From Gemmataceae bacterium (GTDB lineage: Bacteria; Planctomycetota; Planctomycetia; Gemmatales; Gemmataceae), in assembly GCA_009692005.1 (NCBI GenBank), contig SHZZ01000001.1, positions 262,171 to 326,170 on the forward strand: a DNA stretch of 64,000 nucleotides, written 5' to 3'. Of the stretch, positions 1 to 64,000 are shown piece by piece. The number at the start of each line of letters is the position of its first letter. The first letter of the stretch is position 1. Below the pieces are notes generated by a model. It was not told the DNA's origin. It saw only the letters and a program-made list of their open reading frames with translations, and made no database searches. The position numbers and the translations under genes were made by a program.

Positions 1-1449
1 GAGAAAAATGGGCCGGCCAGGGGCCATGGCACCACCATTTATTTCGAGCCCGACCACGAAATCTTTCGCTCGACTCAATTCGACCCTGTTTGGATCCGCT
101 CGCACTTGGAGGATATGTCCTATATTCATAATGGCCTGAAGATTGTTTTTGAAAACGAAACCACTCGAGAAACTTTCGACCTCACTCATCCAGGGGGAAT
201 TCCCGAGTTTCTTGCAAAACTAATTCTCGATTCACAAAAACCGGCTATCACCGAAAGCCCATTTTCCCTTAGCCGCAAGGAAGGGGATAAAATGGAAGTC
301 GCTCTCCAGTGGACCGAGTCTACGGATGAAACCCTTCGTTCCTATGTGAATGGGATCCGCACCGCCGCGGGAGGGACTCATGAAGCCGGTTTGAAAAATG
401 GCATCGGCAAGGCCATTCGCAATTTCATGGAAACGCATGAGATCAAAGTCAAGGGAATCACCATTACTGCCGAGGATATCCGCGAAGGGATCGTGGGGAT
501 TCTCTCGGTGTTTGTCCGTGACCCGATGTTTCAGGGGCAAACCAAGGAAAAATTGAATAACCCAGATATGCTGGCGATTGTGGACAATTTCGTGCGGCCG
601 GCAATGGAAGCTTGGCTGAATGCCAACAAAACGGCGGCTGACCAGATCGTGGGTCGCATCGTTTTGGCCGCCAGGGCCCGCCTGGCTTCTCGCGAAGCCG
701 CTTCCGAAGTGAAAAGGAAGTCGGCTACTTCACGCAGGTTAAACCTTCCAGGTAAATTATCCGATTGCAAATCCACTAACTTGGACGACTCGGAGTTGTT
801 TATTGTCGAAGGCGATTCCGCTGGTGGTTCGGCCAAACAAGGCAGAAATAGCAAAACTCAGGCGGTCCTGCCCTTGCGAGGTAAAATCCTGAACTCTGAG
901 GGGCTTCCCTTGAGCCGAGTTATGGGAAACGCCGAATTGTCGGATTTGGTGACCGCGTTGGGAACTGGCGTGGGGGATAAGTTCGACTTGGCTGGCTTGC
1001 GCTACGGGAAAATCATCCTGCTCATGGATGCTGACGCCGATGGGCACCATATCTCCACTTTGCTTTTGGGGTTTTTCTTCCGCCATATGCCGGAGCTGAT
1101 CCGTAAGGGGCATATTTTTCTGGCCCAGCCGCCCCTGTACCGCGTCGATGTTGGTAAGGAAACCTTTTGGGCTCGGGACGACGCTCACAAGGAAGAAATC
1201 CTGGCTGGTTTGCGAGCTAACGCCAAGCCGGAAATCTCTCGATTTAAAGGGTTGGGTGAAATGGACCCCTCCGTACTTGCTATGACTACCCTGGAAGTGA
1301 AAAACCGGATCCTGCTTAAGGTGGAGATTGATTCCAACCTGGAAACCGACAAAACCTTTGTCGACCTGCTTGGTAAAGACTCCACCCCCCGTTTTATTTT
1401 CATCATGGAACACGCCGCCCGAGCCGTGGCGGAAGACTTGGACATTTAA
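1..1449 (+). CDS. DNA gyrase/topoisomerase IV subunit B (GyrB/ParE), 5'-truncated by window
   Basis: The reading frame is open from the first base, so the gene begins upstream of the window. This subunit supplies the ATPase and TOPRIM half of a type IIA topoisomerase, which passes one DNA duplex through another. The TOPRIM signature EGDSAGGSAKQGR and the metal-binding acidic motif DADADGHH are present, as are PLRGKILN and the C-terminal FKGLGEMD motif. The forms DADADGHHI and GHIFLAQPPLYR look more like ParE than classical GyrB, but I cannot separate the two from this fragment. The gene converges on the acyl-ACP synthetase downstream. The family is certain; the paralogue assignment is not. 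Confidence 0.93.
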   Translation, partial: EKNGPARGHGTTIYFEPDHEIFRSTQFDPVWIRSHLEDMSYIHNGLKIVFENETTRETFDLTHPGGIPEFLAKLILDSQKPAITESPFSLSRKEGDKMEVALQWTESTDETLRSYVNGIRTAAGGTHEAGLKNGIGKAIRNFMETHEIKVKGITITAEDIREGIVGILSVFVRDPMFQGQTKEKLNNPDMLAIVDNFVRPAMEAWLNANKTAADQIVGRIVLAARARLASREAASEVKRKSATSRRLNLPGKLSDCKSTNLDDSELFIVEGDSAGGSAKQGRNSKTQAVLPLRGKILNSEGLPLSRVMGNAELSDLVTALGTGVGDKFDLAGLRYGKIILLMDADADGHHISTLLLGFFFRHMPELIRKGHIFLAQPPLYRVDVGKETFWARDDAHKEEILAGLRANAKPEISRFKGLGEMDPSVLAMTTLEVKNRILLKVEIDSNLETDKTFVDLLGKDSTPRFIFIMEHAARAVAEDLDI

Positions 1450-1504
1450 GGCTTCTGTCGGTTGCTGGATTGCCTGGCAGGCCGTGGTTGTCACCCTTGG
1501 CTGC

Positions 1505-3781
1505 TCAAGGGTTTCCTGCTAGTTTCAGGGCGGCTGCTTTTAAACCGGCCAAATCTAGTTTCCCGCTCCCCAAAGAAGCGATTTCTTCCACCGGGTGGAA
1601 ATCCTTGTCCGAAGGGATCCACAAATTGGGTAACCCCTTACCCTTCAACCCGGTGGTCCAGCCACTCAGGGTGAAATTGAAACTTTCTAAAGACTTGGGA
1701 AGGTACAGGACAACAATCCTTTCTCCCCGGAATAAATCGGGCACACAGGTGACACCGCATACTCTTTCGGAGGTTTTTAATAATGCGTGAAGCTCTTCTT
1801 CAACCCTTTCAAGCGGCACCATCTCCCCTGCAATTTTCGCGAAGCGGCTGAGGCGGCCCGTTAAGGTAATAAACCCTTCCGGGTTCAGTTTTCCTATGTC
1901 TCCTGTGGTGTACCAATTTCCCACCATGGTTTCCTGTGTTTTAGCTTCATCGGCGAAATAGCCTTTCATCACATTAAGCCCAGTTGCCAAGACCATTCCT
2001 TCCTGGCCGGTTTCCAAGGGGATCTTGCTGACTGGGTCAACTACTTGGACCGCCACTCCGGGAATTGGCATGCCAATGGCGCCGAATTGATTGCGAAATA
2101 TTTTCCCCCCGGGAATAGGGATGTCGACTTGGTTTAGCGAAACAACAGGGGATAATTCAGTGCAGCCGTAGCCTTCCAAGGGCAGGCAGTCGAACTTGGC
2201 TTCAAACTCTTTGGCCAAGGAAACCGGGAGCTTCTCTGCTCCGCAGATGAGAATTCTCAAAGATTTGAAGTCATCCACGGCGGCTTTTTTCAAACAGAAG
2301 CGAAGGAATGTCGCGGTGGAAAGGTAAATCGTACAGCTATGGGCTTTACACAGGGTGCCAATTTCCCTGGCTTGCCGGGGATCAGGGTAATAAACCGTCG
2401 AGGCCCCTACTTGCAATGGCGTCCAGAAAGAAACCGTGTACCCGAAGCTGTGGAAAAAGGGCAAGGCGCCTAAGAGGCAATCCTGATCGTCGACATCGGC
2501 GCCACGAACAGTGGACCAAGCGTTGGCGGCAATATTTTCATGAGTGAGCATGATGGCCTTGGGTTTTCCCGTACTGCCGCTGGAATAAATCAGGGTAAGG
2601 GTGTCGTGCGGTGCGGGATAATGCGGCTTTAAAAAGCAATGGAAGAATAGGAACTTGGGGAAAGTCCTGGCTGCAAGAAAAGTAATAGTTTTTTTCCAGG
2701 TGGAAACTCTGGGGAGAATGTCTTCCAAATAAATCACTCGGATGCCGGCCTTCTCCGGCCAGGGCATGCGGCTGGTGAATTTTTTTGCCGTGATCACCGT
2801 GACCGCGCCAGGCTTTTCCATGCAATAGTGGACCACATCCGGTGAAGTGGAGTAGTTGAGATTGACAGATATTTTCCCCAAGTTTGCCAGGGCAATATTG
2901 ACCAAGGCGCCTCCCGTGCTGTTGGGCAGCCATACCCCGATGTAAATTTCCTTTCCTAGTTCTTTTTTCAATTCCTTTGCCAGACAAATGGCCGCGACTA
3001 AAGTTTTGCAATAAGTCAGGTTTAATTTGGGGTTGGCCAGATCGGGGAAACAGGGAATGCCGGGTGATTTCAGGGCAGTTTCGGCAAAACGAATGTGGAC
3101 CGGTGTCAGGCGGGTTTTTACCTTTTGCGAGGCTTCCAACGAAAGTTCCTGAAACCGGTTGGCCAGCCCGCCCTGATCGCTTTTTGAGAATGGTTTGCCA
3201 ATGAGCAATAGCCAGGGAAAAGCCCCGGGGTGGCACTCCCTTTTAAGAACGCGGTCCTTTCTGTTGCCAAACCTGCTGCCCAACATTTGTTCGAGGAATA
3301 TTGGCACAACTACGGGACGAGTTTTCCTGGTGAAGTAGCGATGAATTCGTTCCAGTTCAATGGGTTTTCCCTTATCGGCCAGAAACCATTCGGCAACGAC
3401 GCAGAGCCGGCCTCCCGTGGCAAGGATTTTTTTTGCTCTTTTGATTTGAGCTTTTTGCTGAAGCAAGGTGTCTTGGAGATTCAAAATGAGAAAGCGGGAA
3501 TGATCGGCTCTTACCCAAGGCCCAGGCCCCCCCGCGTTTAACACGAAAATCGTCGTTTTTTCAAGGTGGCTTTCCAGGGCAAACAAATCCTCGTAGCGGA
3601 TTCCGCGGGCGATTAATAGCACAGGCCCTGTAGCTGGGATATTTTCTAACCCGGTCACGAGGACCCGCTTGGATTTCCTTGCGAGAGCCAGGAAGAGGAC
3701 TAGAAATCCGCACAGGAATAGGATCAAGAGAATTGGCCAAGAATTTATGCTTGCCAGGGTTGGAAAGGAAAGCCAAACCAT
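1505..3781 (-). CDS. Aas-like acyl-ACP/acyl-CoA synthetase with degenerate PlsC-like N-terminal domain
   Basis: A two-domain protein of 758 aa. After a membrane segment near residues 12-31 comes a PlsC-like acyltransferase region (about 40-200). An AMP-forming adenylation domain follows (about 250-750), with the P-loop SSGSTGKPK near residue 400, a TTGD motif, FAKIAGEMVPLERVEEE (typical of Aas) and a C-terminal GKLD lysine. It should activate fatty acids as acyl-AMP, for phospholipid re-acylation or lipid synthesis at the membrane. The HX4D acyltransferase motif is not intact: the matching stretch reads GIRYED, with no histidine. I chose the ATG at 3781 because AGGAG lies about 10 nt upstream; a TTG 57 bp earlier is also in frame. 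Confidence 0.85.
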   Translation of the reverse strand: MVWLSFPTLASINSWPILLILFLCGFLVLFLALARKSKRVLVTGLENIPATGPVLLIARGIRYEDLFALESHLEKTTIFVLNAGGPGPWVRADHSRFLILNLQDTLLQQKAQIKRAKKILATGGRLCVVAEWFLADKGKPIELERIHRYFTRKTRPVVVPIFLEQMLGSRFGNRKDRVLKRECHPGAFPWLLLIGKPFSKSDQGGLANRFQELSLEASQKVKTRLTPVHIRFAETALKSPGIPCFPDLANPKLNLTYCKTLVAAICLAKELKKELGKEIYIGVWLPNSTGGALVNIALANLGKISVNLNYSTSPDVVHYCMEKPGAVTVITAKKFTSRMPWPEKAGIRVIYLEDILPRVSTWKKTITFLAARTFPKFLFFHCFLKPHYPAPHDTLTLIYSSGSTGKPKAIMLTHENIAANAWSTVRGADVDDQDCLLGALPFFHSFGYTVSFWTPLQVGASTVYYPDPRQAREIGTLCKAHSCTIYLSTATFLRFCLKKAAVDDFKSLRILICGAEKLPVSLAKEFEAKFDCLPLEGYGCTELSPVVSLNQVDIPIPGGKIFRNQFGAIGMPIPGVAVQVVDPVSKIPLETGQEGMVLATGLNVMKGYFADEAKTQETMVGNWYTTGDIGKLNPEGFITLTGRLSRFAKIAGEMVPLERVEEELHALLKTSERVCGVTCVPDLFRGERIVVLYLPKSLESFNFTLSGWTTGLKGKGLPNLWIPSDKDFHPVEEIASLGSGKLDLAGLKAAALKLAGNP

Positions 3782-4000
3782 GGTGGGTATGCTCCTGCTT
3801 TGGGCGAAACTCCTCCGGCCACTCCATTGGGTTGTCAAAGGCTATGCGGGAACTATTTTTTGGTCAAGCTGGATGGCAACAAAAAACCACGGAAGGGGAA
3901 ATTCACTCTTTTGCCTGAATAAGAAAAGGATAGAATAAAAAAGGTTTAAGCCGCTTGGTTATTACCCGCCATGGTAATGTTCCAGCCAAAAGGAAGAAAA

Positions 4001-5470
4001 ATGGGAATTCGATCTTTAGGTGGCCTGTTGGCCGCCAAGGCCCCTTGGGTAAAAGTGTTTTGGGTTTGCCTATTCACGATGGGTTTCCCAGGATTTTCCA
4101 CTGCCCAAGAGATCAGCTTCATTAAAGATGTCGCGCCCATTCTTAAGGAAAATTGTTTTGCCTGCCACGGGGCAAAAAACCCCAAGGGCAAGTTAGACAT
4201 GACAAGGTATGAGTCATTACGGCACGGGGGAACCAAAGACGATCCCATTGCAACGGGGAAGCCCGACGAGAGTTATTTAATTGATGTTTTAAAGGCTACG
4301 GACAAAACTCGAATGCCCCCCAAGGAGAGCGGGGATCCGTTACCCAAGGAAAAAATCAAGGTTCTAGAAGCCTGGATCAAGCAAGGGGCCAAGTTAGATA
4401 AAGGCCTGACAGCGAAAACTGACCTGATGAAGGAACTTCGACTGCGGTGGAAATCACCTCCCGCACCGGAAAAGTACGCCTTCCCGGTCGCTGTCACCGC
4501 CCTGGCCTTTTCTCCAGATGCCAAAAAAATAGTTGCTGGCGGACACCATGAAATAACCGTTTGGGATGTGGAGAGCGGAAAACTGGAGAAACGCATTCGC
4601 ACACGGGCTCGCCGTTCCATGGCCTTTCAATTCCTGCCGGATGGCAAATTGGCAGTAGCCGGCGGACGACCCGGAGAGGAAGGCGATGTGCGGGTATACC
4701 AGATCCAGGGCACAGGCAAGATGGTGAATGGCGTGGCCATGCTGGATGGGGTGGACGATCCCAAGGTAATGGTCAAGCAAGTGTTAGAAAACGAGGACGA
4801 AGTTCTGTGCCTGGCTCTTTCTGCTGACGGGAAAAAGCTTGCCGCCGGCGGCTGCGACCGTTTGTTGTATGTGTGGGACATTTCCTCGGGCGTGGAAAAC
4901 GCCAAGTTGGAACAGAGTATTGAAAATCACGCCGACTGGGTTTTCTCCGCTGGCTTTTCGCCCGACGGGAAATTGCTGGCCAGTTCCAGCCGTGACAAAA
5001 CCGCCAAGGTTTGGAGCCTGGCCACCAAGGAGTCCCTGGCCACTTTTCCCGATCACCAAAACCCTGTCAACGGCGTGGCTTTCAAGGCCGACAATAAGAC
5101 TTGCTACTCCGCGGGGGATGATCGGCAAATTCGCCTTTTTGGTTTGGAAGGGGATAGGGCCGGAAAACAGGTGCGCGTGGCTGGGAATCATGGCGGGGCC
5201 ATTCTGAAACTGGCGGCCAACGCCAAGGCCAATTTGCTGGTCACCAGCGGCACCGATAACTTGGTGAAATCCTGGAACGCGGAATCAGGCGCCGCCTTGA
5301 AAAGCTTCCCGGGCCTGACGGACCATGTCCTTTCCGTGGCCGTTAGCCAGGACGGAAATTTGGTCGCGGGCGGAGCTTGGAACGGGGAGGTGATCATTTG
5401 GAAAGCCGCCGATGCTGCCGTGGTTAAAAAACTGGCCGTTTCTCCAGGGCAACAATTAACCTCCAAATAA
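4001..5470 (+). CDS. secreted planctomycete cytochrome c-type protein with WD40 repeats
   Basis: A 489-aa exported protein. A signal peptide covers roughly residues 1-36. A short cytochrome c-like domain follows, with the heme motif CFACHG near residue 47 and the MPP methionine region further on, as in the planctomycete cytochrome c (PSCyt1) family. The remaining ~350 residues form WD40 blades, seen as repeated motifs such as AFSPD..KIVAGG, GFSPDGKLLASSS..KTAKVW and SGTDNLVKSW. It is probably a periplasmic scaffold or electron-transfer protein; no substrate can be named. I chose the ATG at 4001 because AGGAAG precedes it by 4-5 nt; an upstream ATG at 3971 lacks this. Confidence 0.85.
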   Translation: MGIRSLGGLLAAKAPWVKVFWVCLFTMGFPGFSTAQEISFIKDVAPILKENCFACHGAKNPKGKLDMTRYESLRHGGTKDDPIATGKPDESYLIDVLKATDKTRMPPKESGDPLPKEKIKVLEAWIKQGAKLDKGLTAKTDLMKELRLRWKSPPAPEKYAFPVAVTALAFSPDAKKIVAGGHHEITVWDVESGKLEKRIRTRARRSMAFQFLPDGKLAVAGGRPGEEGDVRVYQIQGTGKMVNGVAMLDGVDDPKVMVKQVLENEDEVLCLALSADGKKLAAGGCDRLLYVWDISSGVENAKLEQSIENHADWVFSAGFSPDGKLLASSSRDKTAKVWSLATKESLATFPDHQNPVNGVAFKADNKTCYSAGDDRQIRLFGLEGDRAGKQVRVAGNHGGAILKLAANAKANLLVTSGTDNLVKSWNAESGAALKSFPGLTDHVLSVAVSQDGNLVAGGAWNGEVIIWKAADAAVVKKLAVSPGQQLTSK

Positions 5471-5495
5471 GGAACGATTCCTTGCCAATTGCCAA

Positions 5496-5523
5496 GACCC
5501 TGGAAATCCCGGGGTCTTTTTTT
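5496..5523 (+). terminator. intrinsic terminator after the cytochrome c-WD40 gene
   Basis: An 8-bp stem (GACCCTGG pairing with CCGGGGTC, one T-G wobble) with an AAATC loop is followed by a run of T. It starts 25 bp after the stop codon, the expected place and orientation. Confidence 0.8.
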
Positions 5524-5600
5524 ATTCAACGCCAATAGTGTTGGAGTTTCTCATTTGAAACGGTATGTTGATACCAATCATTTCGTTACCTGGAAGGGCC

Positions 5601-6845
5601 ATGGTCAGCAAAATTCATGTAATTGGGATTGGCAGCGATGGCTTAATGGGGTTAACCGGGATGGAAAGGGATTTCCTTTCTACCGCGCAGTTGATTGTTG
5701 GGGCGGAAACCGCCTTGGCCATGGTTGACTCCCTTCCAGGGAAAAAGCAAAAAGCCGGGTCAGACCTTCAGGAATTGGTGGAAATTCTCGCCAAGGTTTC
5801 CAAAGAACAAAAGGTCGCCCTTCTGGTGAGCGGCGACCCGTTGTTCTATGGTGTGGTTCGCTACCTGTGCGAAAAACTGGGCAAAGATTCTTTTGAAATC
5901 CACCCTCATGTCAGCAGCATGCAAATGGCGTTTGCCAGGGTCAAGGAAAGCTGGGACGACGCTTACCTGACAAACCTGCAAAATCAACCCATTGAGCAAG
6001 TGGTGGAAAGGATCCGTGTGTCGGAAACTGCTGGAATTTTCACCAGCCCCACTGAAACCCCCAGGCAGATTGCCAACCGACTGCTGGCCCGGGGGATAGA
6101 TTATTTCCGGGCTTATGTCTGCGAAAACCTTGGGGGAAAAGACGAAAGAGTGACGCAAGGGGACCTTGAGGAAATCGCACAATTGGATTTTGACCCACTC
6201 AATGTGATGATCTTGAAACGGAAACCGGGCCGACCGGATATCCCCTCCCTTTCCAAGGCTCCTCGCCAATTTGGCAATGCCGACGATTTATTTGCCCAGA
6301 GTAAACCAAAAACCGGGTTATTGACCCAATCGGAAATACGCGCTATTGCCCTCTCCCGCATGGCGATCAAGGCCTCCAGCCTGGTTTGGGATATTGGCGC
6401 TGGGTCGGGGTCGGTCTCCATAGAAGCGGCACAGTTGTGCTACGCGGGTTTGGTGTATGCCATTGAGCAGGACGCTGCCGATTTTCATCTTATTCTTGCT
6501 AACGCGGAAAATCTTGGCGTGAAGAATCTTAAGGCCGTCCATGGGGTAGCCCCCGATGTGTTTCAAGGATTGCCCCGGCCCGACGCGATATTTGTCGGCG
6601 GCATTGGCAAAGAAGTTATTGGCCTTTTAGAAAAAGCATTCTTGGCCCTATTGCCGGGGGGAAGAATGGTGGTAAATGTCGGGTCAATCGAAAACTTGTC
6701 CTTGGCGCATTCCCGCCTAAAGAAACTAAATCCCGATTTGGAAGTGCTATTGGTGCAAATATCCCGGGGTTTGGAGCAGTACGATTCCACGCGTTTTGAA
6801 GCCGTAAATCCTTCTTATTTAATAACCCTGGTCAAAAATCCTTAG
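5601..6845 (+). CDS. cobL: precorrin-6Y C5,15-methyltransferase (decarboxylating), CbiE-CbiT fusion
   Basis: A 414-aa bifunctional enzyme of corrin ring synthesis. The N-terminal CbiE half (about 1-205) has the tetrapyrrole methylase fold, with VIGIGSDG at the start and the SAM-binding VSGDPLFYG near residue 77. The C-terminal CbiT half (about 240-414) carries the class I SAM motif DIGAGSGSVS near residue 264. Together they methylate C5 and C15 and decarboxylate the C12 acetate. No other cobalamin gene is nearby, and I see no cobalamin riboswitch in the short leader. The ATG at 5601 follows GGAAGGG and gives the canonical start; an upstream ATG at 5565 is less likely. Confidence 0.93.
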   Translation: MVSKIHVIGIGSDGLMGLTGMERDFLSTAQLIVGAETALAMVDSLPGKKQKAGSDLQELVEILAKVSKEQKVALLVSGDPLFYGVVRYLCEKLGKDSFEIHPHVSSMQMAFARVKESWDDAYLTNLQNQPIEQVVERIRVSETAGIFTSPTETPRQIANRLLARGIDYFRAYVCENLGGKDERVTQGDLEEIAQLDFDPLNVMILKRKPGRPDIPSLSKAPRQFGNADDLFAQSKPKTGLLTQSEIRAIALSRMAIKASSLVWDIGAGSGSVSIEAAQLCYAGLVYAIEQDAADFHLILANAENLGVKNLKAVHGVAPDVFQGLPRPDAIFVGGIGKEVIGLLEKAFLALLPGGRMVVNVGSIENLSLAHSRLKKLNPDLEVLLVQISRGLEQYDSTRFEAVNPSYLITLVKNP

Positions 6846-6942
6846 TTCGGCCCACGAAAGAGTAGGTTTTATTAGCCAAGATGTAGCAGAGGTAAAGGAA
6901 GCCATCTAAAATGGAATAGAGGGATTGCAAGGAGGTGTCGGC

Positions 6943-8097
6943 TTGACCGTAAAATTTCCACCGCAGTCGTCCAAGAAAACCCTGGTTGGCCGCCAGGGCA
7001 AATCCATTCCTTCCGATCTGGCCTTAAAGATCCATCAAATCATGGTCCGCTCGCGACATATCGATGAGCGGATGATCAAAATGAGCAAGTCTGGCGAGGC
7101 CTTTTTCTGGATTGGCGGCCCCGGGGAGGAAGCCTTTAATTCTTGCCTTGGGCTGCAGGTCAAAAGAGGCAAGGGGCCGGAATTTGACTACCTTCATTTG
7201 CATTACCGCTCTCTGGCCACCATGCAAGCCATGGGTCTGGAACCTGCTGCCAGCCTCAGGCAAATGCTCATGAAGCGCACCGACCGCAATTCCATGGGCC
7301 GCAATTTTCCCGGCCATTATGCCATCCCTGAATGGAATGTCGTTCCCGTGACTTCCGTCATCGAGGTGCAGTTTGCCATGGCCCCGGGAACCGCTCTTAT
7401 GCAAAAGCGCCTTAGCCAAGATGCCATCTCTATCGTGGTTGGCGGCGATGCGGGCATTGCCGAGGGGGATTTCACCTCCTGTATGACCTGGAGTACCCGG
7501 CCTGGCTTGCGGTTGCCCGTGTTGATGATAGTGACCAACAACGGCTATGGCATTTCCACACCGCATGAGACGCAGCACTCTGAAAAAAACATCATCGACC
7601 GGGGTATTCCCTTTGGCATTCCTGGTGAGGTGGTTGATGGCAACGATGTGGTTGAATCCTGGCATGGGATTCAAAAGGCCATGGAATATTGCAGAACGGA
7701 AAGAGCGCCTTACCTGCTGGAAGCGCAAGTTTCCCGGTTGCATGGTCATTCATCGTCCAGTGGCGCTGCTCGAGTGGAAGGGGAAAAAGACTGTCTGGAA
7801 ATTCTGGAAAAACACCTAATGGCGCAAGGACTTGCCGCACGGGAATACATCGAAGCAATCCACGACTCGGCGCAACAAGAAATGCAAGAGGCTGCTCGAA
7901 AAGTACTTGCAGAGCCGAATCCCACTGCAGCCGATGTTCCCACTCATACTTATGCGCCCAGCCCAGTGGACGCGGTTTACCCCGTGGATTTTGACGGTTT
8001 ACCTGGAAAAGGGCCAAAGGGCCAAAGGGATAAAGGAGGTAGTCATGGCGTCCCTGGTTCAAGCAGTTCGCCTGGCACTTCACTATGGGGAAGATAA
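6943..8097 (+). CDS. 2-oxoacid dehydrogenase E1 component, alpha subunit
   Basis: The thiamine-diphosphate subunit of a branched-chain-type 2-oxoacid dehydrogenase (2-oxoisovalerate or pyruvate), which decarboxylates the 2-oxoacid and passes the acyl group to E2. The ThDP/Mg motif starts at GDAGIAEGDF and ends at TNNGYGIS; most relatives have GDG. A TTG start at 6943 sits 6 nt after GGAGGT and fits best. The last ~24 residues are read from DNA that also encodes the start of E1beta (53-bp overlap). A 2.75-copy AAAGGGCC repeat at 8008-8029 immediately precedes the overlap and has probably shifted the frame. The tail is therefore likely not ancestral. Confidence 0.9.
   Translation: MTVKFPPQSSKKTLVGRQGKSIPSDLALKIHQIMVRSRHIDERMIKMSKSGEAFFWIGGPGEEAFNSCLGLQVKRGKGPEFDYLHLHYRSLATMQAMGLEPAASLRQMLMKRTDRNSMGRNFPGHYAIPEWNVVPVTSVIEVQFAMAPGTALMQKRLSQDAISIVVGGDAGIAEGDFTSCMTWSTRPGLRLPVLMIVTNNGYGISTPHETQHSEKNIIDRGIPFGIPGEVVDGNDVVESWHGIQKAMEYCRTERAPYLLEAQVSRLHGHSSSSGAARVEGEKDCLEILEKHLMAQGLAAREYIEAIHDSAQQEMQEAARKVLAEPNPTAADVPTHTYAPSPVDAVYPVDFDGLPGKGPKGQRDKGGSHGVPGSSSSPGTSLWGR
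8008..8029 (+). repeat. short tandem repeat (AAAGGGCC, 2.75 copies) at the E1alpha/E1beta junction
   Basis: Two full copies of an 8-bp unit plus AAAGGG lie just before the E1beta Shine-Dalgarno (AAAGGAGGT, 8032-8040). The unit length is not a multiple of three, so gain or loss of a copy shifts the end of E1alpha. With one copy removed, the frame meets TAA directly at the Shine-Dalgarno. Confidence 0.85.
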
Positions 8098-9103
8098 GCT
8101 TGGTGTCACCGATATTTTTGGCGAGGATGCCGGGCCGCCCTTGGGAGGAATCTTCACAGCCACCCAAGGATTGAAAACGGCATGGAATTCTCCCTTGGAT
8201 GAACGCGGCCTGATTGGCATGGCCATGGGAATCGCTTATGCGGGCGGCCGGCCTGTGGCGGAAATACAATTTTGCGACTACGGATTCAATGTCATCGACT
8301 TGCTAAAAATTGCCGGGAACCAACGCTGGGCAAGCGCTGGTGCCTTTGAGCTGCCTCTGGTGGTCATGACGCCCACTGGGACCGGAATTCGCGGCAGCCT
8401 GTACCATTCCCATTCTTTTGAAAGCTGGGCCAGCCGATTGCCCGGCTGGAAGATTGTCATGCCTAGCAATCCCCTCGATGCCTATGGCCTGATGCTTTCT
8501 GCTATTCGCGACCCTAATCCTGTAATGGTCTTGCTGCCTAAAGCGCTTTTACGCGTGAAGGGGGGAGAAAAAATTCCTGGCGAACCCGCCGATGAGTTGG
8601 AGTTGTCCCGGCGGATCGACGCGCCAGTTGGTGATCGAAGCGATTGGATTCCCCAATGGCCGGATGTTGAGCCCTACTTCATCCCCTTTGGAAAAGGGGC
8701 GCTGACAAGAAAAGGTACCTCTGCCACGGTGGTTAGCTACGGCAGGCAGTTGCCGATTTGTGTCCAGGTGGCCAATGAGCTTTTCGCCAGCGGCCTGGGG
8801 GATGTGGAAGTGTTGGACCTGCGCTCTATATTTCCTTATGATTGGTCCCTGATATCTCAAAGCGTGGCCAAAACTGGCAGGGTGATACTTGTCAACGAAG
8901 ACACCGAGGTGACCAACTTCGGTGAACACCTGTATCGGAGAATCGTCGAAGAGTTCTTTTACGATTTGCTGGCCCCGCCGGTTTTACTTGCGGGGAAGCA
9001 TGTCCCAGGAATCGGCTTGAACCAGGAGTATGAAATGAACACGGTTCCCCAAGCCAGGGAGATCCGGGAAGCCTTGGTCAAACTCCTTGAAGTCCAACCC
9101 TGA
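8045..9103 (+). CDS. 2-oxoacid dehydrogenase E1 component, beta subunit
   Basis: A 352-aa partner of E1alpha; the two form the alpha2beta2 thiamine enzyme. The N-terminal half has the transketolase pyrimidine-binding fold with the conserved glutamate in PLDERGLIG, and SLYHSHSFESW matches E1beta families. The C-terminal half is the transketolase C domain (VSYGRQLPICVQVA; LRSIFPYDW). Overall resemblance is to the branched-chain oxoacid dehydrogenase rather than the AceE type. The ATG at 8045 follows a strong AAAGGAGGT by 4 nt. The in-frame upstream extension is rejected because it overlaps most of the E1alpha C-terminus. It is transcribed with E1alpha and E2. Confidence 0.92.
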   Translation: MASLVQAVRLALHYGEDKLGVTDIFGEDAGPPLGGIFTATQGLKTAWNSPLDERGLIGMAMGIAYAGGRPVAEIQFCDYGFNVIDLLKIAGNQRWASAGAFELPLVVMTPTGTGIRGSLYHSHSFESWASRLPGWKIVMPSNPLDAYGLMLSAIRDPNPVMVLLPKALLRVKGGEKIPGEPADELELSRRIDAPVGDRSDWIPQWPDVEPYFIPFGKGALTRKGTSATVVSYGRQLPICVQVANELFASGLGDVEVLDLRSIFPYDWSLISQSVAKTGRVILVNEDTEVTNFGEHLYRRIVEEFFYDLLAPPVLLAGKHVPGIGLNQEYEMNTVPQAREIREALVKLLEVQP

Positions 9104-9114
9104 GAGGTATTGAA

Positions 9115-10368
9115 ATGAAATTCAAACTCCCTCCACTTGGCGAAGGGGTGTACGAGGCGGAATTGGTCCGCTGGCTTGTGGAACCGGGGCAAGCGGTTAC
9201 TCCAGGCGTCCCTTTATTGGAGGTCATGACCGACAAGGCCACAATGGAAGTGCCTTCCCCCTTTCAAGGAATAATTGAGAATATTTCCGGAAAACCCGGG
9301 GACCGTGTGCGTTTGGATCAGGAAGTTTTGGAATTCAGCCAGGTTGGAAATGAAGCCATGGAGAAACCTATGTCAGGAGCTCAAGAAGAGCCGAATTGGC
9401 AAAATCAACCCTTGCAGCCCTGTGCTTTAGAAAATGGCCGTGAAGGAAAAATCGGAGTCAAGGCCGGGCCAGCCGTGCGGTTTTTGGCGAGAAAAATTGG
9501 CGTTGAGTTAAGTGAAATTGCCGCCACCGGGCCTCAGGGCAGGGTCCTGGCCGAGGATCTCGCTCGCCATGTTCAAGCTCAAGCCCGGCCCAGGGAACCA
9601 GGTGCTAAAGCACCTTTGCCTTCCATGAACGATTTTGGCAAACCCGGCAAAAAAATTCCCTACCAGGGTATACGCCGGGCCATTGGCGAAAAAATGGAAA
9701 TGTCGATCAAGGCTTTGCCCCAATGCACCTTCGTGGAAGAATGCGAGGTCACCGATTTGGTAAAAGCCCGGGAACGGTTAAACCGCTTGTGGGAGCATGA
9801 AACCGGGCACCTGACTTTCCTTCCGTTCTTTATCAAGGCGGCGGCCATTGCCTTGCGAGATGTTCCCCTGGCAAATGCCCGGATGGAAGAGAATGGCAAC
9901 ACCATTCATTGTCTGGAAAGCTGCCATATTGGCTTTGCCGCCTCGGTTCCATCCGGCCTTGTCGTCCCGGTGGTGCTCGATGCCGACAAAAAACCATTTG
10001 TGGAAATTGCCCAAGAAGTAAATGCCTTAACTCGCGCGGCCCGTGAAAATAAGCTGACTCCCGAACAACTCCGAGATGGTACTTTTTCCATCAGTTCCAT
10101 GGGTAGCCTGGGCGGAATCATTTCCACGCCAATCATCAATTATCCTCAGTCGGCTATTTTGGGCCTGGGTAAAATTGTCCGCAAGCCGGTTTATGGAAGC
10201 ACGGGGGCGCTTCGCCCAGGGGATTTCATCTTCTTGAGTTTGACCTTTGACCACCGAGTCATGGATGGCGCCGGCGCTGCCGCGTTCAGCCGGTCGTTTG
10301 CAACCGCCCTCAATTGGCCTGAAAAAATGCTCCTCCCCATTCCTGGCCATTATCCTGAAATCCATTGA
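9115..10368 (+). CDS. dihydrolipoamide acyltransferase (E2) of the 2-oxoacid dehydrogenase complex
   Basis: The 417-aa core of the complex. It has a lipoyl domain (1-75, lipoylated lysine at about residue 41 in MTDKATMEV), a linker, and an E1/E3 peripheral subunit-binding domain (about 121-157, PAVRFLARKIGVEL and GRVLAEDL). The catalytic acyltransferase domain (about 185-417) ends with the active-site motif DHRVMDGAGA. It accepts the acyl group from E1 and transfers it to CoA. The gene starts 11 bp after E1beta, with GAGAGG nearby. No E3 (lipoamide dehydrogenase) is encoded in this window, so that subunit must come from elsewhere. Its last 19 bp overlap the convergent YjbQ gene. Confidence 0.93.
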   Translation: MKFKLPPLGEGVYEAELVRWLVEPGQAVTPGVPLLEVMTDKATMEVPSPFQGIIENISGKPGDRVRLDQEVLEFSQVGNEAMEKPMSGAQEEPNWQNQPLQPCALENGREGKIGVKAGPAVRFLARKIGVELSEIAATGPQGRVLAEDLARHVQAQARPREPGAKAPLPSMNDFGKPGKKIPYQGIRRAIGEKMEMSIKALPQCTFVEECEVTDLVKARERLNRLWEHETGHLTFLPFFIKAAAIALRDVPLANARMEENGNTIHCLESCHIGFAASVPSGLVVPVVLDADKKPFVEIAQEVNALTRAARENKLTPEQLRDGTFSISSMGSLGGIISTPIINYPQSAILGLGKIVRKPVYGSTGALRPGDFIFLSLTFDHRVMDGAGAAAFSRSFATALNWPEKMLLPIPGHYPEIH

Positions 10369-10748
10369 AGGAATACTTTCCTCTCACGCGGGCCGTCGAA
10401 CTCACAGAAAAACACTCCCTGCCATTGGCCCAAAACCAATTTTCCATTCTCCACGATGAGTTGCACTGAGTTGCCAAACAATCCAGTTTTAATGTGGGAA
10501 TCACTGTTCCCTTCATTGTGCCGGAAACGCGGTTCGTCTTTGGGAATGTTTTTCCCCAACCAATGCAGAGTATCCGTAACCACATCGGGGTCCCAGCTTT
10601 CGTTGACGGTTAGCCCAGCGGTGGTATGGGGGCAAAACACTACTCCGATACCCGTTTTTATTCCGGATACGGTCAAGGATTGTTGCACTTTTTCCGTAAT
10701 TGAGACAAACTCACATCGGACCTGGGTTTGTAGAATAATAGTATTCAT
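10350..10748 (-). CDS. YjbQ/UPF0047 family protein
   Basis: A 132-aa single-domain protein of the YjbQ (UPF0047) family, recognised from VFCPHTTAGLTVNE near the middle and from the later GNSDSHIKTGLFG and GQWQGVFFCEFDGPR stretches. Some members show weak thiamine-phosphate synthase activity, but the main cellular role is unsettled. The ATG at 10748 is preceded by GGGAGG at about 8 nt; the longer reading frame to 10817 lacks a better signal. It overlaps the E2 gene tail-to-tail by 19 bp. Confidence 0.9.
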   Translation of the reverse strand: MNTIILQTQVRCEFVSITEKVQQSLTVSGIKTGIGVVFCPHTTAGLTVNESWDPDVVTDTLHWLGKNIPKDEPRFRHNEGNSDSHIKTGLFGNSVQLIVENGKLVLGQWQGVFFCEFDGPRERKVFLQWISG

Positions 10749-10832
10749 TGAACTGGCCTCCCTTTTTATTTCCCAGCCCTGGTACCATGGTTGCCCTGGA
10801 CTGTAACCCTTGTTCATTTTACGGAGGACAGA

Positions 10833-11606
10833 ATGCGCAACAGCTTTTGTCCGGTTTTAGGAATTCGGTTTATGGGCCTATTCTTTTTTTTGTGCCTCGG
10901 GACTTGCCTGGCGCTTGAATTCCAAGAGGAAAAAAGCAACCCCAGGGAAATTATTCTCAAGGCCATTGATGCCCATGGGGGAATGAAAAAACTATCCACC
11001 CATCGGGCGGATAAAACCAAGACCAAGGGCAAAATTCAATTCGCTGGTCTGGAAGCGGAATTTGAGGGAAACCTGACCGTTCGGTTGCCCGATCAGTTGA
11101 AATCCGTTCATAAAATGATGATCAAAGGGGAAGTAGTAACCCTGGTGCAAGTTTATTCCCAGGGAAAAATCAGCCATTTGATCAATGGGCAACCCCTGAA
11201 AGTGGAAGGGCCAGTTGCCGTCCAGATTCAGGAAACCATGAGGTTGGCCCGCTTGATCCGTTTGCTGCCTCTGTTAAATGATAAGGGCCTTGAGTTGACT
11301 CGTCTTGGGGATGTAAAGGCCGGAGAAAAAACCCTGCGAGTGGTGAAGATTTCCGAGAAAGGAAAAGGTGATGTGGCCTTTTTGTTCGATTCGCAAACAG
11401 GGTTTTTGGTGAAAACGGAAATGGAAAGGGATTTTGAAGGAAAAAAGGTGTTGCAGGAGGACTATTTTTTTGACTTCAGAAACCTGGGAGGATTCATCCG
11501 CCCGGTGAAAATTCAAACTCACAGGGGCGGAAAAAAAATTCTGGATGCCGAAATGGTCGAGGTCCGCTATTTTGAAAGTTTGCCCGATACCGAATTTGCC
11601 CCTTGA
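10833..11606 (+). CDS. exported LolA-like protein of unknown function
   Basis: A 257-aa protein with a signal peptide over about 1-27 (hydrophobic FMGLFFFLCLGTCLA). The rest is a single beta-rich domain with the feel of the LolA/LolB lipoprotein-carrier fold: an IDAHGGMKKL opening, a TVRLPDQLKS strand pattern, and a terminal DFRNLGGFIRPVKI typical of this superfamily in planctomycetes. A carrier or binding role for lipid or lipoprotein in the periplasm is inference only. The ATG at 10833 follows GGAGG by 5 nt. The RluA-type gene starts 20 bp downstream, so the two are probably cotranscribed. Confidence 0.7.
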   Translation: MRNSFCPVLGIRFMGLFFFLCLGTCLALEFQEEKSNPREIILKAIDAHGGMKKLSTHRADKTKTKGKIQFAGLEAEFEGNLTVRLPDQLKSVHKMMIKGEVVTLVQVYSQGKISHLINGQPLKVEGPVAVQIQETMRLARLIRLLPLLNDKGLELTRLGDVKAGEKTLRVVKISEKGKGDVAFLFDSQTGFLVKTEMERDFEGKKVLQEDYFFDFRNLGGFIRPVKIQTHRGGKKILDAEMVEVRYFESLPDTEFAP

Positions 11607-11625
11607 GGGTAACCACCAGGAAAAA

Positions 11626-12645
11626 ATGAAACCAGGGAAATTTAAAGTCAGCCGTGCAGATGGAGGGACAACTCTTCAGAAATATTTGCAAAACTGCTTG
11701 CGCCTGGGGCCCCACGCGGTTGGGGAATTAATCAATTCCGGTTGTGTTTACTTGGATGGCAAACAGCAAAAAAACCGCGGCTCCCTTCTTAAAACAGGAA
11801 TGGGTGTTTCTCTGAAGGCCACCTCCGGAAAAACCAAAAACAACCCGGAGACCCCTGCTCCGCTAAAAGAGAAAAAATCCAAACTTTCACTGATTTACCT
11901 GGACCAAGACCTGGCCATTATCAACAAGCCGGCAGGGCTCACCACCGTGCACCATAAAGGGGAAAAAGGGGGCTTTTCCCCCCGAGACCGCAAGTTCCTT
12001 CCCCCAACCCTTCAGGACATTCTCCCAGGATTTCTGGCATCATTGAAAAAGGGAAAATTCCCTTATGTGCGCGCGGTGCACCGACTCGACAAAGAAACTT
12101 CGGGGATTATTGCTTTTGCCCTTAACCCCGAAGCCGAAGGAAACTTGGGTGTTCAAATGAGGGAGAAAAAATTTAAGCGTAAATACTTGACCCTGGTCCG
12201 TGGGGAATTGCCAGACCAGGAAATCCGTTCCCATTTGATTCGCGACCGGGGAGATGGCAGGCGGGGTAGCAACAAAAAAAATGAGGAAGGGGAATTGGCC
12301 ATTACCCTGGTTCGCACCCTGGAAAGATTCGACAAATATTCATTGGTGGAATGCGAATTGGAAACCGGGCGGACTCACCAAGTTCGCATTCACCTGGGGG
12401 AAAATGGCGCGCCCATTTGCGGCGAAAGAATTTATGACCGGCCCCTTAATGGCAAGCCATTTCTCGATGGTAGCGGCTTTAAGAGGGTTGCCTTGCACGC
12501 CATGGCGCTGGGGCTGAGTCATCCGAAATCGGGAAAGGAACTTGCCTGGGAATGTCCGTTGCCAGAGGATATGCGTTTGTTTTTAGAGCAACTGCTCAGG
12601 GAAAAAAATAACCCCGGGAGTAATCCCGGGGTTTTACTTGATTAA
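11626..12645 (+). CDS. RluA-family pseudouridine synthase
   Basis: A 339-aa RNA pseudouridine synthase. An S4-like RNA-binding region lies at the N-terminus (about 1-65; LRLGPHAVGELINSG, VYLDGK). The catalytic domain follows, with the RluA-type motif HRLDKETSG, whose aspartate is the catalytic residue, and later GRTHQVRIHL. It isomerises uridine in rRNA or tRNA; the exact target cannot be read from the sequence. The ATG at 11626 follows CAGGAAAAA. Its last dozen codons are spelled by a terminator hairpin shared with the convergent DUF6263 gene. Confidence 0.9.
   Translation: MKPGKFKVSRADGGTTLQKYLQNCLRLGPHAVGELINSGCVYLDGKQQKNRGSLLKTGMGVSLKATSGKTKNNPETPAPLKEKKSKLSLIYLDQDLAIINKPAGLTTVHHKGEKGGFSPRDRKFLPPTLQDILPGFLASLKKGKFPYVRAVHRLDKETSGIIAFALNPEAEGNLGVQMREKKFKRKYLTLVRGELPDQEIRSHLIRDRGDGRRGSNKKNEEGELAITLVRTLERFDKYSLVECELETGRTHQVRIHLGENGAPICGERIYDRPLNGKPFLDGSGFKRVALHAMALGLSHPKSGKELAWECPLPEDMRLFLEQLLREKNNPGSNPGVLLD
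12610..12635. terminator. bidirectional intrinsic terminator inside the 3' end of the pseudouridine synthase gene
   Basis: A perfect 10-bp stem (AACCCCGGGA with TCCCGGGGTT) and a GTAA loop. On the plus strand it is followed by TTTTACTT; on the minus strand by TATTTTTTT. It lies within the coding sequence of the upstream gene and 20 bp beyond the stop of the convergent DUF6263 gene, so it can serve both. Confidence 0.8.
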
Positions 12646-12654
12646 GCCATTTCT

Positions 12655-13620
12655 TTACTTGGGCTTAGCCGGGATGGGGTTTGTATCGCTCGTTTCAACC
12701 CCGGTCTCTTGGCTTTGTTCCAATTCAACCTTGGTCTTTTGACCGCCAATGTCGATGGTCAAATCCCCGGCCAGTTTCAAGCTCATGCTTGAGCGGTCGA
12801 TCCTACCCTTGACCGGATCGAAAAGGATCAATCCCTGCGAAGAACTGGTTTTCAGATTGGCGCTTTCAATTTTGAAAGGAAGGCCGCCAACATTGCTGTC
12901 AACCGGCTTGGTGTAATTGAGTTCCGATTTGACGGAAATCTTGTCCATCTTCTTTTCATCGGCGCCATCGTAAGTGTAGGTGTAAGTGTTGTCGTACTTT
13001 CCAATGGGGCCCATGTCCAAGGAGGTAGATCGTTTCCAGGTGCCTTTGTCCTTATCCCCTTTGATTGCCTCGGTATTGGGAATAGCGCCAAAAGTGGGCT
13101 CGGCCATTTCAATCATGGCTTTTTCATTCAACACCTTGTCAAGAAGGGGTTGCATTTGCGGGTTGGAATTGACCAGCTTCTTGACGAACTCTTCGCGTCC
13201 GCCGATCTTGACGACCTTCATGTCCTTGGTGTTCAAGGTGATGGTGAATTCAGTCCCGATCAGTGCTTTGAAAAAATCGGACAAGGGGCTGGTGGAAGCC
13301 GATTCCTTGGTGGAATCGTATTGCACCTTTGTGCCGCCGATGTCAATGTTCAAAATAACGCCTTCGATCTTTTGCTTTAATTCCCAGTTGTCGCCATCCT
13401 GTTTCATCGGGGTCCAGCTAAAGAAAAAAGTTTGGTTTTGCTCCTGATTGATGTCCTGGCCCATGACCTTCATTTTTTGCGTGGTTTTGGTGACCATCTT
13501 TTGATAAAAGACTTTGTCCTTTTCAAACTTCCACTTGATGGTGGATTTTTCCTGGGCGCTAAGCGCCGGCACCATCAGCACGAGGAAAAAGAAACCTGCC
13601 AGCAAACGAAAACGGGACAT
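12655..13620 (-). CDS. exported DUF6263 family protein
   Basis: A 321-aa protein with a clear signal peptide (about 1-23, LLAGFFFLVLMVPALSA). The mature part is one beta-rich domain, starting with a WKFEKDKVFYQKMVT stretch that I recognise as DUF6263, a family common in planctomycetes with no known activity. It is rich in lysine and glutamine and ends in ETSDTNPIPAKPK. I chose the ATG at 13620 because GGAGGG precedes it by 7 nt and the signal peptide starts there. The reading frame stays open for another ~130 codons upstream, but that part looks non-coding. It is transcribed divergently from the NagB-like gene. Confidence 0.75.
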   Translation of the reverse strand: MSRFRLLAGFFFLVLMVPALSAQEKSTIKWKFEKDKVFYQKMVTKTTQKMKVMGQDINQEQNQTFFFSWTPMKQDGDNWELKQKIEGVILNIDIGGTKVQYDSTKESASTSPLSDFFKALIGTEFTITLNTKDMKVVKIGGREEFVKKLVNSNPQMQPLLDKVLNEKAMIEMAEPTFGAIPNTEAIKGDKDKGTWKRSTSLDMGPIGKYDNTYTYTYDGADEKKMDKISVKSELNYTKPVDSNVGGLPFKIESANLKTSSSQGLILFDPVKGRIDRSSMSLKLAGDLTIDIGGQKTKVELEQSQETGVETSDTNPIPAKPK

Positions 13621-13787
13621 CACCAACCCTCCAATTTGTAATTTTAACCCCGGTAAATATTCGCCCGGAGAGCATGGATACATTATCCTGTCTGGCTGTG
13701 GATTAGGATATAAGAAAAACCAAGGAATTTGAATAGTTTGATACAGAACTTCCTCATTTAAGGGGTATTCAAAAAGAAAGGACGCAA

Positions 13788-14738
13788 ATGGACCTCCTGA
13801 CCACATTGAAAGGTTCCCTGATGGAGGGATTCCTTCCCCAAGGCTGGGACCTGGGGAAAATCGATCAAATAGCGGAAATTTTCGGGCCAAATTTACGCCA
13901 ATCCCAGGCCTGGTGGCACCGAGATTTTGCCCCGATACCGTGCAGGGATGTGGCGGACTTTGATGTTTGTATGGGCCATGAAATTGCCCGCGAAATCGTT
14001 CTGGCAAGGGATGAAAAAAAAGAGCTGATCCTGATTCTTCCCGTTGGGCCCATGGGAATGTATCGCTGGGCTGTCTATTTTCTAAATCAATGGAAGGTGT
14101 CTTGCCATCATGTCCATGGCTTTAACATGGATGAATGGTCGGATTCTCAGGGAAATACTCTACCTTCCAACAATCCTGGGGCGTTCCAGTACGCGATGGA
14201 GCAGGCATTTTACGGCCCCTTGGGAAGCAACACGGTGCCTGTGAAAAACCGGCATTTTGCCTTGAAGGAGGAACTGCCCGATTATGCGGAGCAGATCAAC
14301 GGGCTGAAGTCGAAGGGGGGCAAGTTAGTTACCGTGTTTGGCATTGGTCGTGTTTGCCATATTGCCTTCTGGGAACCTCATTTTGCAGCGGATTTTTCTT
14401 CAACCGAAGAGTGGAAAAAACAAACACACCGGATTGGCGCCAAACTGCACCCGCTAACCATCGAACAAAATGCTCTAACCAGTTTCAAAAGCCGGACCAC
14501 CTTGGTCCCTGCCTTTGCCAACACCATTGGCCCAGGGTTGTTCTTAAAATCGGATTCCATCATTGGTGGCGCTGACGGTATTTTTTCCCGCGGTATGCAA
14601 TGGCAAGGGCTATCGCTTCGCATGTCGCTGCACCATGAACCCACTCCCTGGATTCCTAGTTCCTTCATGCCAACCATGGCGGGAAAATTGTTCTACCTGG
14701 AAGAACTTGGTTCCAGCCTTGTGGCGGAATGCAATTGA
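13788..14738 (+). CDS. NagB-like glucosamine-6-phosphate isomerase/deaminase homologue with altered active site
   Basis: A 316-aa protein of the sugar-phosphate isomerase fold that includes NagB. Positions comparable to NagB are the region around FNMDEW (general-base Asp retained) and the later [13 protein letters not shown]. The second stretch in true NagB reads GxGxDGHIAFNEP: here the catalytic Asp is Val and the Asn is Trp, while the His and Glu remain. It is also about 50 residues longer than NagB. It is therefore probably a distinct subfamily rather than a standard deaminase. The ATG at 13788 follows GAAAGGACG. It is convergent with selA, 7 bp apart. Confidence 0.75.
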
Positions 14739-14745
14739 TCCGGAA

Positions 14746-16152
14746 TTAATCCAAGGCCACCTGAGCGCCCAGGGCAGACTGCATTCCTGAAAGCACCTGG
14801 GGGATTTCTTCCGGTTGAATGGTGCGCAGGTCGAGCAGGAGTTTGTTGTCCTGAACCCGTGCGAAAATGGCCGGGTTCTGTGTTCGCAAGGCTTGGGCCA
14901 AAGGGCCGGAATCCCCGGAACTTTCAATTTCCACCACCCAGGCAGGCATTTCCTGGTCAGGCAGTGAGCCACCGCCAGCGAAACCTTTTTCTTCAATGGC
15001 CCGAACTTTGCCAATCCCGGGAATATTCTGCAATTGCGATTGCAAATATCTGGCCCTTTTTTCCAGTTGTTCAAGTGGCATGGTCAGCATGCGCAGGGTA
15101 GGAATTTTCTCCTTGGCCGCCTCGGGGTTCAGATGCAATCGTAGGGTTTGTTCCAACGCCGCCAGGGTCATCTTGTCCAGGCGAAAGGCCCGCATGAGGG
15201 GGTCCTTTTCAATTTTCTGTAGCAGTTCTTTTTTGCCAGCGATGATCCCCGCTTGGGGTCCGCCAAGCAATTTGTCGCCGCTGAACAATGTCAGGTCCGC
15301 GCCAAGTTGAATGCTTTCTTTTGGATTAGGCTCTTCCTCGAAGCCAAGGGACCCGAGGGGAAAAACCGCGCCGCTGCCCACATCGTCGATTACAGGAATG
15401 CCGGTTCTTTTTCCAAGGGCAACCAGGTCTGCAAGTGGAACTGAGTGGGAAAATCCCGAAATACGGTAATTGCTGGGATGGACGCGCAAAATGGCAGCGG
15501 TATTTGGGGTGATGGCTTTTTCGTAATCTGCAAGCTTGGTGATGTTGGTGGTACCCACTTCTTTCAAAGTGGCCCCACTGACCCCCATGATTTCCGGCAG
15601 GCGAAAACTTCCGCCAATTTCGATCAATTGCCCGCGGGAAACAATAACTTCCTTTCCATAAGCCAAGGCCCGCAAAACCAGAATGGTAGCCGCCGCGCAA
15701 TTATTGACCGCAGTAGCGGCCTCCGCGCCAAGCAATTGGCAGGCCCAGTTGCGAATGGCATCTTGGCGGGAAGACCTCTTCCCGGTTTCCAGGTTGACTT
15801 CCAGGTTTAAATACCCGCGGGCGGCCTCATAAGCGGCTCGGGCAGCTTCCTCAGCCATGGGGGCTCGGCCCAGGTTGGTATGCAGCACAATTCCGGTAGC
15901 GTTGATGACTTTCCTGAGATTGTCGCGAAATGTAGTGGCCATTTTTGCCGCCACCGTGCCGGCAATTTGTTCCGCCGAGGGTAAATGGCCCTCCTGATTG
16001 CCGTTGGCATACCCGTCTCGGATTACTTCAAGCACTTTGCGGATTTCCTCGGAAACCGTTTTGTTCCCATGTTTTTGCGTCAGTTCCCGCAGGGCCGCCA
16101 AATTCAAAATGGTGTGCACCGCTGGCAGGTCGCGTAGATTTTGTTTTTGCAT
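14746..16152 (-). CDS. selA: L-seryl-tRNA(Sec) selenium transferase
   Basis: A 468-aa PLP enzyme that converts seryl-tRNA(Sec) to selenocysteinyl-tRNA(Sec) using selenophosphate. The length and order of motifs match bacterial SelA: VINATGIVLHTNLGRAP near 80-100, NNCAAATIL near 150, and the PLP-binding lysine in LFSGDKLLGGPQ at about residue 294. The ATG at 16152 gives the usual SelA start (QNLRDLPAV). The 24-codon extension upstream would overlap the end of selB and is rejected. It lies 40 bp downstream of selB in the same direction, so a selB-selA operon is likely. Confidence 0.94.
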   Translation of the reverse strand: MQKQNLRDLPAVHTILNLAALRELTQKHGNKTVSEEIRKVLEVIRDGYANGNQEGHLPSAEQIAGTVAAKMATTFRDNLRKVINATGIVLHTNLGRAPMAEEAARAAYEAARGYLNLEVNLETGKRSSRQDAIRNWACQLLGAEAATAVNNCAAATILVLRALAYGKEVIVSRGQLIEIGGSFRLPEIMGVSGATLKEVGTTNITKLADYEKAITPNTAAILRVHPSNYRISGFSHSVPLADLVALGKRTGIPVIDDVGSGAVFPLGSLGFEEEPNPKESIQLGADLTLFSGDKLLGGPQAGIIAGKKELLQKIEKDPLMRAFRLDKMTLAALEQTLRLHLNPEAAKEKIPTLRMLTMPLEQLEKRARYLQSQLQNIPGIGKVRAIEEKGFAGGGSLPDQEMPAWVVEIESSGDSGPLAQALRTQNPAIFARVQDNKLLLDLRTIQPEEIPQVLSGMQSALGAQVALD

Positions 16153-16192
16153 GGAGATTGTTTTCCAAGTTGAAAAGACTCGACTGTGAAAA

Positions 16193-18106
16193 TCAGGAAT
16201 GCAGGAACCGCAAATCCCCTTCACGACGGGTCACTTCGGTTTTGTCAAGGTATTCGCAAAAAGGCACTGCGTATTTCCGCGTAGTTTTCAGCAAATCGCG
16301 CAGCTCCGCAACCGTCATGCCCTTTCCCCCTGCCAGTGATCCCCTCACGGTTTTCCTCATTTCTGCTTCCACATCGTAGTCGAGGTATAATCCATCTTGA
16401 ACCAGAATCAGTTTTCCTTCAAGGACACAAATATCAAAAAGTTCCTTAATTTGTGCTACCTGGCCTCCCGCTTGGGCGGTGAACTCGTCCATCGCCGGTG
16501 GCGTAAAACGCCCTTCCCTGTGCGCCAGGTGGATTTTTTCCAGCAGCTTTCTTTGATTGTTGGTCAATTTGGGTTTAAAGGAGGCCAGGCCAATGCGGCG
16601 CTGGTCCCCGGTCAGGGATTTTCTCTTTAGCATGGCTTCCACAGTTTCCTGGACCAGGCCGTCATCCTCGACGAAATCCAGTTGAGAAATTACTTTTCCC
16701 CGTTCATGCGTGGACAATAAAGGATTGGCCGCGTGAAAAGCTGTCAGCCCTTTGGTGATTTTTTCCTCCAGCGCGGCCAGCAATTCCGAATCGAGGATTT
16801 TTGCCTTACTCGAGCCTTTGAAAACCTCCGCTAACTCACCCTTTTGAATCATTTGCGGGATAATTTTTTCCAGTTCACCTGCTTCCAGGCCGGTTACTTG
16901 AGGCATGTTGGTAGCTTTCAGCCCCTCGTAGCCAGAAAACCAGGCAGCGGTTTTGACCCTGAATTCCGGCTCCTGGCGCGAAAGATTGTTGAGCATTTCC
17001 AAGGAGTGGGTATGCCGACGGCGGATTTTCCTTGCCACCGGTTGAACCACATGCCCGCCGCCCAGGGTGACAGTGGCGGAGGAATTCCGCAAGACAAAAG
17101 GCTGATGCCAGGTCGCGGTCGCGGGGCTTTCCAAGAATAGTTGTGCCATTCCCCACTGCCCAGGAGCCAAGGCATCATTTTCTAAAAGCGAAATGGTGCC
17201 TGCAATTTCCGATGTCCCCAAATGCAGGCGGATGGGCAAGCGGTGCTTAATGGGCTTTTTTAGTTCTTTGGAACAGTGGAGGCGAACCGAAATTACCCGC
17301 GAGGGGATGATATACCCCGGTTCCACCAATTCCTGCCCCCGCCTGATTTCATGGTGGTCGATTCCCGCCAAATTCACCGCGCAGCGCTGCCCCTTGGCGC
17401 ATTCCTTGACCCCCGCATCGTGGGATTGAATCGAACGGACCCGAAGTATTTTTCCCTCGGGAAGAAGTTCAACCTCCTGGCCTTCTTGAATTTGTCCGGA
17501 ATAGACCGTGCCGGTGGCCACGGCGCCGAATCCTTGAACCACGAAAGATCGGTCGATAGGCATGCGGAAATGCGCCTTTTCTTCCCTGGACTCGATCAGG
17601 GCGCCAATTTCTCCCAGCCTGGTTTTTATTTCCTCGATCCCCATTTTTTGGGGAACCGAAGTTTTGACAATAGGCGCCCCTTCCAAAAAAGTCCCCGCCA
17701 CCAGTTCCTGGATTTCCAATTCCACCAGTTCGAGCGTTTCTTTGTCGGCCAGGTCGCTTTTGGTCAGAGCGATCAAGCCGTGACGGATTCCAAGTAGTTT
17801 CAGGATTTCCAAATGCTCGCGGGTTTGCGGCATGACAGAGTCGTCAGAGGCAATCACCAACATTGCCAGGTCAAAACCGGTGGCGCCGGCCAGCATGTTT
17901 TTGACAAACCGCTCATGCCCAGGAACATCTACAATGCCAATGCGCATTCCGTTTAAATTTAAATGGGCAAACCCCAGGTCGATGGTAATTCCCCGGGCTT
18001 TTTCCTCGGGCAACCGGTCGCAATCGATCCCGGTCAAGGCCTTGACCAAGCTGGTTTTGCCATGGTCAATATGCCCGGCCGTTCCAAGGATTAGATCTTT
18101 AACCAT
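16193..18106 (-). CDS. selB: selenocysteine-specific translation elongation factor
   Basis: A 637-aa EF-Tu-like GTPase that brings selenocysteinyl-tRNA to UGA codons followed by a SECIS element. The G domain has [13 protein letters not shown] (P-loop), DVPGHE (G3) and TKSD (G4); domains 2 and 3 follow. Four winged-helix repeats at the C-terminus, which bind SECIS RNA, fill the last ~270 residues. No good Shine-Dalgarno is visible. It starts 33 bp after the large heme protein on the same strand. Neither the tRNA-Sec gene nor selD is visible in this window. Confidence 0.94.
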
Positions 18107-18139
18107 GGTTGAATTTCAGGTCTCGGAGGCTAATCAATT

Positions 18140-21100
18140 CTATTTCAAGGAGGAAAGATACTCCACCAAGTCCCGCAATTCTCTCGGGCTTAACAACTTG
18201 TGCAAATCGGCTGGCATGGCTGACAGGCCTTGTTTTCTCTCCTCAATATCGACCTTGGCAATGGTCAGGAGTTTCCCTTCGTGGGTCATCAGGATGACTT
18301 CTTTGGCCGTTTCGGCCCGGAGTATTCCCAGGACGGTTTTCCCGTTTGACAGGCTGAACAGGACTGGAGCAAACCCCTTGGCGATTTGCTTGTTAGGGTT
18401 AACCAGCGCTTCGAGAATATAGGGCCGATTTTGCTGGGCTCCGAGCTTTCCCAATTCGGGGCCGACATCCCCGCCTAATCCTTGAATCTTGTGGCAACGC
18501 AAGCAGGAAATTTCAGTCTTGTGGTGAAACAAATCCTTACCTTTGTCAGCGTCTCCCCCGATTAGGGCAAAGGAAAATATCCCTGGCCGGTCTGGATTGG
18601 GTTCGCCAATCCCCTTGCTTTTCAATGGGATGTTTTGCTTGCTGGCAGCTTCCCATACTTCTACTTTCAGTTCGTCAGAAAGCTTACCCTCGGTCCATTG
18701 CTTGAGAAACAAGTCTAGTTTTACTTTGGCAGCAGGAGTTTTGAATTCACCCAGGAGTTGGATTAACGCTTGTTTTTCAACGACAGACCCTGAATTCCAG
18801 GTCGAGTCCCAAGTTTCCCAGAGAAATTGCGGGGTGGCTTTGGTTTTAATTCTCAGGGCTTCGGCTCGGATTTTCCCAGAGGTGTCTTTCAGCAGTTGCG
18901 GAAGTTTGGCGGGAAGTTCCGCATCCGCCAGGGTTTCCAACCCTTTCAAAGCTTCCAGCCGTGTCCTTTCCGTTTCTTTGGCGTTGTCCAGGGTGGCGTG
19001 CAAGGCCGGAATAATCGAGCGGATTTTCAATAAGGAAGCAGTTACCGCGGCTTTTTTCCCGGTATTTCCTCCGCTACTTAATACCTGAGGCAATACCGCT
19101 TCCAAGGCCTTGGCGCTTTCCTCCGCCGGTTGCCCTGGCCTGGGGTTCCACAATCCGGTTACCGGGTCGGGGCCACTTCCTGCGCTCCAGATTTCCAGGT
19201 ATTGAAGGGACTCGATTCTGACGCTTTCGGGCAATTGGCGGTTGGCCGCCAAGCGAGCCAGGTGGTTGGCTGCCTCTGCTCCCCCAATGCGGTAATTGGC
19301 GGCCAAAACCCGTCGCCACAGGTTGGGGGAAAAGTTCTGGCTTCCTTGTGGCAATTTTGCCAATGCGGGTAATGCCTGGGTAATTCCCAAATCGTGTATG
19401 GCGCGGGCGGATTCTTCAACGATTAATGGATCGGTGTCATTGAGGAACAAGGATAATCCGGGCGAGGATTTCCTTCGCAGGGCCAGCACAGCGCCCAGGC
19501 GAATCGCGGGCGATGGATTATCCTTCAAGGTAACCAAGTGTCCCTCACCAGGAATTGCAGCCAAAGCCATGACACAGCCGTGGCGGATATAAACATCTTG
19601 ATTTTGGTTCGCTTCCAAACATTGCAAAAGCGGTAGGGAGTTTTCCGGCGCGGGAAGTTTTGCCAGGGCTAGTGCGGTGAGGGATCGCACCCTGAGTTGC
19701 GGATCCTTCAACAAGGGCGCCAAATGACCGCGGGCGGATTCCTGGCGAATTTCACCCAAAACTTTTGCGGTTTGCGCCCTGATTTCTGGGTCGTCATCTT
19801 GCAAAAGGGGAAGCAAATTTGGGGATAAGCCAGGGTCTTTTCGGCCAATTTGCTCCAAGGCCCAAAGTGCATGGACCCGAGGCAATAAATCAGCCTTGGA
19901 TTGAGCCAGTTCCATTAATGCAGGGACGGCATTTTTCCCCTTGGCGGCCAGGACGAATTGCGCTTCCCTGCGGACCCGTAGGTCTGGGTTTTTTAGAAAA
20001 CCCAAAAGGTCATTAATTGGGTACCGGTAAAAACCCTGGGCTAGGAGGTCTTTTACTGACAGCGATTTTTCACCCAAGGGGGAAATTTTGTAAATCCGGC
20101 CTTTTCCCGGTTTGTTCCAGCCATCCACCCAGTCGGAAACATACAAGGAGCCATCGGGAGAGAATTCCAAGTCGGTTGCCAGGACCGACCAAAGGAATTG
20201 GTTTGGGTTTTTCAGTTTGTAGCCCGCGCCATCGGGCTCAAAGGAAAAAGACCAGATACCGCTGTTGCCTGGACTGCCGCGGAAATCACAGAGGAAAAAG
20301 TGGTCGCGAAATTGAACGGGAAATCCAGTTCCCGGATAGAAGGCCAATCCGGACGGTCCGGAGGAAAGGTTGATGAGGGGCGGGATAATGTAGGCGGGCT
20401 GTCCTGGGAACCTGGGTTTCCAAATCCCTTCGGAATTCCACGGGCCCCTGGGGTTAGGCTTCTCAATAAATTGGTAGCCAAAACGCCAGCCGCTGTCGCC
20501 TCCAGGAACCAGGTGCGCCACCCGGGCCTGGTCGCCCCCGTCGGAATTGTTGTCCACGGTGAAGAGGTTACCCAAGGCGTCAAAGGCGAGTTCCTGTGGA
20601 TTGCGCAACCCTGTGCAAAAGACTTCCAGATTGGAGCCATCAGGTTCGCAGCGGAAAACCGCGCCAGTGTGGGGGAGTTGAATATTTGGGCTGGGGGGAA
20701 CGGTTTGGGTTCCCCGGTCGCCAATGGAAAAATACAGGCGCCCGTCGGGCCCCATGGTAATCCCGTGCAGGTCATGCCCAATGAAAGCGATGTGAACGCC
20801 AAATCCTTTGTGTAGGCTGGTTTTTTGGGTCGCAATGCCTTTGGATTCAGTGTCTTGCAGAAGCCAAAGATTGGGGATGCAAGTCAACCAGGCCTTTTTC
20901 CCCCTTACCAGCAATCCTGCGGCCAACCCGTCCTCCGCCTTATTGAACCCTTCTGCAAAAACCCATGACCTATCCGCCCGGCCATCGCCGTTATCGTCCA
21001 CGATCATTCGAACCCGTTCGGTTTCCTTTTCATAATTGGGGAATTTATCCCCGCCGATTTTCTTCAACAACTCCACCCGGTTGGCCACGGATTTGCAAGC

Positions 21101-21400
21101 CAAGTCATCGTTGAGCCATTTCATATAGCCCCGTATATCGAGGACTCCCTGGTGAAGGCGGTTGGTTTCCACCACATAAAACCGGTTTTTTTCATCGATG
21201 GTAAAGGCGACGGGATTGGTCAAATGAGGTTCGGCGGCAAAGAGTTCCACTTTGAACCCTGGCGGGATGCGAAACCCTTGAATCGCTTTTTCCCCTGAAC
21301 GGATTGCTTCTTGGCCTCCGGGTTGGTCACCAGTGGTTACCGTCGGGGGGGGTGAAATTTGGCCGGATAAAGTGAGAAGAAAAAGGGCAAGGGTTGTCAT
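18140..21400 (-). CDS. PVC-type heme-binding protein: beta-propeller, HEAT repeats, cytochrome c domain
   Basis: A 1,086-aa exported protein in the family annotated as planctomycete membrane-bound dehydrogenase. A signal segment (about 1-20) is followed by an NHL/sorbosone-dehydrogenase-like propeller (about 30-450), with motifs such as [18 protein letters not shown] and [21 protein letters not shown] repeats come next (about 480-900). A C-terminal domain has the heme motif CLRCH about 120 residues from the end, followed by GGDVGPEL. It probably oxidises a sugar-like or organic compound in the periplasm and passes electrons to the heme; the substrate is unknown. The start at 21400 is chosen for the hydrophobic N-terminus; the ribosome binding site is weak. 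Confidence 0.87.
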
Positions 21401-21569
21401 GTTGAGTGCCGTTTTGGACCTCGAAAAAGAACCAAGCTGGCAGGCTTGCGGCCTTTGCATCCCAGCCAGCTAGCCCTGATGCAAAATTTGGCCTTGCCTG
21501 CTTTTTTTACCAAAGGTTATTTTATGGATTCCGCTTTTGCCCTTGCAGCAATTTCAGAGGATTCCACGG

Positions 21570-22898
21570 ATGGACCCGCAACTGGAACTCAAGACAACCT
21601 CTTGGCTCGGATTGACCCCGCCAACCTGGTTTTTCCTGCTCTTGGCGCTTTTCTTTGTTGGCCAGAGTGTCAAATATTCCATTAAGGTAAGTGAGAAGCG
21701 TTCAGCGATCCAGCGCTGGCAGCCGCAAATCCTTGGCTTGGATCAAGGCGAGGACCTGGCGGAAAAATACCAATATCCCAATCCTCCCATCATGGCTTTG
21801 TTGCTCTATCCCCTGGCGAAATTGCCTCCCGTGGCCATGGCCCTCACCTGGTATTACCTCAAGGTTGGAATGATAATCCTTTGTTTTCATTGGGTCTTTT
21901 CCCTTTTAGGGGAGGGAGGCCTGCTCTTTCCTTTTTGGGCGAAAGTTTTGGCAGTTCTCTTGAGCTTGCGAGCCCTAACTGGCGATTTGCAGCATGGCAA
22001 TGTGAACATCTTTATTTTGTTTCTGGTTACCGGTGGTGTTTATTTATTTGCCAGGCGAAAGGAAGCTCAGGGTGGTTTGCTGATCGGGCTGGCCGTGGCT
22101 TGCAAAGTGACCCCTGCCCTTTTCATCCCTTATTTCGTTTGGAAAAGATCCTGGAAAGCCTTGGCAGGTGTTGCCGCAGGCTTGGTTCTTTTCCTTTGGC
22201 CAGGCGTTGTTCCTGGTCTAGTGTTGGGTTTCGAGGAAAACCAAAAGCAAGTTGCCTCCTGGTACAAGGAAATGGTCCATCCCTTTATCGTTGAGGGGAA
22301 AGTATGGAGCGAACACAACAACCAATCATTGCCCGGGTTGGCGTATCGTCTGCTTGGGAATAACCCTTCCTTTTCGGATTATGTGGAAGGCCAATACACT
22401 CCCACTGAATATCACAATGTGGCCAACTGGGGCTCTGGGTCATTGCGCTGGTTATTGAAAGCGGGCATGTGTTGCGTTGCTTTGCTTGTGGTTTTGTTTT
22501 GCGTTTTTCCCAAATCCGGTCCCTTTCAAGGGGCATTGACCGCAGAATTCGCCATTGTAGTACTCGGTATGTTGCTCTTTAGTGAAAGGACATGGAAACA
22601 CCACTGCGTGACCTTGGTCCTTCCATTTTCTGTTTTTGCTTATTCCCTGGCAGGCGGTTTGGGAGGCGCCCCAGGAAAGTGGATTTCCCTTGGATGCCTG
22701 GCAACCTCAACCTTTTTGATGTCCCTGACCAGCACGGGGTTGTTGAATGACCATTTCGCGAAAATGGCCCAGGTGTATGGCTGCTACACTTGGGCCTTTG
22801 TAATTCAATTGGCAGGTCTGTTTGGAATCTTGTGGCTGGAAAAGAAAAAGGGCCAGGCCACCAAGACACAGCCCGATTTACTGGTGCAAGCGGCATGA
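21570..22898 (+). CDS. GT87 (DUF2029) family membrane glycosyltransferase
   Basis: A 442-aa multi-pass membrane protein (about ten hydrophobic segments) of the polyprenyl-phosphate-mannose-type glycosyltransferase family GT87. The family signature is visible in NPPIMALLLYPLAKLP, GDLQHGNVNIFILFL and GLAVACKVTPALFIPYF. Members move mannose or related sugars from a lipid carrier to an acceptor outside the membrane; the acceptor here is unknown. I chose the ATG at 21570, preceded by AGAGGA at about 9 nt, over an in-frame TTG at 21537. It converges on the secretin gene with a terminator hairpin between them. Confidence 0.8.
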   Translation: MDPQLELKTTSWLGLTPPTWFFLLLALFFVGQSVKYSIKVSEKRSAIQRWQPQILGLDQGEDLAEKYQYPNPPIMALLLYPLAKLPPVAMALTWYYLKVGMIILCFHWVFSLLGEGGLLFPFWAKVLAVLLSLRALTGDLQHGNVNIFILFLVTGGVYLFARRKEAQGGLLIGLAVACKVTPALFIPYFVWKRSWKALAGVAAGLVLFLWPGVVPGLVLGFEENQKQVASWYKEMVHPFIVEGKVWSEHNNQSLPGLAYRLLGNNPSFSDYVEGQYTPTEYHNVANWGSGSLRWLLKAGMCCVALLVVLFCVFPKSGPFQGALTAEFAIVVLGMLLFSERTWKHHCVTLVLPFSVFAYSLAGGLGGAPGKWISLGCLATSTFLMSLTSTGLLNDHFAKMAQVYGCYTWAFVIQLAGLFGILWLEKKKGQATKTQPDLLVQAA

Positions 22899-22924
22899 AA
22901 AAAGCCGGGATTTTACCCCGGCTT
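22899..22924 (-). terminator. intrinsic terminator after the secretin gene
   Basis: An 8-bp stem (AAGCCGGG with CCCGGCTT) with a 7-nt loop. On the minus strand it is followed by a run of T (22898-22903), in the right orientation for the secretin gene. It lies directly behind the stop codon of the plus-strand glycosyltransferase. Confidence 0.8.
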
Positions 22925-22942
22925 CCTTCGCCTTATGGCCCG

Positions 22943-25900
22943 TTAGGGAATAATATTCGGCGGGGCTTTGTAGCCCGTTTGGAAGAATTCCTCTTCCTCC
23001 TGGATGATGATTCTTGGCGTCACCATAATGAGAAGGCTTTCAGCCTCGCGCCCGTAACCTACATTTTTGAACAAGCGGTTAAGGTAAGGGATCTTGCTCA
23101 GGATCGGCGGGCCGTATTCGCTCCGCGATTCCGACAGGCGCTTAATTCCGCCCATGAGGACCGTGCCGCCATCGGGAACGGAAACCGTGGTTTGCACCTG
23201 AATGGTGTTAATATTCGGCTGCTGAATGTACTGGGTGAAGGTAATGGGATCACCCGGGTTGGTAGACAGCAGGTTTTGCGTGGGGAAGATCGGCACTACC
23301 ACGGGGTACAAGGCCACCGGACCTGGCACCAGGTTGGTCATGGTCACCGGAATACTGAGCCTGACCGACCGACGGTCTGCCGAGATCAAGGCCTGAATAT
23401 TCATGTACACACCGAAGGGGAATGCGGAAACCGAGGGGACGAAAGTCATGGCCCCGTTGGTCAATGTCTGCACTTCTACCGCAGTGACGAAGAACTGGTT
23501 TTCCGCCACAGTGATGTTTGAGTTCTGGCCATTGAACAGCGTGAGCTTGGGCGCCTGCATGACATTGGTCCGGCGGTCGCCCTGGGCCGCTTCCATGAAG
23601 AGGAAAACCTGGATATCGCTAAGGAAGGCAAGTCCCATGGCGATACCGCCGGCTCCTGGGATGCCTGGGTAGCCGCCGAAAGTGGGGATGCTCATCCCAT
23701 AGGAACTGTTGTTGATTGGGATGTCGAGATCGGTGGTGAAAGATCCGGCGGGGGAAATGCCGCCAATCATTCGGTCGAAGTTGGGATCATTAATGTATCC
23801 AGCCGGTTTATACTGGCCGGAGGTAATCTGTGGTTCGAACCGGGAAGTGTTCCTATCGGTCTTGATGTTCAGATTGAAGTCGAGCCCGATTCTTTCATAG
23901 AAGTCCTCTGCGATGCTGATGAAACGGACCTCAATGGCGACTTCCTGATCCTGCAGGCGACGCAGGGAGGCGAGCAAATCGGCCACCTGTTCCTGAATAT
24001 CGGGGGATTGGTTGATCACCAGGCACATGGTCAAGGGGTAATACTCAATGGTGCCTGGGCCACCCATGTTGTTCCAAGATTGCGGCGAAACGGTGCTGCT
24101 TACCAGCTTGATCAGCATTTCCTCCATAGTTTGCGTGTTGCGCTTGGAGGTGGTGATGGTGGCGTTGCCACTGTTGACGGAAGACCCGCCCGGCGAGCCA
24201 GCCTGGGTTCCGCCATTCAGTCCCGTAGGGGTGACCAGGGGCGTGGGACCTCCGATGGCGGCGTTGGGATTGTTCCTGGGACCGGCTGGAATTCCCAAGA
24301 AGGGCGTCATGGAATTCACCGGGCTGTAGAAATTCTCGATCGGTATCACCAGGTCCCCTACTTGGTAGGTGACCGTCTGCAGTTTACCCCGGGCATGTGA
24401 TTCCGTGGTGATTTGCAGCACTTCGTCCTTGATGACATAGGTCAGGTGGACGCTATGCAGGAGCAGGTTTAATGCCGATTTCAACGACACTTGCTCCAGC
24501 TTGAGAGTGACTGGCCTTTCCAGGCTGATGTTTTCCTGTTCCAGGGCAGGCATGTCTGGAACGATGTTGATCCCGTAGAAGCTGCGAATGTCCTCAATCG
24601 CCTGTTTCAAGGGGGTATCGGAGAAGTTCAGGTTAACCGGTATGCTGAGTTTGCTTTCGATTTCCCTTTCCTTATCGGATTTCCGGACGGTGTTGGTGAT
24701 GGCGGCGAGGTTTTGACGCTTGTTCCTCCGGTCCGCCATATCTGGGTTGGTGTCTACCGGTTTGTCGATGGTCAGGGACGGCCCAAGCTTGTCGGTGTCG
24801 TTCAAGCCGTCGAGGAAGAACTTTTCCTTGTCGGTTTTGCTCTTCTTGGCCACATTGATGTTGCGCTGAGTTTTGGCCATGCTGATGGCAGCGGCGGCCA
24901 TGGCATTGTCCGAATCCAGTTCATGGGCCCGCATGGCGTAGCTTTCTGCTTCCAGGTACTTTCCTTCCTTGAAGTTCTGATTGAACTGTTTCATCAGTTC
25001 CGCCACTTTTTTATTCTTGTTGTCGTCCGCCAGTTGCTTCTGGCCGATGAGGTTTTTCTTTTCCTTGGAGCCAGTTTCCCGGGCGATCATTTCCTTTTGC
25101 GCTTTCAGCAGTTTGAAGTGCTGCAAGCGGGATTCTACTGGACGGCGCAAAAAGGCCATCTTGCCCGGATCGAGGTCAAAAGCGTTCATCTCACCCATGT
25201 ATTCCGTCAGCATTTCAATGGCGGATTCCATTTGGCCCGCCTGAAATTTCTCGGTGGCTTCCCGCTGCATGTCCAGGCCCTGCTGGCGCATTTGCCCGAA
25301 CTTGACCTCGCGAAGCTGAGTGGCGGTTTCCAAAATGTCGCTGGTTTTAACCGGGGTTTCCCCGGATTTTCCTCCAGGGCCAGGGCTCTTCACCAGGGAA
25401 ATATCCTGGCTGTCCGGTTGCATTTCCGGCGACAGCATGATTTCCTTCCACCTCTGCAGCCGTGAAGTATCCAGATTCTTGTCCGACACCGCAGCCAGAA
25501 TGGTTTTGGCTTGGCCGAACTCCCGCCGGTTGAATGCCGCAATTCCGGCATCAAATGCCCGGCGGGCTTCCAAGGTTTTCTGGTTCACTTCCTCCAGGTC
25601 GATGCTGCGCAAGACATTGGCGGCTTCTTCTTTGATCCCATAAGGGCCCTGGTAGGCTTCCACCGCCAGGCGACGAGCACTGACCGTTTGTCCGCTGCGC
25701 AGTTCCAGCCGCGCCTTTTCCAGGAGGGATTTGCCATGATTGCTTTCCGCCAGGTTTCCCCCGGCTACGGTGGAGTTGCCCATCGGTTCGGGCAAAGCGG
25801 GTTTGCCGCTGGCCAAGGCCTGGTTCCTAGCAAGCGCTTCTTTGCGGGATTCAAGCGGTTGCGTGTCGTGCCCAAAGGCTTTTCCCAATTGCAGTGCGCT

Positions 25901-28042
25901 ATCCAAAGCCTGCTGTGCCTGCGCGTACTTCTCCTTGGAATCCCCTGAAGTCTGGTTGAGAATCCTGCCGGATTGGACAACTAGGTCATCGACTTGCTGG
26001 CGGGCGGCAATGCCAAGCTGCAAGAGGAATTGTTCCGGCGATTCATCCGCCGCCTGGAAGGCAGCGCCTAATTTTTGGCTTTCCAGCGCCTTGGAGCGCG
26101 CTTGGGCCAGTTTTCCAGCGGTTTGAAGCTTCTTTGCCTCACATAGAAGTTCGATAGCCTGAACTTTTTTAGCAGATGGCTTTTCCAGGTTAGCGGAGGC
26201 CACTTCTGTTCCTGGAATCCCCTTGGCAGCTTCGATTTCCTTAAGCAAGGCTTCAGGGGTGTCTTTACCTTCCAACTTGACTTTCATTCCCTTGACCTGG
26301 AAGGCAATGCCGGCGGCCGTTTCCAACTGGTTCGCTTTCAGGGCAACGCGGCCTTCCGCCAATTTGGCTTTGGCCTTGGCCACTTTACCTGGATCGTTCG
26401 ATAGAGTTCCCACACCCTTTTCAATCCCAGCCAGGTCTTCGCGTTTTTTCCTTAGTTTTGCCGCTTCGATTTCCACAATCAGCTTTTGCGGCCGGTCGCC
26501 AAAATCCCAGATGTTGTAAGGCCCGTGGAGTTGTTGAGCACGGTAAGCGGCCTTGGTGGCGCTATCGAAGTCGGCATCTTCAAACATTTTCCTGGCTTCC
26601 AATAGGACGCGTGCCGATTCGTCCTTATCTTTTTTCGCCTGGGCTCGTTCAATATCGCTGCGGAGTTTTTCCGGAGTATCCTCGAAAAGGCCCCATTTGG
26701 CGTTGGTGACCGCTTTGGCTCGCAGCATTAAACGAGTGGCCTCGTCCAGTTTGCTTTCCGTCATCATTTTGCGGCCATTGCGAAGGAGTACTCGCGGATC
26801 ATCCTGTTCCTTGGCGGGTTTTCCAGGAGTTTCTTGGCTAACGGTTCCAACGGTTTTACTTTCCGCCCGTAGGATGTCGCTTTGAATCCTTTCAGGATTG
26901 TCCTCCCACCAATTCAACGACGGTTTCAATGTCTTGGCCTGGTCGTTTAACTTTTTGGCTTGTTCCTGATTACCGGCATTAAGCGCTTTACGGGCATCAC
27001 GCATGAGGCCCCTTGCTTCCTCCGTGGCGTTGACGGAAGTTTCCTTTTTTACCCCAGGCGCCGGGGTTGGTTTTCCCGAGGTTTTTGCCAAAGGGTTCCA
27101 GGAAGGCAAGTAATCCTTGAAGGAAGTCCCGCTCGAAGGAGCGGGTTCTTTCACCACAGGGTTGGATTCGGTTTTTTCCTTGCCCGATTGCATTTCCTTC
27201 AGCAATTTTGCAGGAGAATCGGAGGAAAAAGCAAAGGTCCAAGGGGCAGAGGCTTTTTCCGCGGCGTGGGCCAGTGATTCCGCTTTGACCAGTTCCTCAT
27301 CGGAATAGGCTTTTCGGGCCAGGCCCAAAAGGGCCTTGGGGTCTTGCTTGAGCTTGGATAATTCCAGTTTCAACCTGGTTGGTGAATCGATTTCGGCAAC
27401 CCCGGATGCGGGCAGGTTGGGGAGCAATTTCTCTGCTGCCTCAAAGTCCCCTTGAGCAATGAAAGCTCGCACTTGGTCCGCGCCGATTTGATCCGCACCA
27501 GCCGTGGTCTTCCCTCCCAAATCAAGCGAAGGGCCGGCTTCGACTTTGGTTTGCAGGTTTCTGGTCCGCAGGTTTTCAGTTAATTTCTTTAAACGAGTTT
27601 TATCGGATTCCTGGAGGTACTGTTCATCGGCTGCGATCTTTTTGGCTAAATCGCTGGTTGCTCCCAATTGCCCCTTGGCAAAGAGATCTTCCGCCAGGTC
27701 AAGGGTGCTGGCCGCGTTTTTCCGGGCCTGCAATGCTTTTTGATTCGATTCAAATATCCGCTTGAAATCCCCCGCCTCTTGGGCGGACAGGTCGGTCTTG
27801 CGACTTTCCACCTCTTGGAAATATTTCGCCGCCTGGTCGTAATCTCCCCGTCGGAAGGATTCGATTGCTTGATTTAAGGCAATGCTGGCCTTGTTGGGAA
27901 TGCCAGGCATGGCCCAGGCGATGGCCGGCAGGGCCAATCCGGGATTGGCGGCTTCAAGAAAGCCAGGGGCCAAAAGCGCCAGCCCCAGCGAGGCAATGCG
28001 CAATTTTTTGAACCAAGGTTGATTTTTTACCTTTAATCCCAT
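22943..28042 (-). CDS. giant secretin (GspD/PilQ superfamily) with N-terminal alpha-helical repeat region
   Basis: A 1,699-aa protein. A signal peptide (about 1-31) leads into some 900 residues of helical repeats. Several units of about 55-60 residues share the pattern LL..ARK....G....A...A..A....W...PE.L..DIE.A, as in ARGLMRDARKALNAGNQEQA and PRVLLRNGRKMMTESKLDEA. The last ~600 residues are secretin: an STN/N0-like part (LNFSDTPLKQAIEDI), an N3-like part (MCLVINQSPDIQEQ) and the secretin core ending in SVPDGGTVLMGG. It should form an outer-membrane pore for a type II secretion or type IV pilus-like system. ATG 28042 follows AAGGAG by 6 nt; an in-frame ATG at 28210 is possible. Confidence 0.87.
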   Translation of the reverse strand: MGLKVKNQPWFKKLRIASLGLALLAPGFLEAANPGLALPAIAWAMPGIPNKASIALNQAIESFRRGDYDQAAKYFQEVESRKTDLSAQEAGDFKRIFESNQKALQARKNAASTLDLAEDLFAKGQLGATSDLAKKIAADEQYLQESDKTRLKKLTENLRTRNLQTKVEAGPSLDLGGKTTAGADQIGADQVRAFIAQGDFEAAEKLLPNLPASGVAEIDSPTRLKLELSKLKQDPKALLGLARKAYSDEELVKAESLAHAAEKASAPWTFAFSSDSPAKLLKEMQSGKEKTESNPVVKEPAPSSGTSFKDYLPSWNPLAKTSGKPTPAPGVKKETSVNATEEARGLMRDARKALNAGNQEQAKKLNDQAKTLKPSLNWWEDNPERIQSDILRAESKTVGTVSQETPGKPAKEQDDPRVLLRNGRKMMTESKLDEATRLMLRAKAVTNAKWGLFEDTPEKLRSDIERAQAKKDKDESARVLLEARKMFEDADFDSATKAAYRAQQLHGPYNIWDFGDRPQKLIVEIEAAKLRKKREDLAGIEKGVGTLSNDPGKVAKAKAKLAEGRVALKANQLETAAGIAFQVKGMKVKLEGKDTPEALLKEIEAAKGIPGTEVASANLEKPSAKKVQAIELLCEAKKLQTAGKLAQARSKALESQKLGAAFQAADESPEQFLLQLGIAARQQVDDLVVQSGRILNQTSGDSKEKYAQAQQALDSALQLGKAFGHDTQPLESRKEALARNQALASGKPALPEPMGNSTVAGGNLAESNHGKSLLEKARLELRSGQTVSARRLAVEAYQGPYGIKEEAANVLRSIDLEEVNQKTLEARRAFDAGIAAFNRREFGQAKTILAAVSDKNLDTSRLQRWKEIMLSPEMQPDSQDISLVKSPGPGGKSGETPVKTSDILETATQLREVKFGQMRQQGLDMQREATEKFQAGQMESAIEMLTEYMGEMNAFDLDPGKMAFLRRPVESRLQHFKLLKAQKEMIARETGSKEKKNLIGQKQLADDNKNKKVAELMKQFNQNFKEGKYLEAESYAMRAHELDSDNAMAAAAISMAKTQRNINVAKKSKTDKEKFFLDGLNDTDKLGPSLTIDKPVDTNPDMADRRNKRQNLAAITNTVRKSDKEREIESKLSIPVNLNFSDTPLKQAIEDIRSFYGINIVPDMPALEQENISLERPVTLKLEQVSLKSALNLLLHSVHLTYVIKDEVLQITTESHARGKLQTVTYQVGDLVIPIENFYSPVNSMTPFLGIPAGPRNNPNAAIGGPTPLVTPTGLNGGTQAGSPGGSSVNSGNATITTSKRNTQTMEEMLIKLVSSTVSPQSWNNMGGPGTIEYYPLTMCLVINQSPDIQEQVADLLASLRRLQDQEVAIEVRFISIAEDFYERIGLDFNLNIKTDRNTSRFEPQITSGQYKPAGYINDPNFDRMIGGISPAGSFTTDLDIPINNSSYGMSIPTFGGYPGIPGAGGIAMGLAFLSDIQVFLFMEAAQGDRRTNVMQAPKLTLFNGQNSNITVAENQFFVTAVEVQTLTNGAMTFVPSVSAFPFGVYMNIQALISADRRSVRLSIPVTMTNLVPGPVALYPVVVPIFPTQNLLSTNPGDPITFTQYIQQPNINTIQVQTTVSVPDGGTVLMGGIKRLSESRSEYGPPILSKIPYLNRLFKNVGYGREAESLLIMVTPRIIIQEEEEFFQTGYKAPPNIIP

Positions 28043-28440
28043 CGGTTTCTCCTTGGTGGCCAGGCCGTTTACCTGCACTTCTGGTTTCAATGAAATAATG
28101 CCTTCCTGCCATGACGATGCGCAAGGGTTGCCTTCCAGGGCGAAATCTCCCGGGAGTAATCCTGAGTTCACTGGTTCAAACCCGTTGTCATTGTTTGCTA
28201 AGAATTTCATGAGTGAATTCCTGATTACCCAAAAGCCGGTGTCACATCCCCCTGGAATCAAATCCTCAGCCCTTTGGAAAGGGCAATGAGGACCCCAAAG
28301 TGGGGCGGACAATAGCGACAGGGTTTTTAATGGTCAAGTGCAGGTGAGTGGTTTTAACAGGGGAAAAAAGCGGGCAGGTAAAATAAGGAGAATTAGTATT
28401 TGGCTGGCTGGGCAAGGTGCTGGCTGGCTGGGGCTTTTTC
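28043..28440. other. 398-bp intergenic leader between the M1-barrel gene and the secretin gene
   Basis: No convincing separate gene. Minus-strand coding potential continues from the secretin frame up to 28312, including a possible earlier start at 28210. Two stem-loops lie next to each other at 28263-28292 and 28293-28305, both upstream of the secretin gene. A 12-bp direct repeat, TGGCTGGCTGGG, occurs at 28401-28412 and 28421-28432, just behind the M1-barrel gene. Confidence 0.6.
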
Positions 28441-31400
28441 TTAAAACGGTTGTTGAATGCCAAACCAGAATTGCGCCCCGGTGTCGTAGTTTAACGCCTT
28501 GGCTGCGTCCACCCGTATCATCACCCTTTCAACAAAACTCAAAAAGGAAACATCCCAGCGCAACCCGGCGCCGATGCCTTGGGCCACGGGGCCAAGCGCT
28601 TGCCCGCTGACATAGGTGTTGCCCACATCGTAAAAGACTGCCAAATATGTGTTTTCCAAGGAAAACAACCGGTCCGCAAATCCATAGCCGCTGTGGCGGA
28701 TTAAGGGAAAGCGCAATTCAACGCTTCCCACCCAGGTGGTGCTGCCTTGCATCTGGGCCAAATCGAAAGCACGGAATAATTCCCCGCTGCCCATGGAAAA
28801 AAACTGGCCCCGCGAGGGAACGGAACTTCCCCCAAAAGCCCTGACCGCCAGGCGCGTGTTGTCCAGCCAATTGGAAACCCCCCTCAAAAAGGGATGAGAA
28901 TTGGCAAGCTCTTTGCGTAATTGGCCAGGGTCTGGAAGGTAACGCACAGTGGAAAATTCGGCCCAGACTTTTTGCGTAGTCTGCATTTCTTCTAACAAAG
29001 CCTGGCCGGCTTCATAAACCGCGTCAAACTGGAATCCTCCTTCCGGGTCCCAGTAGGGGGTTAAATAATTGATCCGGTAATGCAAGCCGCCGGTAGTAAT
29101 ATTGCGAAAGCGCTCCGCGCCTGGAACGGTCAACACCGGGTCGGGCAAAAAGTTATCTCGGTACGAGGCGAACAAGTCCATGAAATGAGTGGGAAGCAGG
29201 TAAAGAGAAGCGTTTTCGAGGAAAACATAGCGTCCGAAAAGAGTGGCCCGGCTGACATTATTATTGCCTTCGTAAAAGGTGTACAAGCGGTGCTCGGCAT
29301 TGAATCCGAATTGAAAAGGGGACGAGGGCCAATGGGTGAACAAGCCGTCAGCGCCCACGACGAAATCCCGGTAATCGGTGCGGTAGGCTGCGAACAGGCC
29401 GCCGGAAAATTGCTGCGTCCGGTAGGCGCCCAAACGGAATCCTCCCATGGTCGCCCGGGTGTACCAGGCATCATCATAGCCCGCCGAGTAAAGCCAGGGG
29501 CCGAAAATGTAATTCCAGCGGTCATAGGCGTTAGTCACATCGGTTTCATCAAGAAAGGTGTAGAGAGGAGTAAAGCGGATTCTGGCCTTGTGGCGCCAAT
29601 GGTTGTTGGCCGGGTTTTTATCCACGATCACTTGATCTGGGTCGATGGAAATTTGACTGGGCTCCTCGGGCAATTCCACGGTCACTCGCACGGTTTCGCC
29701 GCCCAGGGATTCGATCTTCGCCGGGGGATCGTCCAATTCGTAGACTCCGGCCCTGGGAAGAATGGGAATGCGGACCGGGTAATCTTCGCGGTTGCCAAAG
29801 GAAAAGCCCAGGTAAGTGGGCTCGCTGAAATCGCCCACCTGTTTCAGAGTGATCACGGTTTTGTGTTTTTTGGTTTCTGAAAGCCCCAGGGTTTGAAAGA
29901 GGCCAGGGAAGGCAGCCGGGGAAGTTTCTTCCGACTCCACCGATTCGATTTTCCAATCCACCAGACCCGGAGTGCGCAGCCAGTGGTGGAAAAAGTCATT
30001 CCACGGCTTCCCCGTAAACTCCTCAAGTTCTTTTTGAAAATCTTCAGTGTGGAGAATCTTGTACTGATATTTCTGAAAAACCCCTTTCATGAAATCCATG
30101 AAACCTTGCGATCCCAGTCGGCCTTCAATCAGCTCAACCACCTTGGCGCCTTTGTCGTAGCACATGCTGAAAAGGTTGACGACATGGCCGAAATTCTCCA
30201 TCGGCTGCAGAATGGCCTTGTGCTCACCCCGGCCCAGGGTGCCGTAGAAACCCACCATGCGGTAATCATCTCTGCGAATATTGGGGAGCCAGCGGAAAGG
30301 CCCTGGGAAGGACAAGAACTCATTGTTTTTTCCTCTCCGCAGGTTGAGAAGCCGGTGGCTGAAATAAGTGGCCAGTGCTTCATCCATCCAGGTTTCGCGG
30401 TAGCCATCCGTGCCAACCAAGTTGTACCACCATTGATGACAAACCTCGTGGCTGATCAGGTATTCCGTGTACTGGCTGGCCAGTTTGGGCATGTCGAAAA
30501 CGCGCTCGTCAATCAAAACCATTGCCCCGCACTCGTTGCCATTCCATCCGAAGTACGACTCGGCGATGGTGAATTCCGGGTAGGGGTAAGGCCCGAACCA
30601 TTGGCTGTAGGCGACCATGGCGTCGGCCACCATTCGTGTGATTTCCTTGGCGTAATGTTCGTGTTCCTTGAAGGCATTAACATGGATTTTTAGCGGTTTA
30701 TCACGGCCGGGAAGCGAAACTTCGGTAGTCAAGCGTTGAAAGCGCTTCGAGCAAACAAAACCAAAATCTCGCACACCCAGGGCTTCCATGCTCACTTCTT
30801 TCCAACCCTGGGGCAATTCCTTTTGGTCCAACTGTTGGCCGCTACTGGCAATTACCTGGTTGCCAGGAAGGGTTGCTTTAACAAAATAATTTCCTGCCTC
30901 GTTATGAAAAGGCTGGTGCCAGGGAATGAAGGGGGTTGGCCGCCAACCTTCCTCGGGGTCGTTCTCCTTCCAGGCTTTTTGATGAAAAGCGAAAACAGGC
31001 AGCCAGTTGGCCAAAAAAGTGACTTCTTTCCAGCGCCCCCAGCGCCCCTGCTTTTCCGGCAACTTCATGGAGAAAACAAGTTCCAAGTGCACGGCTTTTC
31101 CATCGGGAACCGGTTGGGGCAGTCTCACCACCAAAGTGGTGTTTGTCGGGCCTGAGAAATGAAATTTCACTTTTTCCTGGCCAAGTCCCGCATCATCAAG
31201 GAGGTGGATTTTCTCGATATTCAGAACGGGTTCAGCAACCCCAAGGGCCTCGCTGGGGTTCAGACGCAAAAGTTCCATGGTCTTGGCCATTTTGCCAATT
31301 TCAGTACTTGGCAAGACATAATGGGAATGGGCATTGAATTGCACTTGCGTCACGGGCTGCCCGGTTTGATTGACCCAACGGGCTTTTTCAACCACATTGA

Positions 31401-31533
31401 CCTGGTTGACTTCGGCGTTAAATTGCATCTGTACATGGTAAGTTGGAAGCCAGGAAGGGGGCTCTGCCCGGGCCATCGAAGGAATGGCAAGGAAATAAAG
31501 TGATAGGATCCAAGCGCTGTATTTGCCGCCCAT
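28441..31533 (-). CDS. M1-family metallopeptidase fused to an Omp85/BamA-like outer-membrane barrel
   Basis: A 1,030-aa protein with a signal peptide (about 1-23). Residues about 30-560 are an M1 aminopeptidase domain. The zinc site is complete: HEVCH at 362-366 and the third ligand Glu385, exactly 18 residues further, in WMDEALATYF; the exopeptidase-type motif reads GNECGAMVL. After a short beta region, residues ~655-1030 look like a beta-barrel. There are alternating aromatic strands, ELFRAFDLAQMQGS and FYDVGNTY, then a final strand ending in FWFGIQQPF with C-terminal Phe, as in Omp85/surface-antigen proteins. A cell-surface peptidase tethered by its own barrel is the simplest reading. It is probably transcribed alone. 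Confidence 0.85.
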   Translation of the reverse strand: MGGKYSAWILSLYFLAIPSMARAEPPSWLPTYHVQMQFNAEVNQVNVVEKARWVNQTGQPVTQVQFNAHSHYVLPSTEIGKMAKTMELLRLNPSEALGVAEPVLNIEKIHLLDDAGLGQEKVKFHFSGPTNTTLVVRLPQPVPDGKAVHLELVFSMKLPEKQGRWGRWKEVTFLANWLPVFAFHQKAWKENDPEEGWRPTPFIPWHQPFHNEAGNYFVKATLPGNQVIASSGQQLDQKELPQGWKEVSMEALGVRDFGFVCSKRFQRLTTEVSLPGRDKPLKIHVNAFKEHEHYAKEITRMVADAMVAYSQWFGPYPYPEFTIAESYFGWNGNECGAMVLIDERVFDMPKLASQYTEYLISHEVCHQWWYNLVGTDGYRETWMDEALATYFSHRLLNLRRGKNNEFLSFPGPFRWLPNIRRDDYRMVGFYGTLGRGEHKAILQPMENFGHVVNLFSMCYDKGAKVVELIEGRLGSQGFMDFMKGVFQKYQYKILHTEDFQKELEEFTGKPWNDFFHHWLRTPGLVDWKIESVESEETSPAAFPGLFQTLGLSETKKHKTVITLKQVGDFSEPTYLGFSFGNREDYPVRIPILPRAGVYELDDPPAKIESLGGETVRVTVELPEEPSQISIDPDQVIVDKNPANNHWRHKARIRFTPLYTFLDETDVTNAYDRWNYIFGPWLYSAGYDDAWYTRATMGGFRLGAYRTQQFSGGLFAAYRTDYRDFVVGADGLFTHWPSSPFQFGFNAEHRLYTFYEGNNNVSRATLFGRYVFLENASLYLLPTHFMDLFASYRDNFLPDPVLTVPGAERFRNITTGGLHYRINYLTPYWDPEGGFQFDAVYEAGQALLEEMQTTQKVWAEFSTVRYLPDPGQLRKELANSHPFLRGVSNWLDNTRLAVRAFGGSSVPSRGQFFSMGSGELFRAFDLAQMQGSTTWVGSVELRFPLIRHSGYGFADRLFSLENTYLAVFYDVGNTYVSGQALGPVAQGIGAGLRWDVSFLSFVERVMIRVDAAKALNYDTGAQFWFGIQQPF

Positions 31534-31647
31534 GGAAATCGGTTTACCCCAAGAAAAAACCGAGAAAACTGCGGAGGGGCCTATAGCGGTAAGGGGAAAA
31601 TCGGGCTAGGTCAATACGATTAGGGTTTGGAATGGATAATCAAACGA

Positions 31648-31674
31648 CAAAGGCCTGGGGTAACCAGGCCTTTG
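31648..31674 (-). terminator. intrinsic terminator after the DUF1549/DUF1553 gene
   Basis: A perfect 11-bp stem, CAAAGGCCTGG with CCAGGCCTTTG, and a 5-nt loop. It lies 18 bp beyond the stop of the minus-strand gene. The T-rich tail is modest (TCGTTTG). Confidence 0.65.
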
Positions 31675-31692
31675 TAGGGTTTGGCAAAACTG

Positions 31693-34224
31693 TTACTGGT
31701 TAAACATGAACTCCTTGGTGTTTAAAAGCGCCCAGAGAATGTTTTCATACGCCAGCTTCTTATTTTGCGAATGCTTGGCTAAATGAGCCAAGGCGGCTTC
31801 CTTTTGTTGCGGCGTGGGCTTGCGCGCAAAGGCCCAAAGGAAGAGTTCATCCAATTTTTCCGCATCGCCCTTCGTGTCCTTGGCCAGCATGTCTGCACGG
31901 CCATTGGCCCGGGACAATTTGTTTTGAATCTCGTCGGAATTGAGCAAGTGCAAGGCCTGTGCCAAGTTTGCCTCATTCACCCGTTCGCATTCGCAAGCGC
32001 TGATTCGTTGCGGCCGGCCAAAGACATCCAGGAAGTAGGAAGAATACCCCTCGTCGGGCAGCATGATGGCTCGGCGGGGAGCAAACTTATCCTGTGGCAA
32101 ACCGCTAAACCCTGCTGGGCTGTCGGTCACCTGGCAAACGGCGTCAAACAAGACTTCCGCGCTCATGCGCCTGGGATAGTAGCGGGCAAAATTCTGCTTG
32201 TCGTGCTTGTTCCAGTCATTGGGAGTAGGGCTCAACTGGTAGGTGCGCGAGTTGACAATCAAGCGGATCAATTGCTTCAAACTAAATTTGTTTTTCAACA
32301 AGTGATCGGCCAAGGCCTGGAGAAGTTCCGGGTTGGTGGGAGGATTGGTGATTCGCATATCGTCCAGAGGGTCGACAATTCCTCTCGAGAAGAAATGTGC
32401 CCAGTAGCGGTTGGCAATGGCCTTGGAAAAGAAGGGATTCTTTTCCTTGGTCATCCACTCGGCCAGCAAGGTCCGGGGATCATCGTCTTCAGACAGGGTG
32501 ACAGCGGCTTCATCCAGGGGTTTATATTCCGCCAGTTTACCCGAGCGTTTGTTGGTCACACCCCCGGACTTGGTCGAATAAACCACAAGCCTTTGCGATT
32601 CTTGATTCTGGTTTTGCTGGCCAGGAACGGGGAAACGCTTGCGGCCGATTTTTCCAAAGAACGAGGCCAAGCCCCAGTAATCGTCCTGAGACCATTTTTC
32701 ATAGGGATGATGGTGGCATTGAGCGCAAGCAAGGCGCAGGCCCAAAAACACCTGAGCGGTGTCATCCACATATTGTTCTGGACTTTGCAAGCTTTTATAC
32801 CAAACGGTGGGGGGCGTTTCCGTTTCATCGCCAGTGGCGGTCAAGATTTCTCGGGCAAACTGGTCGTAAGGCATGTCGGATTTGACCGCGTCGCGGATCC
32901 AGCCATGAAAGGCGAAAGTCCCGCGCATTTTATCCGCCTGCCCGCCCCGCTTGACCCGCAGAATATCGGCCCACTTGGCCGCAAAAAAGTAGGCGTATTC
33001 AGGTGAATTCAGCAACTTATCCACCAATGCGGTTCGCTTGTTCGGGTTGTTGCTTTCAACGAATTCCTTCACCTCGGTTGGGGTAGGCAAAGTTCCCGTC
33101 AAGTCCACGGCAAGGCGACGGATGAATTGTTCGTCGGTGCACAGTTCCGCGGGGACCAACCCCAGTTGTTTCCACTTGGCGGCGGTAAACTGGTCTACCA
33201 AGTTGGCCGCGGGGAAATTGAAATCCCTCGGTTTTTCCGATAGGGGAACTGTGGCCCGGAAAGTGTTTACAAATTCCTGGTAGCGAACCATTATGGCCGC
33301 TTCCCCTGCCATGGCATTGGTCCTAACCAAGGCCAGGCCATCCACCGTGGCAATGTCCTGATCGTTGGATTCGTATTGGGCCCTACGGGTAATGTCTTCC
33401 TTGGTGCCATCAGAATAATTGGCGATGACCAAGAACTGCTGCCTGGCATTTCTCGGCATGATCTGGTTTTCGGGAAAAATGGAAATGCTGGTAACCTTGG
33501 GGTCTTCGGGCTTTCCCAATGGCAGGCCAGAGGCAATCCAGCGCCGTATCAGGCGGTATTCATCCGAGCCGACATCCATTTTTTTGCCGCCACCATGGGC
33601 CACGGCGCCGGCCGCCTTGGTCAGCAGCAAGCTGTAATCCGGGCTGGACGGGGAAACCCGCCGGCCCCGCGCTTCTTCAACCAAGGATTGGTAATCCGCC
33701 TCGGCGTCAAAACCCAAAAGAGAAAGTTTAAAACCGTTTTGCCCGCTGGCTTTTCCATGGCAGCCGCCAGAATTGCAACTCAACTTGGTCAGGATGGGCA
33801 CAATCTGATTGGCAAAATTGATTGGCAATTCCACATCGCAATAGGCGGTGGCAACCGGGACGGTTAACTTGTGAGTTCCATATTGAATTTCCACTTGCGT
33901 GCTTCCATTGGCCAAAGGCACCACTTTGCCCGAGGGGGTGGCCCTAACCAATTTTCCATTCCCTACTTCATACTGCGCATCATTGGTTAAATCCACTTTC
34001 ATGCCGCTCTTGGTCACCCCGGTGACAACCAATTGGAGAGCGTCATCGAGCCCCCGCAGGTTGACTTTGGTGGGAAAGACGGAGAGGGAAGCGAATTCCC
34101 CGGGAGGAGGGGCTTTGAACTCAACCGGCTGGTCGGCGGGTTTTGAAGCATCCGCTGCCCAAAGCGAACCTGGCGCTATCGCCAAGAAAAAAACCGCGGG
34201 CGCAAACCACTTAAAGTGAGACAT
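31693..34224 (-). CDS. exported DUF1549/DUF1553 protein with Ig-like and cytochrome-like motifs
   Basis: An 843-aa planctomycete-type protein. A signal peptide (about 1-23) is followed by a bacterial Ig-like (BIG2) region, a cytochrome-like segment with CNSGGCHG around residue 150, and a second BIG2 region (~240-330). DUF1549 follows (about 345-550, with CAQCHHHPYEKW), then DUF1553 (about 580-830, with ANRYWAHFFSRGIVDP). The role of these abundant proteins is not established; a link to polysaccharide breakdown or to electron transfer outside the membrane has been suggested for the group. The start at 34224 is supported by the signal peptide and AGGAGT nearby. Confidence 0.88.
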   Translation of the reverse strand: MSHFKWFAPAVFFLAIAPGSLWAADASKPADQPVEFKAPPPGEFASLSVFPTKVNLRGLDDALQLVVTGVTKSGMKVDLTNDAQYEVGNGKLVRATPSGKVVPLANGSTQVEIQYGTHKLTVPVATAYCDVELPINFANQIVPILTKLSCNSGGCHGKASGQNGFKLSLLGFDAEADYQSLVEEARGRRVSPSSPDYSLLLTKAAGAVAHGGGKKMDVGSDEYRLIRRWIASGLPLGKPEDPKVTSISIFPENQIMPRNARQQFLVIANYSDGTKEDITRRAQYESNDQDIATVDGLALVRTNAMAGEAAIMVRYQEFVNTFRATVPLSEKPRDFNFPAANLVDQFTAAKWKQLGLVPAELCTDEQFIRRLAVDLTGTLPTPTEVKEFVESNNPNKRTALVDKLLNSPEYAYFFAAKWADILRVKRGGQADKMRGTFAFHGWIRDAVKSDMPYDQFAREILTATGDETETPPTVWYKSLQSPEQYVDDTAQVFLGLRLACAQCHHHPYEKWSQDDYWGLASFFGKIGRKRFPVPGQQNQNQESQRLVVYSTKSGGVTNKRSGKLAEYKPLDEAAVTLSEDDDPRTLLAEWMTKEKNPFFSKAIANRYWAHFFSRGIVDPLDDMRITNPPTNPELLQALADHLLKNKFSLKQLIRLIVNSRTYQLSPTPNDWNKHDKQNFARYYPRRMSAEVLFDAVCQVTDSPAGFSGLPQDKFAPRRAIMLPDEGYSSYFLDVFGRPQRISACECERVNEANLAQALHLLNSDEIQNKLSRANGRADMLAKDTKGDAEKLDELFLWAFARKPTPQQKEAALAHLAKHSQNKKLAYENILWALLNTKEFMFNQ

Positions 34225-34320
34225 GGATAGTACTCCTGGTAATCCATGAACGGGTGGGATCTAAGGCAGGTAAAGTAATTGTTGCCGAAAACTTTGGAAA
34301 AATCAATAACTTTGTTAAAA

Positions 34321-34348
34321 ATAAAACGGACCTGGCTGTCCAGGTCCG
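34321..34348 (-). terminator. intrinsic terminator after the DUF3467 gene
   Basis: A perfect 9-bp stem, CGGACCTGG with CCAGGTCCG, and a CTGT loop. On the minus strand TTTTATTTTT follows. On the plus strand CTTTTTC follows, so it may work both ways. Confidence 0.85.
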
Positions 34349-34368
34349 CTTTTTCAAGCCGAGTCGGC

Positions 34369-34722
34369 CTATTTTCCTTGCACTGGCGCTGCAGGCGCCT
34401 GAACTCTCACCCGCCGCCTTGGATCCAATTCAATGACCCCAAAGGCTTCTTCATGCTTTTGCAGGGTCATTCCCAGCGTGGTGAACAAGCGTTTGGCCGT
34501 GAAAAAGTTCATGATCAGCCGCTGGTCGATGCTGATTTCCTGGCGTCCTGTGGCGAACGGATTGGAATTCAATGCCAGATCGATGATCACTTCTTCGGGC
34601 GTTGCCGTCACCCGGGCAAAATTCGCGTAAGCCGAGTGCAGGTTTTTTTCGCTGAATATCACTTCGGTCTGCTGGGTCGTTGGAGCATCCTCGGGTTGCC
34701 CGGCGGGTTTCTTTTCGGCCAT
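34369..34722 (-). CDS. DUF3467 family protein
   Basis: A 117-aa soluble protein that matches DUF3467 in length and pattern: YANFARVTATPEEVIIDL, then an RLIMNFFTAKRLFTTLGM helix. The family is conserved in bacteria but has no proven function. A proline/alanine-rich tail (RVQAPAAPVQGK) and a polar N-terminus flank the core. The gene has its own strong terminator and stands alone between the DUF1549 gene and tRNA-Arg. Confidence 0.85.
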   Translation of the reverse strand: MAEKKPAGQPEDAPTTQQTEVIFSEKNLHSAYANFARVTATPEEVIIDLALNSNPFATGRQEISIDQRLIMNFFTAKRLFTTLGMTLQKHEEAFGVIELDPRRRVRVQAPAAPVQGK

Positions 34723-34832
34723 GAAAATCTCCTAAATAAACAAATTGGTCATCCACTCGCCGACGATCCTACTCTACCTCCAAGGAAAAAAGGTAGTTCA
34801 TTTTGTGCTAAGGGTTTGTAAATTAAGGACAG

Positions 34833-34906
34833 GCGCCCGTAGCTCAATTGGACAGAGCAACGGTCTTCGGAACCGTAGGTTACAGGTTCGACTCCTGTCG
34901 GGCGTA
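34833..34906 (+). tRNA. tRNA-Arg (anticodon UCG)
   Basis: A full cloverleaf can be drawn. The acceptor GCGCCCG pairs with CGGGCGT (one G-T at the first pair). The D arm is GCTC/GAGC and the anticodon arm is ACGGT/ACCGT around the 7-nt loop CTTCGGA. The T arm is ACAGG/CCTGT with loop TTCGACT, and the discriminator is A. Loop positions 34-36 read TCG, which decodes CGA and other CGN arginine codons. CCA is not encoded. The gene stands alone. Confidence 0.95.
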
Positions 34907-34987
34907 TTCAGCCACGAAATTTAAAAATGAGCACCTAACCAAACGGGGCTCTCAATGTTTGGTTTCCCTGGGTTTTCCAGGGCGGCT

Positions 34988-36085
34988 CTATTTCCCCAAC
35001 CATTGCTTGAACTGTTTTTGCAGAATGAAGCAGGTGAAAATCCCTGCGATCAGGCCGACAACTAAAAAGCGCAGGTCGCCGCCAAGGAGGTTTCTTGGCT
35101 TCTCGGCTTCTTTTGATGGGCTGTCTTCGCCTTTTTTTTCGGGCCTTGGCGCATCTTTTTCCAGGGGCCCCTCCGCGCTTTGCCGCCGTAGGATTTTTGA
35201 ATGTTCAAATAGAGCCGGGGAATTGCTCATTTGCCTGGCGTTGATTAATTCATCAAGAACTTTACCCGCGGCTATCTTGTCCCCGGTGGCGTTTAACAAC
35301 TCCCCATACAACCAATAAAGTTGGTTGTCCAAGGGGAGCCAAGTGAGAAACAGGGAGCAGATTTCCATTGAGTCCGGCGGGAAGCGCTCATAGAAGGCGA
35401 TGGAGGTTTTACCCGGTTGGAAAGTGCTCTTTTTCCATTCGTTGGAGAAATTACCAAAAACGGCAGGCGGGGCATCTTCCGGGCGCTCGCGGGAATTCCC
35501 TTTCAACTGTTTTTCCTGAAGGAGTTTGAGAAAAACCACCTCAGCGCGAAAAGCGGCTTCCCACTTTTTGAAATCCTTCTCCGGCCCGGGCCAGGCTTTT
35601 ATGGCGTCGCGTTGCGTGTCCACGGCCCGGTCGATGAAAAGGTCGTTGACGCCATAGGCGGTAGCCAGGTTGGCAAGCAAAAGGTGCTTGCTGGGAAAAT
35701 CGGCCGGCGCTTTTTTCCAGGCGGCTTCCAAAACCGCCATGGCTTTTGCTGGCTGGTTCAAACGCAATAAGCAGCCGCCCAGTTGAATCTCCTCATCGAG
35801 TGTCGCTTTCCCTTGAGCAATTTTTTCCTCAACCGTTTTCCTTAATCCAGAGTAAAAGGGATAAAGACCGGATTGCGCCTTTAGTTGTTCGGATTGTTCC
35901 GCCATGGCCAAGCCGCGCAGTTCGCTCAAAACCAGCCGGGTTTGCGAAAAAGTAGGGTTCGGAGGCAAAAGGGGAGGTTCGCCCGGCACATGAATTCCTC
36001 CTTGGGAAATGGCCGGAAAAACTAAAATCAGGCTAATTAGGCAGAGGCTGCTCCAGGTGGAAAAAATTGCAAAAGGACTGCCCAT
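34988..36085 (-). CDS. exported, C-terminally anchored helical-repeat (TPR-like) protein of unknown function
   Basis: A 365-aa protein not recognised by family. It has a signal segment (about 8-27), a helical body with TPR-like pairs (LGGCLLRLNQPAKAMAVLEAAW; LLLANLATAYG), an acidic/lysine-rich linker near 305-330 (EKDAPRPEKKGEDSP) and a transmembrane helix near 340-357 (FLVVGLIAGIFTCFIL) before a short basic tail. This layout suggests a periplasmic repeat domain held to the membrane by its C-terminus. It starts 19 bp after queF on the same strand, so the two are probably cotranscribed although no functional link is obvious. Confidence 0.65.
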   Translation of the reverse strand: MGSPFAIFSTWSSLCLISLILVFPAISQGGIHVPGEPPLLPPNPTFSQTRLVLSELRGLAMAEQSEQLKAQSGLYPFYSGLRKTVEEKIAQGKATLDEEIQLGGCLLRLNQPAKAMAVLEAAWKKAPADFPSKHLLLANLATAYGVNDLFIDRAVDTQRDAIKAWPGPEKDFKKWEAAFRAEVVFLKLLQEKQLKGNSRERPEDAPPAVFGNFSNEWKKSTFQPGKTSIAFYERFPPDSMEICSLFLTWLPLDNQLYWLYGELLNATGDKIAAGKVLDELINARQMSNSPALFEHSKILRRQSAEGPLEKDAPRPEKKGEDSPSKEAEKPRNLLGGDLRFLVVGLIAGIFTCFILQKQFKQWLGK

Positions 36086-36104
36086 GGAAATTATCCTGCC
36101 CCGG

Positions 36105-36476
36105 CTATTTGGACATGGGAATAAAAGGGAACACCGCCACTACCTTGGTAGTTATTCCCCCACGGGGAGTGAAAGACCCGGTCAAGGTGCAGCGGACAGG
36201 CTTGCAGACAGAGGTAAAGTCTTCGAGAATGCGGTTGACCACTGCTTCGTAAAACGAGCCTACATCGCGAAAGGCTTGCAAGTAGAGTTTCAACGATTTT
36301 AATTCCACGCAAGAATCCTTTGGCGTGTAAAGAAAAGTTAGCGTGCCAAAATCGGGCTGCCCGGTCTTGGGGCAAAGTGATGTGAATTCCGGGCAAACGA
36401 TCTCAATTGAAAACTCCCTTTGGGGGCTGGGATTAGGGAAAGTTTCCAACTGGCTTTTGCATGGCGTTTCTGGCAT
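36105..36476 (-). CDS. queF: NADPH-dependent 7-cyano-7-deazaguanine reductase (preQ0 reductase)
   Basis: A 123-aa unimodular QueF that reduces preQ0 to preQ1 in queuosine tRNA modification. The nucleophilic cysteine (about residue 35) and proton-donor aspartate (about 42) sit in [12 protein letters not shown], and the [14 protein letters not shown] segment is the family substrate/NADPH motif. FTPRGG is also present. In well-studied QueF the next motif reads FHE; here it is FYE (about 75-77), so the histidine is a tyrosine while the glutamate is kept. No other queuosine gene is near. CAGGAG lies 11 nt ahead of the ATG. Confidence 0.9.
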
Positions 36477-36498
36477 TGACTAACAACTCCTGATGGAA

Positions 36499-36519
36499 AT
36501 TCGCTGCCTGATGGCGAAT
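36499..36519 (-). promoter_or_regulatory. small stem-loop in the queF leader
   Basis: ATTCGC pairs perfectly with GCGAAT around a 9-nt loop, 22 bp ahead of the queF start. It does not match the preQ1 riboswitch pattern that I know. Any regulatory role is speculation. Confidence 0.25.
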
Positions 36520-36597
36520 AATGGGATTATTGTAATCTATGGTTTGGAAATGACTGGATAAAAGAGTAAACGATTGGGCGAAACCGGGAGAAGAAAA

Positions 36598-37467
36598 ATG
36601 AAAACCACGCCAGGCGGAATATTTCTTTGTTTGTTCTTGATCCCCATGCTGGTTGGCTTGGAACCGAAAAAGTCTGTTCAGGATTACGCCCTGTCGCTGG
36701 AGAACCCGGACGGTGGATTCCTTTCGGAGAAAGCAAAAGAAAAAACCTCGTTGCGCGCCACCTTGGGGGCAATTCGAATTTCGCAAATGGAAAAAAAGTC
36801 TCTCTCCAGTCTAAAGGCTCACCAGAAATTTATTTTGAGTTGTTGGAAGGAGTCCGGGGAATTCGCGGATACGCCTGGAGGAAAGCCTGATTTGATCACC
36901 ACTGTGGTTGGCCTGATGGCTTGCAAGGATGCGAATATCTTGGAGGAAAAAGTCCGGAAGAGTGGGGTTCTCTATCTAATTGAAAACGCCAAAAACTTCG
37001 AGGAGGTTCGCATGGCCTGCGCTTTCCTGGCCCAGGAAAAAGAAATCGCGCAAGTTCGCGAAGCCTGGAGTGGATTGGTTTTGAACCATTTGCGCCAAAC
37101 AAAAACGCAGGCCAAGCCACATCAACTTGGACGGGAAATGGCCGGGGCCCTGGTGACCCTCTTGCGGTTGGGCGTTGCCCCGCCGATGGAATATGGTTTT
37201 ACCGGAAGTTGGCGCCAGCAGGATGGTGGGTTTGCCAGCGCCAATTCCACCCAATCGGATATGGACACCGTTTACCGGGTTGGCCGTTTTCTTCACATGA
37301 CCCAAAACCAAACCGAGTTGCGCAAGACTCTTCCCTTTATTGAAAAATGCGCCAACGCCGACGGGGGATTTGGTCCTGCCCCGGGTAAGCCGTCGACCAT
37401 GGGCGCCACTTACCAGGCTCGCATTGTTTTGCTTTGGACCCATTCCCTCCAGCCGAAGAGCAAGTGA
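36598..37467 (+). CDS. exported prenyltransferase/squalene-oxidase-repeat protein
   Basis: A 289-aa protein with an N-terminal signal segment (about 6-21). The rest has alpha/alpha-barrel repeats like those of protein prenyltransferase beta subunits and terpene cyclases. The repeat signature is seen as NPDGGF, QQDGGFAS and NADGGFGP, each followed by helices such as SDMDTVYRVGRFL. No complete cyclase DxDD motif is present, so I do not assign an enzyme reaction. The ATG at 36598 follows GGAGAAG. Four base pairs separate its stop from folK, so cotranscription is likely. It is divergent from queF. Confidence 0.7.
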   Translation: MKTTPGGIFLCLFLIPMLVGLEPKKSVQDYALSLENPDGGFLSEKAKEKTSLRATLGAIRISQMEKKSLSSLKAHQKFILSCWKESGEFADTPGGKPDLITTVVGLMACKDANILEEKVRKSGVLYLIENAKNFEEVRMACAFLAQEKEIAQVREAWSGLVLNHLRQTKTQAKPHQLGREMAGALVTLLRLGVAPPMEYGFTGSWRQQDGGFASANSTQSDMDTVYRVGRFLHMTQNQTELRKTLPFIEKCANADGGFGPAPGKPSTMGATYQARIVLLWTHSLQPKSK

Positions 37468-37471
37468 TTTC

Positions 37472-38716
37472 ATGATGCATGTGGCCTACATTGCGTTGGG
37501 CGGCAACCAAGGGGATTCACGAAATTTCCTCGACCAGGCCGTTGTTGAATTGAATTCACTTCCGGGCTGCCAGGTTCATTCTGTTTCCAGCTATTATCGC
37601 GCCAAACCGGTGGGCGGACCTGAAGGCCAAGGCGAGTACCTCAATGCCTGTGCCGGTGTATTCACCAGCTTGGACCCAACCGGGTTGATGAAGGGACTGT
37701 TGGAGATTGAAAGGAAAATGGGCCGCATCCGGGCAGTGGCCAATGGCCCGCGTACTTTAGACATGGATCTTCTTCTTTTCGATGACTTGGTGGTGAAACA
37801 GGACTTGGTTGAGGTGCCCCATCCGAGAATGGCCGACCGGCCTTTTGTTTTGCGCCCCTTGTGTGAAATTGCCCCCCATGCAATCCACCCGGTTTCTGGG
37901 AAGATGATTCAGGAGCTGCTTTATCATTTGGAAGGAATAATGTCTCCAAGGCGCGGGTTGCCGGATGGACTGGCCGGCAAACGATTCCTGGTAACGGGTT
38001 CAACCACGGGAATTGGCCGGGAAATTGGCCTGGAATTAGCCGGTTGCGGGGCCCTGGTGATTTTTCACGGGCGTGGAATCGCCGGCGCGCCCGAATCGTT
38101 AATCCGTCTGGCAACACACCGGGCTGGGGCTGCCCATTTTTTGCCAGCGGAGTTGGGCGATCCGATTGAAAGAAAGCGGCTTTTGCAGCAGGCCTGGGAC
38201 CTTTTGGGCGGCCTGGATGGTCTGGTATTAAACGCCGGGGCGGACATTCTTACCGGTAAAATATCCCAGTTTAGCCCTGAGGAAAAATTGCGAGAATTGT
38301 ACCGTGTGGATTTGGAGTCAACCTTTTTCTTGGCCCGTGAAATTGGCGCACGGATGAACTCCTCTCCTGCTGGCGGGGTTATCGTGACGATGGGCTGGGA
38401 CCACGCAGCCAGGGGTTTTCCCGGCGACAGCGGGCAGTTATTTGCCGCCGTTAAAGGCGCCGTTTCTTCCTTTACGAAAAGCCTGGCCTTGACGCTGGCG
38501 CCAAAAGTCAGGGTCAATTGCGTTGCGCCCGGCTGGACCAAAACCCGCTGGGGTGAGTCTGCTTCAAATTATTGGCAGGAAAAAGCCGTTCAGGATTGCC
38601 CCTTGCAGCGCTGGGGCACCCCGCAGGATGTGGCTTGGCTGGTGAAATTCTTGTCGTCGTCCGAGGCTGGGTTTATTAACGGCCAGACGATTGCTGTGAA
38701 TGGCGGGGCGGTTTGA
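37472..38716 (+). CDS. folK: fusion of 6-hydroxymethyl-7,8-dihydropterin pyrophosphokinase (FolK) and a short-chain dehydrogenase
   Basis: A 414-aa protein in one uninterrupted frame. Residues about 3-150 are HPPK/FolK: ALGGNQGDSR, the C-terminal motif RTLDMDLLLF at 94-103, and HPRMADRPFVLRPL. Residues about 165-414 are an SDR Rossmann domain with TGSTTGIG at 175-182, NAG, and a C-terminal NGGAV. The usual YxxxK catalytic motif reads FAAVK (Phe324, Lys328), and no serine stands at the usual place 13 residues ahead (GWDHA). FolK makes the pyrophosphate that feeds dihydropteroate synthesis. The fused SDR may act on a pterin, but this is inference and the Tyr loss argues against ordinary SDR chemistry. 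Confidence 0.85.
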   Translation: MMHVAYIALGGNQGDSRNFLDQAVVELNSLPGCQVHSVSSYYRAKPVGGPEGQGEYLNACAGVFTSLDPTGLMKGLLEIERKMGRIRAVANGPRTLDMDLLLFDDLVVKQDLVEVPHPRMADRPFVLRPLCEIAPHAIHPVSGKMIQELLYHLEGIMSPRRGLPDGLAGKRFLVTGSTTGIGREIGLELAGCGALVIFHGRGIAGAPESLIRLATHRAGAAHFLPAELGDPIERKRLLQQAWDLLGGLDGLVLNAGADILTGKISQFSPEEKLRELYRVDLESTFFLAREIGARMNSSPAGGVIVTMGWDHAARGFPGDSGQLFAAVKGAVSSFTKSLALTLAPKVRVNCVAPGWTKTRWGESASNYWQEKAVQDCPLQRWGTPQDVAWLVKFLSSSEAGFINGQTIAVNGGAV

Positions 38717-38718
38717 TA

Positions 38719-39150
38719 TTAGCCGCGCAATTCTTCGAAACGGTGGGCTAAACGGCGACTGTTGATGTCCAGCGCTTCCAAGATTTGAATAACCGGTTCC
38801 GTAGGGATATTCCAATCCTGGGCCCAGTTAATGATGTCGAGGTTTTCCTGCCCGGATTTCAAGCGGTCGAGGATGCGGTCCAAGAGAACCGTGTTGTCGT
38901 GGAATTTCTTTTGCAACAGGCCAAAATCGCCCCGATCCAGTTCCACCCAGAAGCGTTTCCCTTGAAGGTGTTCCAGCCAGCGGGCGCGAAGGTAACCCCA
39001 CCAATGACATTGAACCCAACGGCGGATGGCGGCCTCACCCAGGTCGCAACCGGCCTTTTCCGACTCAATCCACTTGAAGCGGAGGGCCTCTTCTTCCCCG
39101 TCGGAATAGACGCTTGATTTATCCATGGGTTCCGGAATCGGGGTGTCCAT
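38719..39150 (-). CDS. conserved hypothetical protein, tryptophan-rich
   Basis: Not recognised. 143 aa with no signal peptide or membrane helix, so probably cytoplasmic. A central region is rich in tryptophan and charged residues (IRRWVQCHWWGYLRARWLEH), followed by KRFWVELDRGDFGLL and a helical C-terminus (LLDRILDRLK; IQILEALDINSR). Its stop lies 2 bp from that of the FolK-SDR gene, tail to tail. The start is uncertain: ATGs at 39150 and 39126 both lack a good Shine-Dalgarno. Confidence 0.55.
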   Translation of the reverse strand: MDTPIPEPMDKSSVYSDGEEEALRFKWIESEKAGCDLGEAAIRRWVQCHWWGYLRARWLEHLQGKRFWVELDRGDFGLLQKKFHDNTVLLDRILDRLKSGQENLDIINWAQDWNIPTEPVIQILEALDINSRRLAHRFEELRG

Positions 39151-39456
39151 TGGCAAGCAGAGCCACTGGGCTCAGCATCCTTAATGAATGGTGAATTATA
39201 GGTTGACCGCTGATAGCCAGCAAGGAACCCATGAGTTACAGCACGGCCTCATATCGGGGGGGAGCGTTAAATTCAATAGAGAAAGCATGCACACCAATTT
39301 TATTCTACCACCCTATAACTCCCTGAGTTCTCGAGTTTTCTAAATTCCCCCGTTTTCCCATGCCCCTACCGACGGAATTTTGAGATTGCCATCTACCTCT
39401 TGACCGGATTTCTTCCTCTCTTATATAGACCCGGCCATTCTTCCACGAAAGGGCCT
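39151..39456. other. 306-bp intergenic region
   Basis: Lies between two divergent genes (hypothetical, minus; lipoprotein, plus) and should hold both promoters. I see AT-rich stretches around 39280-39310 and 39410-39430 but cannot assign -35/-10 pairs. No RNA gene or repeat is apparent. Confidence 0.5.
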
Positions 39457-40344
39457 ATGAATCCTTGCAGGTTTTTACCCCTGGTGACCTTCCTACTAAT
39501 GGGCGGTTGCTTGCCGTTTGAGGAATCCTTGGTTCGAACGGAACCACAACCCAATTCCTTTTTAAAAAGTTTAGACGAGACGAATGTCCTCAGGTTGGAC
39601 TTTGCCGAGCTGACCCTGCCAGTTGAAAAACGGCAAAACCTATTGGCGGCCTGGAACCTGGCCGATGAAAACTCGCTGCCTTTGGAAATGAAACAGGCTT
39701 TGAATGCCAATGGCATCAAGGTCGGGGTATTCAATCGGAGCGCGCCTGATGAACTGCTGGAGTTGCTGATTTCAAAAAAATACTGTCCCAATCCGCGGCG
39801 GATTCACGCGCAGATGGGGAAACAAGCGATAATCCCGGGAAGTTTGCAAGAGAAAGGCACCACCATTCTGCTTGAGGAAAATGGCCATCAAAGAAACCTG
39901 GAATTGAAGCAAACCGTGTTGGCCTTTTTTGTGACCCCGCAAAAAAAACGCGAAGGCCTTTTTCACCTCCTTTGGGTTCCTACTTGTACGCCGGTTGACC
40001 AACGGGCGACCCCCAAGGCTGTGAAATCTTCGACGGGGAATTTTGAGTGGGATTTACAAGAGGATAAAAAATCTGGAATGTTGAATGCCCTGGCCTGGAC
40101 CATGGAAATTCAGCCCGGAGACTTTATTCTCATCGGCGCCAATCATGACAAGAAAGACCACATTGACTTGGGAAATTGTTTTTTTCAATCTCCTTCAGGA
40201 AAAAGTGAAAAGCTCATCGTGGTCCGCTGCAGCCAAAAACCCCAGGCGGTTTCGAAAAACCTGGGGCAATTTGACAATCAGATCCCTCTGGCCTTGCAAG
40301 CCGCATGGAGCGATGTGGAAAAATCCCTGCGCACGGGGAATTAG
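39457..40344 (+). CDS. hypothetical lipoprotein
   Basis: A 295-aa protein of unknown function. It begins with a lipoprotein signal, FLPLVTFLLMGGC, in which the lipobox cysteine is at about residue 18. The mature part opens with a polar stretch and a helical region (ELTLPVEKRQNLLAAWNL). A beta-rich part follows, with FFVTPQKKREGLFHLLWVPTC and PGDFILIGANHDKKD. The domain resembles no family I can name. The ATG at 39457 follows GAAAGGG; an in-frame ATG at 39400 would hide the lipoprotein signal. It is followed by purine nucleoside phosphorylase 75 bp downstream. Confidence 0.6.
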   Translation: MNPCRFLPLVTFLLMGGCLPFEESLVRTEPQPNSFLKSLDETNVLRLDFAELTLPVEKRQNLLAAWNLADENSLPLEMKQALNANGIKVGVFNRSAPDELLELLISKKYCPNPRRIHAQMGKQAIIPGSLQEKGTTILLEENGHQRNLELKQTVLAFFVTPQKKREGLFHLLWVPTCTPVDQRATPKAVKSSTGNFEWDLQEDKKSGMLNALAWTMEIQPGDFILIGANHDKKDHIDLGNCFFQSPSGKSEKLIVVRCSQKPQAVSKNLGQFDNQIPLALQAAWSDVEKSLRTGN

Positions 40345-40419
40345 GCCTTTTCCTGGTGGTATCTCCCATATTTCTTAGAATAAGCATTGTGCCCAAGGGA
40401 ATTACTCCTTGGAGGGGAG

Positions 40420-41241
40420 ATGGAACTTTTTAATCAAATACAAGAAGGTGCGGAAGCGATCCGATCCAAATGGAAGGGCGCGCCGCGGGTAGCCATCATT
40501 TTGGGAACCGGTCTGGGGAATTTTGCCCAGGAAATTGCTGCCGAGGCGGTCATTCCCTACTCGGCTATTCCCCACTTTCCCGAATCGACCTCGCCCAGCC
40601 ACGCCGGCAGGTTGATTTGCGGAAAACTTTCGGGTAAGGAAGTCATGGCTTTCGAAGGGCGGTTTCATTACTACGAAGGCTATTCCATGCGGCAAATAAC
40701 CATGCCAGTGCGGGTGGCTAAAGCACTGGGATGTGAATTCTTGATTGTCAGCAACGCCTGCGGGGGGATGAATCCGCAGTTTTCCCGTGGTGACTTAATG
40801 CTGATTGAAGACCAAATCAACCTCATGGGGGATAACCCCCTGATTGGTCCGAACGACGAGCGCTTGGGCATCCGTTTTCCCGATATGTGCCACCCCTATG
40901 ACAAGGAACTCTTGCGCCTGGGGCGCGAGGTAGCTTTGGAGAATAAAATTCCCTGCCAGCAGGGGGTGTTTGTGGCGGTACCCGGGCCCAATTTGGAAAC
41001 TCGGGCGGAATACCGGTTCCTCAGGCAGGCGGGCGCGGATGTGGTCGGCATGTCCACGGTCCCGGAAGCTATTGTTGCGGTGCACGCTGGCTTAAGAACT
41101 CTTGGCCTTTCGGTTATTTCTGACATGTGTTTGCCAGACGCACTGGAACCGGTGAATGTGGATTCGATTTTAGCCACAGCGCGGGAGGCGGAAGCCAAGT
41201 TAAGGGTCTTGGTCAAGGAAGTGATTCGGAAGATTCCATGA
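40420..41241 (+). CDS. purine nucleoside phosphorylase, type I trimeric family
   Basis: A 273-aa enzyme that splits inosine/guanosine-type nucleosides with phosphate in purine salvage. The family motifs are all present: [25 protein letters not shown] (phosphate-binding), [38 protein letters not shown], and [16 protein letters not shown] with the substrate-binding methionine and glutamate. The ATG at 40420 follows GGAGGGG. Its stop codon overlaps the start of the radical SAM gene in an ATGA pair, which indicates translational coupling. Confidence 0.94.
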
Positions 41242-42257
41242 CCGAAAAAAGAATAGAAGGCCGGGAACCTTTTTCGCCAGGTTTTTTCCCAGGCGGGTAT
41301 TACTCTTTCAACCAATTCCTTCGCGATAAATTCGGGGAGAAGGTCTACCGCGTGGCCCTGGACGCAGGGTTTACCTGTCCTAATGTGGACGGAACCGTGA
41401 CCACTGGCGGCTGCGTTTATTGTGATAACCGCAGTTTCAGCCCTAATCGCAGGGGACCAAGATCGACTATCAAGGAACAGGTTGAAAAAGGGATCGAGTT
41501 CCTTTCCAAGCGCTTCCGCTGTGACAAGTTTCTCGCCTATTTTCAGGCGGCGACCAATACGCATGGGAAAATCGAACGCCTGCAACGCCTTTACAACGAA
41601 GCCTTGGAGCATCCTCAGGTGGTGGGATTGGCAATCGGCACCCGGCCGGATTCCGTCCCGGAACCTGTGCTGGCGCTTTTGGAGAACCTGGCCGAGGACC
41701 GCTTCCTTTGCCTGGAGCTGGGTTTGCAATCGGCGCATGACAAGTCTTTGGTTTGGATGAACCGCGGACATGATGTGGCCAGTTTTTCCGATGCTGTGCT
41801 GCGGGCCAGTGGGCGGGGGTTTCACTTATGCGCCCATGTCATATTGGGGCTTCCCGGCGAAACCCATGCCGACATGATGTATACCGCGGAGTACCTGGCA
41901 AGGCTGCCCGTGGACGGCGTGAAAATCCACAATTTGCATGTCGTTCGCGATACCCCCATGGAAGCCATGTACCATCGCGGGGAGATTCCCCTGCCAAGTC
42001 AAAAGGAATATGTGGTGCTGGTTTGCGATTTCCTGGAAAGGCTGCCGGCTCATGTGGCGATTCACCGCCTCAATGGCGACGCTCCTTTGGAATATCTGGT
42101 GGCGCCGCTTTGGTGTTTGGAAAAAAACCAATTGCTCCAGGATATTCGCAATGAGTTCAAAAAACGCGGCACCGGGCAAGGGTTTCTGGCGGGGCAGGAG
42201 AAACTTGCGATCCCTTTGCTGACAAAAAAAAGCCTGCCAAACCTCAACATGGTTTGA
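41238..42257 (+). CDS. YhcC-type radical SAM protein (TIGR01212 family)
   Basis: A 339-aa radical SAM enzyme. The iron-sulfur cluster cysteines sit in an unusual CX11CX2C arrangement ([18 protein letters not shown], about residues 43-60), typical of the YhcC/TIGR01212 group. [28 protein letters not shown] and [14 protein letters not shown] are further group motifs. The reaction is not known to me. The start ATG overlaps the stop of purine nucleoside phosphorylase (ATGA). Its 3' end forms part of a terminator hairpin for the convergent small secreted protein. Confidence 0.88.
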
Positions 42258-42263
42258 CAGGCT
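42224..42263 (-). terminator. intrinsic terminator inside the 3' end of the radical SAM gene
   Basis: A 13-bp stem with one mismatch (AGCCTGCCAAACC with GGTTTGACAGGCT) and a 7-nt loop. On the minus strand a run of T (42224-42230) follows, which suits the tyrosine-rich gene ending at 42286. It includes the stop codon of the convergent radical SAM gene. Confidence 0.8.
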
Positions 42264-42285
42264 GGTTGATTTCTTCCGCCCAAAC

Positions 42286-42645
42286 TCACCGGGCTGGGTA
42301 AATATAACTCGAATGCGGGAAGTAGTAATAAACATTAGGCCTGGGAGCCGGCGCCTGGGAAACCGGCTGGGAATGCCCAGGCGGGGCCTGGTAATTCGAG
42401 CCTGGCCAGAACGGGTAGGTCATGGGCGCTATCGGCTGGGCATGGGCTTCCGCGGGCCAGTAGGTGTACCAAGGGGCCAAGGGCGGCACCGGCGGGTGGC
42501 GCATGTGATATCTGTCCCTGTGCGGCATCAAGAAATAGTTGCTGAACAGGTATCCCCACTGGCTTTGCGCGGTATATACCATTTGGCAATACCCTTCGTT
42601 GGCAAAGAGCGCCGCGGCCACCAGGGCCAGAATGGTCTTTTTCAT
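42286..42645 (-). CDS. small exported proline/tyrosine-rich protein
   Basis: A 119-aa protein with a clear signal peptide (about 1-20, ILALVAAALFANEGYC). The mature part is low in charge and very rich in Pro, Tyr, Trp and Ala (PPVPPLAPWYTYWPAE; YYYFPHSSYIYPA), with no fold I recognise. It is probably a secreted or wall-associated protein. It starts 34 bp after a similar gene on the same strand, and the two look like an operon of paralogues or analogues. It has its own terminator. Confidence 0.7.
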   Translation of the reverse strand: MKKTILALVAAALFANEGYCQMVYTAQSQWGYLFSNYFLMPHRDRYHMRHPPVPPLAPWYTYWPAEAHAQPIAPMTYPFWPGSNYQAPPGHSQPVSQAPAPRPNVYYYFPHSSYIYPAR

Positions 42646-42679
42646 GCTTCACCTTTTTCCTTTTCGCGTCGAGAAGTTT

Positions 42680-43024
42680 TTAGTGGCCGTACCAATAGGA
42701 CGGGATCATGTTTGCTGGCATGGAGGGATAGTAATGGTATCCTGCCGTGGGCGTCTGGAAAGAAGAGCCCGGTGCGTTGTTCTGTTGCTGCCAAAAATAG
42801 GGAAAGCCGTAGTATTGTTGCGCCGGTGAATAATAAGGCACAGGCGTGTTGAACTGCCGGTCGAGCGGATAGTACCGCCCTATCGACCCATAGGCTTTCC
42901 CAAAGCAGTTTGGGTAGTAGTTTTGCATTCCCCCGGAATAGTGGTAACGGCCGCCGGCTTGGGCAAAGCCCGCCAGACCCAAGGCGGCAATCAAAGTCAG
43001 GCTCGCCCCTAGTAGTTTTTTCAT
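42680..43024 (-). CDS. small exported glycine/tyrosine-rich protein
   Basis: A 114-aa protein. The signal peptide covers about 1-23 (LLGASLTLIAALGLAGFAQA). The mature part is dominated by Tyr, Pro, Gln and Gly: YHYSGGMQNYYPNCFG, YYPLDRQFNTPVPYYSP and FPYFWQQQN. It looks like a companion of the downstream protein. A strong GGGGGGAC precedes the ATG at 43024. Function unknown; a structural role in the cell envelope is possible. Confidence 0.7.
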   Translation of the reverse strand: MKKLLGASLTLIAALGLAGFAQAGGRYHYSGGMQNYYPNCFGKAYGSIGRYYPLDRQFNTPVPYYSPAQQYYGFPYFWQQQNNAPGSSFQTPTAGYHYYPSMPANMIPSYWYGH

Positions 43025-43263
43025 GTCCCCCCCTTGCACCAAGAATTGGATTTTCCCCCACGCTTTAGTTTTCAACAAAAACCATAAGGAAAAATTGACA
43101 GTTGGCGCAATTTTTGAAATTGCCCGGCTGTATTATTGGCAGAGACGGAATGGGTGGAGCAGATTAACAATTTCACAAGGTTCACTCTCAGGGACCCTGG
43201 AAACTTGCTGCTGACGCGACCTTTGCAACTGTTTTGGCAATCAGCCTGGAGTTTCTTGCGATT

Positions 43264-43288
43264 TCGAACCCCGGATGATCCCGGGTTC
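43264..43288 (-). terminator. hairpin after the GH38-like gene (candidate terminator)
   Basis: CGAACCC pairs with GGGTTCG around a GC-rich imperfect inner stem (CGG with CCG), 15 bp behind the minus-strand stop. There is no T-run, so terminator function is uncertain. Confidence 0.4.
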
Positions 43289-43302
43289 GATGCCACAATT
43301 CC

Positions 43303-46047
43303 TCAGGATTGGAAAATCACTTTCACCACCATTAAACCGTTACATTCCGGATAAATGGTCACCGTGTCGCCTCGCGCTGAAAGGTCGCTTTGCTCGCGGC
43401 CGTCCAAATCCACCAGACAAGCGCGGACCACATCTCTGGGGCAGCGAAGGTCGCAAGGGGTGGCAAACCCGCCAACTTCTTCGAGGAGGAGCATCACGGC
43501 GTCCTCTCCCTGAACGGGGGCGGCATAGTGCAAGACAATGTTTACCGAATCGAGGTGAAACAACCAGCCGCTGTTCCCCGACGGCGGCGGGCCTTTGTCC
43601 ACCGGCAGGCATACCAAGGGTGTTTCCAAGGCCATGGCCATTTGGAATGGGTGATCACGGTCCAGAGATAACCCAAAGTGGAATTTCCGGACCGATTCCC
43701 CTTTGGCCTGAACCAGCACATCCAGCATCCTTCCCCCTTTCTTCTCCATGTGGGATAGCCCCATGGGGAAAAAATGCGTCTTCTTGCTTCCCCATTTCCA
43801 TTCCAGGAATTGTGCTCCCTCAAATCGATTGGCCGTAACTGGCAATACCCTTCCACCCAAACCCCTGAGCAATTGCACCTGCTCGGTTGGCCAGGCGAAT
43901 CGCAGGGCGAAATTGTCGTGCCAGGGGTCTGAGCCAAAGGCCCTTTCTGGCGTAAGGGTCAATTGCACTTCCAGCATGGGCCTGCCGACCCAGGCTTTAA
44001 TTTTCAGGGAAAAATGCGCCTCGTTTTCTTGGTTTGCCCCTTGGATAACACCCTGGCTTTCTATTTCCCCGCAGACCGGGCCTGCAGACAAGATCTTGAT
44101 TTCCCTGCTTATCATTTTGGAACCGATTTGCGAAACGATTTGCATCGACAACCGGTTGGAGCGGGTTTTCAAGTCGCGAAAAGCCTTGATGCCTCCGGTT
44201 GCCTGGTCTGCTTCTATTTCGAAAAACTCATTGCGCACCAGGTTGACGCTGGCCAGGGAGAATTTGTTGGAGAAAACTGCTGGCGATTGAGGATCGGCCA
44301 GGGGCACCCAGGTGAATCCTGTGCCTGGCACTTCAACCAACGAGCGGGATGTGGTTTGGTCGTGGTGGCAAGCCAGCACCGATTTTGCCATGCCGATCCC
44401 TTGCTTCACGGGGAATTCCAGGCCGACCCGCCTGGCCAAGGCGCCGGGATTGATCAGGAGGTAGCCCTTGGCTCCTGGCTCTCCGCGGGCGAGAATGCGG
44501 TTGGCCAACACGGTGGCAGTTTTTTCCAAGACCTGGTTTTCGCGAAACCCTTCAGTGGTTCCCGTGGTTTCAAATTGCGATTCAAACTTTTGCAGGCTTT
44601 CCTCGGTGCGGGCAGCAGTGGAACTGTCCCAACCCTTGACCGCTGCAATCATGCCGCTCAGCGTTTTTGCCGCATCCAATTCTTTGCGAAGGCGCAGATG
44701 CTCTATGGCTGAACTCAGGGGATTTTTTGCTTCACTTTCCCCAGGTACCGTTGGCAGGGAATCCACGGGGAAATCATCCTGGGAAAGCGGCCCCGGATAT
44801 TCCGAGGGGTAAACTTCTTGCAAGTAAACGGAGAGAGTGTGCCATTTGCCAAATGTCTGCGACCCTGAGCAAGTGGAAAAAAAATCCAAAAGGAGGGGAA
44901 GAGGCGTTTTCTTCCTTCTCAGGAAAACCAAAGTGGGTGAACTGTCCTGTTGCAACACCCTGGCCAGTTGGTAAGGCAGTTGAAACCAGGTTTGCAGGGA
45001 ATCCCCATCCAGGGGCTGGCGGCAAAAAGTTTCGATTTGCCGCCCAATACTCGACGACCAGGAGAACACCGGGCCGCGATATACAGGAACCTGGGTGTCA
45101 TCCATGGAAACCATAACGGCTTTGTTGATCCCCGCCAGATGAAGAACCCGCGGGGTGTCGGCCATTAAGCCCGGTTTGGTTTTGCAATAAACCTTGCATT
45201 CCTTGCCAAATGCCTGGAAATATTCCCGCCTTCCCGTTGCCAAATTCCACACTCGGGAAGAAAGCGGAAGTGCGCTTTCCAGCTCATCCTGATGAAGACC
45301 ACCGCATATTTCCAGCCGGTCGTCTTGCACCAATTCCTTGAAGTATTCCAGCTCTTCGGGGTCCAGCCCCAGGATTTCCTTGCCGGTTAACACCAGGTTG
45401 GAGGTTACCCCGGGTGTGTTGGGGACATGGGGAATTTTCCCTTTGGCCGTTACCCCGAGGTCAACCAGAAAAATTGTGGAGGAGTGAAGAATTTCCCGGG
45501 CGCTTTGCAAAATCCCCAGGGCATTCCTCAAGGATGTGCTGGCCAACTCCAGGGCGCCTTCAAGGAAATGTTTTGCCGCCTGTTTGCTCTCTTCCCAAAA
45601 GGATTCATGAGAGATCAGGTTCTCATGTTGCATGGCATCGAAAAGGGAATTCAAAGTCAGGTAAGAGTAGCCAGTGCCAAAAAAGAGGCCAAGGACTTTT
45701 TCGCTTTCTGGAGTCGTCGGCGCCGGGGGGCCTTCCACCGCTTGCAGCAAATTGTTTAAGCATTCCGGGCGGTTTTGCGCTGCCATAAACCGGCGGTTCG
45801 GCAACTGCTCCCATTCTTTCCCGGGGAATTCCTGAATATCACTGGTGAAGCACAAGAGAATTTCGGGCTGAATGTCAGTTAATTCTCCTGGGTTGAGGAT
45901 TTTTGGCGGTGAGTTTGCCAATTGAATGGCGCAAGGGTGCCACAGGGCGCAATACCCATTCAGAAATTCCGCTACCTGATTATCATCCAAGTAAAGAGGG
46001 TCGGTGGTAGGCAAGCGGTGGGAGGAAACCAAAATACAGGAACTCAT
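43303..46047 (-). CDS. GH38-like (alpha-mannosidase superfamily) protein, probably catalytically altered
   Basis: A 914-aa protein without a signal peptide. The C-terminal half resembles the GH38 C-terminal beta domain: NLVRNEFFEIEADQATGGI, then FSLKIKAWVGRPMLEVQLTLTP. The N-terminal half keeps traces of a GH38/GH57-type barrel (EICGGLHQDELESALPLSS). However, where GH38 enzymes carry the nucleophile aspartate in a WQIDPFG motif, this protein has VYCKTKPGLMAD, and I find no zinc-type HxD near the N-terminus. It may bind glycans without cutting them, or use a different active site. The ATG at 46047 follows CAGGA; a longer start exists at 46101. Confidence 0.6.
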   Translation of the reverse strand: MSSCILVSSHRLPTTDPLYLDDNQVAEFLNGYCALWHPCAIQLANSPPKILNPGELTDIQPEILLCFTSDIQEFPGKEWEQLPNRRFMAAQNRPECLNNLLQAVEGPPAPTTPESEKVLGLFFGTGYSYLTLNSLFDAMQHENLISHESFWEESKQAAKHFLEGALELASTSLRNALGILQSAREILHSSTIFLVDLGVTAKGKIPHVPNTPGVTSNLVLTGKEILGLDPEELEYFKELVQDDRLEICGGLHQDELESALPLSSRVWNLATGRREYFQAFGKECKVYCKTKPGLMADTPRVLHLAGINKAVMVSMDDTQVPVYRGPVFSWSSSIGRQIETFCRQPLDGDSLQTWFQLPYQLARVLQQDSSPTLVFLRRKKTPLPLLLDFFSTCSGSQTFGKWHTLSVYLQEVYPSEYPGPLSQDDFPVDSLPTVPGESEAKNPLSSAIEHLRLRKELDAAKTLSGMIAAVKGWDSSTAARTEESLQKFESQFETTGTTEGFRENQVLEKTATVLANRILARGEPGAKGYLLINPGALARRVGLEFPVKQGIGMAKSVLACHHDQTTSRSLVEVPGTGFTWVPLADPQSPAVFSNKFSLASVNLVRNEFFEIEADQATGGIKAFRDLKTRSNRLSMQIVSQIGSKMISREIKILSAGPVCGEIESQGVIQGANQENEAHFSLKIKAWVGRPMLEVQLTLTPERAFGSDPWHDNFALRFAWPTEQVQLLRGLGGRVLPVTANRFEGAQFLEWKWGSKKTHFFPMGLSHMEKKGGRMLDVLVQAKGESVRKFHFGLSLDRDHPFQMAMALETPLVCLPVDKGPPPSGNSGWLFHLDSVNIVLHYAAPVQGEDAVMLLLEEVGGFATPCDLRCPRDVVRACLVDLDGREQSDLSARGDTVTIYPECNGLMVVKVIFQS

Positions 46048-46167
46048 GAATCCTGCCCCAATCCCGGTGAAAAGGTTCAGATTAGCCGAGTGCGTCGGCA
46101 TAGTAACGGAATAAATGGCTTTTTAAGGGAAATTGCTGGTGTTGCAATGGCTGGGTTTGACGGGAAG

Positions 46168-46431
46168 TTAATTCCCGGGATTGCCGCCACTGCCCCCGGG
46201 CCTGAATCCAGGCTTGGACTTATCATTGCTGGTGGCTTTTTTGATCGGTTCCGGATTCAAGGTTCCCTTGGGGAATTGTACCGGCTGGCTGAAGCGTTTG
46301 TCTTCCATCGGCGGCAGCTTATATTCTTCAGGCCGCGTGGGAGGTTTCAGATGATCGTTCCACACACAACCCGGCGCCATCAAAATGGCCAAGGAAAAAA
46401 ATTGCGCCAGCGGTCGCCAAGATCCCTTCAT
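46168..46431 (-). CDS. small planctomycete-type lipoprotein
   Basis: An 87-aa protein with a lipoprotein-like signal, FFSLAILMAPGC (cysteine at about residue 22). The mature part is short, proline-rich and disordered, ending in a Gly/Pro-rich tail (PGFRPGGSGGNPGN). The pattern RPEEYKLPPMEDKRFSQPVQ is one I associate with short planctomycete lipoproteins. It probably sits at the membrane as an accessory protein. A hairpin separates it from sodA. Confidence 0.6.
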   Translation of the reverse strand: MKGSWRPLAQFFSLAILMAPGCVWNDHLKPPTRPEEYKLPPMEDKRFSQPVQFPKGTLNPEPIKKATSNDKSKPGFRPGGSGGNPGN

Positions 46432-46448
46432 AACACCCCTGCTTCAAA

Positions 46449-46473
46449 GAACCCCACCTTCAAGGCGGGGTTC
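46449..46473. terminator. hairpin between sodA and the small lipoprotein gene
   Basis: GAACCCC pairs with GGGGTTC, with a short inner stem and a 3-nt loop. It lies 75 bp behind the sodA stop. No strong T-run follows on either strand. Confidence 0.4.
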
Positions 46474-46506
46474 CATAACCCGAGCAGGCTTCCCTTTCAA
46501 GATCAA

Positions 46507-46525
46507 TCCCGGGCTTTACCCGGGA
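46507..46525 (-). terminator. hairpin after sodA
   Basis: A perfect 7-bp stem, TCCCGGG with CCCGGGA, and a CTTTA loop, 22 bp behind the sodA stop. The tail on the minus strand is only mildly T-rich (TTGATCTTG). Confidence 0.5.
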
Positions 46526-46546
46526 ATCGGGAAATGAGCAAGTTTT

Positions 46547-47149
46547 TTACTGGGCAAAGCGGCTAGCCACCGCATCCCAATTAACCACATTCCACCAGCC
46601 ATCGACATAATCGGCCCGTTTGTTCTGATAACGGAGGTAATATGCGTGTTCCCAAACATCCAGGCCCAACAAGGGGGTTTTTCCTTGCATCAAGGGACTG
46701 TCTTGATTGGCCGTGCTAATAATTTCCAACTTCCCGCCACTGGACACCAGCCAGGCCCAGCCGGAGCCAAACCGTCCCAAGGCTGCTTCCTTGATCTTGC
46801 CCTGGAAGCCAGCGAAATTCCCAAATGTGGAATTAATGGCTTCACCCAACTTGCCGCTTGGAGCCCCGCCCCCTTGGGGGCTCATGATTTCCCAGAACAA
46901 GAGATGGTTGGCGTGTCCACCGCCATTGTTAATTACCTTCTGCCGGATTCCTTCCGGCACGGTTTGGATTTCCTTTAAAAGTGTTTCGATCGATTTGGCT
47001 TGTAGCGCCGGTTGGTCCGCCAGCGCGGCGTTCAAATTATCCACATAAGCCTTATGGTGGCGCCCGTGGTGGATTTCCATCGTCATCTTGTCAATGGCTT
47101 TTTCTAAAGCATCAGCGGCATAAGGGAGATTAGGTAATGTGAAAGCCAT
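46547..47149 (-). CDS. sodA: superoxide dismutase (Fe/Mn family)
   Basis: A 200-aa enzyme that converts superoxide to oxygen and peroxide in the cytoplasm. Metal ligands are in place: His in [13 protein letters not shown], His in [11 protein letters not shown], and Asp and His in [20 protein letters not shown]. The GGGHANH..FW and WEHAY motifs fit the Fe/Mn family; Mn is guessed from the MSPQGGG region but not proven. The ATG at 47149 follows GGAGT. The in-frame extension of ~90 codons upstream is rejected: it is not SOD-like and covers the probable promoter region. Confidence 0.94.
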
Positions 47150-47478
47150 GGGACTGACTCCTTGGAATGGTGAAACCTGGAAACCTGAACAAGGTCCAAC
47201 AGTGAGTTTAGTCGGTTCTTTTTTTATGACAACCAGGGTTAGGGCTTGAGTTGGCTTGCGCATTCTGTTGTCAGGGAACCTGGAAGCCAAAAAGGAATTT
47301 CCCAGCCTCCGCCGGGGGGCGGAATTTGCCAAGTACACTGCCCTTCCCGAACAGCCATAAACTTCAACTTTTTGACATTCCCAGTAAGAAGTTTCGCCTA
47401 AATTCCTGGCGCGGTTAATTGGCAATGACTTTTTTTCTCCTCCTGGATATGGGCCACCTTTGAACAGGGAGGTGGTTT
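47150..47478. other. 329-bp intergenic region between divergent sodA and a small gene
   Basis: This should hold the promoters of sodA (minus) and of the 107-aa gene (plus). A TTGACA hexamer at about 47378 on the plus strand has no convincing -10 at normal spacing. I see no RNA gene or repeat. The sodA frame remains open into it by chance. Confidence 0.5.
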
Positions 47479-47802
47479 ATGGAAGGGCAACAAGCGGGCG
47501 AAAAAATGGTGCAGGAGATCAGCCATTTAATTCAAAATTCGCTGAATTCTTTGGAATCCTCCCCGTCGTTGGAATTGCCAGACTTTCATACCTCTCAATG
47601 GCATGAAAGGTCTGGAAAGCTTCGAATTTTGGCAACCGAGTATGGGGAAAAAATATCTCGAGAAGCGGAGGCGACCTCCGCAGACTTTGCCCAAATAGCC
47701 GGAGAAATGGACCTCTTTGCGGAAATGCTACGCCTGTGGCTTGCTGATGCCCGAGCCTTGCGGGAGCAATTGGTCAAAGCAATTCAACTGCCAATCCCAT
47801 AA
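47479..47802 (+). CDS. small hypothetical helical protein upstream of ispD
   Basis: A 107-aa cytoplasmic protein of unknown function. It is mostly helical with acidic/hydrophobic heptad-like patterning (HLIQNSLNSLESSPSLEL; QIAGEMDLFAEMLRLWLA). A coiled coil or oligomer is possible. It starts after GGGAGGTGG at good spacing and ends 41 bp before ispD on the same strand, so it is probably cotranscribed with ispD-upp. I do not recognise a family. Confidence 0.6.
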   Translation: MEGQQAGEKMVQEISHLIQNSLNSLESSPSLELPDFHTSQWHERSGKLRILATEYGEKISREAEATSADFAQIAGEMDLFAEMLRLWLADARALREQLVKAIQLPIP

Positions 47803-47843
47803 AATCCTAAATGGAATTCTTCCTTTGTCAGGAACCCTCAACC

Positions 47844-48581
47844 ATGGGGCGCTTTGCCATCATTCTCCCTGCTGCCGGGAAATCGACCCGTTTCAGGGAC
47901 AAGGAAAAAAAACCTTTCGCGCTTCTCGACGGCCGCCCGGTTTGGCTGCGAACTGCCGAATTGTTCGTCTCCCGTGACGAGGTTGCCCAGTGTCTGCTGG
48001 TCATTGATCCTGAAGATGAGGAGATGGTCCTGCGCAAGTTCGGCCCTAACCTGGCCTTTTTGAATATTTCTCTGGTGCATGGCGGGAGGGAGAGATTTGA
48101 ATCAGTGGCCAACGCCTTGAAAAAACTCAAGGCCGAGGTGGATTATGTGGCCATTCACGATGCAGTGCGCCCTTGCGTGGCGCCGGAACAAATCGACGCG
48201 GTTTTTCAAAAAGCGGAAAAGACTGGGGCTGCCATTCTTGCTGTGCCCTTGGTCGACTCCCTGAAACGCGGGAGTAGCAACGAACCCGTGATTGTGGAAC
48301 AGTCGCTCCCTCGGGACAGGCTTTGGCTGGCGCAAACACCACAAGTATTCAAAAAAGATTTGCTGATTAAGGCGTTTGAAAAAATCCCCGCCAGCGCCAC
48401 CGATGACAGCCAAGTCGTGGAAGCCGCAGGGATCCAGGTGTCGGTCGTGTTGGGCGCCACCACGAATATCAAAATCACGACGAAGAACGACCTGTTCCTT
48501 GCCGATGCCATTTTGAAATCGCGTCCCAAGCCAAAGCCCAATTTGCCTGCTCACCCATTTGCCGAGGATATGTTTCGCTAA
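47844..48581 (+). CDS. ispD: 2-C-methyl-D-erythritol 4-phosphate cytidylyltransferase
   Basis: A 245-aa enzyme of the MEP isoprenoid pathway that joins CTP with MEP. The nucleotide-binding motif at the start reads IILPAAGKSTRF with the following KKPFALLDGRPV, and the HDAVRPCVAP motif (about residue 100) and a TDDSQVVEAAG stretch near the end confirm IspD. The ATG at 47844 follows AGGA at about 9 nt; an earlier ATG at 47811 would add 11 residues ahead of the conserved start. Upp follows 20 bp downstream. Confidence 0.93.
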   Translation: MGRFAIILPAAGKSTRFRDKEKKPFALLDGRPVWLRTAELFVSRDEVAQCLLVIDPEDEEMVLRKFGPNLAFLNISLVHGGRERFESVANALKKLKAEVDYVAIHDAVRPCVAPEQIDAVFQKAEKTGAAILAVPLVDSLKRGSSNEPVIVEQSLPRDRLWLAQTPQVFKKDLLIKAFEKIPASATDDSQVVEAAGIQVSVVLGATTNIKITTKNDLFLADAILKSRPKPKPNLPAHPFAEDMFR

Positions 48582-48600
48582 TGCTTTGGAGACAATGCTA

Positions 48601-49227
48601 ATGACCACGCGGTTGCATGTTCTGAAGAATCCCCTGACGGCTCACTGGATCAGCCACATCCGGGAAAAACAATCCACCTGCAAGGAATTTCGCCAGGGAA
48701 TCGAGCTCTTGTCTCATGCCTTGATTCTGGAGGCGGGAGTAACCTTGACCGAGGCCGTCTATTCCCTTGAATCCCCTGTAGGCGTTGGTGCAGGCTCCAG
48801 AATAAGCGAAAAAATTGCCCTGGTTCCCATCCTGCGAGCCGGATTGGGAATGGTCGCACCCATACTCGATTGGGCCCCAAACGCAAGTGTTTACCACTTT
48901 GGCTTGGCCCGCGACCACAACACCTTGCAGCCAGGCATTTATTACGACAATGTCCCCTCCAGCCTGGAGGGTAAAGTATGCCTGATCCTTGACCCCATGA
49001 TTGCCACCGGGGGCTCCGCTCTGGCGGCCATCGAAAGAGTCCAGGAATCAAAGCCCTTACGGGTGTCGTTGCTGGGAATAATTGGCGCCCGCCAGGGGGT
49101 GGAGAATATTCATTCCTGCTTCCCCAAAGTGGATATTTTTCTGGCGGCCTTGGATGAAAAACTGAATGCCAAGGGTTACATCACTCCGGGATTGGGGGAT
49201 GCTGGCGACCGCTGTTTTAACAGTTAA
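48601..49227 (+). CDS. upp: uracil phosphoribosyltransferase
   Basis: A 208-aa enzyme that joins uracil and PRPP to give UMP. The PRPP-binding loop reads LDPMIATGGSA. Other family marks are LVPILRAGLGMV near residue 75, an IGARQGVENI-type stretch near 160, and the C-terminal YITPGLGDAGDR. GGAG lies 9 nt ahead of the ATG at 48601; another ATG at 48595 is only 3 nt from it. It converges on the CDF transporter gene (16 bp apart). Confidence 0.94.
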   Translation: MTTRLHVLKNPLTAHWISHIREKQSTCKEFRQGIELLSHALILEAGVTLTEAVYSLESPVGVGAGSRISEKIALVPILRAGLGMVAPILDWAPNASVYHFGLARDHNTLQPGIYYDNVPSSLEGKVCLILDPMIATGGSALAAIERVQESKPLRVSLLGIIGARQGVENIHSCFPKVDIFLAALDEKLNAKGYITPGLGDAGDRCFNS

Positions 49228-49243
49228 TTGCGGCTTCCCGGTT

Positions 49244-50149
49244 TTATTCAATTTTTAGCAACGCTTGGTCTTGCCAGGATTTTGGGTCTTCGATCGGTTC
49301 CGCATGGATTTGCACTTCAATATCCGAATCCAATTCTCTAATGGATCCTTCCAGTTTTTCCATCAGTGAATGAGCCTCAAGGACCAACCAGCTCCCGGGA
49401 ATCAATAAATGAAAATCGACGAATTTTTTTGCCCCTGAGTGGCGTGACCTCAGCGCGTGAAATGCCATATCCGGCCCAATCAACCTGGCAATGGTGTCGC
49501 GAATTTCCCCCACTTCCTTTTCCGGCAAGGCATGGTCCATGAGTCCCTTGAAGGACTTCCAAATTAATTCCAGCCCCAGGTAAAGAATGTTTACCGCCAC
49601 CAAAAGTGCGATGGCTGGGTCCAGCCAGGCTTGCCCGGTCCACTGCTGCAGGGTTAGCCCGGCGAGAACTCCTGCTGTCGTGATCACATCCGTGACCAAA
49701 TGCTTTCCATCCGCTTCCAAGACGATGGATTTGGTTTTCCTTCCCAGGCGGAGGAGAACGAATCCAACGGCCCCGTTGATCAAGGCCCCGGCCAGGGAAA
49801 GAGCCATGGCCAGATTCAAAGTTTCAATTGGCTTGGGGAAAATAAAACGGTGGAACGCCAGGCAGGCTATCCCCAGAGAAGCGATTAGAATCAATGCGCC
49901 TTCAAATCCCGAGGAGAAGTAGGCGATTTTGTCATGGCCATAGGTGTGAGATTTGTCCGCCGGTTTTTCTGAAAACCGCATGGCACAAATGGCCAGGGTC
50001 GCTGCCACCAAGTTGATAACCGATTCCGCCGCGTCGGATAGCAATCCCACTGACCCGGAGATCAGGAAAGCGCCGGTTTTGATGGCAATGGTTGAAATGC
50101 CGGCGAGCACCGATAAATACAAGGCATTGCGCGGATGAAATAACCCCAT
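49244..50149 (-). CDS. cation diffusion facilitator (CDF) family transporter
   Basis: A 301-aa metal exporter with six predicted membrane helices and a cytoplasmic C-terminal domain (about 205-290). Metal-site residues are visible in GLLSDAAESVINL (helix 2, Asp-rich) and in the HTYGHDKIAYFSSG loop typical of CDF proteins; helix 5 carries ADGKHLVTDVIT. It should move divalent metals such as zinc, iron or manganese out of the cytoplasm in exchange for protons. GGAGG precedes the ATG at 50149 by 7 nt; the six-codon longer start covers that site. Confidence 0.9.
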   Translation of the reverse strand: MGLFHPRNALYLSVLAGISTIAIKTGAFLISGSVGLLSDAAESVINLVAATLAICAMRFSEKPADKSHTYGHDKIAYFSSGFEGALILIASLGIACLAFHRFIFPKPIETLNLAMALSLAGALINGAVGFVLLRLGRKTKSIVLEADGKHLVTDVITTAGVLAGLTLQQWTGQAWLDPAIALLVAVNILYLGLELIWKSFKGLMDHALPEKEVGEIRDTIARLIGPDMAFHALRSRHSGAKKFVDFHLLIPGSWLVLEAHSLMEKLEGSIRELDSDIEVQIHAEPIEDPKSWQDQALLKIE

Positions 50150-50212
50150 GGCAGGCCTCCAGGCCATTCTACGATTATGGGGTTTTTTCTGCTGCTGTCA
50201 AAAAAGGTTTGT

Positions 50213-50959
50213 TTACCGGGGCGCCCCGCTGAGTTCTGCCATTCTTTTTTGCGCCTCGCCCACGCGCTTGGGATCCAGTTCCCGTTGAGCCACCTCGCGG
50301 TAAAGTTCCAGGGCCTTGTTCCGTTCATTCAAATATTTGTCATAGATCCGCGCCGACCGCAAACGAGAATCCAATTGCGTGCGAGGATTCCACTGGAATG
50401 ACCTTTCAAAATACAATGCTGACCTGGAATATTGCCTGTAAGGTCGGCTTTCGTAAATGTCTCCAAGTTGGTACGCGGCATCGCTGATCTTGTCACTATT
50501 CGGGTAAATACTCAGGATTTGCTGAAAGAGGATTTCTGCACGCTTTTGATTGTCGGTGTAATCTTGCCCCCAACCCTTGTCCTTGTATTGCATGGCCCGG
50601 CGATAGTATTCGTTCGCTTCGGGAATGTTCTCATGGGCTTGCAGGGTGGGCGGCGGTACATCCAATTCCAGTAAATAGGCTTGCTTGGGGATGCGGTGGA
50701 ATTGCAATAGTTCCTCCTCAGCCCATTTGGCTTTTTCCAATTCACCCACATTGATGTAGTGGGTGCGCAAGGATTCCAGCGAGACCTGGTAGTCTTTACG
50801 GGACAGCAAAACCTTTTCGACAATTTCCACATCTCGGGCGGCGCCGGGCGACACCGGCCGATTCTTGGCGACCGGAAGTGGACCCGTTGGAGCTTGCGAA
50901 AACACCAGGGCGCCTTGAAAAAGTAAGCCGACCCAAGATAAATGAAAGACATTCTTCAT
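50213..50959 (-). CDS. exported TPR-like repeat protein
   Basis: A 248-aa protein with a signal peptide (about 1-22). The mature part is helical with TPR-like elements (RAEILFQQILSIYPNSDKISDAAYQLGDIYES) and a basic, tyrosine-rich C-terminal half (SRLRSARIYDKYLNERNKALELYREVAQ). It may be a periplasmic scaffold or outer-membrane assembly factor of the BamD/tol-pal-associated type; no family is certain. AGGA lies 7 nt before the ATG. It is followed by the CDF gene 64 bp on and preceded by the PIN-TRAM gene on the same strand. Confidence 0.7.
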   Translation of the reverse strand: MKNVFHLSWVGLLFQGALVFSQAPTGPLPVAKNRPVSPGAARDVEIVEKVLLSRKDYQVSLESLRTHYINVGELEKAKWAEEELLQFHRIPKQAYLLELDVPPPTLQAHENIPEANEYYRRAMQYKDKGWGQDYTDNQKRAEILFQQILSIYPNSDKISDAAYQLGDIYESRPYRQYSRSALYFERSFQWNPRTQLDSRLRSARIYDKYLNERNKALELYREVAQRELDPKRVGEAQKRMAELSGAPR

Positions 50960-51049
50960 GATAAATCCTCGTTTGCCACGAAGGGCTGTACAAATTCGGA
51001 AAGGATTTGTCCAGACGAGGATTAACCGCTAGCGATGTGAGTTGCCTAA

Positions 51050-52207
51050 TCAGCCTTTTTTTCCATCCTCTTCACTAGTTGACCGACTTTCTTCCATCTT
51101 TGCGAAGATCATACGCCCTTCGGGCTTTTGCAAAACGCTGGTAACTTGGGTAATAATCTCTTGGCCGATGTGGTGCCGTCCCTGTTCCACCACCACCATC
51201 GTTCCATCATCCAGGTAGCCGATCCCCTGCCCGAATTGATCGCCTTGCTTCACAATTTTAATGTGCAGGACTTCTCCTGGTAGCACCACTGGCCGCAAAG
51301 CGTTGGCCACCTCATTCAAATTGATAACTTCTACCCCTTGAAGTTGGGCAATCTTATTCAAATTAAAATCATTAGTCACGACCTTGCCGCCAATCGACCT
51401 CCCCAAAATAACCAGCTTTTCATCCACTTGCGAAATGCCTTTGAATTCCGTGGGCTGGCTTTCGTGAATTTGCAGATCAATTTTACCATTCGTTTGCATT
51501 TCCTTCAAAATATCCAGCCCTCTCCGGCCTCGGTTTCGTTTTAATCGATCGGAACTATCGGCCAAAGTTTGCAGTTCCTTCAGAACGAACCGGGGCACCA
51601 AGATCCGACTGTCCAGGAGTTTAGTTTCGCACAAATCAGCGATGCGGCCGTCAATAATGGCCGAGGTATCCAGAATGAGAGGCTTGGATCCTTTGATTTG
51701 CTTGGAAAACTCGATGTAGGGAATGATGAAGCGGAACTCATCCTTGGTTTGTAAAAGTGTGGAAATGCAAATATAGATGCAAATCCCGGTGACGAATGCC
51801 CGCAGAAGGTTGCGTTGAATGATAATCTTGTTGGCAAAATCCCCCCCCGCTTTTTGCTGCGAATCCCAATCGAAAAGGAAGGGGTCCAGAATCGTGGAAA
51901 AAATACTGCCGAGAAATAGCCCAAGAATCAAGCCAAAATAAATGGCCGAAATGGTGGTGATCTGCTTGTTGCGTATCAATCCGTCGAGGGCCACGATGGT
52001 AATGCCACTAAAGAGGATGGCGAAAAAGGCCAGGTATCCGCGACGGGTAGACCCTCCCTTTTCCAAGTCGCCGAAATGCTGGTAGGCGATCATTGATAAA
52101 GCAATGATTCCCACGCCGAAGATAAAACGCAAAAGCCAAATGGGGAGAACCCCAGACTGCCAAAGCGCTTTAATACGGTTTTGTTTAAATGCAGGTTCAA
52201 TTTCCAT
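51050..52207 (-). CDS. membrane-anchored PIN-TRAM domain protein (YacL-like)
   Basis: A 385-aa protein in the YacL family. The first ~165 residues hold four membrane helices. A PIN nuclease domain follows (about 175-295), with acidic residues at LILDTSAIIDGRI and TNDFNLNKIAQ. A C-terminal TRAM domain (about 305-365, HIKIVKQGDQFGQGIGYLDDGTMVVV) likely binds RNA. It is expected to cleave RNA, but no target is known. In Firmicutes yacL lies beside ispD; here ispD is about 2.5 kb away on the other strand. Confidence 0.9.
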   Translation of the reverse strand: MEIEPAFKQNRIKALWQSGVLPIWLLRFIFGVGIIALSMIAYQHFGDLEKGGSTRRGYLAFFAILFSGITIVALDGLIRNKQITTISAIYFGLILGLFLGSIFSTILDPFLFDWDSQQKAGGDFANKIIIQRNLLRAFVTGICIYICISTLLQTKDEFRFIIPYIEFSKQIKGSKPLILDTSAIIDGRIADLCETKLLDSRILVPRFVLKELQTLADSSDRLKRNRGRRGLDILKEMQTNGKIDLQIHESQPTEFKGISQVDEKLVILGRSIGGKVVTNDFNLNKIAQLQGVEVINLNEVANALRPVVLPGEVLHIKIVKQGDQFGQGIGYLDDGTMVVVEQGRHHIGQEIITQVTSVLQKPEGRMIFAKMEESRSTSEEDGKKG

Positions 52208-52419
52208 AGGTGGGGCTCTTAAAGAAAAAGGTATGATGACAATACTATGATAATTAAAACCAGTGCCTATTTCAGCTAAATATTTTGAGGAAACACTTTT
52301 TCTATTTAAATCGCTCTGCGGGCAATTGTCTTGACGGAGCTCGCAGCATTAACGACGGTTTTTTGAATTCCCCCTTTTGCCCAAGCAAGGCAATCGGGTA
52401 ATTCGCCATACCCGGCGGG

Positions 52420-53553
52420 TCAGATTTCCGCCAGAGGGTGGAACATTTTCAAGAACTCATCTTGGGCGAAGCGGTCGGTCATTCCGGCCAGATAGTCGCA
52501 AGCGATTCTCTCCAGCCCTTGTGAAGGAATCCGAACCTGGTAGCGTTCGGGCAATTGGCCGGGGCTATGGGTGAACTCTTGAAACAACCGGTTGACCATC
52601 CTGGCGCCTTTTTGCGCCATGCGCAAAACCTTGTAATGCCGATACACTTTTTCCTTCAAGATCCTGGAAAGCTCCTTCTTCATGTTTTCCATTTCCTGGC
52701 TATGGCTGACGACCTGGTATTCGAGGGCCCTGACGGAAACTAAAGACATTTCCCGCACTTTCCCCAGGTTTATCCGGGTGGTCTCAATTAAATCGCTTAC
52801 ATGAAAATCGATCAGCATGCGGATGGCGCCCAATTGAATTTGTAATGGCGTGGCTTTGGGGTTCATTTTGGCCCGCGCCTTTTCCACCGACCTGGCCCAA
52901 ATGCGAGACTCCATCAGGTCGTCAAACGACAGAATGCCAAGGCACATGGCATCATCAATATCGTGGGCGTTGTAAGTGAGGCTGTCGCAAGTATCCGCGA
53001 CTTGGGCTTCTAAAAAGGGTTGCTTGTGTCGCAAAAACCGGTGGATCTCCGGGGCCTGGGGAGTATTAGAATGCATGGCCATGGCTTCCCGAACCTCCCA
53101 GGTCAGGTTCAAGCCAGGGTAATCGGCATAGGGGTATTCCAGCAATTCCACGATGCGCAAGGCATGGCGGTTATGCTCAAATCCCCCCTGCCCTTTCAGG
53201 CATTCAGCCAGTGCAGTTTCTCCCGCATGGCCAAAAGGCGGGTGGCCGAGGTCGTGAGAAAGCGCAATGGCCTCGGTTAAATCCTCATTGAGGCCCAGTT
53301 GCCGGGCTACCGTTCTGCTGATTTGCGCCACTTCTAAAGTGTGCGTGAGCCTGGTCCGGTGGTGGTCGCTGGATTGTGTCACCAGCACTTGGGTTTTATG
53401 CGCCAGTCGGCGGAAAGCGCTGCAGTGAACTATACGGTCGCGGTCGCGTTGGTAAATATTTCGGTAGGGGTGCTCATTTTCCGGGTATTCCCGCCCCAGG
53501 CTTTCCTCTGGATTCATGGCGAATGAAGACTTGGCGATTTCAGGGTTCTTCAT
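52420..53553 (-). CDS. deoxyguanosinetriphosphate triphosphohydrolase-like protein
   Basis: A 377-aa HD-domain phosphohydrolase of the dGTPase-like group, which releases triphosphate from dNTPs. Metal-binding residues are present: H in RTRLTHTLEVAQI and the HD in SHDLGHPPFGHAGE. The AFRRLAHKTQVL helix precedes them, and a CDSLTYNAHDIDDA motif is typical of this group. It probably maintains dNTP pools. No clear Shine-Dalgarno is visible; candidate starts are 53553 and 53517. It follows the HIT protein by 28 bp and may be cotranscribed. Confidence 0.88.
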   Translation of the reverse strand: MKNPEIAKSSFAMNPEESLGREYPENEHPYRNIYQRDRDRIVHCSAFRRLAHKTQVLVTQSSDHHRTRLTHTLEVAQISRTVARQLGLNEDLTEAIALSHDLGHPPFGHAGETALAECLKGQGGFEHNRHALRIVELLEYPYADYPGLNLTWEVREAMAMHSNTPQAPEIHRFLRHKQPFLEAQVADTCDSLTYNAHDIDDAMCLGILSFDDLMESRIWARSVEKARAKMNPKATPLQIQLGAIRMLIDFHVSDLIETTRINLGKVREMSLVSVRALEYQVVSHSQEMENMKKELSRILKEKVYRHYKVLRMAQKGARMVNRLFQEFTHSPGQLPERYQVRIPSQGLERIACDYLAGMTDRFAQDEFLKMFHPLAEI

Positions 53554-53581
53554 GCTTGGGCCCATGCAAAGGTCGAGGGAA

Positions 53582-54073
53582 TTAACGCGCGCCAGTCTGA
53601 TTTGTCAAAAGGTCGTAAAGGGTGTCCAGGGATTGCACAATAACTTTTGTATCGGTCAAAACAGGCATAAAATTGGTGTCGCCATTCCAGCGTGGAACCA
53701 CGTGCCAATGCAGGTGGCCTGGAACCCCGGCGCCGGCGGCAGCGCCCAAGTTGATACCCACATTAAACCCGTGCGGGGACATCAAAATTGTGATTTTGTC
53801 GACATAGCGGCCGATCAGTTGTTGCACTTCCAGGGTTTCCCCAGAGGTTAATTGATTCAGGTCGCCAACATGCCTTTTTGGCGCAATCAGCAAATGGCCA
53901 TTATTATAAGGGAATTTGTTGAGCATCACCACGGATGCGGAGGCGCGTTCCACGATTAAATGGTCTTTGTTTTGAGCGCTTTCCAACCCCATGCAGATGA
54001 AGCAACCTGACCCGACCTCGGGCTTGTTGGTGGATATATAAGCAAGGCGCCAAGGCGCCCATAATTGGTTCAT
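53582..54073 (-). CDS. HIT family protein (Ap4A phosphorylase/FHIT-like)
   Basis: A 163-aa nucleotide hydrolase or transferase. The histidine triad is GHLHWHVVPRW (HxHxH), and the earlier PYNNGHLLIAPKRHVG matches HIT proteins. CFICMG and the N-terminal MNQLWAPWRLAYI are characteristic of the Ap4A-phosphorylase-like HIT branch in bacteria. It probably degrades diadenosine polyphosphates or AMP-linked compounds. The ATG at 54073 follows AAGGGTGA; the longer frame to 54145 adds a non-conserved head. Confidence 0.9.
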   Translation of the reverse strand: MNQLWAPWRLAYISTNKPEVGSGCFICMGLESAQNKDHLIVERASASVVMLNKFPYNNGHLLIAPKRHVGDLNQLTSGETLEVQQLIGRYVDKITILMSPHGFNVGINLGAAAGAGVPGHLHWHVVPRWNGDTNFMPVLTDTKVIVQSLDTLYDLLTNQTGAR

Positions 54074-54254
54074 AAAGAAATCACCCTTCGTGGCGGGTTC
54101 TTTCCTGAATTGTCCCTGACGGGAAAAGCCAAGGTGGAAATCCACCCGAAATAATGGAGTAGGAACACGGAATCGGCCCCTAGACTCTGTTCCTATTTCT
54201 AAATACCTTAACTGGCAAGGATTTACTACACATTTTTAGAGTACGAGGGGAAAA

Positions 54255-54440
54255 ATGGCAGTACCAAAGAGGCGGGTGTCTCCAGCGCGACAAGGTATGC
54301 GTCGGAGCCACCATGCAGTGAAACCGAAGCAAATCGCTTATTGCTCCCATTGCGAGCAACCGGTGATCACCCACCGTATTTGTTCCAATTGCGGCTATTA
54401 TGGCGGCAAGGAAGTGATCAAAGCGAAAGAAGGGGAATAA
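54255..54440 (+). CDS. rpmF: 50S ribosomal protein L32
   Basis: A 61-aa ribosomal protein. The basic N-terminus (AVPKRRVSPARQGMRRSHHA) and the zinc-binding CXXC pairs (CSHC and CSNC) match L32. GAGGGG precedes the ATG by about 5 nt. It is followed by plsX after 3 bp, an arrangement common in bacteria that ties ribosome and membrane-lipid synthesis. Confidence 0.97.
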   Translation: MAVPKRRVSPARQGMRRSHHAVKPKQIAYCSHCEQPVITHRICSNCGYYGGKEVIKAKEGE

Positions 54441-54443
54441 ATA

Positions 54444-55451
54444 ATGCGCATAGCCCTGGATGCCATGGGTGGCGACCATGCCCCTGGTCCCATTGTTGGC
54501 GGGGCCATGCAGGCTTTAGAATCCGACCCGGAATTGCATGTGGTTCTGGTCGGCGATCAAGCTCAAATTGATCCCTTAATTCAAGGGCAATGCGAAACCA
54601 GTCGGGTTTCGGTACTTCATTGCACACAAGTTGTGGGCATGGAAGATTCCCCGGTTGAAGCCTTGAGGAGAAAGCCAGACAATTCAATTGCCCGCTCCTG
54701 GCAGCTCTTGGGCGGGGGCAAGGTCGAGGGCATTGTCAGTGCGGGTAACACAGGCGCCATGGTTGCCGGTGGAGTTTTTTCAAGAAGGTTTTTGAAAAAT
54801 GTCCGCAGGCCGGGCATTGGCACTGTTATGCCGACCAAGGCCGGCTGGTGCGTGATGATCGATGTCGGGGCAAACACTCAGCCCAAGGCTGAGCACCTTT
54901 ATCAATATGGGGTCATGGGCAGCATTTTTGCCCGCTGCATCTTGCAAGTGGAAAACCCGCGCATTGGCCTCATGAATATCGGGTCGGAAGGAGACAAAGG
55001 AAACAGCCTGGCCAAGGAAACCAACGGGTTATTCAATGCCAGCCCTCTGCAAAAGAGTTTCATTGGAAATGTTGAAGGCCGCGACATTCACCAGGGCATC
55101 GCCGATGTGGTCGTTTGCGATGGTTTTGTCGGCAATGTGGTGCTCAAGGTGTGCGAAGGGCTTTACCAGTTTTTAATGGAAAAAGCCGCCCAAGAAATCC
55201 TTGCGGCATTGAAAACTGAGCGGGACCTGGCCAAGGAAGCGCTGAAGCTCCTCGCCAGTCGTTACGATTACAGTGAATTTGGTGGGGCCCCTTTGCTGGG
55301 GATCGATGGTGTGTGCATAATCTGCCATGGGAGTTCCGGCGACAGGGCCATCAAAAATGCCCTTTTGCTCGCAGCCAAGTATGTCCGCTTAAAACTGAAT
55401 GATCTGATCGTTCATGAACTGGAGCAAGCGCCGGCCTTTGTTGCTGGCTAA
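54444..55451 (+). CDS. plsX: phosphate acyltransferase PlsX
   Basis: A 335-aa enzyme that converts acyl-ACP to acyl-phosphate, the first step of phosphatidic acid synthesis in bacteria. Family motifs are MRIALDAMGGDHAPGPIVGGA at the start, SAGNTGAMVAGG, NIGSEGDKGN and VVCDGFVGNVVLK. The gene lies between rpmF and fabD on the same strand, the classic fatty-acid operon order. Confidence 0.96.
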   Translation: MRIALDAMGGDHAPGPIVGGAMQALESDPELHVVLVGDQAQIDPLIQGQCETSRVSVLHCTQVVGMEDSPVEALRRKPDNSIARSWQLLGGGKVEGIVSAGNTGAMVAGGVFSRRFLKNVRRPGIGTVMPTKAGWCVMIDVGANTQPKAEHLYQYGVMGSIFARCILQVENPRIGLMNIGSEGDKGNSLAKETNGLFNASPLQKSFIGNVEGRDIHQGIADVVVCDGFVGNVVLKVCEGLYQFLMEKAAQEILAALKTERDLAKEALKLLASRYDYSEFGGAPLLGIDGVCIICHGSSGDRAIKNALLLAAKYVRLKLNDLIVHELEQAPAFVAG

Positions 55452-55483
55452 TTCTTTCAAGAGCTTCTTCCACGGAGCCAATT

Positions 55484-56386
55484 TTGAAAATCGCGTTCCT
55501 GTTTCCTGGCCAGGGCGCCCAGTATGTGGGCATGGCGACGGGACTATGCAAGGATTTTACCCAGGCTAATGAATTGTTTTCCCTGGCGGGGAGAATCCTG
55601 GGATATGACCTGCTGGATCTTTGCGCCAAGGGGCCAGTGGAAAAACTTAATTCCACGCGGATCAGTCAGCCGGCCATCTATGTTTCCAGTTTGGCGGCGT
55701 TAGAAGCTTGGCGAATGCAGGACCCCGAAGGGGCGGATAATTGCGCCGCTGCCGCTGGCCTAAGCCTGGGTGAGTACACTGCCTTGACCTATGCCGGGGC
55801 CATCGATTTTGAATCCGGGTTGAAACTGGTTCAGGAACGGGGAGAAGCGATGCAGGTTGCCGCCGAGGCCATCCCGTCGGGAATGTTGAGCGTTTTCGGT
55901 GGGGAAAAAGCCGCCGTGGAGGAAATGTGCCAGGAAGCCTCGGCTGCTGGCCTGATTCAAATCGCCAACCTATTGTGTCCAGGGAATATTGCTGTTTCGG
56001 GGGACCTGGCCGGCTGCGAGGCGTTGGACAAACTGGCCACGGCGAAAGGGTATAAAACGGTGCGCCTGGCGGTGGCGGGTGCTTTTCACACCCCAATCAT
56101 GAACCCGGCGTTGAAGAGTTTAAAAATAAAATTGCAAGCGACAGAGATTCAGTCCCCCAGACTTCCTGTTTACTCTAATGTAGATAGTCAACCCCACGCA
56201 TCCCCCGAGTCTATTCGGGAAAAATTGGCAAATCAGGTGGTCAAACCGGTTTTGTGGGAAGATACTATTCGCCGTTTGCTTGATTTTGGCATAGAAAAGT
56301 TTCATGAGATTGGGCCCGGTCGTGTCCTGGCAGGTTTGGTGAAGAGGGTAAACCGGAAAATTGAGATAATCAATCATCCGGCGTAG
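55484..56386 (+). CDS. fabD: malonyl-CoA:ACP transacylase
   Basis: A 300-aa enzyme that loads malonate from CoA onto acyl carrier protein. The active-site serine lies in AAGLSLGEYTAL (GxSxG) and the histidine in VAGAFHTPIM; LFPGQGAQYVGMA opens the protein. It probably starts with TTG at 55484, since CGGAG is placed 7 nt upstream and the conserved start KIAFLFPGQ follows. It is in the same operon as plsX. Confidence 0.95.
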   Translation: MKIAFLFPGQGAQYVGMATGLCKDFTQANELFSLAGRILGYDLLDLCAKGPVEKLNSTRISQPAIYVSSLAALEAWRMQDPEGADNCAAAAGLSLGEYTALTYAGAIDFESGLKLVQERGEAMQVAAEAIPSGMLSVFGGEKAAVEEMCQEASAAGLIQIANLLCPGNIAVSGDLAGCEALDKLATAKGYKTVRLAVAGAFHTPIMNPALKSLKIKLQATEIQSPRLPVYSNVDSQPHASPESIREKLANQVVKPVLWEDTIRRLLDFGIEKFHEIGPGRVLAGLVKRVNRKIEIINHPA

Positions 56387-56474
56387 CCTGAAAAAATCGC
56401 AAGCCTTTACTGGGTTTTAATAGGGTGAGTTAGAGAGTTTGGCTTGCCCGGCCGTAAAGCCCTGTGGTAATTTT

Positions 56475-56501
56475 GGGACGAATTGTCCCGCTTGTTTTTT
56501 T
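56475..56501 (+). promoter_or_regulatory. short hairpin with T-run in the fabD-acpP gap (attenuator or weak terminator)
   Basis: GGGAC pairs with GTCCC around GAATT, followed by GCTTG and eight T residues, ending immediately before the acpP Shine-Dalgarno. It could limit read-through from the upstream genes or help set acpP expression. The stem is only 5 bp, so function is uncertain. Confidence 0.4.
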
Positions 56502-56515
56502 GGAGGTTCCCTATC

Positions 56516-56758
56516 GTGGCTTCTGTCGAAGAACGCGTGATCGACATTGTGTGTGAATCCCTTGCTGTGGATAAAAGTCAGGTGAAGCGGGAGACCGCTT
56601 TTGTTGAGGATATTGGGGCGGATTCCCTTGATGTGGTCGAGTTGGTGATGGAACTGGAAGAAGAATTTGATATTCAAATTCCGGATGAGCAAGCTCAGAA
56701 AATCCGAACAGTTGGTGAAGCCATCGACTTCATTGAAAAGGAAAAGAAAAAGGAATGA
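56516..56758 (+). CDS. acpP: acyl carrier protein
   Basis: An 80-aa acidic protein that carries the growing fatty acyl chain on a phosphopantetheine arm. The attachment serine is in [16 protein letters not shown] (about residue 37). GTG at 56516 is the start: TGGAGG lies about 9 nt upstream, and the conserved [11 protein letters not shown] begins there. The 11-codon ATG-initiated extension upstream is rejected. It overlaps fabF by ATGA. Confidence 0.96.
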
Positions 56759-57990
56759 CCCGGCGCGTTGTTCTTACCGGGCTGGGTTCCGTGAATTCGC
56801 TGGAGGTTGGGGTCAACCGCTTTTGGTCCGCTTTGTGCGAGGGTAAAAGCGGGGTTGGGCTCATCGAGCAATTCGATACTTCAGCTTTCAAAGTGCATTT
56901 TGGCGGCGAAGTCAAGAATTTCAATCCCGAAGCTATTATCGACCCAAAAATTTCCAGGCGGCTTGACCGTTTCTCCCAGTTTGCCTTGCTCGGCGCCATT
57001 GAAGCGGTTCAGGACAGTGGCCTGGATTTCTCCAAGGAAGACCCCTTTCGCTGTGGCGTTATTTGCGGGAGCGGCATCGGCGGCATAAACGAATTTGAAG
57101 AACAGCATATCCGCCAGTTGCAAAAAGGGGCTGATCGCATCAGCCCTTTTGTGATTCCAAAAATGATCGCCAACGCTGCCGCCGGAAACATCTCCATACA
57201 TTTTGGACTGATGGGCCCCAATACCGCAGTTTCCACTGCTTGCGCCTCGGCTGCTCACGCTTTGGCCGATGCACTCCGCACAATTCGCTCCGGGCAGGCG
57301 GATGTCATTGTCGGCGGCGGCGCCGAAGCTGCCATTTCCCCCATGGGCCTGGGCGGGTTTATTTCAGCCAAGGCTCTTTCTCACCGAAATAACGATCCCC
57401 AAGGCGCCAGTCGCCCTTTTGACAAAGACCGCGACGGTTTCGTCCTCAGCGAGGGTTCTGGCCTGGTTGTCCTGGAAGAGTATGAACATGCCCGCAAGCG
57501 GGGCGCCAGGATTTACGCTGAACTCCTGGGCAGTGGCAGCACCGCAGACGCCTACCACATCACCGCTCCTCACCCGGAGGGGATTGGCGCCGCCATGGCC
57601 ATGCGCCTGGCTTTGCAAGATGCAGGTATCAACACCGTCCAAGTTGATTATGTCAATGCTCATGGAACGAGTACGCTCTTGGGTGATGCTGCGGAGACCA
57701 GGGCTATCAAGTCGGTTTTTCAAGATCATTCCGCAAAATTGGCCATCAGTAGCACCAAAAGTATGCTGGGGCACACCCTGGGCGCCAGCGGAGGCATTGA
57801 ACTTATCGCCTGCGCGCTTTCCATCCACAAAGGCGTGGTTCATCCAACCATCAATTACCAAACGCCGGATCCAGAATGCGATCTGGATTATGTGCCCAAT
57901 TTCGCCAGGAATATGAAAGTGGGCCATGCCATTTCCAACAGCTTTGGTTTCGGCGGGCACAATTGCTGCCTGGTGGTAAAAGCTGTTTGA
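56755..57990 (+). CDS. fabF: beta-ketoacyl-ACP synthase II
   Basis: A 411-aa condensing enzyme that extends acyl-ACP by two carbons. The catalytic cysteine is in [12 protein letters not shown] and the two histidines are in [11 protein letters not shown] and [11 protein letters not shown]. The gene overlaps acpP by an ATGA junction, so translation is coupled. fabG and fabH are not seen in the window. Confidence 0.96.
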
Positions 57991-58016
57991 TCCGTTAACG
58001 GTTTTCGGGATTCAAC

Positions 58017-58814
58017 ATGGACCCCAAAGACCTGCAAACCCTGGTTCCTTCTGACCAGTTTCCTGAGGAAAACCGTCTGCAACGGGAAAGGGAATTCCAC
58101 AATCTTCAAGCCCAAGGTCGGCTTTGCACCCTGAAAAATCCGAGCGATTATTTGCAGGAAGATTCCCGTTTTTTCAACCATGCCCCGTGGATTCCCCTCG
58201 GCTTTCACTTGCTGGGAGACCTGGCCGGATTGAAAATCCTTGACCTTGGGTCGGGCAACGGCATGGCCTCGGTGGCCCTGGCCCGCAAGGGCGCCCAGGT
58301 CGTTTCCTTTGATATCTCAACCGGGTATTTAGAAGAAACGAGGACCCGATGCCTGGCCAATGGGGTCAAGGGAAATTGGGTTTCAGGTTGCGGTGAGAAA
58401 CTCCCCTTTGCCAGCGAAACTTTCGATCGCGTTTGGGGCAATGCCATCCTTCATCACCTGGAATTGAATCCGGCATTGAGTGAAATTAAGAGGGTTTTGA
58501 AAAAGGCTGGCAAGGCAGTGTTTTGTGAACCGGCTGCTTTATCAAAACCCATTTATCTGGTGAGGCGTTGCCTGGGTAAATCCGGAAAACACACCCCCGA
58601 TGAAGCCCCTTTGACTTGGGATGACCTGCGGAGAATCAAGCAGGCCTTTCCAATTTCCCAGTGGAGGGGAGTTCAAGTATTGGGAGCGCTACCCGGCGTA
58701 TCTCGCTGGGGATGGAGTAAAAAGGTTGCGGATTGGCTAGACCGTCAAGGAGTTCGTTGGCTGCCCTTTTACCAATACCTTTGTCGTTATGTTATAGTGT
58801 CGTTGGAAAATTAA
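58017..58814 (+). CDS. class I SAM-dependent methyltransferase
   Basis: A 265-aa methyltransferase of the UbiE-like fold. SAM-binding motifs are visible: ILDLGSGNGMASVALAR near residue 75, and LPFASETFDRVWGNAILHHL with the post-II loop. The substrate is unknown; a lipid or quinone is possible from its position behind the fatty-acid genes. It starts 26 bp after fabF on the same strand. Confidence 0.85.
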   Translation: MDPKDLQTLVPSDQFPEENRLQREREFHNLQAQGRLCTLKNPSDYLQEDSRFFNHAPWIPLGFHLLGDLAGLKILDLGSGNGMASVALARKGAQVVSFDISTGYLEETRTRCLANGVKGNWVSGCGEKLPFASETFDRVWGNAILHHLELNPALSEIKRVLKKAGKAVFCEPAALSKPIYLVRRCLGKSGKHTPDEAPLTWDDLRRIKQAFPISQWRGVQVLGALPGVSRWGWSKKVADWLDRQGVRWLPFYQYLCRYVIVSLEN

Positions 58815-58833
58815 TGGCGTACATCGGGCAAGC

Positions 58834-59502
58834 ATGATTGAACCCAAGGTGAATGTGGCAGGTTTCATGGGTGAAAAGGCCTCACCGGCTGTTTCACCAA
58901 TTGAGGCCTATTATCCCGCTGCTGTCCAAGGGGCGGTGGTGGCTGTTTTTCTGCCCGCAATATTGGGTTTTTCTTTATGGCCCCTGGTTCGCGAACCCCG
59001 CATCGGCCAGGGAGAATATGCCTCGAAGCAAGTGTCAGCGCCGTTGCGCTTGGACTTAAATCGGGCCACGCGAGTTGAACTGGCTCAGGTGCCGGGAATT
59101 GGACCTATTACAGCTGGAAAAATTGTTGAATTCCGCGATCAGGTTGGGCCTTTTTCTTCGCTGAACGATCTCGATCAAGTCAAAGGGATTGGCAAAGCCC
59201 TGGTCAACCGTGTCCAAAGGTCTCTTTATGTGAACTCAGAGAATATTCCTACTCGCACCCTTTTCAAGGAAAAGCTGGGCGGCTCCCTGGTAGTGAAAAA
59301 AATCGATCCCAATCTTGCCACCCAGGAGCAGTTGATGGAATTGCCAGGAATTGGCCGGGTGTTGGCTGCACGAATTGTGCAATCCCGGGGGCAGGTTCAG
59401 TTTGAAAAAGCTGAGGACATGAAAAAAGTCCTGGGGATAGGAAACAAAACTCTGGAAAAACTTCAGCCCTTCCTGGAATTTCCTTCGAACCAAGTCAAGT
59501 AA
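58834..59502 (+). CDS. ComEA-like protein with two helix-hairpin-helix regions
   Basis: A 222-aa protein with one membrane helix near residues 25-50 (VQGAVVAVFLPAILGFSLW). A helix-hairpin-helix region follows at about 70-130 (LDLNRATRVELAQVPGIGP), and a second one at about 148-220 (DPNLATQEQLMELPGIGR). Such proteins bind double-stranded DNA outside the membrane, as ComEA does in DNA uptake. The family form with two HhH parts is less common than the single one. No other competence gene is in the window apart from the distant secretin. Confidence 0.85.
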   Translation: MIEPKVNVAGFMGEKASPAVSPIEAYYPAAVQGAVVAVFLPAILGFSLWPLVREPRIGQGEYASKQVSAPLRLDLNRATRVELAQVPGIGPITAGKIVEFRDQVGPFSSLNDLDQVKGIGKALVNRVQRSLYVNSENIPTRTLFKEKLGGSLVVKKIDPNLATQEQLMELPGIGRVLAARIVQSRGQVQFEKAEDMKKVLGIGNKTLEKLQPFLEFPSNQVK

Positions 59503-59526
59503 TGCAGGGGTTGTTTTTCATTTCCC

Positions 59527-61536
59527 ATGTCCGCTGAATTCCAACTCGTAAGTGAATTTCAACCCGCGGGAGATCAACCCAAGGCTATTGAAGCAATTTG
59601 CAAAGGTTTTGCCTCGGGGAAAGCCACGCAAACGCTCATGGGCGCCACCGGCACCGGGAAAACCTTTACTGCCAGTAATGTGATTGCCCGTTTGAAAAAA
59701 CCTACTTTGGTTCTGGCGCATAACAAGACTTTGGCGGCCCAGCTTTACAAAGAATTCCTCTCCTTTTTCCCTCACAATGCCGTCCATTACTTTGTCAGCT
59801 ATTACGACTACTATCAGCCCGAGGCCTACATCCCTCAGCGCGATATTTACATCGAGAAAGACGCCCAGATCAATGAAAACATCGACCGGCTGCGCCTGGC
59901 GGCCACCAGCGCCTTGGTCAGCAGGGAAGATGTCATCATCGTAGCCAGCGTTTCCTGCATTTACGGACTGGGTTCCCCCTCGGATTACAAACGCATGGTT
60001 ATTGCCTTGCGAAAGGGATTAACTCTGAAAAGGGACGAGTTCCTTTACCGCTTGGTGGACATTCAATATCACCGCAATGACATCGAGTTTTCACGAGGGT
60101 CATTCCGGGTGCGCGGCGATGTAATTGATATTTGGCCGGCTTCCGAGGAGTTTTCCATCAAGGTGGAAATGTTTGGCGAGGAAATCGATTGCCTGTCCAT
60201 TACCCACCCCATTACCGGGGAAAAAATCCACGATTGCCAGGATTTGTTTATCTACCCCGCCAAGCATTTCGTCACACCCGAGGAGCGCATCAAGGCTGCG
60301 GTTGAAGGCATTCAAAAGGAACTTGAGGATAGACTCGAGGTTTTTAAAAAGCAGGGAAAACTCCTCGAAGCCCAGCGCCTGGCGGCCAGAACGCGCTTTG
60401 ACCTCGATATGCTTTTGGAAACTGGCCATTGCCCAGGCATTGAGAATTATTCCCGCTGGTTCAGCGGCAGAAAAACTGGCGAACCTCCCTATACCTTGAT
60501 GGATTTTTTCCCGGAGGATTTCCTCCTCATTGTGGATGAATCGCATGCCACTATTCCCCAGGTGCGAGGCATGCACGCCGGCGATTTCAGCAGGAAAACC
60601 ACCCTGGTGGAACATGGCTTCCGCTTGCCCAGCGCCCTCGACAACCGTCCCTTTCGCTTTGAGGAATGGGAACAAAAAGCCAAACAAGTGCTTTTCATGT
60701 CGGCCACCCCGGCCGATTATGAATTGAATCGCGGGGGGGGAGAAATTGTCGAGCAGGTCATCCGGCCAACGGGCCTTGTGGATCCGGTGATCCATGTGCG
60801 GCCGGCTCGCGGCCAGGTGACCGATCTGGTCGCCGAAATCAAATTGCGCGCCTTCCGAAAAGAAAGAACCCTGGTCACTACCTTGACCAAGCGGATGGCA
60901 GAGGACCTAACCGGGTTTTTCAAGGAAGAGGGACTTCGATGCAAATGGCTGCATTCGGAACTGAATGCCATTGAGCGCATGCAAGTTTTAAGGGAACTCA
61001 GGGAGGGGGCGTTTGATGCCTTGGTGGGGGTGAACCTCTTGCGGGAAGGCCTGGACCTGCCTGAAGTTTCCCTGGTGGCCATAATGGATGCGGACAAGGA
61101 AGGATTTTTACGCAGCACTACCTCGCTGATTCAGACCATCGGCAGGGCGGCCCGCAATATCAATTCCGAGGTGATTCTCTATGCCGACCGAGTCACAAAA
61201 TCTATGGAACAGGCAATCCAGGAGACCGACCGGCGGCGGGAAACCCAGTTGAAGTACAACCAAGAGCATGGCATTACGCCCGAGACCGTGCGGGCCTCGA
61301 TCAAGACTGGGATCGAGGAGGCCATTGCCGCGCGGCAATATTCCCGGGAAGTTGCAGGCGCCAAGAAGGATGAAGTGGATGTCATGGAAACCGTCGAGGA
61401 GTTGCAAAAGGAGATGCTCCTGGCGGCGCGGGATTTGGAATTTGAGAAGGCGGCGCTTTTGCGGGATGAAATCGCCCGGTTGCGCGGGGAGAAAGTCGCC
61501 ACGCCCCAACGGAAGAAAAGCCGCCGACCCAATTAA
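59527..61536 (+). CDS. uvrB: excinuclease ABC subunit B
   Basis: A 669-aa DNA repair helicase that verifies damage after UvrA and recruits UvrC. Motifs appear in order: GATGTGKTFTAS (Walker A, ~residue 38), the YYDYYQPEAYIP beta-hairpin region, LLIVDESHATIPQ (Walker B), EGLDLPEVSLVA and QTIGRAARN (helicase motifs V and VI). A C-terminal UVR domain reads DLEFEKAALLRDEIARLR. Length is normal for the family. Confidence 0.97.
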   Translation: MSAEFQLVSEFQPAGDQPKAIEAICKGFASGKATQTLMGATGTGKTFTASNVIARLKKPTLVLAHNKTLAAQLYKEFLSFFPHNAVHYFVSYYDYYQPEAYIPQRDIYIEKDAQINENIDRLRLAATSALVSREDVIIVASVSCIYGLGSPSDYKRMVIALRKGLTLKRDEFLYRLVDIQYHRNDIEFSRGSFRVRGDVIDIWPASEEFSIKVEMFGEEIDCLSITHPITGEKIHDCQDLFIYPAKHFVTPEERIKAAVEGIQKELEDRLEVFKKQGKLLEAQRLAARTRFDLDMLLETGHCPGIENYSRWFSGRKTGEPPYTLMDFFPEDFLLIVDESHATIPQVRGMHAGDFSRKTTLVEHGFRLPSALDNRPFRFEEWEQKAKQVLFMSATPADYELNRGGGEIVEQVIRPTGLVDPVIHVRPARGQVTDLVAEIKLRAFRKERTLVTTLTKRMAEDLTGFFKEEGLRCKWLHSELNAIERMQVLRELREGAFDALVGVNLLREGLDLPEVSLVAIMDADKEGFLRSTTSLIQTIGRAARNINSEVILYADRVTKSMEQAIQETDRRRETQLKYNQEHGITPETVRASIKTGIEEAIAARQYSREVAGAKKDEVDVMETVEELQKEMLLAARDLEFEKAALLRDEIARLRGEKVATPQRKKSRRPN

Positions 61537-61546
61537 TTTTTACTAA

Positions 61547-62284
61547 TCAAAATATTGCGGCATGCTGAACCCAACGGACTTGGATTTCGCCAAACCCAGA
61601 CCTCTGGTCGGCAAGAATAGATTGTTTCTTGATCAGTTCCAGCAAGGCGAGAAACAACCCGATCAAACGCATTTTTTGATACGGCGGCTGGAATAAATCG
61701 CGGAATGGCAGAACCTTGTGCAAACGCAAGCGCGAGGATATTTCTTCCACATAAACTTCCATGGGCGTGACATCCATCACAATATCTTGCGGTTGCGTGG
61801 CCAGGGTTTCCCGCATCAGCCGTCCGAAGGCGCTTACCAAGTCCCAGAGCTCAACTTGTTGAATCGGTTTTTCCAACCGAGAGGCGGAAAACCCGTCGGT
61901 TCCTCCTGGCAATCGAGGCAACTTTTGATTGGCTTCTTCGGCTTTTTCCTCCAGCAGGGCCGCCGCCTCCTTGTATTTCTTGTATTCCACCAGTTGTTTG
62001 ATTAATTCGTTTCTGGGGTCGGCTTTTTCCTCCTCCACTTCCACCGGACGAGGAAGTAGCATGGCGCTTTTGATCTCCATCAACCGCGTGGCCAGCACCA
62101 GAAAGTCCCCTGCCCCGTTCATATCCAGAACCGCAAGCACTTCCAGATGGACTTTAAATTGTTCAGCGATTTGTGCGATGGGTATGTCGAGGATATCGAC
62201 CTCGTTTTTTTTCACGAGGTGCAGCAGCAAGTCCATGGGGCCATGAAAGGAATCGATGTCGACACGGTACGCAGAGGTTTCCAT
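61547..62284 (-). CDS. scpA: segregation and condensation protein A
   Basis: A 245-aa kleisin that joins the two SMC heads in the chromosome condensation complex. The start GPMDLLLHLVKKNEVDILDIPIAQI and the ATRLMEIKSAMLLPRP helix match ScpA. The C-terminal half ends in a helix with the usual LFLALLELIKK pattern. ScpB is not visible here. It converges with uvrB (10 bp apart). Confidence 0.94.
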   Translation of the reverse strand: METSAYRVDIDSFHGPMDLLLHLVKKNEVDILDIPIAQIAEQFKVHLEVLAVLDMNGAGDFLVLATRLMEIKSAMLLPRPVEVEEEKADPRNELIKQLVEYKKYKEAAALLEEKAEEANQKLPRLPGGTDGFSASRLEKPIQQVELWDLVSAFGRLMRETLATQPQDIVMDVTPMEVYVEEISSRLRLHKVLPFRDLFQPPYQKMRLIGLFLALLELIKKQSILADQRSGFGEIQVRWVQHAAIF

Positions 62285-62447
62285 GAGTGCTTGGCCGTTC
62301 TGAAGAAGGCTATTCGCTTGAAAACCTTATTGGCTGAATCAAGAAAAAATTCAATGGCGGTTGCGCCCATTTCCGCTCACAGGCCTGGGGCTAGGATATT
62401 CTAGCGGGAAGACCTGAATATTGATCAACCCTTCACGAGGGAGTTTC

Positions 62448-63161
62448 ATGCCGGAGTTGCTTGTCAGCGTACGAAATGTCGGCGAGGCCAGGATCGCCAA
62501 GGAAGCTGGCGCCGATTGGATTGATGTCAAGGAACCTCTGCGCGGCCCCATGGGCCGCCCGGACAAGGATGTTGCCCGGCGCATTCTAGCTGCCTGCGAA
62601 AGCCGTTTCACTTCCTGCGCCATGGGAGAATTGTTGACGCTGGGCGCCGAAATCCTCGAGTCCTGGCCTTCCTTCCATTTCAAAAAATTCGGCCTTTCGG
62701 GATGGGGTCAAAACGAAAGTGTCACAATGCAAAAACTGCAATATGTCAGAGAAAAGGAAAAAGCGCGGGGAGTTCCGGTACTCTACGCCGATCACGAGCA
62801 ATGCCAGGCCCTTCCAGTTTTGCTGGGGATAAAAAAAGTAGTGGAAACAGGTTTCACCGCCTTGGTGGTGGACACTTGGGGAAAGAAATCCGGCTGGCTG
62901 GGGCAATTCCTGGATTTCAGAGTTATGCGGAAAATTCAGGATTATTGCCAGAAGCATGGATTGCGCTGGGGCCTGGCGGGGTCGTTGAATGAGTCACGGA
63001 TACATATTTTGCTCGGCCAAGGAATTCAGCCTGACTGGTTTGGCTTGCGCGGCGGGGTGTGCTTCAAAAGTTCCCGCCTGGGAAGAATCTCGGAGCGAAA
63101 GATCCGAGCCATCAAAGAGGTATTGGTATCAGGTTCCCCAGTGGCAGCGATCGAAAATTAA
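62448..63161 (+). CDS. mfnB: (5-formylfuran-3-yl)methyl phosphate synthase (MfnB)
   Basis: A 237-aa TIM-barrel enzyme of the DUF556 family that builds the furan ring of methanofuran from two glyceraldehyde-3-phosphate molecules. The Schiff-base lysine is in DVKEPLRGPMG (about residue 28), and the second catalytic lysine is probably in FHFKKFGLSG (79/80). RGGVCFKSSR near the C-terminus also fits the family. GAGGGAG precedes the ATG at 62448. It is in tail-to-tail overlap (50 bp) with the mfnE-like kinase. It supports methanofuran/H4MPT-linked one-carbon metabolism, known in planctomycetes. Confidence 0.93.
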   Translation: MPELLVSVRNVGEARIAKEAGADWIDVKEPLRGPMGRPDKDVARRILAACESRFTSCAMGELLTLGAEILESWPSFHFKKFGLSGWGQNESVTMQKLQYVREKEKARGVPVLYADHEQCQALPVLLGIKKVVETGFTALVVDTWGKKSGWLGQFLDFRVMRKIQDYCQKHGLRWGLAGSLNESRIHILLGQGIQPDWFGLRGGVCFKSSRLGRISERKIRAIKEVLVSGSPVAAIEN

Positions 63162-63705
63162 TTGCCAAAATCTCCAGGGATGGGGGTCTGGCCTTCAACA
63201 ATTGGAAAAAAAAGGGATCGAAATAACCCTTAAGCCCCGGGAGCGGATTTTCCCCGGGAGCCGCGAAGTTTTTCGACTTGACCAACACCAGGCGGCTTGC
63301 TCCCTGAAGTATGGCCAAGCGCAAAGCGATGGAATCGCTCCGCGTTCCCCGGTTTTCAGGCAAATAATAATCTCCGTCCCGGTTGTGGTCCGCCAGACAA
63401 AACGCCAAGGGGTCGAGAACCTGAAGGCCCTTTCCCAACTGGCAATGCCCGCTGGTTAGCCGACTGCCGGGCAACGCTTTGACCAATTCCTCCGCGTTGT
63501 TTCGCATGATCTCAATGGCGGCCCAGTGTTCCTTCAGGCCATTGGGGTTGGGGTTTGCATTCTCCAACTCGCGAATCTTTTCTCCCCCGCCCATCACCAA
63601 GACCACGGCTTTGGGTGTTTCTCTTTCAAAAAGGGAGACTATCCGTTCAGGCAAGTCTGCAAGAGGCAGAAGGCTGCCGCCAATTTTCCAAACCTGTAAT
63701 CCCAT
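63112..63705 (-). CDS. MfnE-like amino-acid-kinase family protein
   Basis: A 197-aa protein of the amino acid kinase superfamily, in the branch linked to methanofuran synthesis (archaeal MfnE phosphorylates an aminomethylfuran phosphate). The start VWKIGGSLL holds the nucleotide-binding lysine and glycines, VLVMGGGEKI is the second glycine motif, and TRSDSIALRLAILQGA matches the C-terminal kinase motif. The ATG at 63705 shares one base with the stop of the upstream gene (TGATG). Its frame stays open to the window edge upstream, but that part overlaps the next gene and is rejected. The link to methanofuran rests on neighbours. Confidence 0.82.
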   Translation of the reverse strand: MGLQVWKIGGSLLPLADLPERIVSLFERETPKAVVLVMGGGEKIRELENANPNPNGLKEHWAAIEIMRNNAEELVKALPGSRLTSGHCQLGKGLQVLDPLAFCLADHNRDGDYYLPENRGTRSDSIALRLAILQGASRLVLVKSKNFAAPGENPLPGLKGYFDPFFFQLLKARPPSLEILAINFRSLPLGNLIPIPL

Positions 63706-64000
63706 CAGACTTCCCGGGCAATTTGGAGGAGGGCATAAGCGCAAGCCGCGTGGGAAATGTCCTGGGAAAACTCCTTGGCCAGGGAAAAGATTTTTGCTTT
63801 CGAAGCGGCTGGGGATTTTTTCAACGCCAACCGGGCCAGCTTTTCTCCCGAGCCGGAAAGGTAAATCCGTTTGGGCTTCTGGCCCAACCTGGACACCACC
63901 TTGTCTATCCCAGCAACGATCCATTCCAACTGGCGGTTGACCACGGTTTTGCAAAAGTCCTTGATTCCTTCCTTGGACCATTGAGAGTGGTCGGCGCATT
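63705..64000 (-). CDS. MfnF-like H4MPT-linked C1-transfer pathway protein (hydantoinase/oxoprolinase-like), 5'-truncated by window
   Basis: The last ~97 codons of a gene open to the window edge. The end reads CADHSQWSKEGIKDF, then a hydrophobic helix, IYLSGSGEKLARLAL, and DISHAACAYALLQIA. That pattern matches the C-terminal part of the hydantoinase/oxoprolinase family used in H4MPT-linked C1 pathways; archaeal MfnF is in the same family (COG1548). It overlaps the kinase start by one base (TGATG), which makes translational coupling likely. Only the tail is visible, so the assignment rests partly on its neighbours. Confidence 0.75.
   Translation of the reverse strand, partial: CADHSQWSKEGIKDFCKTVVNRQLEWIVAGIDKVVSRLGQKPKRIYLSGSGEKLARLALKKSPAASKAKIFSLAKEFSQDISHAACAYALLQIAREV

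Follow-up and report, generated by a model that had tools for sequence, protein, structure and literature searches.

One gene in the window, the 64,000-nucleotide stretch of Gemmataceae DNA analysed here, encodes an HPPK (FolK) domain fused to a short-chain dehydrogenase/reductase (SDR) that carries phenylalanine at the position of the catalytic tyrosine. We consider it somewhat probable that the SDR half serves tetrahydromethanopterin (H4MPT) synthesis as a reductase that uses NADPH, most likely as the dihydromethanopterin reductase. H4MPT is a one-carbon coenzyme, and Mch is the methenyl-H4MPT cyclohydrolase. The last step of H4MPT synthesis is without a recognised gene in planctomycetes, and the conserved, operon-linked SDR makes this gap directly testable. 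If the assignment is true, this SDR would be a pterin reductase that dispenses with a tyrosine usually called essential, and its fusion to FolK would tie the shared pterin branch to H4MPT.

The fusion gene and the active site of its SDR half

The single uninterrupted frame of the original prediction was confirmed at 37472-38716 on the forward strand, with 414 amino acids and both domains above their Pfam cut-offs, and the motifs RTLDMDLLLF and TGSTTGIG were found, as predicted, at residues 94-103 and 175-182. The features are as follows.

37472..38716, + strand: HPPK-SDR fusion gene, stop-free translation
37487..37876, + strand: HPPK (FolK) domain, residues 6-135, with the RTLDMD metal-binding motif intact
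37931..37969, + strand: linker, residues 154-166, of low conservation, with pLDDT <50 at residues 159-164
37970..38713, + strand: SDR domain, residues 167-414
37994..38017, + strand: TGSTTGIG dinucleotide-binding motif (TGX3GXG)
38396..38404, + strand: W309-D310-H311, family-specific insert at the Ser site
38441..38443, + strand: Phe324 (TTT) at the catalytic Tyr position
38453..38455, + strand: Lys328, invariant
36574..37467, + strand: Prenyltrans alpha-alpha toroid gene, upstream of the fusion on the same strand

The HPPK half matched PF01288 at residues 6-135 with 117 bits (cut-off 25.7) and TIGR01498 with 126 bits (cut-off 54.1), and the SDR half matched the Pfam model adh_short_C2 at residues 179-412 with 137 bits (cut-off 27). 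The catalytic Arg-Thr-x-Asp-x-Asp motif of FolK is intact, R94, T95, D97 and D99 being invariant among 15 fusions, and with the query used no other HPPK was detected in the window's genome. An in-frame TTG at 37340 would lengthen the open frame; the ATG at 37472 is the preferred start, because it lies directly past the stop of the upstream gene and agrees with the homologues. The toroid gene adjoins the fusion in two other genomes as well (L259, L262). The fusion was matched in 53 of the 61 sampled genomes of the window's family, at full length in nearly all, and the frame is not a chance one, since 92 of the 102 genomes of the order, presumably Gemmatales, retain the entire fusion at 44-54% identity. 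The AlphaFold model of the fusion consists of two folded domains with a disordered linker between them (mean pLDDT 86, pTM 0.68). Modelled alone, the SDR half adopted a Rossmann fold (pLDDT 93), and its nearest structures were those of FabG, a Y151F mutant among them; all of the PDB matches listed were SDRs.

In HMMER alignments to FabG structures, Phe324, located at −4 from Lys328, aligned with the catalytic Tyr of FabG, so that the FAAVK reading of the YxxxK motif was correct. The usual Ser position is also not serine, as had been claimed; a three-residue insert relative to FabG, W309-D310-H311, lies there between Gly308 and Ala312. The SDR thus retains the classical TGX3GXG loop and the NAG motif (N254-A255-G256), with FxxxK in place of YxxxK and a family-specific W-D-H/Q insert at the site of the catalytic Ser.

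These features are ancient and were kept. Among 89 aligned planctomycete SDR rows, in which some genomes are counted twice, 88 have Phe at position 324 and one (L095, genome G224) has Tyr, by which a sporadic Tyr-to-Phe mutation was rejected. W309 and D310 are present in all rows, as are G315, S320, K328, W355, T358, W360, W368 and W381, and position 311 is Gln in 86. The place aligned to the catalytic Ser is Ala in 81 rows and Ser in 8. The gammaproteobacterial SDRs described below keep W-D, Phe and Lys in 14 of the 14 loci listed; the later tryptophans are not kept. The mean pairwise identity is 60% for the SDR half as compared with 54% for the HPPK half. Judged from the sequences, the conserved residues and the higher conservation of the SDR half suggest that the SDR is an active enzyme.

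Distribution of the SDR and its linkage with H4MPT genes

The SDR was present in 58 of 392 Planctomycetota genomes (E at most 1e-38). In planctomycete orders other than that of the window it is a separate gene, mostly an open frame of 250-350 amino acids, with HPPK encoded elsewhere. Its occurrence follows that of Mch: 57 genomes have both genes, one has the SDR only, three have Mch only and 331 have neither (Fisher p ~9e-64, with kinship ignored), the gene absences being a fast first look taken partly on MAGs. A gammaproteobacterial order was reached via locus L137, one of two useful loci (the other being L136) among the matches listed in a wider contig pattern scan. It carries the SDR in 42 of 53 genomes, at E values of 1e-72 or below that set these proteins clearly apart from other SDRs. 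Mch is also found in 42 of these 53 genomes; 39 have both genes, three and three have a single one and eight have neither (p = 2.5e-5, shared ancestry ignored). The pattern recurs in a second phylum and, among planctomycetes, in several families that do not belong to the class. In the planctomycete family f5, which is without Mch, the SDR is also missing in two of three genomes.

One planctomycete genome, G453, has the SDR without Mch. Its SDR (L098:2935-3753, − strand) adjoins pabB with no DUF6513 between them, and the motif has diverged to GWDA; it is possibly a leftover of a lost H4MPT pathway. Three Mch-positive genomes of family f66 (G271, G405 and G459) have neither the SDR nor AfpA and one DHFR each, which indicates that some other reductase exists.

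Where the SDR is a standalone gene, it is the first of an operon that also contains a DHPS-like gene (DUF6513/TIGR00284) and pabB/pabA. Among 20 such loci, PabB was a neighbour in 14 and the DUF6513/pterin-binding DHPS-like protein in 11, with PabA beside them; these neighbours lie just downstream of the SDR on the same strand in all but one of the loci where the SDR was located. Pterin carbinolamine dehydratase was found downstream in four of the 20 loci, and Mch, a RimK-type ATP-grasp ligase and CitG were found upstream in four. The gammaproteobacterial SDR genes (L137, L234-L249) have a conserved neighbourhood that is unrelated to H4MPT genes. Co-occurrence and gene linkage place the SDR in the class of H4MPT biosynthesis.

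In the tree, the tyrosine-less SDRs of Planctomycetota and gammaproteobacteria formed one clade (100/99, the bootstrap being not fully settled), in which the two are sister groups, apart from FabG-type and other SDRs. The fusion is secondary, because outside the window's order the SDR is a separate gene in the H4MPT operon. The DUF6513/TIGR00284 gene of the window's genome directly precedes pabB with no SDR in that operon, and Mch lies inside a cluster of ATP-grasp, Mch, CitG and PTPS genes; DUF6513 is present in 92 of the 102 genomes of the order. The persistence of the DUF6513-pabB pair without the SDR indicates a transfer of the SDR gene to folK, and the simplest account is that it moved out of the H4MPT operon and then was fused. 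The original prediction had taken FolK as the pointer to pterin metabolism: the pterin role is strongly supported, for the H4MPT branch, whereas a general tie of the SDR to FolK is not, as the gene stands separately elsewhere. No description of an HPPK-SDR fusion was found in the open-access literature (subscription journals were outside the search).

The proposed reaction and its alternatives

Being almost confined to H4MPT-making genomes, the SDR is a strong candidate for an unrecognised reduction step. With a model that may miss distant bacterial forms, no AfpA match above the cut-off came from the 63 planctomycete or the 53 gammaproteobacterial genomes searched, and DHFR_1 was not matched in 41 of the 58 SDR-positive Planctomycetota genomes, that of the window included. 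A reductase is thus missing, and the SDR is the best-linked candidate for it. According to a published account, afpA goes unrecognised in planctomycetes, and DmrA was named for Methylobacterium only (Chistoserdova 2016, PMC5020050).

We infer the cofactor, substrate, reaction and proton source as follows. The SDR would complete the pathway by reducing 7,8-dihydromethanopterin at its C6=N5 imine; NADPH would supply the hydride, Lys328 would hold the nicotinamide ribose, and water would supply the proton, possibly with the help of Asp310. The fused HPPK would act near the beginning of this branch, where it would form the pyrophosphorylated pterin precursor, and the fusion would therefore combine one early pterin enzyme with one late one. 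The first reduction by PTR1 uses the Tyr to pass the proton, and in the second water gives it (PMC8996148). By analogy, an SDR limited to a reduction of the second type need not keep the Tyr. The reduction by DHFR likewise needs no Tyr. No paper containing both 'dihydromethanopterin' and 'short-chain dehydrogenase' was found in the open-access literature, subscription journals being outside the search.

Other unassigned reductions of the H4MPT pathway, such as a ketone reduction, would give the same gene pattern. Also weighing against the assignment are the divergent DHFR-like proteins of some SDR-positive genomes described below, genome G453, the three f66 genomes, the Tyr of L095 and the separation of the gammaproteobacterial SDR genes from H4MPT genes. 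The main rival is a pathway ketoreductase, acting where the ribofuranosyl side chain is converted to the deoxyribitol chain after the DHPS-like condensation; for this ketone or enol reduction we know of no assigned gene. The DHPS-like enzyme, encoded directly after the SDR, would produce the substrate, and the co-occurrence with Mch would be identical. However, ketone reduction by SDRs normally requires the Tyr that is missing here, and the step would be needed by every H4MPT maker, yet the three f66 genomes are without the SDR. We regard this reading as rather unlikely.

Less probable still is that the SDR stands in for FolA as a general dihydropterin/dihydrofolate reductase, acting for folate as well as for H4MPT. 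The absence of DHFR_1 from the window's genome and from 40 further SDR-positive genomes fits such a role, as does the fusion partner FolK, which also serves folate. On the other hand, across the 392 genomes the SDR was not associated with the absence of DHFR (17 with both, 41 with the SDR only, 108 with DHFR only and 226 with neither; p = 0.76), by which plain FolA replacement as the sole role was rejected. The suspected lack of DHFR was borne out in the window's genome and in the majority of SDR-positive genomes, but not as a phylum-wide association. The SDR-positive genomes of families f4, f56 and f69 retain a FolA-type DHFR, and because the SDR persists there, its role is not just that of a dihydrofolate reductase. 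Moreover, DHFR-negative genomes without Mch have no such SDR, and the window's genome contains another SDR that is nearer to pteridine reductases.

This second SDR (L255:9416-10189, +; G000:C84, about 375442-376164) had PRK09135 pteridine reductase as its best NCBIfam match (1.8e-54, below the cut-off). It carries TGSCHHRLG, an Asp near the Ser site and the Tyr, and its sequence makes it a candidate reductase of the FolM/PTR1 type; DHFR is missing from this genome. DHFR_1 was matched in only 125 of the 392 Planctomycetota genomes, which leaves dihydrofolate reduction without an assigned gene in most of the phylum. Some SDR-positive genomes also encode a divergent short DHFR-like protein (L268, L269 and L271; f4, f9 and one of f3). 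Its nearest models are haloarchaeal HdrA, and no H4MPT genes lay nearby at the loci inspected; it could be a DmrA or something else.

The loss of both the classical Tyr and Ser might suggest that the SDR is catalytically dead and, by binding NADPH or a pterin, acts as a sensor or scaffold for FolK. This is very improbable, since W, D, K and the nucleotide-binding loop do not vary, the SDR half is slower to evolve than the HPPK half, and elsewhere it is a separate enzyme-like gene within an operon of biosynthetic enzymes. Of the two roles first proposed, action on a pterin intermediate is supported, refined to the H4MPT branch, and non-catalytic binding is unlikely.

Comparison with known reductases

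The SDR half matched no studied family at a curated cut-off, and the well-studied non-pterin family that would have spoken against a pterin role was not found at that level. It shares with PTR1/FolM the SDR fold, the pterin context, an Asp in the Ser region and the Lys. The hallmark of PTR1/FolM is TGX3RXG (PMC1971073), and the triad of PTR1 is Asp-Tyr-Lys (PMC8996148); the fusion SDR, in contrast, has TGSTTGIG, keeps the Asp and Lys without the Tyr, contains the three-residue insert and is H4MPT-linked. It scored 119 bits against the pteridine reductase model NF006598 (NCBIfam, cut-off 288). Membership in FolM/PTR1 was rejected on the motif, the triad and the score.

Dihydromethanopterin reductases have been described under three types or names: DmrA, which has the fold of DHFR, and two flavoproteins, DmrX and AfpA/DmrB (PMC6193120). 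With DmrA of Methylobacterium the SDR would share the proposed reaction, the use of NADPH and the lack of a flavin, whereas its predicted structure is a Rossmann SDR. With AfpA/DmrB and archaeal DmrX, FMN flavoproteins of an unrelated fold family, it would share the proposed reaction. In our judgement it is evenly balanced whether the tyrosine-less SDRs evolved independently as a third class of dihydromethanopterin reductase, which would have the SDR fold, work without the SDR tyrosine, occur in Planctomycetota and a gammaproteobacterial order, and be fused to FolK in one order. The nearest solved fold is that of FabG, the 3-oxoacyl-ACP reductase, at about 31-34% identity; FabG has the Ser-Tyr-Lys set and an acyl-ACP substrate, whereas the fusion SDR is without the Ser and Tyr.
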